Below, piece by piece: positions 1 through 40,961 of a DNA stretch of 40,961 nt. Source of the DNA: a virus. Where the stretch lies: IMG/VR virus record IMGVR_UViG_3300027306_000008, positions 1 through 40,961 of that record; one strand, 5' to 3'. Below the pieces are notes generated by a model, which searched no databases, was not told where the DNA came from, and saw only the letters and a program-made list of their open reading frames with translations. Each line of letters opens with the position of its first letter. Within the stretch, counting starts at the first letter, position 1. The position numbers and the translations under genes are program-made.

Positions 1-231
1 GGCACTGAAAAAGGTGCAGGCAAGCACTGCACCGTGTCCATCACGTCGAACGTGGTGGGCAACGTCACCAACTGGGATGCCCTCAACGCCTACATCAAGC
101 GTACGGGCTACTTCCACCTTTACCAGCGCCGGCTCTCTGATCCGGCCATCCGTGAGCTCTTCGAACAGAAGGGCTCTGTCCCCGGCGTTGAGCCGTTCAC
201 CAAGCGCAAGCTGAACATCCGTTCCATTTGA
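1..231 (+). CDS. C-terminal part of an unidentified phage protein (cut by window edge)
   Basis: The frame is open from base 1 to a TGA at 229-231, giving the last 76 residues of a protein whose start lies outside the window. The visible part is soluble and mixed in character, with a basic tail ending in KRKLNIRSI. A GTG at 34 could serve as a start, but the frame stays open and protein-like upstream of it, so truncation by the window edge is more likely. It lies 13 bp upstream of the next gene on the same strand and probably shares its transcript. I do not recognise the family. Confidence 0.7.
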   Translation, partial: GTEKGAGKHCTVSITSNVVGNVTNWDALNAYIKRTGYFHLYQRRLSDPAIRELFEQKGSVPGVEPFTKRKLNIRSI

Positions 232-244
232 AGGATCTCCCACC

Positions 245-1042
245 ATGGCCACCAAACCTGCCGCCAAGAAGGCTGCTTCCAAGTCCACCGCCGTCACCAC
301 CACCACCAAGAAGACCGGTGGCGCTGTTGTGTCCGTCGCTGAAATCCAGGCTCAGCTGAAAGCCCAGGCCGAAGCCTTGAACAACAAGGTGGCGCCCGCC
401 AGCGGCATCACCATCCAAGTCAGTCAGTCCAAGGAGTTCAAGCTCCCCGACGGCACCAAGGCCGACGAACTCGATGTGGTCATCCTCGACTTCGTTTCGG
501 CCAACATGTTCTACGAAGGCGAGTACGACAAGGACAACATCTCCCCGCCTGCCTGCTTCGCCATCGGCGAAAATCCGCTGCAGCTGGTGCCGAGCGACAA
601 CTCCCCCCTGAAGCAGGCCAACGAGTGCAAGGGCTGCCCCATGAACGAGTTCGGCTCGTCGGGCAAGGGCAAGGCGTGCAAGAACACCCGCGTGCTGGCT
701 GTGTTGCCGGCCGAGGCCACCGAAGAGACGCCGATCTGGCTGCTCAAGGTCTCGCCCACCGCCATCAAGGCGTTCGACAGCTACGTGCGCAGCGTGGCCG
801 CGACGTTCCAGATGCCCCCGGTGGCCGTGGTCACGAAGGTCTCGTTCGACGAAAACAGCGACTACCCCTCGCTGCGTTTCGGTGACCCGCAGCCCAACGA
901 GAACCTGCCGGTGCACTACGCTCGCCAGGAAGAAGCCAAGACCCTGCTGCAGACCGAGCCTGACGTGAGCCAGTTCGGTGCCACGCAGGACAAGAAGGCC
1001 CCGCCTCGTCGCCCGGCCTCCAAGACGGCCGGTCGCCGCTGA
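245..1042 (+). CDS. Conserved phage protein with a cysteine-rich motif, possibly DNA-binding
   Basis: A 265-residue protein. Residues 1-25 are rich in Lys, Ala and Thr, and the last 20 are rich in Arg and Lys, so both ends are basic and disordered. The middle carries a cysteine cluster at about residues 117-142: CKGCP, then NEFGSS, then GKACKN. This could hold zinc. The rest looks like a compact mixed alpha/beta domain. Basic tails around such a core suggest nucleic-acid binding, and I have an impression of similar proteins near phage replication genes, but I cannot name a family. A single-stranded DNA-binding or recombination role is only a guess. The start is the ATG at 245, with AAGGA about 9 bases upstream. 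A terminator-like structure follows the gene. Confidence 0.8.
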   Translation: MATKPAAKKAASKSTAVTTTTKKTGGAVVSVAEIQAQLKAQAEALNNKVAPASGITIQVSQSKEFKLPDGTKADELDVVILDFVSANMFYEGEYDKDNISPPACFAIGENPLQLVPSDNSPLKQANECKGCPMNEFGSSGKGKACKNTRVLAVLPAEATEETPIWLLKVSPTAIKAFDSYVRSVAATFQMPPVAVVTKVSFDENSDYPSLRFGDPQPNENLPVHYARQEEAKTLLQTEPDVSQFGATQDKKAPPRRPASKTAGRR

Positions 1043-1049
1043 CCGTTTC

Positions 1050-1118
1050 AGAGGGCTGCTGAACAAAGCGCTGTACGTGGCTGCCATACCTGCGTATAGT
1101 GCTGCAGCCCTCTTTTTC
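1050..1118 (+). terminator. Terminator-like stem with a large structured loop
   Basis: AGAGGGCTGC (1050-1059) pairs perfectly with GCAGCCCTCT (1104-1113) and runs into a TTTTT tract. The 44-base loop can itself fold, for example TACG near 1074 with CGTA near 1092. A normal intrinsic terminator has a short loop, so this is either a terminator with a branched top or the end of a small structured RNA. It sits just after the cysteine-motif gene and 14 bases before the next start codon. Confidence 0.5.
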
Positions 1119-1131
1119 TACGCACCAGATC

Positions 1132-1476
1132 ATGTCAACTCGCCCCTTCTACATCAATCAGGCTCTCACTTCGTACACGGCCTTGAACGACGTGTTGGAC
1201 GAGTTGACTGAAGACGAAGTGATCGCCTGCCTCGATCTTGAAGCAGCGACTCGACGTCGCCGGTCGATCATCGACCGCCTCATCTCGCGCGCCGTCCGGC
1301 TCCGCGAGCTAACCTACGCCACTCACCTGAAGGAGAAATACCGTGGCCCGTCAACCGAAACTCACCCCCGCCGAAGCCAAGTCCAAGATCAAGGACCTGA
1401 AGACCGCCCGCAAGCTGATCGAAGCCGGCCTGAAGGACCACGACAAGCTCGTCGCCGCCGCCAAGAAGGCGCATGA
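1132..1476 (+). CDS. Small helical protein with a C-terminal tail overlapping the next gene
   Basis: The ATG at 1132 opens a 114-residue frame. Residues 1-71 look like an ordinary small helical protein (acidic helix, then an Arg-rich helix ending near KEKYR). The last ~43 residues, from base 1343 on, lie inside the next gene in another frame and are rich in Arg, Pro, Gln and Gly, as expected of an out-of-frame reading. There is no stop codon between 1343 and 1474, so the tail is predicted to be made unless a frameshift intervenes. No strong Shine-Dalgarno sequence precedes the ATG. Family and function are unknown. Confidence 0.6.
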   Translation: MSTRPFYINQALTSYTALNDVLDELTEDEVIACLDLEAATRRRRSIIDRLISRAVRLRELTYATHLKEKYRGPSTETHPRRSQVQDQGPEDRPQADRSRPEGPRQARRRRQEGA

Positions 1477-1621
1477 CAAGGCCGTGGCCGAAGCCGACAA
1501 GGCTCGCGACGCCGTGTTCAAGGCCCGCGACAAGGCAGCTGCTGCCGCTGCCAAGGGCCTCGGCAAGATCGACACCGATCTGGCCAAGCTCGAAGCCGTG
1601 GTGAACCCCGCCGCCGAGTAA
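1343..1621 (+). CDS. Short Lys/Ala-rich coiled-coil protein
   Basis: A 92-residue, strongly helical protein made of charged repeats such as KAHDKAVAEADKARDA, which resembles histone-H1-like or coiled-coil sequences. The GTG start is preceded by AAGGAG (1330-1335) at 7 bases, which fixes the start despite the 134-base overlap with the preceding gene. The composition suggests a nucleoid-like DNA-binding or oligomerising protein, but no domain is recognised. A strong intrinsic terminator follows 14 bases after the stop codon. Confidence 0.75.
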   Translation: MARQPKLTPAEAKSKIKDLKTARKLIEAGLKDHDKLVAAAKKAHDKAVAEADKARDAVFKARDKAAAAAAKGLGKIDTDLAKLEAVVNPAAE

Positions 1622-1635
1622 TCGAGCGACCTGTG

Positions 1636-1666
1636 AATCCCCGCCCTAAGGGCGGGGATTTTCTTT
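1636..1666 (+). terminator. Intrinsic terminator
   Basis: A perfect 11-bp stem, AATCCCCGCCC (1636-1646) with GGGCGGGGATT (1650-1660), closed by a TAA loop and followed by TTCTTT. It would end transcription from the left before the lipoprotein gene. The following genes need either read-through or a promoter that I could not identify. Confidence 0.88.
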
Positions 1667-1685
1667 CGTCTTCTCTGGAGTGAAC

Positions 1686-2183
1686 ATGACCCGTCGTTTC
1701 ATTTTCGCCGCTGCATTCATCGCAGCAGCTGCCCTCACCGCTTGCGGCAAGCACGCAGAACAAGCGGCTGAGCCTGCACCTTCCACACCGGAGCAGCTCC
1801 GCGCTGAAGCTTTGGCCAAGTCGGACGCCAACACCAAGCTGCAAGCGCTGCTCGAGCAACAGCGCTCCACAGCGTTGGCCAATGCGAGCGCCAACGGCGC
1901 ATCGTACTTCGCCATGAACCCGCGCTTCGACGCGTCGTGGAAGATCGTGCCGCACACCGACGACTACATCGGTCCGTCTTGCCCGCAAGGTTCGGGCTGG
2001 GCGTGGCTGTCCGTGATGCAAGTCATCGGCAAAGAGGTCGACAAAAAGATCATTTGGTGCTCGACTTCGTCGGCCAGCGTCGGCTGCTACATCGAAGCGG
2101 ACTTCAAGAAGTCCCCTTACGCAGCCCAGGCCACCAAGTGTGACCCCAACCTGCCGCATCCCTTGAAGCCGATCGGGCGCTGA
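1686..2183 (+). CDS. Phage-encoded lipoprotein, function unknown
   Basis: A 165-residue protein with a clear lipoprotein signal: MTRR, a hydrophobic run at residues 5-17, and the lipobox LTAC with the modified cysteine at residue 20. The following residue is Gly, not the Asp that usually retains lipoproteins in the inner membrane, so outer-membrane sorting is expected. The mature part has an Ala/Glu/Gln-rich linker, then a globular region with four cysteines that could form disulfides. A GTG at 1680 is in frame, but TGGAG at 1676-1680 is well placed for the ATG at 1686. A 41-residue membrane protein follows at once. Phage lipoproteins made early can block receptors (T5 Llp is the known example). 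That role here is inference from type and location. Confidence 0.85.
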   Translation: MTRRFIFAAAFIAAAALTACGKHAEQAAEPAPSTPEQLRAEALAKSDANTKLQALLEQQRSTALANASANGASYFAMNPRFDASWKIVPHTDDYIGPSCPQGSGWAWLSVMQVIGKEVDKKIIWCSTSSASVGCYIEADFKKSPYAAQATKCDPNLPHPLKPIGR

Positions 2184-2185
2184 TC

Positions 2186-2311
2186 ATGGGGGTCCTTCTT
2201 TCATTTGGCGGCTTGCTGCTCATTGTGGCCGTGTCTTTCATCGCCGGCGCAGCGGCAGCAGCTTATGCTGCTGTCCGCTTCTTCAAATGGAAGAAAGCCA
2301 CGTTCAACTGA
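2186..2311 (+). CDS. 41-residue single-span membrane protein
   Basis: ATG at 2186, two bases after the lipoprotein stop codon, to TGA at 2309-2311. The product has one long hydrophobic segment (about residues 3-31: Leu, Val, Ala and Gly rich) followed by a basic, aromatic tail (RFFKWKK), the usual layout of an N-out/C-in small phage membrane protein. It is probably co-translated with the lipoprotein. It could be a membrane partner of that protein or a small inhibitor of a host membrane process. No family is recognised. Confidence 0.6.
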   Translation: MGVLLSFGGLLLIVAVSFIAGAAAAAYAAVRFFKWKKATFN

Positions 2312-2329
2312 CTACACCAACCACTTCAC

Positions 2330-2863
2330 ATGAAACACGTCATGATCGACTTCGAGACGCTGGGCACCGCCGCCGACAGCGTCATCATTAGCTTCGGCGC
2401 CGTTCGCTTCGACATCGAGTCGGGCGAAATGGACGACGAAGCTTTCTATCGTTCCATCTCGATCGAGTCGAACCTCGAGAAAGGCCGACGCATTGACGAG
2501 TCCACGCTCGTCTGGTGGATGGGACAAAGCGCAACCGCACAGAAGGTGTTCACCGAGCCCAAGGTGTCGCTGGAAGAGGCGTTGACTGAGTTCTACGACT
2601 GGTTCGGTGATGACAAGGACACCTTCGTGTGGAGCAACGGCGCGGATTTCGACATCCCGATGCTGCATCACGCTGTCAAGTCGTTCGGCTGGGAGTTGCC
2701 CTGGAACTTCTGGAACAACCGCTGCTTCCGCACGCTGAAGAACTTGCCTGCAGCCAAGCGCGCGGCCAAGCCTGAAGCCGCTGTCAAGCACAACGCACTG
2801 AGCGACGCCATCGCCCAGGCCAAGCACGCGCAGCTCATCTGGGCTGAACTCACCAAGAAGTGA
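2330..2863 (+). CDS. DEDDh-type 3'-5' exonuclease (RNase T / DnaQ fold)
   Basis: A 177-residue protein with the three motifs of the DEDD exonuclease superfamily: ExoI DFET (Asp7, Glu9), ExoII NGADFDIPM (Asp106 or Asp108) and ExoIII HNALSDA (His154, Asp159), which marks the DEDDh subgroup. Its length and the conserved WWM segment near 62-64 resemble the Rv2179c-like exoribonuclease/ExoVIII-like phage family. It should remove nucleotides from 3' ends of DNA or RNA using two metal ions. In phages such proteins act in recombination, proofreading or RNA turnover, and which of these applies here cannot be told. The ATG at 2330 follows the small membrane protein by 18 bases. Confidence 0.9.
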   Translation: MKHVMIDFETLGTAADSVIISFGAVRFDIESGEMDDEAFYRSISIESNLEKGRRIDESTLVWWMGQSATAQKVFTEPKVSLEEALTEFYDWFGDDKDTFVWSNGADFDIPMLHHAVKSFGWELPWNFWNNRCFRTLKNLPAAKRAAKPEAAVKHNALSDAIAQAKHAQLIWAELTKK

Positions 2864-2865
2864 TC

Positions 2866-3372
2866 ATGATGCAAGACACTGCCAACCCCAAAGATGCGGC
2901 TGGCCGTGCCAAGCTGCCTTTGCACCTGTGGCCCGCAACTGCGACGGCCATGGGTTGCATCGGTTTGCTCGAAGGCATGGGCAAGTACGGCCGTTTGAAC
3001 TGGCGCGCAACGCCGGTGTATGCCTCTGTCTATGTGGCCGCCCTCAAGCGCCACGTGGAGGACTGGTTCGAAGGTCAGGACTTGGCGCTTGACTCCAAGA
3101 ACCCTCATCTCGCCAATGCATTGGCCTGCCTCGCCATCCTCGTGGATGCGCAGGCCCACGGTACGCTGATCGACGATCGTCAGTTCACGCCGACCCCTGG
3201 GTACCAAGACCTTGTCGCCTCGCTGCTGCCTCAAGTCGCACACTTGCAGCAGCTGCATGCGGACAAGAACCCGATGCACTACGATCGTCGTGTGCCTGTG
3301 CCGTTGAAAGCTGCACTTGAGCCCGCACCAGGCAAAGCAAAGCGTCGCATTCTGGAAGGTGCGCGGCGATGA
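2866..3372 (+). CDS. DUF5664-family protein (dATP/dGTP diphosphohydrolase N-terminal type)
   Basis: A 168-residue protein. Residues ~8-110 match the remembered signature of the phage DUF5664 family: NPKDAAG, then GMGKYGRLNWR, then RHVEDWFEGQD, then HLANALACLAIL and DDRQF. Pfam names this family after dATP/dGTP diphosphohydrolases and it has an all-alpha MazG-like appearance, but few members have been tested biochemically. If active, it would trim deoxypurine triphosphates. The last ~45 residues are Pro/Lys/Ala rich. An ATG at 2869 and a GTG at 2860 are alternative starts. The gene overlaps the next by four bases (ATGA). Confidence 0.75.
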   Translation: MMQDTANPKDAAGRAKLPLHLWPATATAMGCIGLLEGMGKYGRLNWRATPVYASVYVAALKRHVEDWFEGQDLALDSKNPHLANALACLAILVDAQAHGTLIDDRQFTPTPGYQDLVASLLPQVAHLQQLHADKNPMHYDRRVPVPLKAALEPAPGKAKRRILEGARR

Positions 3373-3794
3373 GCAGCAAGCCCGAGAACAACTTCATCGC
3401 GGCCGTGCATCGCAAGTTTGAAGATGGGGCCAAGCCCTACTTCGAGAAAATGCACAACCCTTACCGTGGAGGTACGTGGGACGTGTGGTACTCGGGCAAG
3501 CGACGCGGAAAGCGCAAGTCGACGGATTTGTGGATCGAGTACAAGTGGCTCCCCAAGATCCCGGCGCGCGAAACCACACTCATCTTGCCTGAGTTGTCGA
3601 CGTTACAGCTCGAGTGGGGCGCAGCGCGATACGACGAAGGCCGCAACGTCTGGGTCATCGTCGGCTGCCCTGAAGGCGGGGTCATCTATCAGGACATGGC
3701 CTGGGAAGAGCCCCTGCCGCCATCGGTCTTTTACTCCCTGGTTCGAACAAAGCAACAACTGGCAGCCGCGATCGCCGAGTTCACAATGCCATGA
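3369..3794 (+). CDS. Probable PD-(D/E)XK family nuclease
   Basis: A 141-residue protein. The segment KSTDLWIEYKWLP at about residues 51-63 fits the D-x(n)-E-x-K core of PD-(D/E)XK nucleases, and the following STLQLEWGA resembles the helix after the core in VRR-NUC-like proteins. A Trp-rich strand (VWVIVGCP) comes next. It may cut or resolve branched DNA during replication or recombination, or degrade host DNA. The family match rests on motif reading alone. The ATG at 3369 overlaps the preceding stop codon (ATGA). Confidence 0.6.
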   Translation: MSSKPENNFIAAVHRKFEDGAKPYFEKMHNPYRGGTWDVWYSGKRRGKRKSTDLWIEYKWLPKIPARETTLILPELSTLQLEWGAARYDEGRNVWVIVGCPEGGVIYQDMAWEEPLPPSVFYSLVRTKQQLAAAIAEFTMP

Positions 3795-3961
3795 ATCTTC
3801 AACCCCTTTTCACCACGGCCCGCGTCATGTCCGCGGTCTATAAAATCGTCACCACAGCGCTGTTGCTGAGCTACCTGCTTAATCGCAAGAAAGACGATGG
3901 ACGAATACCAAATGGAAGTCGCCGACGCGCTATCACGCGCGGAGATCGAAACTGGGATTAA
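3791..3961 (+). CDS. Possible 56-residue membrane-associated peptide
   Basis: The ATG at 3791 overlaps the preceding stop codon (ATGA), the usual junction in this operon, and the frame runs to TAA at 3959-3961. Residues ~8-33 form a hydrophobic or amphipathic helix (VMSAVYKIVTTALLLSYLL) followed by a basic tail. The second half overlaps the zinc-finger gene below. Without it, 3795-3896 would be an unusual gap in a very compact operon. There is no clear Shine-Dalgarno sequence, so it may not be translated. Confidence 0.35.
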   Translation: MNLQPLFTTARVMSAVYKIVTTALLLSYLLNRKKDDGRIPNGSRRRAITRGDRNWD

Positions 3962-4115
3962 CAAAGCCCGGTCGCAAAAACCAAAGCCCGTAGGGTTTGA
4001 CGGGCGCTGTGAATGCGGGAGTGAAATCCCCGAGGCTCGTATCAAGCTCAGCTTTTACAACTGCGTGCACTGCCAGCAAGCACTGGAGGGCCGCCGTAGA
4101 TTCTTTGCGCGATGA
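3897..4115 (+). CDS. DksA/TraR-family C4 zinc-finger protein
   Basis: A 72-residue protein. The N-terminal ~30 residues form a helix (MDEYQMEVADALSRAEIE), and the C-terminal half has the C4 zinc finger CECG, about 16 residues, then CVHC, in the arrangement of DksA/TraR proteins. Short TraR-like members reach into the secondary channel of host RNA polymerase and mimic DksA plus ppGpp (established for F-plasmid TraR). By that analogy it would retune host transcription during infection. A weak purine-rich ribosome site (AAGAAAG) precedes the ATG. It overlaps the next gene by four bases. Confidence 0.85.
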   Translation: MDEYQMEVADALSRAEIETGINKARSQKPKPVGFDGRCECGSEIPEARIKLSFYNCVHCQQALEGRRRFFAR

Positions 4116-4378
4116 TCAAACACAGTGACATCCACCTCCGCTTACGTGCTTTAGGCTGGGAGCCTTCTAACCACGAAGCGGCTCGTGAGCAAGGCTGGCG
4201 CTTAAACGTCTTGGCGCACAACCGCATCATGGTGTTCCGCCATGCACGTGTGCTCGATCACACGACGCGGTTCGGGTCTCGCAAAGAAGCAGAGAAGTAC
4301 GTCGTAGACCACGCACAAAAAGGAGACAGCACGTGCCGAAAAGCCGTAGCACTCATGATCAAGGCGCGACTTCTGTGA
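4112..4378 (+). CDS. Small protein of unknown function, related to its downstream neighbour
   Basis: An 88-residue protein, mixed alpha/beta, basic, with no known motif. The block EQGWRLNV followed by FRHARVL and a C-terminal helix resembles the block AEGWGVFSV ... GTRIL in the next gene, so the two may be diverged tandem copies. The ATG overlaps the zinc-finger gene's stop codon (ATGA). Its 3' end overlaps the next gene by 46 bases. Confidence 0.7.
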   Translation: MIKHSDIHLRLRALGWEPSNHEAAREQGWRLNVLAHNRIMVFRHARVLDHTTRFGSRKEAEKYVVDHAQKGDSTCRKAVALMIKARLL

Positions 4379-4596
4379 AGTGGACGCCGGCCATGCAGGC
4401 AGCCGCCCTGGCCGAAGGCTGGGGCGTATTCTCTGTCATTGAGAACGGGACGAAGCGCGTAGGCACACGCATTCTGTCATCGGGCCGCTTCAAGCATGCC
4501 CCCGCCGCTATTGCGCATGTGCGCGCATCGGCTCAAGCACGGTCGTCGCTGCACCTGGATGCACTCAGGGCAGTGATCCAAAACTGGAATTGCTAA
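4333..4596 (+). CDS. Small protein of unknown function, possible paralogue of the upstream gene
   Basis: An 87-residue protein beginning at a GTG with AAAGGAGA (4319-4326) just upstream, which decides the start although it lies inside the preceding gene. After ~17 disordered residues there is a Trp-Thr-Pro helix, the AEGWGVFSV strand and an Ala-rich C-terminal helix. No domain is recognised. The stop codon lies eight bases before the ligase start, and the AAGGAG serving the ligase begins within it. Confidence 0.7.
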   Translation: MPKSRSTHDQGATSVKWTPAMQAAALAEGWGVFSVIENGTKRVGTRILSSGRFKHAPAAIAHVRASAQARSSLHLDALRAVIQNWNC

Positions 4597-4604
4597 GGAG
4601 CATC

Positions 4605-5522
4605 ATGTCGTTCAAACCTATGCTGGCTTCGCCGGCTGATTTCAAGATTCTGCAGTACCCGCTGTTCGCGTCGCCGAAGCTCGACGGCATCCGTGCCGTT
4701 GTGCTCGACGGCAAGCTCGTCAGCCGCAAGCTGTTGCCGATCCCGAACAAGCATTTGTACGCAAGTCTGTCGCGCTCTGAATTCAACGGGCTGGACGGCG
4801 AGCTGATCGTCGGCAACCCAACGGCGCACGATGTGTACCGCGTGACCAACTCTGCAGTCATGAGCCATGCCGGTACGCCTGACGTGACGTTTCACGTGTT
4901 CGATTGGCACGACATGGTCGAGCGCTTTGCCGCGCGCTTGGGCTACCTCACTCAGCAGGTCGACGAGTGGCAGCACGATGATCTGGTCCGCAACATGACC
5001 CGGCGCCTCAAGGGTGAAGGTTCTGTGAAGATCGTGGTCCACGAGCACGTCCACATCAACAGTGAAGACGCGCTGCTCGAGTACGAAGCCAAGCAGATCG
5101 CCCTGGGCTACGAGGGTCTGATCCTGCGTAGTGGCATGGGCTTGTACAAGCACGGCCGGTCCACCGCCCGCGAGCAGTACATGCTCAAGGTCAAGCGCTT
5201 CGAGGACAGCGAAGCCGTCGTGCTGGGCATCATCGAAGAGATGCACAACGGCAACGAAGCTGAGACCGACAATCTGGGCCGCACCAAACGCAGCAAGGCC
5301 AAAGCTGGTTTGACCGGCAAGGGCACCATGGGTGCGCTGGCCGTGCGCGACATCCACAGCGGCGTCTCGTTCGAAATCGGCACCGGCTTTACCGCAGCTG
5401 ATCGTGCGCGCATGGACTGGGTGAACAAGGTCGTCAAGTACAAGTTCTTCCCCGTGGGCGTGAAGGACAAACCTCGCCACCCGGTGTATCTGGGTGAGCG
5501 CCACGCGGCTGACATGCCATGA
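4605..5522 (+). CDS. ATP-dependent DNA ligase
   Basis: A 305-residue protein with the nucleotidyltransferase motifs of ATP-dependent DNA ligases. Motif I is KLDGIR at residues 25-30, with Lys25 the residue adenylated by ATP. Then come DGEL near 64, VFDW (motif IIIa), EGLILRS (motif IV) and MLKVKRF (motif V), followed by an OB-fold region of ~100 residues. The size fits a minimal phage ligase without an N-terminal DNA-binding domain. It seals nicks during replication and recombination. The ATG at 4605 has AAGGAG at 4595-4600. An upstream in-frame TTG at 4590 lacks such a site. It overlaps the next gene (ATGA). Confidence 0.95.
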   Translation: MSFKPMLASPADFKILQYPLFASPKLDGIRAVVLDGKLVSRKLLPIPNKHLYASLSRSEFNGLDGELIVGNPTAHDVYRVTNSAVMSHAGTPDVTFHVFDWHDMVERFAARLGYLTQQVDEWQHDDLVRNMTRRLKGEGSVKIVVHEHVHINSEDALLEYEAKQIALGYEGLILRSGMGLYKHGRSTAREQYMLKVKRFEDSEAVVLGIIEEMHNGNEAETDNLGRTKRSKAKAGLTGKGTMGALAVRDIHSGVSFEIGTGFTAADRARMDWVNKVVKYKFFPVGVKDKPRHPVYLGERHAADMP

Positions 5523-5770
5523 TCGAGGTTGTTGAACGAGCGCAGTGCTGGGACCTTCATAGGGCTCCAGCTACATCGGGCTTCACGCTGCTCGAGCATT
5601 CATCTACATCAACCGGGTCTAGTACTTTCAGTTTGCCTGAAGACATCATCTGCCATCTGGCGGCGCGCATGCTCAATCAAACAAACGATGGTACGCGTCG
5701 TCTGACCGACACTCTGCGCGAAATCGAAAACGAGATCGCACGACGCGCCGCAACGCGTCTGAAAGGCTGA
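5519..5770 (+). CDS. Small protein of unknown function
   Basis: An 83-residue protein whose ATG overlaps the ligase stop codon. The first half is Ser/Thr-rich and probably flexible. The second half is a charged helix with many Arg and Glu residues (TLREIENEIARRAATRL) that may be a coiled coil. The position suggests co-translation with the ligase, but nothing links it to ligation. The family is unknown. Confidence 0.65.
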   Translation: MIEVVERAQCWDLHRAPATSGFTLLEHSSTSTGSSTFSLPEDIICHLAARMLNQTNDGTRRLTDTLREIENEIARRAATRLKG

Positions 5771-5774
5771 TCCT

Positions 5775-7061
5775 ATGATCGGGTTTTATCCGCAAGAGCG
5801 GTTCTTTCTCAACGGCGCGTCGAAAGCCACGGAGAACGTTCACGCCTTGCTGAAGCAAGAACTAGGTGCTGTTGCGTTGCCTAGCGATGCACCAATAGAC
5901 ACCGTGTTCAGGGCTGACCCGTTCATCACCGAACAAGCCAAGCATCGTCTTCAGCGGTACAGCATGTGTGGCTTGACTCACACCTTGTCGACCCCGCATG
6001 TGGTCGCTGAGCTGCAAAGCTACGGGTGCTTGAAACCGTACGACGCGCTCGTGTGTACGTCCTCGGCCGCTAAGAGGGTTGTTCAATCCCTGGTGGGCAG
6101 CAGTCTTGTTCAGCTGCCTGTTATTCCACTGCCTACGCGCGCGCCTGTTGTCCGGCCGTACAAGAAGTACTGGTTCACGGCACTTACCGCTGGCCGTATT
6201 TCGGCTTGGAGCAAAGCCAATCTGGCGCCTGTGTTCGCCGCGCTGCAGATGCTCGCTGAACAGCTCAACACAACTGTTCAGTATTCTGTTGCTGGCGTTG
6301 GCTCGACAGACGATGAAGCCGAGCTGGCGGCAGTCGCTGCATGCTTCCCGAGAGTCGAGTTTGTACTGTTCAACGGGGCCAATGAAGAAGAGTGGCAAGC
6401 CGCCTGGGGTAGCGCGGATGTGTACATCGCGCCGTCTGACAATGTCCAAGAGACATTTGGTATGGCCACAGCTGAAGCCATGTCTCTTGGGCTTCCGGTC
6501 ATCGCTACGGAATGGGCCGGGCACTCAGACATGATCGTGCATCGTGAATCGGGGTATCTGCTGCGCATGACCGCCGCTTCTTTCGCCGGTCCTGATTTCA
6601 CTGGAGCTACTGCTGCGTACCATCGCGCCGCCGCTGAGCAGACTTTTTTCTCTGTGCCGCAGCTTTGCTCATACCTGTTCTCACTCACAAACGCGCAGCT
6701 GCGTGATCAGATCGGTCGCGCGGCAAAAGCACGCTACGCCTCTGAGCTTTCGCTCGAGGTCGTGTGTCGCAAGTACACCGAGCTGTTTACTGAGTTGCGT
6801 GATCTACGCGATCGGTTCAAGCCTCGCAGCGTTCCGTCGCTTTACGAATCATGGACGGCTCCTATGCCACGTTCTGCCGTCGCCGCCCGCACTGCGCTTG
6901 ATGCAGATGCAGTTCTGCGGGCTGCAACGCGGTCACTCGATAGTACGAACGTCGAACAACTGCTGCAGATGGAAGGCCCAATCCAGTACTGTCAGCTCTC
7001 TGCAGCGCAACAGCGGGTGTTCGTGACTTGCCTGAAACTTGGATTGTTGGAGCTCGTGTGA
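5775..7061 (+). CDS. GT4-type glycosyltransferase (GT-B fold)
   Basis: A 428-residue protein. The C-terminal Rossmann domain has the retaining-glycosyltransferase E-x7-E signature (ETFGMATAE, Glu226 and Glu234), then AMSLGLPVIATEWAGHSD and RESGYLL, which bind the nucleotide sugar in GT4 enzymes. The N-terminal half is the acceptor domain and is less conserved. Residues ~340-428 form an extra helical tail. It has no membrane span or signal peptide, so it acts in the cytoplasm. Known roles for phage glycosyltransferases are glucosylation of modified DNA bases and modification of surface polysaccharide. Its place between ligase and dUTPase genes favours a DNA-linked role, but this is inference. 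Confidence 0.85.
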   Translation: MIGFYPQERFFLNGASKATENVHALLKQELGAVALPSDAPIDTVFRADPFITEQAKHRLQRYSMCGLTHTLSTPHVVAELQSYGCLKPYDALVCTSSAAKRVVQSLVGSSLVQLPVIPLPTRAPVVRPYKKYWFTALTAGRISAWSKANLAPVFAALQMLAEQLNTTVQYSVAGVGSTDDEAELAAVAACFPRVEFVLFNGANEEEWQAAWGSADVYIAPSDNVQETFGMATAEAMSLGLPVIATEWAGHSDMIVHRESGYLLRMTAASFAGPDFTGATAAYHRAAAEQTFFSVPQLCSYLFSLTNAQLRDQIGRAAKARYASELSLEVVCRKYTELFTELRDLRDRFKPRSVPSLYESWTAPMPRSAVAARTALDADAVLRAATRSLDSTNVEQLLQMEGPIQYCQLSAAQQRVFVTCLKLGLLELV

Positions 7062-7249
7062 CAGTTAATCGCCGCATCCAAAAGCTTGAAGAGCGTATTG
7101 AGCGCTTGCAAGCTCGTTTGTCTGCTCGTACATCGCAGCTGATCTTGGTACTTAACCAGATCGACGAGATGAAAGAAGCACTGCGCAGGGCAGGCTATGA
7201 AGTCGAATTCAAGGCTCTGCCCGACAGCATCGAAGAGGCGCCAGAATGA
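7058..7249 (+). CDS. Short coiled-coil protein
   Basis: A 63-residue protein starting at a GTG that overlaps the glycosyltransferase stop codon (GTGA). Residues ~5-45 show a clear heptad pattern (IQKLEERIERLQARL) typical of a dimeric coiled coil, followed by an acidic tail. It may be an adaptor or inhibitor. No family can be named. Tight coupling to the glycosyltransferase gene is all that the context gives. Confidence 0.7.
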   Translation: MTVNRRIQKLEERIERLQARLSARTSQLILVLNQIDEMKEALRRAGYEVEFKALPDSIEEAPE

Positions 7250-7473
7250 GCGTCAACAAACTGGTACGCGAAATACGGAAAGCGCTGACCAGAGCAGGCT
7301 TTGTGGTGGTCGATCATGAGTTCGATCGTGGCATCGTTTACATCACGGTCACGATCAGCGATGTTGATCACAGGCTCACGGTAGCCTGTACCCCCAAGAT
7401 CCCTGAAGTGACGATCAACGCCGTAGTACGTGATGCCAAGCGCATCCAACGAGGTACGTATGCCGCACATTGA
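7246..7473 (+). CDS. Small alpha/beta protein, weakly HicA-like in layout
   Basis: A 75-residue protein: an N-terminal helix (LVREIRKALTRAGF), two or three strands (VVVDHEF, IVYITVTI, HRLTVAC), then a C-terminal helix. This order recalls the small double-stranded-RNA-binding-like fold of HicA, but the GSH segment with the catalytic histidine is absent, so an active HicA toxin is not supported. Its ATG overlaps the preceding stop codon, and its own end overlaps the next gene by 14 bases. Confidence 0.6.
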   Translation: MSVNKLVREIRKALTRAGFVVVDHEFDRGIVYITVTISDVDHRLTVACTPKIPEVTINAVVRDAKRIQRGTYAAH

Positions 7474-7852
7474 TGGCTTCCCTGAATATCAGTATCCGCT
7501 TGCTGGCGACGCCAAACCGCCGGGCGGCTCCAAAGTTCTGCTGCTCACCCAAGGCCACATCTGTGTCACCGGGTGCTGGTCTGATGACGGCAGATACCTC
7601 GCGTGGGCGCCTTTGCCCCCGCGTAACAAAGCGAAGGAACAGGTCGTGCGCGAAGTCGCCGATCGTCTTCGCGCTATTTCGAAAGGTACTCATGACGACT
7701 TCCTCGACTCCTTCGCCTTCTCCGTTTCTGCCTTCTCACGACTCGCTGACCCGCATGCTGGGTCTGCAGGACGCGCTGAACCTGAAGATCAATCCGCAGT
7801 GGCTCACGGCCAACAACCCGTTCACGCGAGCGATCCGCGTCGAAGCCGCTGA
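7460..7852 (+). CDS. DUF551-like small protein with a tail overlapping the dUTPase gene
   Basis: The ATG at 7460 follows GAGG (7451-7454). Residues ~1-76 look like a compact domain: VLLLTQGHICVTGCW, a turn, then YLAWAPLPP, close to the DUF551 pattern ending in a Trp-x-Pro-Leu-Pro motif, followed by a charged helix. From base 7692 on, the last 54 residues lie inside the dUTPase gene in another frame and look like an out-of-frame reading. As no stop codon intervenes, the product should be 130 residues unless frameshifting occurs. The function is unknown. Confidence 0.65.
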   Translation: MPHIDGFPEYQYPLAGDAKPPGGSKVLLLTQGHICVTGCWSDDGRYLAWAPLPPRNKAKEQVVREVADRLRAISKGTHDDFLDSFAFSVSAFSRLADPHAGSAGRAEPEDQSAVAHGQQPVHASDPRRSR

Positions 7853-8411
7853 ACTGACCGAACACCTCGGTTGGAAGTGGTGGAAGGCTCAAGCGCCCGA
7901 CATGGAGCAAGCCAAGCTCGAGGTCGTTGACATCTGGCACTTCATGCTGAGTCAACATCTCGTCGACTGCCAAGGCAGCTCCGGCACTGCGGCCGAAGTG
8001 ATTCGCCGCACGATCGAAGAACACGACGCCATGTCTGTCGTGGACATCGCTGGCCGTCGCTTCACCCTCAACGGGCTGACACTGCACGAGTCTGTTGACA
8101 TCCTCGGTGGGCTGGCTGGTCTCGGCTTCGTGGCTCCTTCGATCTTCAACGTGGTCATGCAGCGCGTCGGTCTCACCTGGGCTGAACTCGAAATCATGTA
8201 CATCGGCAAGAACGTGCTGAACCTGTTCCGCGCGGCCAACGGCTACAAGGAAGGCACGTACATCAAGATGTGGGATGGCGCAGAAGACAACGTCTATCTG
8301 ACCGACTACATGCGCACGTTCCCCGGTACGTCCGTCGAAGGTTTGCGCGAAGCGCTGACCGCCAAGTATGAAGAGGTGAAGACCCGTGCACGGCACCAAG
8401 CAAGCAGCTGA
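7692..8411 (+). CDS. Dimeric all-alpha dUTPase-like pyrophosphohydrolase
   Basis: A 239-residue protein resembling dimeric dUTPases (MazG/dUTPase-2 superfamily). The metal-binding helices are visible: EAAEL (Glu51, Glu54), the aromatic KWWK at 62-65, and LEVVDIWHF with Glu77 and Asp80. Such enzymes hydrolyse dUTP to dUMP and pyrophosphate, which keeps uracil out of DNA and supplies thymidylate synthesis. Residues ~100-239 are longer and more helical than the minimal core. The start is the ATG at 7692 with GAAAGG 5 bases upstream. Residues upstream in the same frame (from 7470) look like an out-of-frame reading of the preceding gene and are excluded. Confidence 0.85.
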   Translation: MTTSSTPSPSPFLPSHDSLTRMLGLQDALNLKINPQWLTANNPFTRAIRVEAAELTEHLGWKWWKAQAPDMEQAKLEVVDIWHFMLSQHLVDCQGSSGTAAEVIRRTIEEHDAMSVVDIAGRRFTLNGLTLHESVDILGGLAGLGFVAPSIFNVVMQRVGLTWAELEIMYIGKNVLNLFRAANGYKEGTYIKMWDGAEDNVYLTDYMRTFPGTSVEGLREALTAKYEEVKTRARHQASS

Positions 8412-8766
8412 AGTCTCGGCCTGCATGTACAAAGGCGAGCGGGCTACTCGCGGAAACGCCAGCACTGACGGGAGCTGCTACTACTTGTTCGGCAACAAAA
8501 TTGTCGACACGTTGGGCGGACCTGAAGAGCTGCGTGTGGCCAATCGCCTCAAGGGATATAACCCTGAGACGATTGCGTTCACGTTCGCCGGGTGGCCCAC
8601 CTCATCAACGAAGCGTCATCTCGAGACAGTCGTACCGTTCAAATTTTCTCTACGGCGCGGCAAAGTCGTCGTCCATTTCAAAAGCCTCGACTTAGAGCTG
8701 GAAGATGACAAGTGGTACACCGTCCACTGTCTCTACGACATGTTCGAAGAAAGAACCAAGCAATGA
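8386..8766 (+). CDS. Small protein of unknown function
   Basis: A 126-residue protein. The GTG start lies inside the end of the dUTPase gene (26-base overlap), downstream of a GAGGTGAAG purine tract. The product is mostly beta-strand in the second half (VVPFKFSLRRGKVVVHF, LELEDDKWYTVHCLY), suggesting a small beta-sandwich or beta-barrel. It overlaps the next gene by four bases (ATGA). No family is recognised. Confidence 0.65.
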   Translation: MHGTKQAAEVSACMYKGERATRGNASTDGSCYYLFGNKIVDTLGGPEELRVANRLKGYNPETIAFTFAGWPTSSTKRHLETVVPFKFSLRRGKVVVHFKSLDLELEDDKWYTVHCLYDMFEERTKQ

Positions 8767-9008
8767 AAGTGTTCCGCGTTGAAACCGATGGCGGTGTCGT
8801 TGGCTACGAGGCCACGCAAGCCGCCGCTCACAAGCTGGGCAAAGAGGCAGTCAACAAAGCGTTGTGGGGCGAAGTCATCATCACGATCTGCGAAGTGCAG
8901 ACCGACAAGGAGGGCGTCGTGGCCATGCTGAACGACGAGCCGATCATGACGTTTGGCGACAAGTTCGGCCTGACCAAACGCGGTGGCCTGGAGCCGATCA
9001 AGGACTGA
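8763..9008 (+). CDS. Small protein of unknown function
   Basis: An 81-residue acidic alpha/beta protein starting at the ATG that overlaps the preceding stop codon (ATGA). The N-terminal MKVFRVETDGGVVGYEA looks like two strands, followed by an Ala/Lys helix and a strand VIITICEVQ. This resembles small phage inhibitor-like proteins only in size. In-frame codons upstream (from 8712) belong to a shadow of the preceding gene. Confidence 0.7.
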   Translation: MKVFRVETDGGVVGYEATQAAAHKLGKEAVNKALWGEVIITICEVQTDKEGVVAMLNDEPIMTFGDKFGLTKRGGLEPIKD

Positions 9009-9010
9009 GC

Positions 9011-9124
9011 ATGAAGTATCGCCCCTCGCTTTGTCCGCGCTGCTTGTGCATACTCGGTCAAGACGGAGGATGCCTGCGGTGCAGCAGTGAACTCCGCGCC
9101 GTTACGGCTCGCTTGAAGAGCTGA
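9011..9124 (+). CDS. 37-residue zinc-ribbon-like protein
   Basis: The ATG at 9011 comes two bases after the previous stop codon and the frame ends with TGA at 9122-9124. The product has two Cys-x2-Cys knuckles (CPRC at about 8-11 and CLRC at about 20-23), the pattern of a minimal zinc ribbon, and a basic tail. It may bind nucleic acid or a host protein. It is the last gene of the left operon, and the terminator begins ten bases later. Confidence 0.6.
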   Translation: MKYRPSLCPRCLCILGQDGGCLRCSSELRAVTARLKS

Positions 9125-9133
9125 CCCAAGAAC

Positions 9134-9163
9134 AAAGAGCACCCCACGGTGCTCTTTCTTTTT
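9134..9163 (+). terminator. Intrinsic terminator at the end of the left operon, possibly bidirectional
   Basis: AAAGAGCACC (9134-9143) pairs with GGTGCTCTTT (9148-9157) around a CCAC loop, followed by CTTTTTG. On the other strand the stem is followed by GTTCTT, a weaker U-tract, so it may also stop late transcripts arriving from the right. Confidence 0.88.
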
Positions 9164-9176
9164 GCGTCATGACGCA
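9163..9176. repeat. 14-bp perfect palindrome
   Basis: TGCGTCATGACGCA reads the same on both strands with no loop, which is the form of a binding site for a dimeric protein rather than an RNA hairpin. It lies directly after the terminator and before the convergent gap. No repressor is visible nearby. Confidence 0.6.
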
Positions 9177-9306
9177 TAAACCCGAAGCCTATTAAGGCTG
9201 AGCGAAGAGCCCCGCAGTGTGCAACCTATCAGGTACCAACACCCCTATGCGGTCCCTCATTCACACTGCCGGCCCGCTGCCACCAGCACGACCTCGCGCC
9301 TTCCAA

Positions 9307-9408
9307 CTTCCATTCCATTCCGTGCTTTTTGTTCTTCTACTAGAACTTAGCTCTTCTCTTTTCCTCTTCCTATAGAAGAAATTGAAGATTGGAATGTAAG
9401 AATGGAAG
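9307..9408. repeat. Long imperfect inverted repeat in the convergent gap
   Basis: CTTCCATTCCATTCC (9307-9321) is the reverse complement of GGAATG + GAATGGAAG (9391-9396 and 9400-9408), apart from a three-base TAA bulge. Inside it TTCTTCTA (9332-9339) pairs with TAGAAGAA (9373-9380). Transcripts of either strand could fold into a ~100-base hairpin. It could act as a terminator of the late operon, an RNase III target or a small RNA. Confidence 0.6.
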
Positions 9409-9433
9409 GTAGAGTTACTCAGTCGTTTTAGGG

Positions 9434-12400
9434 TCAGGTCGACCCCCCACCAAGCGCAGCACCAAACAAGGCGTGCGCCGGCATCGCGTCCAGCGCAAAC
9501 TTTCCGAACGCCTCGCGCCCGCCCATCACTCCGACGGCGTCGCTCAGTTGTTCGATCGTCGGCCCCGTCAGCGCACCAAGCCCTCGCTCCTGCACGTCCA
9601 GGCCGAACTGCCCGACACCAAACAGGCCCGCGCGTTGCACGCCGTTGCTCAAGTAGTCGCCGAACGTCCAGCCCTTTTTCCATTCAGGCTCTTCGCCGCC
9701 GCCCATGATCAAACCCTTGGCTGCATCGGCTGCGATCATCACAGGCACGTAGCTCGCGAGAGCAAGCGCCGCGTCGTAGTTGCCGAACTTGGCTTCATGC
9801 ACGACGCGCTTGAGGATCGTCTCGTTGAACGCGTACACGAACTGCTTGAGGTGCGAGATGAGGGCGAAGTGCGGGTCGTTCATCCACACCGGCTTGTCTG
9901 CTGCGTCAGGGCGCAACACTGCGCCGTCCACCCAGCGGTGCACGGCGCTTTTCACGCGAGGGTCTGTAACGTCGAGCTCTCCGTTGCGCATGGGCACGCT
10001 GCCGGGCTCAAGGCCCAGCTCAGCGATCCATCGTTTGCTGTGCGCGTCGGCAGTACCGTCTGCATGACGAGCGATGAACTTGACGGCAGCTTGCGTCGCT
10101 GCCACACGCATGCTGCGGTTCCAGCCTTCCATCATGTTGTACTTGAAGAACTTGTCGTTCACCTTGCGCGCCCAGTCGCTCGTCATCGACTCGGTGTACA
10201 TCTCGCCGACAACGTGATTGAGCGTGGCGCTCTCGACGGTACCGAGTGTTTCGGCCAGATCAGCAGCCAAGTCGTTCGTGAGCTTCGCGTCGTCGCGGAA
10301 GCTGTTGGGGATCTCCTTGACACCGCGCTTGAACGCAGCGAAAGCGTCGCCCACCGTGCCGCCACGGACGGCAATACCCAGTGGATCGACGACGGACGAG
10401 AAGATCGCCAGCGGCAGCAAGCGGATGTTCTGATACACGATCAGGTTGCCCATGAGCTTGCGGGCGCGGGGGTCCAGGCCGTCGCCCAGGGTGCCGTCGA
10501 CTCCTTGTACGAACTCAGCCGCGTGTCGTAGCTGTCCGGCGTCAGCGCCTTGTTCCTTGGCCTTCGCCAACAGCTCGGTGACTCGAGCGCCATCATCACC
10601 GAAGCGGCGGGCCCATTCAGCTCGGCGCGTAGCTTGATTGATGTAGCTCGCCATGATGCGCGAGTAGTCCTTCACCATGAAGGGAGCAAGCTCGCTGTCT
10701 GGGATGTTCTTGAGGGCGCGTTCCTTTGCGAACTGCATGCCCGGCTTCATGGACTCGATCGTGAACTCGTTGCCCTGCGCAGTGATCAAGTTCGAGACGA
10801 TGCGGTCAGGGTTGGACACGCCGTGCTTGGTCAGGACGGCACGGAACGCATCGCGGTTGCTGCCGATGTAGTTGACGTCGTAGACGCGCGGGAAGTAGTC
10901 GACACCAGCACCGATGGATTCGATGCGCACCCCGGCGTCTTGCATGTACTGCAGCATGCCGTCCAGTATCTTGCGCGTGACCTTTACCGCCGTGCGGGCC
11001 TTCACGTCCGTCGCCTTCGCTCCACCTTGCAGCTCTTGCAGCGCAGCGTCCATGTTCTCGGGGCTCATGCCCTTGAGTCCAGCACTGAGCTGGTTCAGGA
11101 ACTCAGTGCGCATGCGGCGCGATTCCGGGATGAATCCAGCATCGGCAGCATCCCCGCTGATCGTCTGCTTGAGCTTCATGGCGTTGGCCAGATCGCGCAG
11201 AGCAGGGATGCCCGTGTCTCGCAGGTTCTCGCTGCCTGCGCCCACCAGTCGCTCACCGAGGTCTGTCAACGGCTTGACGAACGCCTTGATCTTCTCGAGC
11301 GCTGCGTTGCGGCCGTACGCGTTCATCGTGTCGACAAACGCGTAGTTGTCTTTCGCGTACTCACCGGCGTTGAACGCGTCGATGATGTGCAGAGCGCGTT
11401 CGTCGTTGCTCACGATGCCAAGCACCTTGCGGAAGAACTGCCCGAGTTTGTCGAACGCTGTCCGTGCGCCAGCAGCCACGCGGAACGTCGAATCGCTCGC
11501 CCAGAACTGGTACATGTAGGCTGCGCGCTCTTCAGCATCTTTGAGCTGCGCCAGGGCAGCGGGCTCGCCCTTGAGGCGATCGCGCAGCTGAGCGATCACG
11601 TGGTCCGAGCTGGCGGCGCGCATGATCGTGTTGGCGATGTCCTGCGCGCCGTGGTCGCCCAGGCGCTTGACCCACGCGTGGAAGCTCTCGTGGAAGGCTG
11701 TGCCCATGGGGTTCATGGAGTGGACCGCCACACGGATCGTGTCGTCGTGCGCCGTGTACTCGCCCTCGTGACCCATGACTTTCCAGGCCACGTTGATCTT
11801 GGGGCCGAGCACCTTCTCGATGTGGCGCTGCACATCCATGCGCGTGGTGTGCGGCACCGCACTGCCTGCAGGGGTCTGCAGGTTGTAGGCCACGTCTGGG
11901 TCTTGCGCCAGCTCACCGATGCGCGCGTTCAGCGCATCCGTTGCTTCGCTGCGGACATCCGCCGAGTTGAGGTGGTCGAGGGCACGCTGCAGGCTCTTTG
12001 CGTCCTGCATCGAGTTGATTTCCTTGATCAGCGACGCGTCACCAGAACGTGCCCGAGCCTCCAGCCGGGCGGCTTGCGCTTTTGGGCTTTTGGCCGCCAC
12101 CTCCGAGGCGGCGGTGGCAGCGTCGACACGGGCCAGCAGAGACTCTTGCTCTTTCTTGCTCAGTTCGTAGAACCCATCGGCCTCCGTCACCAGCATGTGC
12201 GGGTCTGCGTCCCGCCCCAACACGCCGAGCAGTCCTGCATACGCCTTGCGCTGCACATCAGACATGTCGTCCATGTTGTTCAGCTCGCGCATGCGTGGCA
12301 CTGCAGCTTCGATGAACTTGACGGCCTTCTCCGGCGTGTCGAGCACGTCCCAGGATTCTTTGGCGGCGATCGCGTCGACGCGAGCACCCAGGTCTTTGGC

Positions 12401-15400
12401 GGGCTTGTCGGCGTACTTTGCAGTCAGCGCGTTGATCGTGCCCGCTGCATCACTGGGCTTGTCGGCCTGCACGATCGACAGCAGCGCGGCTTGGTCCAGC
12501 GGCTTGAGCTGGTCAAACTTACCGAACAGCTCGCGTGCTTTTGCACCCAGGGCTTGCGCGGGCTTGTTGACGTACGTCTTGTCTTCTCGCGTGTAGGTGG
12601 CGTTCTCCATCTGGCTGATCTTGCTGCTCAGGCGCCCCAGCATGCCGTCGCGGCTACGGGCCACGCTCTTGGTCAGCGGTTGGCCGGCTTCGTCGGTCTT
12701 CAGCGCGAGCTCATCAGGCTTGAGGGTCGCGGCCAACGTGATGTTGTCCTGGCGCGGGTCGGCCGCGTCCTTACCGAGCGCAGTGAGGTAGTCCTGCGCG
12801 AGCGAGGGCTCGAGGTCAGATCCGTCGAATGCAATCTCAGCGTCACGCTGGTCGAGCAGCTCTTGTGCACGCGCTTCGAGAGCGCTCATGCGGTCGGAGT
12901 TTTTGCTGGCCTTGGCGTCTCGGTATTGATCCCGCAGGCGCTGCAGCTTGCGGTCCGTGACGCTCGGGCCCGGATCGTTGTTCAGCAGCTTCTTGGCATC
13001 GCCCCAGGTCATGCCCTTCTCGTTGACCACCGCCGTGTCCGGCACGTCCACGCTGCGTCCGAGCTTCTCACTCAGGCGGCTCACGGCTTCGTTGAACATG
13101 CGTGCATCGCGGCGCTGGCCACTCACCTCGCCGTCCTGATACGGCTGCGAAGTGCGCATGACCTTGGTCATGGCCACGGTGTCGAACACGTCGCTGTCAG
13201 GCTTGTCGGGGTTCGTGCGCAGCGCCCGCGGGCTGGTGCGGCGGTCGTCAGCGCCCTTGCCGCCTTTGAAGCGCATGCGGCTGACACCGACGGCACTCAG
13301 GGGTGCGCTCGGGTCTGCTTTGCTCTGTTCGGGGCTCTGCTGCTCGAAGGCCAGCGTCGGGTCTTTGGGGTCCGGGTCTTCCACCTCGGTCTCGGTCAGG
13401 CCGTCGTCGAAGTCGGCGCCGTCTTCGTCACTGGCCGTGTCGACGCGCTGCTCTTCCTTCAGGCGGCTCTTGCGGATGTCCTCGAGCACGCTATCGGTCT
13501 TTTCGCCGAAGTACTCGCGCATGCCTTCGACGATCTGGCGCGAGCGATAGCGGTCTTCGGCCGTGCCTCGGTCGGGGCGAGCATCCCACTCACGCACGGC
13601 GCGGTACAGCGCGCGCATGTCGGAGGTGGTCACAGACTTGGCCTGCTCCGGCTGCAGCGCGTTGGTCATGCGGTCGATCACGCGAGTGTAGCTGTCGCGC
13701 GTGTCGAGGACCTTGTTCAGGCCCTTGTAGAACGCATCACGCTGTTGCAGGGTCGCTCCGGGGAACGTCGCGCGGAACACTTGCTCCATCACGGCAGACG
13801 AGTGCTCGCCCAATGCGTCGTCGAGCATGCTCACGGTGCGGGCAGGGACGCGTTCGCCGATCGTCATGGCACGCACGGTGTTAGCCAGAGCGCTGCTGAA
13901 CGCGGTGCGCACTTCAGGGTCCACCTCAACGCCGTGATTGTTCAGGGCGCGCGAAACCACGCTCTCGTCGATCTGCGCACCCAGGCCGGACATCACTTTC
14001 GACTGCTTGGCGTTTTTGTCGGTAGCGGGCAGACGCGCTTCGGCCCAGGCGCGCATGTCGTCGGTCGCGCTGCGCAGCATCGTGCTGGCGCGGTCGTAGC
14101 CCTCACGGGCCTTCTGCATGCCTGCCACGGTCGCGCGGTTGGCTGCGTCGCCCAGGTTGCCGGCCGCCTCGGTGAGCTGAGCCCGGCGCTCGGGGGTCAA
14201 CCATGCGTCGGCCTTGGCCAAGAGGCCGTCGGCGAACTCCTTGGCTTTGGCCGCGTGGCCCTTGTCCATCTCCTGCACGCGCGCTTGGAACTCAGGGCTG
14301 GCGGGGTCGCCCTCGGTCAGCACCGGGTCGTCTTCCAAGGGTTTACCCTGAGTCATCCGCTCGGCGGCGGACGCGGCCTTGCCCTTGAGGCCTGCCAGGG
14401 CGTCGAGCACGGTTTGGCCGGCATCCGCGCCTACGTTTTTGACATTTTGTGCCACGCCTGCCAGATCGGTCTCATCCAGCGCCGTCTTACCGGCCGTCAG
14501 GGCCTCGGATACGCCCGTGGCGGCGTTTTCAGCGCCCCGGCGGGCACTCGACACTGCCTGATCGCTCAGGCCCGCAGCGGCGGTTTTAAGCGCTCCGGGC
14601 GCAGCCTTCACTTTTTCGGACATTCCCTGCACGGCAGCCCGCGCCGCAGCGCCGCCGCGCGCCGCCACGTCGCCTGCAGCACCGGGCACGCCCAGGGCCG
14701 CGCCGCCCAGGGCACCAGCGATGGCGTTGTCCCGGATGGCCGTCGCGTCGAGGTCTTGGCCCATGGCCACTTGCTTGAACGCCTCTCCGCCCGCCTCGGT
14801 GGCGCTCTCGCCCAGGGCTGCGCCTGCGATGTTCTTCGCGGTGGTGGCCCGCAGGCCGCCGCCCGCCACCAGCGGTGCGGCAGCGCGGCCTGCCAGCTTG
14901 GCCCCGACGACACCGGGCACGACGCTTTGCAGGGCCGCGGAACCGCCGCCGATCAACGCGGCGTCACGCAGGTTCACAGCCTGCCCTGCGTCTTGCTGGC
15001 GCTGCACGACGTCGCCCATCTCCATCGGGGCGAACGTGGCGGCGGGGGCAAGCATGCGCGTCGTCAGGCCTGCATTGCGCGTCAGGACGCCGGCCGCGAC
15101 GGCTGGCACGACAGACGGCAGGGCCTGCCCGACCGTACCTGCGCCAAACTCCAGCGCGTCGCGCAGCGATCCGATCTGGTCGACCGACTGCACGCGCGGT
15201 GCGGCTTCGGCCGCTCGCTGGCGCAGCTCCGTCGCTTTGTCGTGCAGTCCGCGCCCGAGACCGTCAGCGCCCAGCTCGTTCGCGACTGCGCCGCCCAGGC
15301 TAGCGAGCTGCGAACCCATGCCCAGCGTACCGGAACGCAAGCCCGCGCCCGCCGCCTCGCCGAGAGTCTGCCCTTGATCGACGCCCTCGGAAGGAGTCAG

Positions 15401-15430
15401 CTGCTTGATGGTGTCGGTGAGGATGCCCAT
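9434..15430 (-). CDS. Giant ejection/internal virion protein with an HExxH protease-like motif
   Basis: A 1998-residue protein, last gene of the late operon. Residues 1-300 are Ala/Gly-rich with several glycine-zipper hydrophobic stretches (for example PSVVPAVAAGVL), suited to membrane insertion. The middle is long, helical and charged. HESFH at residues 1247-1251, after NPMGTAF, is a zincin-type HExxH motif like those in phage polyvalent proteins. The C-terminal third has the conserved segments VDYFPRVYDV and YINQATRRAEW seen in giant phage virion proteins. By size and position it corresponds to T7 gp16-type proteins that enter the cell with the DNA. I see no lytic transglycosylase. AAGGA precedes the ATG, which overlaps the previous TAA by one base. 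Confidence 0.85.
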   Translation of the reverse strand: MGILTDTIKQLTPSEGVDQGQTLGEAAGAGLRSGTLGMGSQLASLGGAVANELGADGLGRGLHDKATELRQRAAEAAPRVQSVDQIGSLRDALEFGAGTVGQALPSVVPAVAAGVLTRNAGLTTRMLAPAATFAPMEMGDVVQRQQDAGQAVNLRDAALIGGGSAALQSVVPGVVGAKLAGRAAAPLVAGGGLRATTAKNIAGAALGESATEAGGEAFKQVAMGQDLDATAIRDNAIAGALGGAALGVPGAAGDVAARGGAAARAAVQGMSEKVKAAPGALKTAAAGLSDQAVSSARRGAENAATGVSEALTAGKTALDETDLAGVAQNVKNVGADAGQTVLDALAGLKGKAASAAERMTQGKPLEDDPVLTEGDPASPEFQARVQEMDKGHAAKAKEFADGLLAKADAWLTPERRAQLTEAAGNLGDAANRATVAGMQKAREGYDRASTMLRSATDDMRAWAEARLPATDKNAKQSKVMSGLGAQIDESVVSRALNNHGVEVDPEVRTAFSSALANTVRAMTIGERVPARTVSMLDDALGEHSSAVMEQVFRATFPGATLQQRDAFYKGLNKVLDTRDSYTRVIDRMTNALQPEQAKSVTTSDMRALYRAVREWDARPDRGTAEDRYRSRQIVEGMREYFGEKTDSVLEDIRKSRLKEEQRVDTASDEDGADFDDGLTETEVEDPDPKDPTLAFEQQSPEQSKADPSAPLSAVGVSRMRFKGGKGADDRRTSPRALRTNPDKPDSDVFDTVAMTKVMRTSQPYQDGEVSGQRRDARMFNEAVSRLSEKLGRSVDVPDTAVVNEKGMTWGDAKKLLNNDPGPSVTDRKLQRLRDQYRDAKASKNSDRMSALEARAQELLDQRDAEIAFDGSDLEPSLAQDYLTALGKDAADPRQDNITLAATLKPDELALKTDEAGQPLTKSVARSRDGMLGRLSSKISQMENATYTREDKTYVNKPAQALGAKARELFGKFDQLKPLDQAALLSIVQADKPSDAAGTINALTAKYADKPAKDLGARVDAIAAKESWDVLDTPEKAVKFIEAAVPRMRELNNMDDMSDVQRKAYAGLLGVLGRDADPHMLVTEADGFYELSKKEQESLLARVDAATAASEVAAKSPKAQAARLEARARSGDASLIKEINSMQDAKSLQRALDHLNSADVRSEATDALNARIGELAQDPDVAYNLQTPAGSAVPHTTRMDVQRHIEKVLGPKINVAWKVMGHEGEYTAHDDTIRVAVHSMNPMGTAFHESFHAWVKRLGDHGAQDIANTIMRAASSDHVIAQLRDRLKGEPAALAQLKDAEERAAYMYQFWASDSTFRVAAGARTAFDKLGQFFRKVLGIVSNDERALHIIDAFNAGEYAKDNYAFVDTMNAYGRNAALEKIKAFVKPLTDLGERLVGAGSENLRDTGIPALRDLANAMKLKQTISGDAADAGFIPESRRMRTEFLNQLSAGLKGMSPENMDAALQELQGGAKATDVKARTAVKVTRKILDGMLQYMQDAGVRIESIGAGVDYFPRVYDVNYIGSNRDAFRAVLTKHGVSNPDRIVSNLITAQGNEFTIESMKPGMQFAKERALKNIPDSELAPFMVKDYSRIMASYINQATRRAEWARRFGDDGARVTELLAKAKEQGADAGQLRHAAEFVQGVDGTLGDGLDPRARKLMGNLIVYQNIRLLPLAIFSSVVDPLGIAVRGGTVGDAFAAFKRGVKEIPNSFRDDAKLTNDLAADLAETLGTVESATLNHVVGEMYTESMTSDWARKVNDKFFKYNMMEGWNRSMRVAATQAAVKFIARHADGTADAHSKRWIAELGLEPGSVPMRNGELDVTDPRVKSAVHRWVDGAVLRPDAADKPVWMNDPHFALISHLKQFVYAFNETILKRVVHEAKFGNYDAALALASYVPVMIAADAAKGLIMGGGEEPEWKKGWTFGDYLSNGVQRAGLFGVGQFGLDVQERGLGALTGPTIEQLSDAVGVMGGREAFGKFALDAMPAHALFGAALGGGST

Positions 15431-17280
15431 TATCGGAGTCCTTTGAGGGCGGCCTGCTCTTCCAGAGTCGGGCCGAGTGTTGAGGTCGGGGCCTTGAAGA
15501 GGTCAGGCAGGACATAGTTCGCCGGACCGTCTGCGTATCGGAGGTCGTTGACGCCGATGCTGCCGCCTCCTGCCATCTTGAAGCGCTTCTGCACAAGGCC
15601 GGCGTCGGTGCCAGTGATGGCGTAATCGAACAGGTCGTCCGAGCGATTGGCAGTAGCCGTACCAGGGATGAGACCACGGGCCTCGGTCACGCGGTTGCGA
15701 CGATCGAACAGCTGCTTGAGGGTCTGCTTGTCTTGCTCGTCCAGAGCGGCGATGCCGAGCTGCTGCAGGCGCTCAGCCTTCTGCACGCTGGCGGCGTCGC
15801 CCGCTTGCTGCAGGCGCGTGATCATGTTGCCCAGCGTGGCGTTCACAGCGGTGTTGAAATCCGCGACCTTGGCCTCGTCCGGAATCGCTTTGCCGTCCTT
15901 GTCGCGCGTCACGAACGCGGACTTCGCCCACTCGTTGAAATTGTTGCGCGCGTCTTGCCGCTGGCCAAACATGGTCTTGGCTCGCTCTTCGCCGAACTTG
16001 GCGACGTCGAGCTGGTACTGGCGATCGTCCTTCATCTGCGCCATGCGCCCCTGCATGCGGGCGATGCCGGCCTGCACGTCCTGGCCGCGCAGCGAGACAG
16101 CGTTGTTCCCCTCAGCGATCGCGCGCTGCGTGTCTTGGCCTCGCTGAGCGGTCGCATTGTTGATCTCGTTCATGCCCTGCTCGACCTCGTTTCGAGCGGA
16201 TGCACGCGCCGTGTTTTCGATGTCGCCGGACAGCTGCCCGGCCAACTGCATGGCTGCAGCTCGCTCACGCGCGCTGCCGCTGCGCAGGCCATCAGTCACA
16301 GCGCGCTGGGCGTTGCCCTGAGCGACTTGATCGCGGAAGGTCTGAGCCGAGCGCACCTGGGACGGCACGCTGCCGCCCAAGCTGGCCGCCCCGCCGCCTG
16401 CCACCATCGGTTCGGTTGCAGGAGTGGGGGCCACGGACGATGCGGTGGGGACGCCCGGGGCGATCGACACGGCGCCGCCGCGCATGCCCATCAAGGCGGC
16501 GTTGTCCGGCCCTGCGACATTGGTGTACAGCGTGCGGCCATCCGGCGTGGTGACGCGGCGCACGCTGTTGTCGCTGGCGGTGTCCAAGGCGCGAGCCTGC
16601 CAGCCCGCGGGCAAGTCGTTCGTGACCTGCGGGCCGCTGCCCGGCGGGGTGTTGCTCGGGTACACGGGCGCGCGCAAGTCAGCGGTACCGGCAGCGGGCG
16701 CTGCGAACGACATCGGCGCGACGTTGGGTTCGCTGGGGTTGTCTCGGAACAGCTTGCCTGCGAGTCCGCCGGTCAGGTTGTTTCCCAGGTCGGACGCGAA
16801 CCCGCCAGCGCGCAGTGCGGCGAACTTGGCAATGTCGCCGATGCTGCCGTCACCCGTGGGCTCGCTGACGCCGAAGCGCTTCGCGTAGCGGGCAGTGCTG
16901 TCGTCTTGCATGGAGTCGCCGATGGCCTGTGCTGCAGCCACAGCGCCGCCGGCCTTGAGCATCCCGGACACCTTGCTGCTGTTGAGCACCCCGCGCACCG
17001 TGTTGCCGGCGGCGCCGGTCATCGAGCGCAAGCCGCTGAGCGAGGTGGTCGGTTGCCCAGGCACGGACGGAGGCGCGCGCATCGCGCCTGCTTGCTGCGA
17101 CGCGCGGAATGCCTGCGCTTCAGCGCTCGGTGCACCGGCTGCAACGTTCGGGTTGCGGAGGCCCGCCGAGTTCGGCTGTGCGTGAAACTCGGTGACTTCC
17201 ACGCCCGGGATAGGGCGAGCGCTGCGCATCGTCGGACTGAGCTCGTCGACCTCAAGGCCGGGGATTCGTGGAGTTGCCAT
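15430..17280 (-). CDS. Candidate internal virion (ejection) protein, 616 residues
   Basis: The N-terminus (1-100) is Pro/Gly/Ala-rich. An Ala-rich hydrophobic helix follows near 105-120, then a long low-complexity region. Residues ~340-480 form charged helices with near-repeats (RGQDTQ, RGQDVQ) and many Gln residues, typical of helical virion core proteins. AAGGAG precedes the ATG. It lies between the 331- and 1998-residue proteins, in the small-medium-giant order of T7 genes 14, 15 and 16, so it is the gp15-like candidate. No enzyme motif is seen. Confidence 0.7.
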   Translation of the reverse strand: MATPRIPGLEVDELSPTMRSARPIPGVEVTEFHAQPNSAGLRNPNVAAGAPSAEAQAFRASQQAGAMRAPPSVPGQPTTSLSGLRSMTGAAGNTVRGVLNSSKVSGMLKAGGAVAAAQAIGDSMQDDSTARYAKRFGVSEPTGDGSIGDIAKFAALRAGGFASDLGNNLTGGLAGKLFRDNPSEPNVAPMSFAAPAAGTADLRAPVYPSNTPPGSGPQVTNDLPAGWQARALDTASDNSVRRVTTPDGRTLYTNVAGPDNAALMGMRGGAVSIAPGVPTASSVAPTPATEPMVAGGGAASLGGSVPSQVRSAQTFRDQVAQGNAQRAVTDGLRSGSARERAAAMQLAGQLSGDIENTARASARNEVEQGMNEINNATAQRGQDTQRAIAEGNNAVSLRGQDVQAGIARMQGRMAQMKDDRQYQLDVAKFGEERAKTMFGQRQDARNNFNEWAKSAFVTRDKDGKAIPDEAKVADFNTAVNATLGNMITRLQQAGDAASVQKAERLQQLGIAALDEQDKQTLKQLFDRRNRVTEARGLIPGTATANRSDDLFDYAITGTDAGLVQKRFKMAGGGSIGVNDLRYADGPANYVLPDLFKAPTSTLGPTLEEQAALKGLR

Positions 17281-17289
17281 GTCGGCTCC

Positions 17290-18285
17290 TTACAGAGATT
17301 CGTTTCCAGAGAACTGAGTCTGAGCAGTCAGTCCGTTGAGAGCGGCAGCGGCCTGAGTCCCCAGGGACTGCGCTGCTGCCATTGTCGCCTGAACTCGCTG
17401 GTTCATGGCGTCGACGCTGGCCCGCTGGTTCGCCTCGCTCGTGCGTTGGACCAGTTCTGCGTTCGACAGGCGAGCGCGCAGCGGAAGTTCTGCTGCGGCC
17501 ACTTGAGCCGTGTAGAAGCTCGACAGCGTCTGAGCGGCCTTGGCCTGGACGTCCAGCATGGCAGTGGTGATCGCAGCGCCCGTCTGCGGCCCCAGGGCCA
17601 GCACGCGGATGTACTCGCCGGCCGACTGCAGCGCCTGCGTGCGCAAGGTGATGGCGCGCTCGACGGCGAAACGTACATTCTCGATCTCCAGCGTCATCGC
17701 CTGGATGGCGAGCTGGCGGGAGTTGTCGCCCAGTCGGTCACCCGCTTCGCGGCGGATGTTGGCGATGCTGGCCATCATGCTCCCGGGCGGGAGGCGGTAG
17801 CGCTTGGCAGAGAACCCCGTGAGCGCCTGTCGTTCAGTCCGTCGAGCTTCTGCCAGCACGCGGTCGCGATCGCGGTCATAGATGCGCTGTTCCGCCGCAG
17901 GCGTCAGGCCGGTTCCGCCTTCAGAGATGGCTTTGTTGAGCCAGTCGCCGGCAGCGGTGAACGCATCGGTGTTGCCGAAGTATTCGCTGATGAACGACGT
18001 GAAGTTGTCGGTCAGCAGCGCTTTGATCTCATTGACCGTGGACGTGTAGAGACCTGTCGCCTCTGCGATCGACATCGGCTCCGTCAGGCTCGGCGTGGAC
18101 GGGATCTCAGGCAGCGCGGCTTGCGGCGTCGACACGATCAGCGAGGGCGTGGACGCGCGGTCCACCGCGTCTTGAGACATGCTCAGGGCGTCGGCGGATT
18201 TCTGAAACGCCAAGTCCCACGCTTCGTTGTAGACGCCCGTGACGAACGCGGCTGCGACGGAAGGGCCGGTGTAGGTGAATGCCAT
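17290..18285 (-). CDS. Candidate internal virion or tail protein, 331 residues
   Basis: Apart from an N-terminal ~90-residue Ser/Pro/Thr-rich segment, the protein is almost all helix and rich in Ala, Gln and Arg. Helical, Ala-rich proteins of this size just upstream of giant ejection proteins fill the T7 gp14-like place. Its start overlaps the upstream gene's stop codon (TGATG) with GGAG 7 bases before. Alternatively it is a tail-tip component. Confidence 0.65.
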   Translation of the reverse strand: MAFTYTGPSVAAAFVTGVYNEAWDLAFQKSADALSMSQDAVDRASTPSLIVSTPQAALPEIPSTPSLTEPMSIAEATGLYTSTVNEIKALLTDNFTSFISEYFGNTDAFTAAGDWLNKAISEGGTGLTPAAEQRIYDRDRDRVLAEARRTERQALTGFSAKRYRLPPGSMMASIANIRREAGDRLGDNSRQLAIQAMTLEIENVRFAVERAITLRTQALQSAGEYIRVLALGPQTGAAITTAMLDVQAKAAQTLSSFYTAQVAAAELPLRARLSNAELVQRTSEANQRASVDAMNQRVQATMAAAQSLGTQAAAALNGLTAQTQFSGNESL

Positions 18286-20153
18286 CAGATTCTCCGAGAG
18301 GTAGGAGCCGAGCGGAACTCAATGCGGTCGAGTTCAAAGTCGTCACCATTGTCGTTGATGACCTCGAGCTCGAAGTAGGTGGCCCGCAGCCCTTTGCCGA
18401 TGTCGACGCGCTGCATCTGCATCTCAGGGCTACTGCTTCGCGCGGTGTAGAGGTACGCATTATCCCCCACCGTCACCCGCAGGCGAAGTGGCCCGTCCGA
18501 AGCCGCCGCGAGGTAGCACTCCGACGCCCATTTGAGCAGCGAGGTGCCTGCGTCCACCGCGCCTGCGTTCACGGACGCCTGGATCGGCAGGCCGGCGTCT
18601 GTGTCACCGCCCAGCAAGAACACGCCGTCCCGCGAGAGCCCGTACACGTCGTCGCCGATGTGGAAGTACGACAAGAACCCGTACCCCTCGTAGCGGCTGA
18701 AAGCCGACGTGTCTGCGTTCACGACGATCGTCTCGCCTGCGTTGTCCCACAGCGGCACCCCTGCATACGTCTCGGCTCGGCTGGTGGCAATCGCTTCGAT
18801 CAGCTCGACGACGTCGAAGTCTCCGCTCGCTGTCGCTCGCGTAAAAGCGTCGCTGTCGATGACGGTCGCAACGGCCAGTGTGGCTGTGCCTGATGCCGTC
18901 ATGTTGATGGCCGCAAAGGCAATCTGTGTGCCGGCGATCTCGTGGGCCGTGATGGTGCGCGAAATGATCGACGCGTTCTCGTTGCCTTCGTAGGCGTTGG
19001 CGTACGAGGACAGACGCGGCAGGGTCACGACTGCTTCGCCGTACACGCGATCGCTACCGCGCGACACAAACGTCGGCATGGTGAGGTTGCCGCTGATCAC
19101 GCCTCCGGTCGTACCGACCGCGGCCGATGTCAGGTAGGCCATGGACCCTTTCGACAGCCCGTAAGGCGGCACGACTTTGCTGGTGTACGCGTCGGACGTC
19201 AGCGCGGGCAGGCGAGTCGTCGCTTGGCCGTACGGGCGCCCGTACGCGGACGCAAGGGCGATGACCGGCTGCATGGTGCACGAGACCGTGGCGATCAAGT
19301 GCCCGCCGCCGGCAGTTCGCAACGAGGCCATGTACGCGGCGGCAGCGGCGTACGCGCCCTCACCGCCCGCGCTGCGCAACGGCTGCATAGATGAGGCGCC
19401 GGACGCTTCAGCCGTGAGGATCGGGTCGTACACATAGTCGCCGCCGGAGTACAAGCTTGCGAGCAGGAACACAGGTGTCGTGCTGGGTGCGGACGACGTG
19501 AACACAGTCGTGTCGTTGACCGTGTATGTCACCGTGCCGTTTTTTCGACGAATGCCGAATACGTCCCCGGATGCAAACACGGTGTCTTCCGTGCGGCGCA
19601 CACCCTTCTCGTAGATCGCGTAAGTGCGACCCTGGATGTAGAAGTTGTGAGACATCACGGTGTAGTCGTAGAGTGCTGTCCAGCGCCCCACGAACGCGGC
19701 TTCCAGCAGACCGACCATGGCCCCGACGTTGTTGGTGTCCGCCTTGAACGACACGCGCCCGTCAGAAAGCAGCACGTCTACGGACCGGGCCGTGCCGGTC
19801 CAGCCGAGGTTGTACTCCGTCACCACTGTGGGCGGGACCGACGCACGGTACGGCGTGGGGGCGATGTACGACTGCTCCGGCACAAACCGCGAAACGTTCT
19901 GCAGTGTGCAGAGGATCGCGTAGTTGACGTTGTACGAGAGGTCAGACCCTGCGCCGCCCATGGTGAGCAGCTGTTGGGCCAGCTCTTCGATGGACTGCCC
20001 GGTGTCGTACAGGTCGTAGTTGACGACGCTGCACACCCGCTGCTGTTCCGTCACCCAGTGCGCAGGGATGTACGGGCGGCCAGGACTGGCCGGCACAGCA
20101 GATGAGCCGGGGAGGGTGTAGGTGTACGAGACCTTGGTCAGAACGTTGCGCAT
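18285..20153 (-). CDS. Virion (tail) structural protein, 622 residues
   Basis: A predominantly beta protein with many Ser, Thr, Tyr and Val residues and short repeats such as FASGDVFGIRRKNGTVTYTV, suggesting stacked beta-domains (sandwich or propeller). The C-terminal ~150 residues end in strand-rich segments (YFELEVINDNGDDF). I know no family by name. Location between the Asp-box protein and the ejection proteins makes a tail or fibre-associated role likely. A GGTGAG tract precedes the ATG, and the previous stop codon lies immediately before it. Confidence 0.7.
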   Translation of the reverse strand: MRNVLTKVSYTYTLPGSSAVPASPGRPYIPAHWVTEQQRVCSVVNYDLYDTGQSIEELAQQLLTMGGAGSDLSYNVNYAILCTLQNVSRFVPEQSYIAPTPYRASVPPTVVTEYNLGWTGTARSVDVLLSDGRVSFKADTNNVGAMVGLLEAAFVGRWTALYDYTVMSHNFYIQGRTYAIYEKGVRRTEDTVFASGDVFGIRRKNGTVTYTVNDTTVFTSSAPSTTPVFLLASLYSGGDYVYDPILTAEASGASSMQPLRSAGGEGAYAAAAAYMASLRTAGGGHLIATVSCTMQPVIALASAYGRPYGQATTRLPALTSDAYTSKVVPPYGLSKGSMAYLTSAAVGTTGGVISGNLTMPTFVSRGSDRVYGEAVVTLPRLSSYANAYEGNENASIISRTITAHEIAGTQIAFAAINMTASGTATLAVATVIDSDAFTRATASGDFDVVELIEAIATSRAETYAGVPLWDNAGETIVVNADTSAFSRYEGYGFLSYFHIGDDVYGLSRDGVFLLGGDTDAGLPIQASVNAGAVDAGTSLLKWASECYLAAASDGPLRLRVTVGDNAYLYTARSSSPEMQMQRVDIGKGLRATYFELEVINDNGDDFELDRIEFRSAPTSRRI

Positions 20154-22055
20154 TTACTCACCCTTGAAATCGTTGGGGAAGGCCGGGAACGGAGGGGCCA
20201 GTTTTTTGTTTGACATGATCAGCAAGCCCGTGTCTCCGCCGCATCCGTCCGGGTCAAATTCTCCGTACGGTAAGTCTACGCCGGCCGACACCGTGAGCGC
20301 CTTCGTGAACGTGTCGAACAGGTCGGTCGTCTTCCACCAGACGATCTCGGTCTTCCCTGATACCTGCTGCCCGATCAAGATCGAGCCGTCAGAGACTCCG
20401 TCTTTCCACGGGCTCTGCACGACCAGCGGCGGGCTGCGGTACACCGCGGGCCATAGGTCTTCTGGTAGGTCTTTTGTCACCCACGTAGCACCAAAGTCGG
20501 TCGTCAGCATGATCTTCCAGGCCTTCGGGTTCCAGTGGCGGATCGGAACCATGATGCACCCCTCGCCGAACGACCAGTGCTGGCTCTTGGCTGCGTTGTC
20601 GGCCGCCCAAGACACAGTCGGGCCCGCGCACCCGGCAGCGATGTCTCCGTAGTACGTCAGGCTGTACAGATCATTGCGGACGAAGTCCGCAGGCATCACC
20701 ACCGACGGCAGCCCCCACGAGGACAAGTCCAGAGCCGTGTACGGCAAGCGCCACGTCGTGCCGCTGCGCCCCATCCACCCGCGTTGGCCTCGCGCATCGA
20801 GTGGGCCGGTGACTCGCGAGCGCCATGCGTCGGCAGGCCAGGATGCTTGGGTGTACCCGTCGTCATCCCCGATGAACAGGACAGGGCGTGTCGTCGTGTT
20901 CGGCCCCGGCGCCGCCTGCGTGACATAGCCGGTCGTGTCCCCCGCGCTGAAGTACAGAAAATGCTTGCCCGCGCCCATGTACCCGATCAGCACGTGGGGC
21001 TCGATGCCCTGTAGTGCGCTCGAGTTGTATGGCAGTAGGTCTGCCGTCACCCACGGGCTGATGACTTCCTCCAGTACCGGCTCATGGACGATGGACCACG
21101 TCTCTCCGAAGTCGTCCGTACGTACCGTGTACACGGACAGGTTGTTCACGTTGTTCGCCGATACGTCGGCGTCTGTACAGGTGACGTACAGCGCTCGCGC
21201 TTTACCGCGCCCGGTACAGAACACACGCGACATGCTGCTTCGTCCGGACCCCACAGGCAACGTCGAGCAGTTTCGCGTGAACTTGGTGCTGAGTGCTTTC
21301 GTCTTCGTGTTTCCGATGGCGATCTGGTGACGGTACACCCCTACACCCAGCGTGTACGTGAGCGAGCTAACACCGAACACGTAGTCTCCGTCATCGTTTT
21401 GCCCGAGCGCAAAGACCCCGTATGGCGCGGCGCTCATGGACATGTCGGCAAGATGCTTGGCCGTGGAGTGTGTTGTCGTTGAGCGCAATTCTTGGAATGA
21501 GGTTGCCCCCGTCAACGCGTATGACACGGACTTGGAATCTTCTGCTGGCTCGTCTTCGGTGCCTGGGCGTTTCACGTACGTCAGTACGGGCCACGTACTG
21601 ATGAACGACCAGTTGGTAAACGGCACGTCGCGTTGGTAGGACTGCCGGCACCATAGGACGTACCCCCCACCCACATGCACTGCGCCCGTCCGTCCGTTGA
21701 TGAACGACTTGGTCGCTCCGGGGATCGTCGGTACCGCCGGCACGGCTCCCATAGCGCTCGTGACGTTTGTCCCCTTTGATGCAGAGCCGCCGGTAAGGGC
21801 TCGGCTCACGAGGGGCTTTTTGTTTGACGGTTCCGCGAAGTCTTGCTCAGTCGGCGTACTGAACACCGTGACGAGTCCCAGGTCGTCGGGCGTCTCGATC
21901 GTGCGCACGTAAGAGAACTCACCCGCTTTGTCGGCGATGGTGTTGCCGACGCGGCGGGTGAGGAAAGGGGCGTCAACCATGTCGAGCGCCCGCGAAGCGG
22001 CTTGGCCCACCGGGGACGGCGAGCCGAGCACTTTAGGGAACGGAAACTTTTTCAT
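20154..22055 (-). CDS. Asp-box (BNR/sialidase-like) beta-propeller virion protein
   Basis: A 633-residue protein with repeated Asp-box motifs (S/T-x-D-x-G-x-T-W): RTDDFGETW at about 312-320, TTDFGATW at about 518-525 and a degenerate TTDLFDTF near 576-583. Asp-boxes mark bladed propellers such as sialidases. I do not see the arginine triad and nucleophile pattern that would prove sialidase activity, so it may only bind glycans. The rest is beta-rich with many Tyr and Trp residues. The ATG lies 23 bases inside the upstream gene and lacks a strong ribosome site, so translational coupling is likely. It is probably a fibre or tail-surface protein that contacts the host. Confidence 0.7.
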   Translation of the reverse strand: MKKFPFPKVLGSPSPVGQAASRALDMVDAPFLTRRVGNTIADKAGEFSYVRTIETPDDLGLVTVFSTPTEQDFAEPSNKKPLVSRALTGGSASKGTNVTSAMGAVPAVPTIPGATKSFINGRTGAVHVGGGYVLWCRQSYQRDVPFTNWSFISTWPVLTYVKRPGTEDEPAEDSKSVSYALTGATSFQELRSTTTHSTAKHLADMSMSAAPYGVFALGQNDDGDYVFGVSSLTYTLGVGVYRHQIAIGNTKTKALSTKFTRNCSTLPVGSGRSSMSRVFCTGRGKARALYVTCTDADVSANNVNNLSVYTVRTDDFGETWSIVHEPVLEEVISPWVTADLLPYNSSALQGIEPHVLIGYMGAGKHFLYFSAGDTTGYVTQAAPGPNTTTRPVLFIGDDDGYTQASWPADAWRSRVTGPLDARGQRGWMGRSGTTWRLPYTALDLSSWGLPSVVMPADFVRNDLYSLTYYGDIAAGCAGPTVSWAADNAAKSQHWSFGEGCIMVPIRHWNPKAWKIMLTTDFGATWVTKDLPEDLWPAVYRSPPLVVQSPWKDGVSDGSILIGQQVSGKTEIVWWKTTDLFDTFTKALTVSAGVDLPYGEFDPDGCGGDTGLLIMSNKKLAPPFPAFPNDFKGE

Positions 22056-22629
22056 TCGTCAAGTTGAAGAAGGTCCAGAACTCTCGTGCGACGGCGGGGG
22101 TACGGGTCGTGTTGCCGTCGATCTGCAGTCGCTCCACATACCCTGAGCCGAACGCCCGCACGGCGACGCGGTGTGCACGTCGCTCGTCTTCCGGCACCGC
22201 GATCAGGCTGGTCGTGGTCGACTGCGTCGCTCCGTTGACATACAGCCGCTGCAGCGTCGGCGAGAACGACAAGGTGACGGCAATGTCGTCTACGAGGTTT
22301 GAGCCCGAGTCGGGGTAGTTCGATGTGTAGTTGCGCGTATAGGACAACGCAGACGCCCACATCTCGGTGAATGATCCCGATGTGTAGCGCATGTACCGCG
22401 AGGAAACGACGATGTCGGAAAACGTGTCGTAGTGAGGGGCATCTGGGTTGCGGAAGCAGCACAGCTGCAGGTAGCTCTGGTGCGCAGGGTCCACGGAGTC
22501 CTCGCCCATCGTCAACACGATGTCTACCCCGTGCACGCGCTGCTCAACTCCGTTCACGATGGGGTTCGTGGTGCTCGACATGCCCGATACGATCAGGTCG
22601 AGCGTGAACTCGGATGGGTAGGTACTCAT
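22033..22629 (-). CDS. Beta-sandwich virion protein (LamG/jelly-roll-like)
   Basis: A 198-residue beta-rich protein. The segment LQRLYVNGATQSTT followed by VAVRAFGSGYVERLQIDG is typical of concanavalin-like/LamG folds, where a strand carries the ligand-exposed YVNG turn. The same arrangement occurs near the end of the next gene upstream (RVYVNGTMTN ... VREFGAY), so the two are probably diverged relatives. It may bind carbohydrate on the host surface. It starts at an ATG overlapping the preceding stop codon (ATGA). Confidence 0.65.
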   Translation of the reverse strand: MSTYPSEFTLDLIVSGMSSTTNPIVNGVEQRVHGVDIVLTMGEDSVDPAHQSYLQLCCFRNPDAPHYDTFSDIVVSSRYMRYTSGSFTEMWASALSYTRNYTSNYPDSGSNLVDDIAVTLSFSPTLQRLYVNGATQSTTTSLIAVPEDERRAHRVAVRAFGSGYVERLQIDGNTTRTPAVAREFWTFFNLTNEKVSVP

Positions 22630-23642
22630 TCGCCGACCTTCAGTGCTTTGTCGTTACGGCCGCCGTACGGCAGGTATCGCGTGTTGGTGCCTGTGCCGTC
22701 GAGTACCGGATCGCTGCCGGAATAGCTCAGGCGGTTCTCCATGTACAGCTTGCCGGCCCCGTTGAGCACGGCGGTCGTGTTGGCGTCAGTGTCGTTGACC
22801 CAGTTGCCAAACGCCGTGACCTCGGGGGCTCGTCCTGTCGGTACTGCGCCTGCGGCACCTTCCATCTCGTCGCGTAGCAGTGTGCTCAAGTCCATCGGGA
22901 AGTACTCACCGCGGATGGTGAACATGCGCACCGAGTAAATGTCAGTCGTTCGGTATGCACCGAACTCTCGCACCGTCATCAAAAAGGGCATGCGTGCTCG
23001 ACGGGCACCGACGTCAACTTCGTTCGTCATGGTGCCGTTGACGTACACCCTGGCCATCGTGTCTTTCAGCCGCACGTACACGGTAGACCGCAGCGAGTTT
23101 GCAACCAGTCCGCTCGACGTAGCGTCGATGACGTACCGGGTGCCTCCATTGCAAACGATGACCTGAATCGCGTGCGTCGAGCCAGAGGGGGTGACCTTGA
23201 TCTGCACCGACGTGACCGTTGCAGAGGCCGCTGAGCAGTCCCGTGCATAGGATTGCGCCGACGTGCCGCCGTAATGATGCGTGAGTTCCAGCGGAAACGG
23301 CGTCCCGGTTGTGGACGGTGCTTGCATCTGGTACTGCAACTCCAGGCCGATGTCGGCATCGCGTGCGTTGGGGTCGCCCGGAAAGTCAGTGAGCACCGAT
23401 TCGGTATAAGGCGTGGTGTACCACTCACGCGGATCCACCACGCCCGAGCCAGGGGACGTGAAGCGCGCACCGGGGTACATGGTGCCGCCCGAGAGGACCT
23501 GCGCAGTGGACGCGGGCGACCCTGTGGGTCGCCGCCATTTGGCACCGGATGCTGCCTGGAAGCCGATCAGGCCCCCTAGCGTCGATGAATTCGTGCTGAG
23601 CACGGAGGTGTTTGACGCAAAGTCATCGAACACAGACAGCAT
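22626..23642 (-). CDS. Beta-sandwich virion protein, 338 residues
   Basis: Rich in Ser, Thr, Gly and Val with an alternating strand pattern throughout. Residues ~100-250 resemble a LamG/concanavalin-like sandwich (YVRLKDTMARVYVNGTMTN). The remaining ~90 C-terminal residues look like a second small domain. GGGGGC lies 4 bases before the ATG. It probably belongs to the tail fibre or baseplate-like surface together with its neighbour. No enzymatic motif is seen. Confidence 0.65.
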   Translation of the reverse strand: MLSVFDDFASNTSVLSTNSSTLGGLIGFQAASGAKWRRPTGSPASTAQVLSGGTMYPGARFTSPGSGVVDPREWYTTPYTESVLTDFPGDPNARDADIGLELQYQMQAPSTTGTPFPLELTHHYGGTSAQSYARDCSAASATVTSVQIKVTPSGSTHAIQVIVCNGGTRYVIDATSSGLVANSLRSTVYVRLKDTMARVYVNGTMTNEVDVGARRARMPFLMTVREFGAYRTTDIYSVRMFTIRGEYFPMDLSTLLRDEMEGAAGAVPTGRAPEVTAFGNWVNDTDANTTAVLNGAGKLYMENRLSYSGSDPVLDGTGTNTRYLPYGGRNDKALKVGE

Positions 23643-23652
23643 CTTTGCCCCC

Positions 23653-24093
23653 TTACAGCGTCGGCAGAGCCACGCTGTAGTAGTCGACCGTCTGAGTCGC
23701 GCCCGACGTCAGCGTGGTGCTGCTCAGGTTCAGCTCAGCACCGGCCGTGGCGATTTCACCTTGCAGGCGGGCCTGGGTGGTCGAAGACGCGCCCGTGTCG
23801 CTGGCGGCGACGTGGCGGTAGTAGGTTGCAGCGCCCGACAAGGCGACGACGCCTGACCACGTCTCCGACGTGCTTTTGGCCAGCACGCCGCCCGTCGCGG
23901 TGCTGGCCATGTTCACACCGGTGCCGGTGCTGTTCAGGCTGATCGTGCACAGCAGACTGCCGGACGCCGCGTCATCGGCGCTGGCCGGCGGGGTGCCCGA
24001 GTAGATTTTGATGAGACCGCCCGCCATCAACGTGGCGAGGGAGCCGGTGTCCAGCAGCTTGTTGCGCAGGCCGGTCGAAACTTTCAAGGTCAT
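23653..24093 (-). CDS. Small structural protein, 146 residues
   Basis: The N-terminus has an LRNKLLDTGSLATLM helix, then IKIYSGTPPASADDAASG and strand-rich Ser/Thr repeats. This combination (a helix followed by KIYSGTxPxxADxA) is common in small phage virion proteins of unknown exact place. It is not membrane-bound. TAAGGAG precedes the ATG at a good distance. It lies between the tail surface genes and the 168-residue protein, with which it probably assembles. Confidence 0.7.
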   Translation of the reverse strand: MTLKVSTGLRNKLLDTGSLATLMAGGLIKIYSGTPPASADDAASGSLLCTISLNSTGTGVNMASTATGGVLAKSTSETWSGVVALSGAATYYRHVAASDTGASSTTQARLQGEIATAGAELNLSSTTLTSGATQTVDYYSVALPTL

Positions 24094-24103
24094 GGAGGAC
24101 TCC

Positions 24104-24610
24104 TTAGCTGGTGGAGACGAGAGAGATGCCGGCCGTCACGCGCAGGATCGAACCGACGTCGAGGACTTTGGGCGAGGAAAAGCGGACCACTGACAGCAGC
24201 ACGCCGGCCGTGCTACCGACCGATTGTGCCGAGACGAGGAAACCGCCGTAGATGGTCTCGGCTGAGGCCATCGTGAACTCGGCCTTGTTGTCGTGGTTGT
24301 CGCAGACGCCGCCCGTCACCGTCGAGCCGACAAAAGCCAAACGGTTGGAGCCGTAAGCAGACGACTCAACCGCGTTCGCGCTGATGTTCGCGGCCGTGTC
24401 GTTCGTGTTCGGCGTGTAGGCGCCTTTGTACAGCCCGATGTACCACGAGGCGAACTGCGAACTGCCTTTCAGGACAACGCCGAGCATGTGGTTGAGGCCC
24501 TGGAGCGGCATCAGGTTGTCGACGATTTCGCTGTCCGTGACCTCGCCGTCTTTGTTGACGACCTCGATCAGGTATTTGAAGCCGACAGGGAGGGTGGTGA
24601 TGGCGTTCAT
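24104..24610 (-). CDS. Small structural protein, 168 residues
   Basis: A beta-rich protein with an internal FASWYIGLYKGAYTPNTNDTAA segment and a Gly/Val/Ser-rich C-terminus (SILRVTAGISLVS). The GLYKG...P...DTAA pattern is one I associate with phage structural proteins found near the 146-residue type above. The ATG overlaps the end of the nozzle gene (ATGA). The exact place in the virion cannot be told. Confidence 0.65.
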   Translation of the reverse strand: MNAITTLPVGFKYLIEVVNKDGEVTDSEIVDNLMPLQGLNHMLGVVLKGSSQFASWYIGLYKGAYTPNTNDTAANISANAVESSAYGSNRLAFVGSTVTGGVCDNHDNKAEFTMASAETIYGGFLVSAQSVGSTAGVLLSVVRFSSPKVLDVGSILRVTAGISLVSTS

Positions 24611-25869
24611 GCGGTGTTCCTTCGCACAATTTCCGCGTCCATGAAACTCGAAGCAGCAGCGCGGGACTGCTCAGCTCCGAACAAAGTCGTGAGCATCTGG
24701 CGGAGACCGTTCTGCTCGACGAACATGCTGGCCCCCGCCTGGGCGTGTGGCGCAACGTTGTTCGCCTCTTGGATGTTCTTCACCTCGCCCGATTGGTCAC
24801 CCACGATTATGCCCTTCTCGGACATCCACCACACTTTGTTCTGGTTCGGGATGGCGCGAAGCGAGTACGGCACCGCATCGTAGGGCAGCTGCGGAAGCAT
24901 TTCGGCCCCGTCGATGTCGCCGGGGAGCCAGTAGGTTTCGCCCGCGGCGATGAACGTGCCGGTCTCGAGCGACGCCAACAGCGTCACAGGGTGCTCGAAC
25001 AGCACGTAGCTTCGATCTCGGGCGCACACGTGACCCGAGAAAGGCTCGCTGAAAAACACCGCGTTGCCGACCGCGCTAAGCACGCGACCACCGAGTGTGT
25101 CCATGAAGCGCCCGGCCGGCATCGGCTGAAGTCCGGCTACCCAGAACTCTGCCCCGTCTGAAGGAGCGACGGCCAGTGTGACCGGCGGCGTGGGGGTAGA
25201 CCCCTGTCCGAACTCCATGACCTCCATCAGTTCGCTGCCGTTCGCGCGAGACATGCCGATGACGACGGTGACCCCGGACGGGAGTGTCGCTGGGAGGTTG
25301 CTCACGAGGATGCCGCCGGTCGTTACGTCGACGGCTTGCACTTCGGGGGCGGCATGCAGCGCGCCGTCGTCGGCGCGGTACGCTACCGACACTCGGTACA
25401 GGCCTGGGGGCAGGGCACCCGTCGTCTGGGTGCAGGCAAACGTGGGCTGCGGTAGCGTCCACGCGCGCACCTCGTTCTCGGGCGTGATCAGCTGGATCGT
25501 ATCCTCATCGGACAGCAGCGTGCCGGCCGGCACATCGCAAAAAGCAGGTCGGCGCCCCGGCACGCACGCACCGAGTACCTCTGACTGCAGCCCGCCGTTC
25601 TGCTGCCGCACGAACAGGATCTGCCCGTTATCGACGACGAGCGCCCCGGCCGCGTGCTCTACGGCACCGGTGGCATCCGTCAGGGAAAGGGCCTGCGTGA
25701 ATCCGCGACGGCGCGTTACACGGCCCTCGCTGTGAACGTCTGCGTTCACGATGGCGCGCGCAAAACGCCCCTGCTGCCCGACCGTCTTCTCGACCAAGTC
25801 GCGCGGAGACCGGCGGTTGTTTTCACCGAAGGGGAAAGGGCCGACGCGGATTGGGTTTGAGGCGGTCAT
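24607..25869 (-). CDS. Candidate tail nozzle / stabilisation protein (beta-propeller type)
   Basis: A 420-residue protein. The early segment RAIVNADVHSEGRVTRRRGFTQAL fits the start of phage tail nozzle/stabilisation proteins, in which a 'given this set of vertices, remember a baseline' strand is followed by an Arg-rich turn and a GYT/GFT. The rest is beta-rich with Trp-containing blades (YWLPGDIDG, KVWWMSEKGIIVGD), as in T7 gp12-like propellers. It would form the lower end of the short tail. No Shine-Dalgarno sequence is visible; a hairpin (25874-25912) lies four bases before the ATG. Confidence 0.65.
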   Translation of the reverse strand: MTASNPIRVGPFPFGENNRRSPRDLVEKTVGQQGRFARAIVNADVHSEGRVTRRRGFTQALSLTDATGAVEHAAGALVVDNGQILFVRQQNGGLQSEVLGACVPGRRPAFCDVPAGTLLSDEDTIQLITPENEVRAWTLPQPTFACTQTTGALPPGLYRVSVAYRADDGALHAAPEVQAVDVTTGGILVSNLPATLPSGVTVVIGMSRANGSELMEVMEFGQGSTPTPPVTLAVAPSDGAEFWVAGLQPMPAGRFMDTLGGRVLSAVGNAVFFSEPFSGHVCARDRSYVLFEHPVTLLASLETGTFIAAGETYWLPGDIDGAEMLPQLPYDAVPYSLRAIPNQNKVWWMSEKGIIVGDQSGEVKNIQEANNVAPHAQAGASMFVEQNGLRQMLTTLFGAEQSRAAASSFMDAEIVRRNTA

Positions 25870-25873
25870 AGGT

Positions 25874-25912
25874 AGGGGCCGTGATATGCCAAGGACTCAC
25901 ACCACGGCCCCT
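25874..25912 (-). terminator. 10-bp hairpin between Rz and the nozzle gene
   Basis: On the minus strand AGGGGCCGTG (25912-25903) pairs with CACGGCCCCT (25883-25874) around a 19-base loop. No U-tract follows, and the nozzle ATG lies four bases after the stem, so it may control translation or RNA stability rather than end transcription. Confidence 0.5.
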
Positions 25913-25994
25913 GGCGGGGGTTGGGAACCGAGCCGAAGGTCTCGGATAGCGCCGCACACCGCGCTTGCGCGCATACCCGCTGGTGCTGGTGGTG

Positions 25995-26471
25995 CTATTT
26001 GGTACGACTCAGCTCGATGTCGATTATGGCGTTGAGCTGGTCAGAGATTTTCTTGTACTCGACGCGACATTCTAAGATCGCCTCGCTCACATCTCGGTCT
26101 GTGGCGAAGGCTTCTTGGTCCCGCTGGCTTTCAGATCGTTCAGCGGCTTCGGGCGCACCAGTAGGTTGCTCGGCAGTGCCGGGCACTCGGTCGGCGGTGT
26201 TGAGCACGCGCACAGCGCGAGACTCAAGACAACGCCGACCAGTCGTCGCGGTTGCGAGCTTTTGCCTTGCGTCGTCGCGTTGCGCTGTGAGGGTACCGAC
26301 GATTGCCTCATGTTCTTGGCCTCTTTTGCGGTACTCCCGCTCTTTACGTTCCCGTTGCTCGCTCGCTTGCTTTTCGGCTTTCAGCTGCTCTCTCTCCTTT
26401 GCGCCCTGACCTGCAAAAAACGAAAGCGCGGACGCTATCGCGATGAGGGCAAGGACGACGTAGGCGTTCAC
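25995..26471 (-). CDS. Rz: Rz-type inner-membrane spanin subunit
   Basis: A 158-residue protein with one N-terminal membrane segment (residues ~5-20, VVLALIAIASALSFFAG) and a long charged helical periplasmic part (KEREQLKAEKQASEQRERKE), the layout of an i-spanin. With Rz1 it bridges both membranes and fuses them in the last step of lysis. The GTG start overlaps the endolysin stop codon (GTGA). In-frame codons upstream of 26471 are a shadow of the endolysin gene. Rz1 is encoded inside it in another frame. Confidence 0.9.
   Translation of the reverse strand: MNAYVVLALIAIASALSFFAGQGAKEREQLKAEKQASEQRERKEREYRKRGQEHEAIVGTLTAQRDDARQKLATATTGRRCLESRAVRVLNTADRVPGTAEQPTGAPEAAERSESQRDQEAFATDRDVSEAILECRVEYKKISDQLNAIIDIELSRTK
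26087..26311 (-). CDS. Rz1: Rz1-type outer-membrane lipoprotein spanin, embedded in Rz
   Basis: A 74-residue frame wholly inside Rz. After a basic start come VGVVLSLALCAC (lipobox LCAC, lipidated Cys36) and a short Pro-rich mature part (STPPTECPALPS, VRPKPL), the mark of Rz1 o-spanins. It would sit in the outer membrane and meet the Rz coiled coil. The embedded arrangement is known from lambda. The ATG at 26311 gives an unusually long n-region of ~23 residues, so the true start could be a later codon. Confidence 0.88.
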   Translation of the reverse strand: MRQSSVPSQRNATTQGKSSQPRRLVGVVLSLALCACSTPPTECPALPSNLLVRPKPLNDLKASGTKKPSPQTEM

Positions 26472-26992
26472 AGCTGCGCCTTCATGCAGCGCTCGTGCAG
26501 CGCCAGTCGGTTCGTCCACAGGCCGGCGCAAACCTTGTTCGGCTTGGAGCAGTCGATCTTGGTTTTGGGGTCGACGGTGTACATCTTCCACATGAGGATG
26601 CCCTCGCACGCGCCCTGGTAGTCGCGAGCGTTGAGGCGGCTGACGATCGTCGACGAGCAGAATGCGCCCGAGCCGATGTTGTACGACAGGTCGAGGTACA
26701 GGTCGTACTCTTCCTGAAACAGCGGAACTTTGACGCAGCGCTTGAGAGCGCCTTCGAACTTGTTCACGTCGCGCAGAGCGCGCTCGAGGGCCAGCACCGG
26801 CGTGATGCTGTCGCCCATCTTCACCCCCTCGGTCGTGCCAAAGCCGATCGTCGGGACGTCACCTTTCGTGGGGATGATCGCGCGATCGCTGTAGCCTTCA
26901 GTCTGCATACGCGCCACAAACGCCGCTGCCGACATGGTCAGCAGCGTCACGGCGACGCGCGCCTTGAACTGAGTCGACACGGGCGGGGTCAC
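26468..26992 (-). CDS. Endolysin, GH24-type lysozyme with N-terminal signal-anchor-like segment
   Basis: A 174-residue protein. Residues ~10-27 (ARVAVTLLTMSAAAFVAR) form a hydrophobic segment like the signal-arrest-release sequence of secreted lysozymes. The active-site region is EGYSDRAIIPTKGDVPTIGFG: the catalytic Glu is followed by a GDVPTIGFGTT block typical of phage muramidases, although the usual Asp/Cys nine residues after the Glu is replaced by Pro-Thr. It would cut the glycan strands of peptidoglycan. The GTG start overlaps the holin stop codon (GTGA). It sits in the order holin, endolysin, Rz/Rz1. Confidence 0.88.
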   Translation of the reverse strand: MTPPVSTQFKARVAVTLLTMSAAAFVARMQTEGYSDRAIIPTKGDVPTIGFGTTEGVKMGDSITPVLALERALRDVNKFEGALKRCVKVPLFQEEYDLYLDLSYNIGSGAFCSSTIVSRLNARDYQGACEGILMWKMYTVDPKTKIDCSKPNKVCAGLWTNRLALHERCMKAQL

Positions 26993-27234
26993 AGGTAATC
27001 CCCTCGAATCGCGCGCATCTGGGCATCGTGCTGCTCTTGCTGGCGACGGTCTTCGCGGCGCTTGAAATAGAGGTTCACGATGAAGCCGACGATACCGAGG
27101 ATGATACCTACAGCGACGCCGGCCTCGCTCGTTGTAAGCCACCCGATGAAGCTCGTTCCTGCGCCGACGTACGTGGCCTTGGATGCCACGGAGGCGACGA
27201 CGGCATCAGCAGTGTGTTCGTGGATGTCGTTCAT
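26989..27234 (-). CDS. Holin
   Basis: An 81-residue protein with hydrophobic helices at about residues 20-32 (YVGAGTSFIGWL) and 37-54 (GVAVGIILGIVGFIVNLYF), then a strongly charged, Arg/Gln-rich cytoplasmic tail (KRREDRRQQEQ). This is the pattern of class II phage holins, which open the inner membrane and time lysis. The ATG at 27234 is preferred to in-frame codons upstream, which fall in the intergenic gap and the fibre gene. The endolysin follows directly. Confidence 0.85.
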   Translation of the reverse strand: MNDIHEHTADAVVASVASKATYVGAGTSFIGWLTTSEAGVAVGIILGIVGFIVNLYFKRREDRRQQEQHDAQMRAIRGDYL

Positions 27235-27250
27235 GGTGTACGGCAGGTAG

Positions 27251-28741
27251 TTATTTGATGCGGCAGTAGAGGTACGGCACGGTGAACACACCCGTGCAGG
27301 CGCCCGCGCCGTACCCGATTTTCAGGTTGGCGCGAATGCGTGTGGCACCCACCGGGATGACAAACCCGGGGGCGTGGAACACGAGCTCGTTCGGGCTGAA
27401 CTCGCCTTGTGGGTCAGACGCGCTTTCCGCCATGCACGTCGATTCGTACAAAGGGGTGCTGCCGTTGAGTGCCTCGATCTGCAGCTTGGCGTACGAGAAA
27501 TTCGACGAGACGTTCGTCGCCTTGATGGCCATGCGTGCGTAGTCGATGTAGTCGACGCCCGGCGTGAGAGCGGCGCCCGACGCCATGTTTACGAACTGCG
27601 CAGACGCGTTCAGGATGGCGAGGTCGTCGGCGCCGTCCGTCTTGGTGCCGCTGAACGTCAGCGTGCATGCTGTGCCGCCAGGATCGCTGGCGTCGGCGAC
27701 GTTGGTGGCCATCGTCACGAGTGCAGCCGACGTGCCGGAGCGGACGTACTGGATCTGCCACGAGTCCGGTGCCACACCTGCGGCGGGGGCGGTGACCGTG
27801 CCCGCCGAGCCCGAGAGCAGAGGGTTCAGCATCAGTTGTTTGGACTGTGCGTACGTCTGCCGGCAGTCCACGTTCGACGCAGGAGGTACGAACGGGTTCG
27901 AGAAGTTTTCGCGGGCGAAGTCTTTGGCGAACTGGCGTCCGATCCGCACGCCGCCCTTTGCCCCGATGTGCACGCCCGCCGATGCTTGGTCGTACAGCAT
28001 GCCGGACAGGGCCGACCCGACTGAGCTGGTGCGGTCGATGAGCGCACGGTGAGCGTCCGACGCGACGGCCAGATTGTCTCGTACCAGATCCGCGATGTAC
28101 TGTCGGATCAGCACGATGTTTTGGCGAACAGTGGTCGTGCTGAAAGCGCCGTACCGCGGAGTCGTGTACACGATGCGGAGGGCGGCACCGATCGCTCGGC
28201 ACTTCATCGCGTACTCACGCAAAGCGATGCCGAAGGCGACGCAGTTGTCGGTGTCGAGCAAGTTGTTCTGCCCCGGCATCAACAGCACTTCGTTCGGGCG
28301 GTATGCGGCGACAGACGAATCAAAGCGCGCCAGAATCTGCTGCATGGTTTCGCCAGGGACTGCCGACACGGCCACCACGTCGTACGGCCAGCCGATTTCG
28401 GCCAAGCAGTGCACCCAGTAGCCGCGCGACGACAGCAGGCGGTAGGCACCCGCTGACACGACGTCGCCGTTCTTGCTCTGGGAGTCGCCGTCCACCACCA
28501 GGGTCCGGCGGGCGAATGGTGCGCCGCTCACCAGCAGCGCGCTTGATCCTGCTCGTTGCAGCTGCCCCGTCGCGCCGACGTAAACGAGCTGCTGAATGGC
28601 GGAGTTCGTCGGCGCCCCGTATGTCGCCGAGCCGGCGGTAACCAGGGCCGAGGCCGGGGAGGTGTCGAGGTCGTACGACACGCCGGCTTGTAGCCACAAG
28701 CCCGCGTACGTGCGACTCGTGGTCATCGTGATCACTGGCAT
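27251..28741 (-). CDS. Tail fibre/spike with an SGNH (GDSL) hydrolase domain
   Basis: A 496-residue protein. Residues 1-80 are a beta-rich attachment region. The SGNH hydrolase region follows: block I DGDSQS with Ser87, block II VPGETMQQI (Gly130), block III PGQNN (Gly157, Asn159) and a late GVHIGAKGG with His258. The usual Asp three residues before the His is Ala here, with Asp251 further upstream, so activity needs confirmation. The last ~190 residues are beta-rich, probably a carbohydrate-binding or trimerising part. SGNH fibres deacetylate capsule or O-antigen in several phages. AAGGAG lies before the ATG. Confidence 0.8.
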   Translation of the reverse strand: MPVITMTTSRTYAGLWLQAGVSYDLDTSPASALVTAGSATYGAPTNSAIQQLVYVGATGQLQRAGSSALLVSGAPFARRTLVVDGDSQSKNGDVVSAGAYRLLSSRGYWVHCLAEIGWPYDVVAVSAVPGETMQQILARFDSSVAAYRPNEVLLMPGQNNLLDTDNCVAFGIALREYAMKCRAIGAALRIVYTTPRYGAFSTTTVRQNIVLIRQYIADLVRDNLAVASDAHRALIDRTSSVGSALSGMLYDQASAGVHIGAKGGVRIGRQFAKDFARENFSNPFVPPASNVDCRQTYAQSKQLMLNPLLSGSAGTVTAPAAGVAPDSWQIQYVRSGTSAALVTMATNVADASDPGGTACTLTFSGTKTDGADDLAILNASAQFVNMASGAALTPGVDYIDYARMAIKATNVSSNFSYAKLQIEALNGSTPLYESTCMAESASDPQGEFSPNELVFHAPGFVIPVGATRIRANLKIGYGAGACTGVFTVPYLYCRIK

Positions 28742-28751
28742 CGTCTGCTCC

Positions 28752-29411
28752 TTAGTAGCCGCCGTACGCTACGACGCGCGTTTTGTGGCGCAGTCGGCGG
28801 TCTTCGATCTTGGAATCCTCGCAGTACTGCAAGAAGGATAGCTCGAACTCGCGCGCCTTCGTCTTGTCGAAAGCCTCGGAGTCCTGTTTGCCGTAGGCCC
28901 GCGACTTGACCCAGCGTAGAAGGTGCTGGTGGTGCTGCACGTCGACCTCGAGCTGTTCGTTTTTCGTCGCGTTGTTGACCGGCTGCAGCGGCAGGCGGAA
29001 CACAGTGGTCTCGATGACGACGTCTTCAGAGGGCAGGGGCCAGACGCGGACTTTGGTGCGCTCCAGCCCGATGACGACCGCGCCCACCGGGCCGCTGCGC
29101 CCATCGAAGCGCATGCCCTGGGTCGCGGTGTCTTCGATGTTGACGAGATCGACCGGGCGTCCGTTGTCCCGACGGAAAGCGGTGCGCCATTTCAGAATGA
29201 GGGGACTGGTGGTGTACCAGTCCTGGCCTGCGATGACCTCGATGTTGACGATGCTGGCCGTCGAGGCGTCAGCGATCCCGTCCGTTTTTCGGCAGAACAT
29301 CATCTGCGCGTCGTCGATGTACGACAGGATCTCTGCGTCGGACCAAAGGTACGGCGCAGCCAGATCGTTCATCTCCTGGCGGAACAGCTGAAGCAGCTCT
29401 TGGCCGGTCAT
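28752..29411 (-). CDS. Head-tail connector / adaptor protein
   Basis: A 219-residue protein with an N-terminal helical segment ELLQLFRQEMNDLAAPYLWSD followed by a YIDDAQ helix, and a central beta region. This is the pattern of phage head-tail adaptors (T7 gp11-like position, below the portal). The C-terminal ~60 residues are helical and charged. Its gene lies between the small head protein and the fibre. AAGGA stands before the ATG. Assignment rests on pattern and order rather than a named Pfam family. Confidence 0.7.
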   Translation of the reverse strand: MTGQELLQLFRQEMNDLAAPYLWSDAEILSYIDDAQMMFCRKTDGIADASTASIVNIEVIAGQDWYTTSPLILKWRTAFRRDNGRPVDLVNIEDTATQGMRFDGRSGPVGAVVIGLERTKVRVWPLPSEDVVIETTVFRLPLQPVNNATKNEQLEVDVQHHQHLLRWVKSRAYGKQDSEAFDKTKAREFELSFLQYCEDSKIEDRRLRHKTRVVAYGGY

Positions 29412-29412
29412 G

Positions 29413-29778
29413 TCAGTCCTTGGTCTGGTACTCGAGCCACGCAGTGTCGCGCTCTTCAGCGCTGGGCTTCCAGCCGAGGGCGTCGTTCAGGGCCTTGATG
29501 CTCGGAGCACCGTTGGCGCCGAAGTCGTCGCGGGAGTTGCGCTCCACCATGACCGCGATGGCAGCCAGCAGCGCGTCCTGGCGTTCGGTCGGGTCAGTCG
29601 GTTCGACCGCAGGCTTGTCGTCGGTGCTGTCTTGCAGCTCTTCCTCGGGCACGCACCCCAGGTTGAGCACTTCGGCGTGCATCTCCTTGGGGACAAACGT
29701 CGGCACACCCTTCTTGAACTCGATCGAGTGGCCGGTCAGCGACGCGATGGTGCGATCGCGACTCGAGATGAATTTCAT
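29413..29778 (-). CDS. Small head-module protein with a C-terminal HeH/LEM-like motif
   Basis: A 121-residue protein. Residues 1-45 are beta-rich (KFISSRDRTIAS, IEFKKGVPTFVP). An acidic linker follows. The C-terminal ~50 residues (DDFGANGAPSIKALNDALGW, then ERDTAW) resemble the helix-extended-loop-helix motif seen at the end of phage proteins that follow the capsid gene. Its role is unknown. TAAGGAG precedes the ATG, and a cUUCGg hairpin lies just upstream of that site. Confidence 0.65.
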   Translation of the reverse strand: MKFISSRDRTIASLTGHSIEFKKGVPTFVPKEMHAEVLNLGCVPEEELQDSTDDKPAVEPTDPTERQDALLAAIAVMVERNSRDDFGANGAPSIKALNDALGWKPSAEERDTAWLEYQTKD

Positions 29779-29794
29779 GTTCGGCTCCTTAGAA

Positions 29795-29814
29795 GTCAGG
29801 GCCGAAGCCCTGAC
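29795..29814 (-). promoter_or_regulatory. cUUCGg hairpin between two late genes
   Basis: On the minus strand GTCAGGGC pairs with GCCCTGAC around UUCG, closed by C-G: the exceptionally stable tetraloop type. TTCTAAGGAG with the next ribosome site follows. There is no U-tract, so it probably blocks 3' exonucleases or pauses polymerase behind the abundant capsid-region message. Confidence 0.7.
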
Positions 29815-29828
29815 GTGGGTTGTTCAGA

Positions 29829-30263
29829 TCAAGCGACCTGGACTTCGTTGGTGCGGCCGGTCACGACGTACTGGACGCGGACGGTCACCGTGCCTGCCGT
29901 GGCGTTGCCGTTCTGGTTGGCCAGGGTGATGCGGATGTCTTCACCAGAACCGCGGTAGCCGGTGGGCACCAGAGCCGTGCGACCGGCCGTCTTGATGCTG
30001 GTGGCGGCCAAGTAGCGGCTGGCCGACGCCGAGTCGCCCACGGCGATGGTCGCGGTACCGGTGTCGTTCGACACGGTCTCGACGGTCACGTCACCGCCGA
30101 CGACAACAGCGTTGGGCGGCAGACCGATGATGTCGGCCACGGGGGCGGCGACCGAGAACAACTTCTCGACGCCGTCGGTCATGACCATGGTGTCGGTCAC
30201 GTTGAGGGTGAACTCAGCCGACAGCGCGTACTGCAGGCCTCGGTTCTTCAGGAGCTTGGCCAT
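29829..30263 (-). CDS. Candidate capsid decoration (head) protein
   Basis: A 144-residue beta-rich protein with strands rich in Val, Thr and Ala (VVVGGDVTVETVSNDTGTATIAV) and no membrane segment, cysteine or enzyme motif. Position immediately after the major capsid gene and size fit a decoration or head-stabilising protein with a jelly-roll or beta-tulip fold. AAAGGAGG is placed well before the ATG, suggesting strong expression. It could instead be another minor head protein. Confidence 0.65.
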   Translation of the reverse strand: MAKLLKNRGLQYALSAEFTLNVTDTMVMTDGVEKLFSVAAPVADIIGLPPNAVVVGGDVTVETVSNDTGTATIAVGDSASASRYLAATSIKTAGRTALVPTGYRGSGEDIRITLANQNGNATAGTVTVRVQYVVTGRTNEVQVA

Positions 30264-30296
30264 GACTGGCCTCCTTTCATGAGCTGGTTGTGCTAC

Positions 30297-30316
30297 GGGC
30301 CGGCGTCAGCCGGCCC
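30297..30316 (-). promoter_or_regulatory. GC-rich hairpin just after the major capsid gene
   Basis: GGGCCGGC pairs perfectly with GCCGGCCC around a four-base loop, seven bases past the capsid stop codon. The sequence after it on the minus strand (GTAGCACAACC) has no U-tract, so it is more likely an RNA-stability or processing element than a terminator. Confidence 0.6.
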
Positions 30317-30323
30317 TGGCCCG

Positions 30324-31436
30324 TTACTGGGCGACGTAGCAGGAGATCACGCCGAAGTCTTCGACGGAACCGGCCTCGTAGATGTTGCCGAACTTGGGCT
30401 TCAGGAAGCCCAGGATCTTGCCCACCGAGATGCCTTGTTGGTTCTCGTAGTCGAAACCCTTCTCGACCCACTCGGGGGCGCCGATGTCTGCCATGCCCAG
30501 GGCCTGCGCGCCGCAGAACAGGACTTGGCAACCGTCGACGGTACCGCCGGAGCCCCACTTGGAGCCGGAAGCGGCACCGCGGGTGTTGTAGACGTGGCGG
30601 AACTCGTGCAGGTAGATGCCGTCGATCTTCACGCTGGAGCCGGTGAACAGGGCGTTGTTCTTGTCGGCCTGCTGCGAGTGACGCAGGTTCAGCATGTAGT
30701 CGGGGTCCTGCTTCAGCTTCGCGAACGCCGAGGGGGTCAGGAAGGCGTGGTAGGTTTCCTCGCCGCCGTCTTCCTTGATGCCGCGAACGTAGCGCTCCTT
30801 GGCGTAAGCCTTGAGCTGCACGAACATGTTCCACGTCGGGGTGTCGGCGGCGGCCAACGCAGACGTGGCAGCCGAGGCGACCAGCGTCTTGTTGGTGCCG
30901 TCCCAGCGCAGGCGGCGGTTGGCGGACGGGGCTGCCACGTCGGCGCCGAACTCGAGGAACGGCAGGTCCGAACCGGTGCGGTTGGTACCGTTGTTCTTCT
31001 TGGTGTAGGCCACGCCGGACATGGTCAGGAAGGCCAGCTGGTCGATGCGGTCGGCCAGCCAGTAGGCCAGCACGTCACGGCTGTTGCCGCGGAACTCGAC
31101 GATCGACTTCTGGTCGGCCATGCGGCCTTCGTGGCGGTTGGCGTGACGCAGCTGGTCGACGCGGATCACCTGATCGAAGGTCTGCATCGCCTCTTCGTTG
31201 CCTTCCAGGGTGCGGTCACCGGCCACGCCGTCGCCTTGCAGGTCGGCCAGCAGGGTGATGACTGCGCGAGCGCCCTTCTCGGTCTTCTTCAGCTCGGTGA
31301 TGTGCTGGATCAGCGAGTTGGGGCCTTTGCCCAGGAAGCGGTTGACGAAGGACATGTTGCGGGCCTGACGCCAGAGGTCCATCGACCAAACGGTCTTCTG
31401 TTCACTGGTCAGCAGGCCAAAGTTCGTGAGTGCCAT
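30324..31436 (-). CDS. Major capsid protein, N4-gp56 family
   Basis: A 370-residue protein that closely fits the N4-gp56 family: the start MALTNFGLLTSEQKTVW, FLGKGPNSLIQ, ELKKTEKGARAVITL, DGVAGDRTLEGNEE, MADQKSIVEFR and DVLAYWLADRIDQ. The fold is HK97-like. It forms the icosahedral shell and would be the most abundant late product. The ATG at 31436 with AAAGGAG upstream is chosen over the longer frame starting at 31490, whose extra residues lie in the leader. A terminator stands upstream (31562-31588) and a GC-rich hairpin downstream, so the gene may have its own transcript. Confidence 0.95.
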   Translation of the reverse strand: MALTNFGLLTSEQKTVWSMDLWRQARNMSFVNRFLGKGPNSLIQHITELKKTEKGARAVITLLADLQGDGVAGDRTLEGNEEAMQTFDQVIRVDQLRHANRHEGRMADQKSIVEFRGNSRDVLAYWLADRIDQLAFLTMSGVAYTKKNNGTNRTGSDLPFLEFGADVAAPSANRRLRWDGTNKTLVASAATSALAAADTPTWNMFVQLKAYAKERYVRGIKEDGGEETYHAFLTPSAFAKLKQDPDYMLNLRHSQQADKNNALFTGSSVKIDGIYLHEFRHVYNTRGAASGSKWGSGGTVDGCQVLFCGAQALGMADIGAPEWVEKGFDYENQQGISVGKILGFLKPKFGNIYEAGSVEDFGVISCYVAQ

Positions 31437-31536
31437 GGGGCTCTCCTTTGACTGTGGGTTGAAGTACTGGCATTTGTCGTGTCTCGCCACGACCAGCGAA
31501 CTGAGAATGTGTCGTCATCTCGCACGATGGGAGCGA

Positions 31537-31556
31537 GTGTAATCTACTTTTTACAC
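31537..31556. repeat. Short inverted repeat upstream of the capsid gene
   Basis: GTGTAA (31537-31542) and TTACAC (31551-31556) are separated by an eight-base A/T-rich spacer in the capsid leader, just after the terminator. It may be an operator or a late promoter element. I found no convincing -35/-10 pair here. Confidence 0.35.
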
Positions 31557-31561
31557 AAAAG

Positions 31562-31588
31562 AGAACAGCCCGCGATGCGGGCTGTTCT
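31562..31588 (-). terminator. Intrinsic terminator after the tail spike gene
   Basis: AGAACAGCCCGC pairs perfectly over 12 bp with GCGGGCTGTTCT around a three-base loop. On the minus strand it is followed by CTTTTGTG. It lies 15 bases past the spike stop codon and separates spike and upstream head genes from the capsid gene, so the capsid transcript probably begins in the 125-base leader or depends on read-through. Confidence 0.88.
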
Positions 31589-31602
31589 TGATTGGCAACG
31601 GG

Positions 31603-34302
31603 TCACGCGAAGTACGCGAGCGCGCCGCCTTTCTGTACCCACTTCGTGCCGTCGTACGCGAAGCGCGTGCTGCCCGTGGAGCCCGCAGCGGCCGTGCCGT
31701 CATCGGCTTTCTTGAACACCGAGGCCCAGGTCACCGTCACCGCTCCGCCCGCCGGGTGCACGATCGTGACATCCAGCTCGTCGCCTTTGCGCGCCGATGT
31801 CGGCGCGTTGATGGTCAGGTTTGCGCTGGGCTGCAGAACAATCTTGCGGCTGGTCAGCATGCTGTGCGTAACGGAGGCAGCTTTGTACACACGGGTGTCA
31901 CATGTGATGCCCAGGGTGTTCGCTACCGACATGATGGGCAAGTTCATCACGTTCGGCGCAAGCGGCGTGATTACGCCGCTGAAGTCGCTGTCCTTGATGA
32001 CCAGTCCGTTGACGCGGAGGGGGTTGTTCGACGCCGCGCCGATGCCGTACGACGACGCGCCGCCGCGGATCGTGACGCGTTCCAACGTCATCGTGTTTTG
32101 CGTAAGCGCGGTGCGGCCGGGAGTGACAACGGTGGCCCCGCGCAAGCCCACTACCTCGTTGTTGAAGTCCTTGAGGTAGATGGTCGTCTCGCCGAACATC
32201 TTGTAGATCCAGTAGTAGCCGTTCAGAGACCCGCCGCCTGACAGCACGTTGTCAAAGATGCCGACGTAGTCACCGGCACGCCAACCGACCGCAGGCGTGC
32301 CGATCGGGCATTCATAGGCGCCGAACCCGTCGACGGAATCAGTCGCTGAAACAAAGACGTGCTCTTGCCAGAAGTTGCCGTTGAACCCGAAGTTGATCGC
32401 TGCCACGTTGGGCTGCACGCCCTCGAACAAGCAGTCGTGCAGGACCGTGTCGCGTGCGTTGAACGAGATCACATGACCGTTCACCACTGACACGTCCGCG
32501 TTGCTGACGAGGTGCCCCGAGATGCGGTTATCGCGGGTTTTGTGCACGGTCGAAGCGTTCGCGATCTGAATCCCGCCGTTTCCGGGCATGTTCTGACAGT
32601 TGATTTTCGTCTGCGTGCCCTGGACGTCCTGCAAGGACCCGACGCCGAAGCGTGTGGACGAACCGGTCGTGTCGTTGATGACGAGACTCGCTTCGACGGA
32701 GGTGTCCATCGTGCCCACGTTCATCACGCCGAACGCGTTCACTCCGGAGTGGGTCAGCTCGAGGAACAGCTGACAGCCGGTGCCGGTGCCGCCTGTCGGC
32801 GAATTGGGGGTGGGCGGAAGAGTGGTGTACTTGCCGCGCGAAATGGGGCGCACCGCCTCGACCTCACCGTTGGGGCCGACTTGCGTGACGCGGAACACAG
32901 CGTGTTCTTGCACTGAGCCGCCCGACAACGTCAGGTCGTCGCCGACGGTGTAGCCAGTGCCCGACGACACATGCACCAGCTGGCCGGATGTCCAGGCGGC
33001 GAACGCCGTGCTGTCCAGACCCACGTTGTTACGATACGCGATGTCGCTCAGACCGAACGTGTTGGCGGTCGGGATACGGACTTGGTAAAAGCCCGACAGG
33101 TTCTGCATGCCGTTGGACGGGATGTTGATGAACGAGACGACTTTGCCCGTGGTCAACCCGTGACCGTTGAGCGTGACGATGGCCTCGCTGGCGAGCGACA
33201 CGGCCGATGGCGAGCCGATCAATGTGCCCGGGATCGCCGAATACACCCCCGTGCCGTCGGTACCGACATCCAAGTCGGCCTCCACGTGCACGTCGCGCAG
33301 ATCGGAGATGACGCTGGTGTCAGGGGTAGCGTGGTTCATGAGCGACACGCCGCCGTTGCGCAGCTGGCCTACACGACCCGTGAACGAGATGCGACCGCCG
33401 GAGACGCGACCTGTTTTGGTGTACCCCAGTGCAGAGGCGAACGGTTTGGTTGCCGGGACGTACACCTTGCAGCCCGCGCCGCGTGTGCCGAGCGTAGACA
33501 CACCCACAGCCGAAAAGTTCTTGAGCCCTTGATCGTCGTAATACTCGCTGTTGGTGATCTGATCGTCGCCGAAGGCCAAGCAGTCGTCGCCCGCCTCGAT
33601 GTACCCGCCGATCACGTGGATGTTTTCGCCGAACAGGATGTGCAGCCCGTCTTGGAACACCCGCGTGGCGCCCAGGACCCGGGGGTTCATGATCGTGATG
33701 TTCTTTCCGCCGATGCGCGTGGACCAGTTCTGCGACCACAGCCCTGCGATGAGCGTCACGTCCTTGATGAGCAGGTTCTCGACGTTGAAGTACTCCATCA
33801 CGGACAGGTAGTCTTTGTTCGCAGCATCAAGCGTGATGTCTTCGAGACCCATGAAGCGCGCCGAACCGTACCAGCTGCCGTTCTTCTTGTTCCATTTGGC
33901 GCGGATGACCGACGACAGAGGGCTGGTGAACAGGGCCCCGTTGGTGTAGACGGCGTTGGTCGTCTTGATCAACGTGGTGCCGTTGCCCTTGATGTGGATG
34001 AACTCAGGGTGCCACAACCCGCTCACGAGGTACGGGGCCTGCCCGTACAGCTCGACGGTGCGGCGGCGCTTCGAGGCGGCGGCTTCCGCCCCCATGGTAT
34101 CGAGGAAGTCCTGCAGGATGGCGGTGTCGTCGTTGCCGCTCGGTTTGGGCGCGGCAAATGCCGCGCCCGAGGACACGTCGGGCACCCACCCCGCCCCTTC
34201 GTAGTAGACCCACGCCGAGCCGTCGCCCATGCTGATGGTGTCGCCTGTTCGGTAGCCAGGGAGATTGGACGGGGATGAAACGAGGTTCGAGGTGTAGTGC
34301 AC
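31603..34302 (-). CDS. Tail spike with GH28/pectate-lyase-like beta-helix
   Basis: An 899-residue protein. Residues 1-50 look like a virion-binding head. NDDTAILQDFLDTM at about 57-70 is the start of a parallel beta-helix. QDGLH (217-221) and GDDCLAFGDD (238-247) match the catalytic motifs of GH28 polygalacturonase-like hydrolases (Asp pair in GDD). The helix continues to about 780, with a small beta-domain at the C-terminus (TRFAYDGTKWVQKG). It probably digests a capsule or lipopolysaccharide on the host surface. The GTG start has GGAG 6 bases before. It is odd to find a spike gene between scaffold and capsid genes. Confidence 0.82.
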   Translation of the reverse strand: MHYTSNLVSSPSNLPGYRTGDTISMGDGSAWVYYEGAGWVPDVSSGAAFAAPKPSGNDDTAILQDFLDTMGAEAAASKRRRTVELYGQAPYLVSGLWHPEFIHIKGNGTTLIKTTNAVYTNGALFTSPLSSVIRAKWNKKNGSWYGSARFMGLEDITLDAANKDYLSVMEYFNVENLLIKDVTLIAGLWSQNWSTRIGGKNITIMNPRVLGATRVFQDGLHILFGENIHVIGGYIEAGDDCLAFGDDQITNSEYYDDQGLKNFSAVGVSTLGTRGAGCKVYVPATKPFASALGYTKTGRVSGGRISFTGRVGQLRNGGVSLMNHATPDTSVISDLRDVHVEADLDVGTDGTGVYSAIPGTLIGSPSAVSLASEAIVTLNGHGLTTGKVVSFINIPSNGMQNLSGFYQVRIPTANTFGLSDIAYRNNVGLDSTAFAAWTSGQLVHVSSGTGYTVGDDLTLSGGSVQEHAVFRVTQVGPNGEVEAVRPISRGKYTTLPPTPNSPTGGTGTGCQLFLELTHSGVNAFGVMNVGTMDTSVEASLVINDTTGSSTRFGVGSLQDVQGTQTKINCQNMPGNGGIQIANASTVHKTRDNRISGHLVSNADVSVVNGHVISFNARDTVLHDCLFEGVQPNVAAINFGFNGNFWQEHVFVSATDSVDGFGAYECPIGTPAVGWRAGDYVGIFDNVLSGGGSLNGYYWIYKMFGETTIYLKDFNNEVVGLRGATVVTPGRTALTQNTMTLERVTIRGGASSYGIGAASNNPLRVNGLVIKDSDFSGVITPLAPNVMNLPIMSVANTLGITCDTRVYKAASVTHSMLTSRKIVLQPSANLTINAPTSARKGDELDVTIVHPAGGAVTVTWASVFKKADDGTAAAGSTGSTRFAYDGTKWVQKGGALAYFA

Positions 34303-34317
34303 GGCGGTCTCCGAAAG

Positions 34318-34659
34318 TTAAGAGGCGTGGGTTCCTTCGACCCCACGTGCGATACGGTCCTTGGTGCGCGACTCAAGCGCCTGCGCGGCCAGCTCGAGGT
34401 GGTTGATGGCGCGCTGGTTTTCAGCGCACGGGAACTTGCTGTTGAGCACCTTCATGCGATGCGTCAGCACCGCGATGAGGGCCTCGTTGGTCAGGCCGTT
34501 GACGCCGGCCTCTTTGATCGGCCCGAGCTGGAACGACAGGCGGAGAGAGTAACGCCCGGCGTGAACGTCGTACACATGCCCTTCGACGCTGGTACCGTCT
34601 GCCATGCCGCTGATGGCGTTCACATAGACGCCGTTGTGGTCAGTGTGGATGCGAGCCAT
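34318..34659 (-). CDS. Tad1/Acb2-like protein (candidate cyclic-nucleotide sponge)
   Basis: A 113-residue protein. Residues 1-50 are beta-rich. The C-terminal half reads NGLTNEALIAVLTHRM, CAEN (78-81), INHLELAAQALESRT, then RGVEGT (105-110). From memory this is the pattern of phage proteins with a Tad1/Acb2 helical hairpin (N-G-x-T-N-E-A-L ... E-N ... R-T ... R-G-V-E-G-T), and the beta-domain-plus-hairpin order suits Tad1 best. Characterised members bind and hide signals of Thoeris and CBASS immunity. That this protein does so is inference. GGAGG is 7 bases from ATG 34659; the ATG at 34665, one base after GGAGG, is less likely. It lies between scaffold and spike genes. Confidence 0.65.
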   Translation of the reverse strand: MARIHTDHNGVYVNAISGMADGTSVEGHVYDVHAGRYSLRLSFQLGPIKEAGVNGLTNEALIAVLTHRMKVLNSKFPCAENQRAINHLELAAQALESRTKDRIARGVEGTHAS

Positions 34660-34661
34660 GA

Positions 34662-35714
34662 TCATGCCTCCAGTTCGTCGCCGCGCATGGCAGCCAGGGT
34701 CTTTTCGTCGAGCTTCATGAAGTCGTCCTGCGACATCTTGAGCACGTCCTTCGCGCTGATCTGGCCACCGAGCTTGTCGTGGTCTTGGCCGACCTTCGTC
34801 GTCGCAGGAGGCTGCCGGCCGGCAACGTCCGCGTTCTTCTTGCGCTGCTCTGCCGCACGCGCTTCTGCCTTGGCCTTGGCCGCGTCCTCAGCACTGACGC
34901 GCGGGGTGGCCTCGGCGGCGGTCTCCTGGGCGCGGGTCTTGGGCGGCATGATGAGCTTGATAGCCTTCTGCAGCGCCTGCGAGGGCGTGTAGCCCGTGGT
35001 TTGGTAGGCGGCCTTGAGCTCGAGCACTTCAGCGGTCTTGTCCTTGTCGAAGTCCTGGTGCTTGGGGTCCAGCTGCGGGTAGGCCTCTTCCATGCGGTCG
35101 ACCAGGGTGTCGTAGCGCACGCGCTCGACGGCGCGAGCTTCCGCGGCCTGGATGTTCATGTTGGTGCGCTTGTCGTTGATGTCGCGGTCCATCGTGCGGA
35201 TCTCGCGCATCAACTTGTTGGCTTTGTCCAGCTCACCGTCTGCCACGGCCTTGTTGTACTCGGTCTCTTTCGCGATCAGCTTGTCCTCGAGCTGAGTGAT
35301 CTCGTCGTTCGTGGCAGCGACTTGCTGGCCTTGCTGGAACTTCGACAGCTGCTGCTCGAGAGCTTCACGTCGGCCGCGCTCGGCCTCGAGGATCTCTTTG
35401 TGGCGGCTGAGCGGGATGCGCGCGTCGGCCTTGGCCTTGTCGTCCTTGTCGGCCTTGCCGTCGCTGCCCTTGTCCGGGTTGTCCGGGTCCACGTCGCTCT
35501 CGTCACCGCCACCGCCGTCGCGCAGCGAGGTGTCAGCGGCGCCGATCGTGTCGGCGTCCGGCTTGACGTCGGGCTTGACGTCGGGCTTTTTGACTTCATC
35601 GTCCGTGGGCGTCCAGTTGTCGCCGCGGTCGACTGTGCCGCCGCCCGCGCCGCCCTGGTCGGCGTCGCCTGCAGGTTCCATGTAGCGCTTGAACATCCAG
35701 TGCAGCTTGATCAT
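34662..35714 (-). CDS. Scaffolding protein (capsid assembly)
   Basis: A 350-residue acidic, charged protein. Residues ~15-100 are disordered with Asp/Gly/Lys repeats, including a KPDVKPDVKPD stretch. About 105-250 is predicted coiled coil (EILEAERGRREALEQQLSKF). The C-terminal ~50 residues include DKLGGQISAKDVLKMSQDDFMKL, the usual capsid-binding end. This profile, its place between portal and capsid, and an ATGA overlap with the portal gene make it the scaffold. It would leave the prohead before DNA packaging. Confidence 0.85.
   Translation of the reverse strand: MIKLHWMFKRYMEPAGDADQGGAGGGTVDRGDNWTPTDDEVKKPDVKPDVKPDADTIGAADTSLRDGGGGDESDVDPDNPDKGSDGKADKDDKAKADARIPLSRHKEILEAERGRREALEQQLSKFQQGQQVAATNDEITQLEDKLIAKETEYNKAVADGELDKANKLMREIRTMDRDINDKRTNMNIQAAEARAVERVRYDTLVDRMEEAYPQLDPKHQDFDKDKTAEVLELKAAYQTTGYTPSQALQKAIKLIMPPKTRAQETAAEATPRVSAEDAAKAKAEARAAEQRKKNADVAGRQPPATTKVGQDHDKLGGQISAKDVLKMSQDDFMKLDEKTLAAMRGDELEA
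35558..35593 (-). repeat. 12-bp tandem repeat within the scaffold gene
   Basis: Nearly three copies of a 12-base unit (35558-35569, 35570-35581, 35582-35593; the third differs at its end). In the reading frame it encodes repeated V-K-P-D, in the disordered part of the scaffold. It is the sort of tract that changes length by slippage without harming the frame. Confidence 0.7.
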
Positions 35715-37846
35715 GCTGTTTCCTTCGGGTTGGAGGGTTGGGGGTTGGGTTGGTTGGCTTGCTTCACGGCCACGGCCCGCTGAACGGCGGCGTCCTGTTC
35801 GCGAAGGCGGGCGTTCTGCTGCGCCTCCATCTGGCGCAGCCCGAACTCGAACTGCATTTTGCGCTCTTCCATGCTCATCTCGTGTTGGAATTTCTTCTCA
35901 TCGAGTGCGATGTCGGCCTGCACCTTCATCGCCTGGGCCTGGGCGCCGTTGTCCTCTGGCGGCGTAGCCGCTTCCTTCTCAGCCAGCACGCCTTCCTTGC
36001 GGGCCTTGGCGTGCTTGAGGCCGGCGTCGGCCTGCTTGCCAGCGGCCTCTGCTTCCGTCTTGGCGACTTCGGCCTGCTGGCCACGCATGGCGAGCGCTCG
36101 CTGTGCCTGCGCCTCGGGGCTGTTCGCCGCCGCGTTCATCTTCTTGATGATCTCGCGCTTGCCGATCAGGCGGCTGTTCTCGATCAGCGTTTCGTCCGGG
36201 ATGGCGACACCCAGTTCCTTCAGAGCGACGGCTTGGTCGAATTGGCTGTCCTCCAGGGTCTCGCGCTGCGGTACGCTGGAAGTGACGGTGTCGTACTCAC
36301 CGAGCATCAGGTCGTTGACGACAGTACCATCGGGGCTCATGCCGTTGATGGTGAACGTCTCTTCCTCGCCGGTGAGCTTGTCCTTGGTAATGGTCAGGAC
36401 GCGTTCCTCGGTGTAGAACGTCTGGATCAAGTCCAGGATGTTGCGAGCCAGGATGAAGTCGGAGCGCGTCAAGCTGTCCAGAGGCTTGACGAAGTTCGTG
36501 CTGCCGGCCTGACGCTTGGCCTGGATCGCCTTGGCGGCGACGTCGGCGCGGTCTTGGCCCTGCATGCTGTCCGAGACGCCAGAGATCCCCTTGAGGTGTT
36601 CCTCGGCCTTGTAGCTGATCCGGTCCAGACCCTGCGGCACCTGATTGGGCTGAATCTTGACCAAGTCTTTGTCCGGGTCGCCATTGACCTCGACCACGAG
36701 GCCGGTCTCGGCACCGCGCTGCTCCAGCTCTTCGGCGCTCATGTTCACCAGGGCGCCGGCCTTGGCCTTCCAGCCGCTGTTGGCCGTGGTGTTGACCACG
36801 TGCAGCTCCTGGCTCGAGACCTTGTTGAGCAGCTCCTGCGGCCCGATGAGGTTCTCCACGAGGCCGATCGTGGTGCCGTGACGGAAGAACGGAAAGAAGG
36901 GCACGACCGTGAAGTGCTTGTACGGGCTCCAGTCGTCGTGCAGCACCACGTTGTCGGCGATCACGACCCACTTGATGCGGTGGACCATCTTCGGGACGAC
37001 CTTGAAGCCGAACTTTTCCACGAACCACGCGATGCGGTTGCGGTCGAAGTCGGCCGGGATGGCGCGCATGTCGCCCGTGGTTGGGTCAACGAAGTGCTTC
37101 TGCTTATCCAGCGTGCGGTACTGACGTTCGATCAAGCGGATGTTGCGCATCACGCTGGACTCATCGTACGTGCCGTTGTACATCGGGTTGAAGCGGTCAC
37201 CGAAGCGATCGCGCGTGGACTGGATGCTGTCGTAGCCGTACGGGAAGAAACTCTGCTCGCGGTTGCGCAGAAGATCGGCATCTTCCTTGTTGTACAGCAC
37301 CGCGATGTCGTCAGCGGTCACCCACTTGGTCGTGAAGACCTCGTTCCACGTGTCCGGGTCGTACTGCTCGCCGTCCGGGTCCACGATGACGTTCTTGGGG
37401 TTCAGGTTCTCGATGACGACCTCGCCCTGCAGGCTGTCGTTGAACCCGATGCGGACGTCGAGGAACCCGCGGGACGTGATGATCCCGTCGGCGAACATGT
37501 CCGAGCGCTTCCAGTCCAGCTGGTTGTTGTCGCTGATCTGTTTGAAGACCTTCGTCAGCACGTCGGCCGTCTCGGCGGGCGACCCTGAGCGCGGGCGGAA
37601 CGCGATCTCGTTGCGGTTGTAGATCTGCTCGCCCATGACGTTGGCCATGGTCGAGATGATCTTGTTGATCGTCAGTGCCGGGCGGCGCTGCAGGCGCAAC
37701 TTGGTCTTGTCGGCCTTGTCCCACTGGTCGCCGCGAAAGAACGCCTCGCACTTGTCCGCCTTCTCGACGAACTGCGCGTGCCCGTTGTCACGGGCCCAGG
37801 CGTAGCGGTACCAGATTTTTGTGCACAGGGCGGCGTCGATCGGCAT
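35711..37846 (-). CDS. Portal protein (P22-like)
   Basis: A 711-residue protein. Markers are CEAFFRGDQWD near 33-43, RPALTINKIISTMANVMG, NRNEIAFRP and DNNQLDWKRSDMFADGI, all typical of large P22-type phage portals. The C-terminal ~150 residues are Ala/Glu/Gln-rich helix (barrel-like), as in P22 gp1. Twelve copies would form the DNA channel at one vertex. The size is normal for the family. The ATG follows the DUF5856 gene after seven bases, with a weak purine tract. It overlaps the scaffold gene by four bases. Confidence 0.93.
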   Translation of the reverse strand: MPIDAALCTKIWYRYAWARDNGHAQFVEKADKCEAFFRGDQWDKADKTKLRLQRRPALTINKIISTMANVMGEQIYNRNEIAFRPRSGSPAETADVLTKVFKQISDNNQLDWKRSDMFADGIITSRGFLDVRIGFNDSLQGEVVIENLNPKNVIVDPDGEQYDPDTWNEVFTTKWVTADDIAVLYNKEDADLLRNREQSFFPYGYDSIQSTRDRFGDRFNPMYNGTYDESSVMRNIRLIERQYRTLDKQKHFVDPTTGDMRAIPADFDRNRIAWFVEKFGFKVVPKMVHRIKWVVIADNVVLHDDWSPYKHFTVVPFFPFFRHGTTIGLVENLIGPQELLNKVSSQELHVVNTTANSGWKAKAGALVNMSAEELEQRGAETGLVVEVNGDPDKDLVKIQPNQVPQGLDRISYKAEEHLKGISGVSDSMQGQDRADVAAKAIQAKRQAGSTNFVKPLDSLTRSDFILARNILDLIQTFYTEERVLTITKDKLTGEEETFTINGMSPDGTVVNDLMLGEYDTVTSSVPQRETLEDSQFDQAVALKELGVAIPDETLIENSRLIGKREIIKKMNAAANSPEAQAQRALAMRGQQAEVAKTEAEAAGKQADAGLKHAKARKEGVLAEKEAATPPEDNGAQAQAMKVQADIALDEKKFQHEMSMEERKMQFEFGLRQMEAQQNARLREQDAAVQRAVAVKQANQPNPQPSNPKETA

Positions 37847-37853
37847 AGGCGAC

Positions 37854-38216
37854 TCACTTCAAGAATTTGAGCTTGTAGAACGACTTGTCGATCACCGACA
37901 AGATTTCGTCGATCAGGTTGGCCAACTCCGTGCTGCCGTCTGCACACTCGGTGCGGTGCGCCTTGATCCACTGGTGCAGATCCGGCAGCCAATCCACCGG
38001 CTCCCCGGTGGGCACAGGCACGTTGGGGAAGCTCTTGAACGGCCCCTCCACGCCCATGCGGCACTCGGCGAACGTATCTGCAGCCTCGACGATGGCGTCA
38101 TAGAACTCGTTCAGCGCCATGTGCGCGGAGTACGAGCGGGTCGTGAAGTGGGCAAAGTGGGCGGCGGTGCGCGCTGCGAAGCAGCGGGCGATCAGTTCGG
38201 CGCATTTATCGGCCAT
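37854..38216 (-). CDS. Ferritin-like phage protein (DUF5856-like)
   Basis: A 120-residue helical protein. The order H-F-x(2)-R-S-Y-S-A-H-M-A-L-N-E-F-Y-D near 24-40 followed by E(A)ADTFAE (44-51) fits the DUF5856 pattern, in which H, E and D residues sit as in a ferritin-like or Dps-like four-helix bundle. No metal-binding activity has been shown for the family to my knowledge. It sits between terL and portal genes, where such proteins have been seen in other phages. AGGAG stands 6 bases before the ATG. Confidence 0.7.
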   Translation of the reverse strand: MADKCAELIARCFAARTAAHFAHFTTRSYSAHMALNEFYDAIVEAADTFAECRMGVEGPFKSFPNVPVPTGEPVDWLPDLHQWIKAHRTECADGSTELANLIDEILSVIDKSFYKLKFLK

Positions 38217-38234
38217 GCGGTTCTCCTGTGCGCA

Positions 38235-40184
38235 TCAAGCTGCCATGTGCGACGCTGCTGCGCCACCGACCTTGAGTTTGTCCTTCCATGACGGAATCCT
38301 CTGAGCACGCGGTTTGAGAGGTGCAGCCCGCCCGATGGCAAGCTGCGTCATCCAGGCCAGTGAGTCAACGCAGTCGTCGTGCACGCCGGCCGGGAAGCGC
38401 AGCATTTCCTGCCGCACGACGTCGTACCAGTCACCCGAGTCGTTGAAACTGACCATGCCCTGTTGCATTCGGCCTTGAAGTGGGCGGGCACGCGCCATTT
38501 TGTCGGTGATCGGCTTCAGCACTTCGATGGACGGGTAGAGCTGCCGCTCTTTCATGCGCTTTTTCAGCAGCGCTTCGATCGCTCGATAGATCTGCCCGTC
38601 CTCAAAGCCCAGAATCAGACTCGGACTATACCAGCGTACGACAAGATTCAGGATGCTCTCCACGATGAAGAACGCGTCCCCGCTTTTGAAGCGCAAGACC
38701 TCAGCGATGTGCAGCATGTCGTTCGTGTCCTGCAGCCCGACGCTGCCGACCGTGTAGTCGTTCTGCTTTTTCTCGCTGATGGCGAAGTCGAACGCGATGT
38801 AGACGTTGGCGTCCTTGACCCTTGGCGGCTGGGCGCGGCGGAACTGCTCGCGGGTGAAATACGCCCCATCGTCAGGGACCGGGTTCTGCTGATACAGGGC
38901 TGCCCACCAGCGCCCGCCGTTGTTCTGGGCCTTGATCCGCAACAGCTTGGCCACGTCGTAGCGTGCCGGGTGCAGCGCGTCGCCCGCGTTGCGGAGCCAG
39001 CGCAGATTGGTCGGGTCGGTCCCGCTCAGCATCGCCCGCGCGGCGGCTTCCCGGGCTTCTTCCGGGAACGCCATGACTTTGGCGCTGACCATGGCCTTGC
39101 GGAGCACGTCTTGCGCCATCTTGCCGGTGTCGATGCGGACGATCTCGTCCGTGGCCGTGTCCAGCCACTCGTCCTGCTCGGCCAGGGCGGGGTACTTGAC
39201 CACCTCGAACTGGTCGATGTGGTCCTCGTCGCCGCCCAGCTTCATCATGTTCTGCAGGCGGCCCGCCAAGTCGTCGTCGTGCCACCACGTCTGGATCACC
39301 AGCACGCCGCCACCGGGGGCCAAGCGGCTGTAGGCGGTGGACAGGTACCACTCCCAGGTCTTTTCGCGGCCGTCGGCGCTGTCCGCCTCTTCCGCGTTCT
39401 TCACGGGGTCGTCGATCACGAGGACGTGAGCGCCCTTACCCGTGATCGGGCCGCCGATACCAGCTGCCACGTAGCCGCCGCGGTGGTTGTGTACGCCCCA
39501 CTCTTCGGTCGAGCTGTTGTTGGGGTCCAGGCGGGTGTCCGTGAACACGCTCTGGTAGGCGGGGTCGTCGATCAGCTGCTTGACCTTGCGGCTGAAACCC
39601 ATCGCGAGGCTCAAGTTGTACGAGCAGGCGATGAACTCGTGGTCCGGGTAGCGCCCCAGGTGCCACGCAGGGAAGTTCTTGGACGCGATCTCGCTCTTGC
39701 CGTGCCGGGGCGGCATGAGCAGCATGAGTCGGGGCGATTTGCCCTCCGCCACGGCCTCACTGAAGCGCTCCAGCCGGCGGCAGATGTCATCGTGGACCCA
39801 CCCTGCGAGGTACTTCGGGTTCATCCGCTGGATGAACGGCATGAGACGGCGCCGCGACAGCACGCGCGACGCCAGTTCGCGTTGTACGGCCGCAGCTGCG
39901 GGGGTGCTTGCAGCCGGAATTGGCAAAGTCCCGGTGGGCTGAGGCGAAGGCGTGAGCGCTGCGAGTTTCGAGGTACTCGCTAGGGTGGGCTTTTTCGCGC
40001 TCTTGCCAGTGGACGCTGAACCACGCACGGGCGCCTTTTGGCCACTCGCGGATGGTTTTGAGCTCGTCGAGGCGCGTGTTGAGGCCGCAGTGGTCTTTGT
40101 CTTGGACGAGCCACGCTGCGAAGCTGCGGTAGCGGTAGCCTTCTTCGTCGTAGAACTCGGCTTGCGGGTCGAAATCTTGGTCAT
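38235..40184 (-). CDS. terL: Terminase large subunit
   Basis: A 649-residue protein. It has Walker A MPPRHGKS (157-164), Walker B HVLVIDDP (253-260) with Asp-Asp, then an RNase H-like nuclease domain with FDFA, LGFEDGQ and HDDCVDS motifs. It cuts the concatemer and pumps DNA into the prohead. Residues 1-~98 are low-complexity Ser/Thr/Lys/Ala/Pro; conserved sequence begins near AAVQRELASR. The ATG at 40184 overlaps the terS stop codon (ATGA) and has GGAG 7 bases before, so the long N-terminal extension is probably translated. In another frame the same DNA encodes a protein-like reading (39787-40203). Confidence 0.95.
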   Translation of the reverse strand: MTKISTRKPSSTTKKATATAASQRGSSKTKTTAASTRASTSSKPSASGQKAPVRGSASTGKSAKKPTLASTSKLAALTPSPQPTGTLPIPAASTPAAAAVQRELASRVLSRRRLMPFIQRMNPKYLAGWVHDDICRRLERFSEAVAEGKSPRLMLLMPPRHGKSEIASKNFPAWHLGRYPDHEFIACSYNLSLAMGFSRKVKQLIDDPAYQSVFTDTRLDPNNSSTEEWGVHNHRGGYVAAGIGGPITGKGAHVLVIDDPVKNAEEADSADGREKTWEWYLSTAYSRLAPGGGVLVIQTWWHDDDLAGRLQNMMKLGGDEDHIDQFEVVKYPALAEQDEWLDTATDEIVRIDTGKMAQDVLRKAMVSAKVMAFPEEAREAAARAMLSGTDPTNLRWLRNAGDALHPARYDVAKLLRIKAQNNGGRWWAALYQQNPVPDDGAYFTREQFRRAQPPRVKDANVYIAFDFAISEKKQNDYTVGSVGLQDTNDMLHIAEVLRFKSGDAFFIVESILNLVVRWYSPSLILGFEDGQIYRAIEALLKKRMKERQLYPSIEVLKPITDKMARARPLQGRMQQGMVSFNDSGDWYDVVRQEMLRFPAGVHDDCVDSLAWMTQLAIGRAAPLKPRAQRIPSWKDKLKVGGAAASHMAA

Positions 40185-40203
40185 TCAGGTTCTCCGTCGC
40201 CAT
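39787..40203 (-). CDS. Possible overprinted gene spanning the terS/terL junction
   Basis: A 138-residue frame starting at ATG 40203, with GGAG 7 bases before it. The first ~95 residues look like an ordinary protein: acidic, with well-spread Trp, Tyr and Phe (EEGYRYRSFAAWLVQDK, WPKGARAWFSVHWQERE), and G/C-rich third positions like real genes. The last ~40 residues look like a shadow of terL. It overlaps the C-terminus of terS and the first ~130 residues of terL in a third frame. It may be a small protein or the ancestral frame over which the terL extension arose. Its translation is inference. Confidence 0.5.
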   Translation of the reverse strand: MATENLNDQDFDPQAEFYDEEGYRYRSFAAWLVQDKDHCGLNTRLDELKTIREWPKGARAWFSVHWQEREKAHPSEYLETRSAHAFASAHRDFANSGCKHPRSCGRTTRTGVARAVAAPSHAVHPADEPEVPRRVGPR

Positions 40204-40780
40204 CTTCTTGCTCCATCAAGGCCGCTTCGGCCTCAAGTACCTGCTGACCTGTCTCTGCGATGACCTTGAACAGCTCTGCGTCGCTCATGCGGTCCAGGCG
40301 GTCCAGCATCACTTTGCCGTTGATCGTGATGTCGAGCTTCTTCTGCACCGGCTCGTAGTAGCCGCACATTTTTCCGATCTCGCGCCAGCCTGACACCATC
40401 GTTCCGGGCTCCGCCATGAGCTTGGCCAGTTCGATGGACTCCAAAAGGCCATCCATCACGCGCTTGCGGGTCATTTGGCTGGCCTCTTCGTAGAGGCGCT
40501 TCTCGTCCTCGTACATGCGCAGCACGTTGGGCATCCGCACGAGGCGATACGCGTATGCGCCCCCATCGTTGTAGCCCGCCTTGGCCGATGCACTGAGGAT
40601 CGACTCGCCCTGCGCCCAGAACTTGACGAACGCGCGCTGCATGTCGGTGAGCGGTTTGTCCGGGCTGATCAGCTCGGCGTTCTTCGCGCTGGACGTGTTG
40701 ATGCCTCGCCGCGCTTGCGCTGCGTGCTTAGCGCGGCCTTCTGGCGTCGCGTCGGCCCCGCGCTTTTTGGATGTAGCCAT
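40181..40780 (-). CDS. terS: Terminase small subunit
   Basis: A 199-residue protein. Residues 1-40 are basic and disordered. LTDMQRAFVKFWAQG followed by SILSASAKAGYND (44-72) forms the DNA-binding HTH typical of terminase small subunits, and a helical oligomerisation region and acidic C-terminus follow. It recognises phage DNA for packaging and activates TerL. The ATG at 40780 is chosen because MATSKKRG looks like the usual basic start; in-frame ATG 40789 and TTG 40792 are alternatives, and none has a strong ribosome site. The stop codon overlaps the terL start. Confidence 0.85.
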   Translation of the reverse strand: MATSKKRGADATPEGRAKHAAQARRGINTSSAKNAELISPDKPLTDMQRAFVKFWAQGESILSASAKAGYNDGGAYAYRLVRMPNVLRMYEDEKRLYEEASQMTRKRVMDGLLESIELAKLMAEPGTMVSGWREIGKMCGYYEPVQKKLDITINGKVMLDRLDRMSDAELFKVIAETGQQVLEAEAALMEQEDGDGEPE

Positions 40781-40800
40781 GGTGTGCATCAAAGTTGGAC

Positions 40801-40844
40801 GTACGGAAATTTTATAGAAAAAATTGAAAGTGGTTTGTACGGAA
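40801..40844 (-). promoter_or_regulatory. Candidate terminase-operon promoter region with a direct repeat
   Basis: TATAAA on the minus strand (40816-40811) resembles a -10 box in an A/T-rich stretch, unusual for this GC-rich genome, about 30 bases upstream of terS. No good -35 is found at 16-18 bases. GTACGGAA is repeated at 40801-40808 and 40837-40844, flanking the A/T-rich stretch, and could be an operator. Confidence 0.4.
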
Positions 40845-40884
40845 GGGCCGGGTGGGTCGGTTTTTCGTGTGTAGGTCGCCGCGT

Positions 40885-40961
40885 GAGTCTCTTATCCCCC
40901 TGTCCTCAAAGACCGTCCCGGGTTCGGATTCGGATTCGAGGACTGGGATAAGGAGTCTCTT
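40885..40961. repeat. Direct and inverted repeats at the right edge
   Basis: GAGTCTCTT occurs at 40885-40893 and again at 40953-40961, running to the window edge. Between them CTTATCCC...GTCCTC (40891-40907) pairs with GAGGACTGGGATAAG (40938-40952), a 14-bp imperfect stem over a 30-base loop. The loop contains TTCGGA repeats with six-base periodicity (about 40923-40938). This may be a regulatory region or lie near a DNA end. No gene is seen. Confidence 0.5.

Follow-up and report, generated by a model that had tools for sequence, protein, structure and literature searches.

A predicted Tad1-family gene in an exchangeable slot between the scaffold and capsid genes of a phage head cassette

The tad1-like gene and its surroundings

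The window, by which we mean the whole stretch of viral DNA analysed here (40,961 nucleotides, positions 1 to 40,961 of IMG/VR record IMGVR_UViG_3300027306_000008), carries a small open reading frame among its head genes. This frame lies on the minus strand, where the initial annotation had placed it, and runs from an ATG at 34657-34659 to a TAA stop codon at 34318-34320. The features of the locus are:

30324..31439, minus strand: gene of the major capsid protein (371 aa, counted from the ATG used), bordering the slot downstream (PHROG 334, major head protein, 7.3e-80)
31440..34661, minus strand: accessory slot, the scaffold-capsid interval, here with the tad1-like gene and the spike gene (comparison with 74 related loci)
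31562..31588, minus strand: hairpin of 12 pairs followed by CTTTTGTG, resembling a terminator, between the spike gene in the slot and the capsid gene (hairpin scan)
31603..34302, minus strand: 899-aa putative tail spike or decoration gene, second in the slot (PHROG 9703, 'head decoration', 2.1e-8)
34318..34659, minus strand: tad1-like gene, 113 aa, predicted immune-nucleotide sponge (phmmer, AF2 fold, PHROG 2428)
34662..35714, minus strand: 350-aa putative scaffold gene, bordering the slot upstream (between the portal and capsid genes)
34667..34671, minus strand: GGAGG, resembling a ribosome binding site, 7 nt ahead of the tad1-like ATG (sequence reading)
35711..37846, minus strand: portal protein gene, 711 aa (PHROG 156, 9.1e-110)

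Along the minus strand the genes follow one another in the order TerS, TerL, a 120-aa gene, portal, putative scaffold, tad1-like gene, 899-aa putative spike and major capsid. The claim that the frame is surrounded by head genes was borne out by PHROG matches for TerL (PHROG 38), the portal and the major head protein, while TerS gave a weak match to PHROG 51. The scaffold label was drawn from place and composition, a PHROG search with this protein having returned no match; of the best 80 of 311 capsid-related loci, 74 have a relative of it ahead of the capsid gene. The spike label is putative as well, the sole PHROG match of that protein being to a 'head decoration' family; its cluster of slot proteins has members in loci L110-L113 only (loci are denoted by L numbers). 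A second in-frame ATG of the tad1-like gene, two codons upstream at 34663-34665, overlaps the stop codon of the scaffold gene. The two genes would be coupled either by a 4-nt ATGA overlap or by the arrangement GGAGG-7 nt-ATG. Terminator-like sites in the scanned region numbered 12 for 10.0 expected by shuffling, and among those listed the hairpin at 31562-31588 has the most G-C pairs.

The gene order of the window is conserved in L001, L002 and L005, which encode an identical Tad1-like protein, and in L003, whose protein is 89% identical. The tad1-like gene is under purifying selection (comparison of the window and L003 copies: dN 0.057, dS 0.474). Two other genes of the region deserve mention. 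The 120-aa gene (37854-38216), in the terminase-portal interval, belongs to PHROG 858, 'starvation-inducible transcriptional regulator', and has relatives at the equivalent place in many capsid-related loci; a lipase/esterase-like gene (27251-28741; PHROG 6102, 4.4e-20) lies within the structural block.

Sequence and predicted fold of the protein

By phmmer, the window protein matched the solved CmTad1 (8kbb) at 1e-11, phiKZ gp184 at 2e-6 and CbTad1 (7uav and others) at 1.3e-4, and it fell into PHROG 2428 at 6.5e-31. With tblastn, 128 phage records passed E<=1e-3, each of them below 60% identity; SBSphiJ7 Tad1 (5e-14) was one. The Pfam model PF24729 (Acb2_Tad1_hairpin), the profile check proposed in the initial annotation, gave no match to the window protein; it matches SBSphiJ7 Tad1 (34.2 bits) but misses accepted Tad1 relatives, namely phiKZ gp184 and the OLIVR5 and 1706 homologues, so that its missing match is uninformative. 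None of the Pfam models of Acb4 (PF13876), Tad2 (PF11195) and RyDEP (PF02026) matched the protein, an NCBIfam search gave just one irrelevant weak match, and its N-terminal 40 residues alone found no match in annotated phages.

The AlphaFold2 model, computed from an alignment of 28 sequences, reached a pLDDT of 90.6. It shows strands at residues 2-6, 11-18, 24-34 and 37-43, in agreement with the beta-rich N-terminal half proposed initially, and then helices 58-75 and 79-105, which form a long hairpin. The structure comparison suggested by the initial annotation also came out on the side of Tad1, the hairpin being present in the model. All 12 Foldseek matches at E<=0.001 were Tad1, with TM scores (by query) of 0.68-0.79 to Tad1 chains. 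In VIA-align, which covers listed folds only, eight Tad1 entries scored Z 10.0-11.1 and the next, unrelated entry 7.4; at the best Z of 11.1, 107 residues were aligned with an rmsd of 3.2. The entries ranked under Tad1, for the most part helical hairpins, were set aside. Model residues 1-112 aligned to C. botulinum Tad1 by the same program. T4 Vs.4 (7uq2, with cGAMP), which we take to be Acb2, aligned to the model over the helical hairpin only (51 residues, Z 6.5). Acb2 is described as made of helices only, with no beta-sheet (PMC12043709). Because a Tad1-like N-terminal sheet of four strands is predicted together with the hairpin, we rejected an Acb2 identity. Thus the Tad1 half of the original 'Tad1/Acb2-like' label stands, on sequence, predicted fold and conserved signature, and the Acb2 half falls. 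These data support the view that the window protein is a Tad1-family member, new to the family.

The signature FQxGP..GxNG..xE.L..EN...RT..R..RGVEG, which summarises the present alignments, occurs in the window protein, as do all the motifs first listed for it (NGLTNEAL at 54-61, EN at 80-81, RT at 98-99 and RGVEGT at 105-110). Among 17 wider members, F43, Q44, G46, N54, G55, E59, R98, R102 and G109 are invariant or nearly so; among 28 closer members sixteen positions are invariant, including N54, G55, N81, R98, R102 and R105. Canonical Tad1 is a hexamer, a trimer of dimers, with pockets between protomers. The characterised proteins (CmTad1 8kbb; CbTad1 7uav/7uaw/8smd; SBSphiJ7) resemble the window protein in the sequence of the C-terminal hairpin, in nearly the whole predicted fold and in the signature residues. 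They are, however, 123-142 aa long, whereas the window protein has 113 aa, a shorter loop with a leucine, an N-terminus particular to its subfamily and a place in a head cassette. In the window subfamily the alpha1-alpha2 loop is one residue shorter, and Leu replaces the Phe/Tyr of canonical Tad1. F82 of CbTad1 aligns with L72 of the window protein, beside the one-residue gap, and N92 with N81, which is conserved in the 28-member set; F82 and N92 are presumably ligand-contact residues. The shorter loop and the loss of the aromatic residue suggest that the ligand specificity of the window protein may differ from that of characterised Tad1.

The N-terminal stretch HTDHNGV is highly conserved within the window subfamily. 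A tie between this conserved N-terminus and capsids was considered and rejected, L004 and L006 sharing it with no recognised head gene alongside. Elsewhere in the family, a 183-aa form (L036, L048, L050, L051, L056, L061, L066 and L076) has an extra N-terminal part, GYLIEYKDGG..GYISWSPKDVFE, which by itself matched no Pfam family in the one member tested. The Tad1 proteins of L033 and L074 have the N-terminal half in common and differ in their C-terminal halves, which suggests recombination within the gene.

An exchangeable slot beside the capsid gene

The neighbourhood of the capsid gene was compared in the best 80 of 311 loci found with the capsid protein; 74 have both scaffold and capsid borders, and six were left out for want of a scaffold relative before the capsid gene. 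In 17 of the 74 loci the slot is shorter than 300 bp, and the longer intervals carry further open reading frames. Local profiles placed at least one of four families, Tad1, Tad2-like (PF11195), RyR (PF02026) and PF13876, in the slot of 35 of the 74 loci, or in 28 of 59 when counted per capsid cluster (97%). Per cluster, the content of the slot was:

Acb4: 8
RyR: 7
Acb4 and RyR: 7
Tad2: 2
Acb4 and Tad2: 2
Tad1: 1
Acb4, RyR and Tad2: 1
none of the four: 31

Pfam, applied to ten chosen slot proteins, recognised RyR PF02026 in three (43-45 bits), Tad2-like PF11195 in three (42-95 bits) and Phage_gp49_66 PF13876 in one (109 bits); three had no match. Three extra genes lie just upstream of the scaffold: a Tad1 in L171 and an Acb4 in L129, both in the portal-scaffold interval, and an Acb4 in L128, where the portal is unrecognised. 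PF13876 is reported to be the Acb4 sponge family (PMC11722364), and phage proteins with PF02026 to degrade or sequester cADPR signals (PMC13232231). Acb4, Tad2 and RyDEP share their class of target with Tad1 and alternate with it in the slot, although they are separate Pfam families. The exchange of families, together with the nearly empty slots, indicates that the slot turns over: the scaffold-capsid interval is an exchangeable slot for four families, unrelated to one another, whose members either bind immune nucleotides or destroy them. A literature search, which lay outside the main Tad1 structure papers, returned no description of such a slot.

The slot also receives genes other than those of counter-defence, such as the spike of the window and, by eye, lysis-like and fibre-like frames, so that it is in part a general accessory slot. 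Three further small families were seen in it. One, with the motif FALWLNGYL, occupies seven of the 74 slots (L149, L150, L151, L164, L168, L173 and L182) and gave no Pfam match in the one member tested (L150); it is a candidate for a new counter-defence family. A SAWR family of about 98 aa, HTH-like by eye, occurs in five loci (L114, L115, L128, L129 and L156), and a GRKVWYR family of about 119 aa in three (L126, L127 and L133), the L127 member having no Pfam match.

The preference for the slot was evaluated over whole contigs, which were searched using the Tad1 alignment and, for the other families, the Pfam models, on the 41 of the 80 capsid-related contigs that measure at least 17 kb. They contain 40 genes of the four families (17 PF13876, 14 RyR, 5 Tad2-like and 4 Tad1), of which 34 lie in the slot for 1.8 expected by length. 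The six others are in L129 (Acb4), L144 (two), L149 (two) and L158 (Tad1). When the lower limit was raised to 40 kb, which left 20 contigs, 13 of 18 genes lay in the slot, for 0.45 expected. Because slot hits share ancestry, probabilities based on length, which assume independence, overstate the significance of these excesses. HNH_3, a control that is likewise accessory, had none of its ten genes in the slot, while the second control, N6_N4_Mtase (PF01555), had no match in the 41 contigs and was hence uninformative.

We also analysed where Tad1 relatives sit, in 83 loci made up of the best 80 of 218 relatives and L007-L009, a heavily redundant set. In this placement, as in the counts for classes B and C below, head genes were recognised by BLAST to PHROG-labelled proteins, so that others may be missed. 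The gene stands within a head cassette in 47 loci, distributed as follows:

head cassette A (window type): 4
head cassette B (T7-like, PHROG 332/3437): 5
head cassette C (PHROG 145/241/206/247): 33
head cassette D (PHROG 12/1684/10): 5

The 36 remaining loci have it elsewhere, or with no recognised head gene. It directly precedes the terminase genes in L025 (confirmed by PHROG) and, by eye, in L021, L031 and L070; it is near the tape measure in L026 and near the tail sheath in L077, and in others it lies far from structural genes. Two of the 11 relatives from genome contigs are from Acinetobacter, one in a B-like and one in a C-like arrangement (by eye). An argument from Tad1 placement alone was tried and rejected, four head-cassette classes among roughly 26 contexts (a rough count) being not clearly above chance.

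In the Tad1 tree the window lineage A (100/98) is separate from B-D; these form a group with two pre-terminase rows, supported at 90/91, a value under the tool's star. The separation of A from B-D indicates at least two entries into head cassettes, four being not proven. In class C, Tad1 proteins at least 94% identical can adjoin capsid proteins just 31% identical; either the capsid gene has been exchanged while Tad1 stayed, or both have been shuffled.

The three other cassettes were then compared in the best 80 of 453 relatives for class C, the best 80 of 84 for class B, and 79 distinct loci (from the best 80 of 84) for class D. In class C, the interval before the scaffold holds Tad1 in 8 of the 80 loci, PF13876 in 39 and none of the four families in 33; the two families are never together, and all 47 matches fall within this interval. 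In class B, the interval after the capsid gene holds Tad1 in 3 of 80 loci, PF13876 in 10 and a Tad2-like gene in 1; PF13876 lies upstream instead in five loci, 61 have none, and the interval measures 36-111 bp in 16. Of 50 records chosen from these 160 loci, 25 were matched by the official PF13876 model: 24 had been assigned by the local profile as well, and in L220 the match lies elsewhere on the contig. Two head cassettes of other PHROG families, B and C, therefore also swap these families beside capsid genes. Class D behaves otherwise: Tad1 is present in 5 of the 79 loci, the three other families are absent and no exchange was observed; the interval is below 150 bp in 50 loci, holds another insert in 22, and the portal is unrecognised in 2. 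In three related contigs of class C (L248, L252 and L253), the PF13876 gene has an internal TAG and is possibly broken.

Proposed timing of the predicted sponge and alternative explanations

The explanation that we judge likely is that the window encodes a Tad1-family sponge for alarm nucleotides, placed in an exchangeable slot of the head block, probably co-transcribed with the portal and scaffold genes, and appearing together with structural proteins that can trigger Thoeris. The protein would bind the cADPR isomers of Thoeris, the cyclic oligonucleotides of CBASS, or both, and the effectors would stay silent. Its gene is probably on one message with portal and scaffold, and expression from the head operon would put the sponge on hand as the alarm begins, when structural proteins able to trigger Thoeris, and some CBASS, appear. 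The data establish the family, the predicted fold, the slot, the exchange of families and the selection on the gene; ligand binding, late timing, benefit and the causal link to capsid sensing are what we infer here. The terminator-like hairpin between the slot and the capsid gene suggests that the capsid mRNA may be partly separate.

The initial annotation had found the late place of the gene odd, given that immune signals appear early. This premise is not required, since staphylococcal and streptococcal Thoeris are reported to be activated by the major capsid protein (PMC12578639): if capsid can trigger Thoeris, a late place for a sponge gene is not paradoxical. A prohead protease is likewise reported to interact with a CBASS sensor (PMC12409349). 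The early options raised at the same time keep their place, immune evasion proteins of other phages being described as expressed early to mid (PMC13232231).

A broader reading is that the capsid-gene junction is a dedicated late counter-defence locus, at which phages of several head types keep exchangeable erasers of immune nucleotides (Tad1, Tad2, Acb4 and RyDEP) because capsid or assembly triggers Thoeris and CBASS, and that the FALWLNGYL (seven loci), SAWR/HTH (five) and GRKVWYR (three) families are undiscovered members of it. We propose this only tentatively, leaning somewhat against it. If one spot has been repeatedly filled by four unrelated families of signal erasers, the timing of the alarm, at capsid production, may have shaped the location of the antidote. 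The slot furthermore provides a short list of unknown small proteins as candidates for new signal-binding activities, and a route by which counter-defence genes can be found from their location instead of their sequence.

The alternative that survives best, although we hold it to be unlikely, is that the slot merely tolerates insertions and that counter-defence genes fill it because no other small accessory genes are as common, neither capsid sensing nor timing playing any part. It accounts for the presence of the spike, other frames and unknown families, for the 31 of 59 capsid clusters that have none of the four families, and for cassette D, with Tad1 in 5 of 79 loci and the three other families in none. 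It fits poorly with the control, as HNH_3, also accessory, is found in the slot in none of ten cases; with the convergence there of four unrelated families that have one kind of target; and with the recurrence of exchange in head cassettes B and C, where the junctions are different ones.

That the sponge is instead packed in the virion and injected with the DNA, acting before phage gene expression, would make its late place simply that of a virion protein. We consider this quite improbable. The phiKZ homologue gp184, which has the C-terminal Tad1 domain in common with the window protein, was validated as injected by western blot of a tagged protein (n = 1; PMC10449902), and a review of jumbo phages states that Tad1 is injected by phiKZ (PMC13282480). 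Its relative gp280 of 201phi2-1 is annotated as 'identified using mass spectrometry', and orf71 of Lactococcus phage 1706 as 'structural protein', a record annotation which is the sole basis here, the literature search having found no paper. However, about 100 N-terminal residues precede the aligned part in gp184; the window protein has nothing comparable and is a bare domain with no obvious packaging part. Nor was a head gene recognised next to the L004 and L006 homologues, which share the N-terminus of the window protein, and one packaging signal is difficult to reconcile with replacement by Acb4, Tad2 and RyR proteins.

Early expression from a promoter of its own within the head operon is an explanation to which we give little credence. 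A precedent is known: the Acr genes of P. aeruginosa Mu-like phages lie within the head operon and have their own promoter. They are described as accessory genes in region RGP G (PMC4378225), which resembles the present slot in that small counter-defence genes replace one another at a single site while the rest of the phage is conserved; the RGP G genes, however, inhibit CRISPR-Cas and are not nucleotide-signal binders, and the phages and flanking genes differ. The early-to-mid expression stated for evasion proteins of other phages points the same way. Against this, a search for sigma70-like promoters on both strands of 30000-40961 found none, for 1.1 expected by shuffling, other promoter types lying outside its range, and the tad1-like gene begins within the scaffold stop codon or almost directly after it.

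Least probable of all is that the Tad1 fold has been kept for another ligand or none, and for another purpose such as assembly: the shortened loop, the lost aromatic residue and the conserved HTDHNGV stretch would suit such a change, but sixteen positions are invariant across 28 members, related phages with no tad1 in the slot carry the same head genes, and tad1 alternates with three other signal-binding families.
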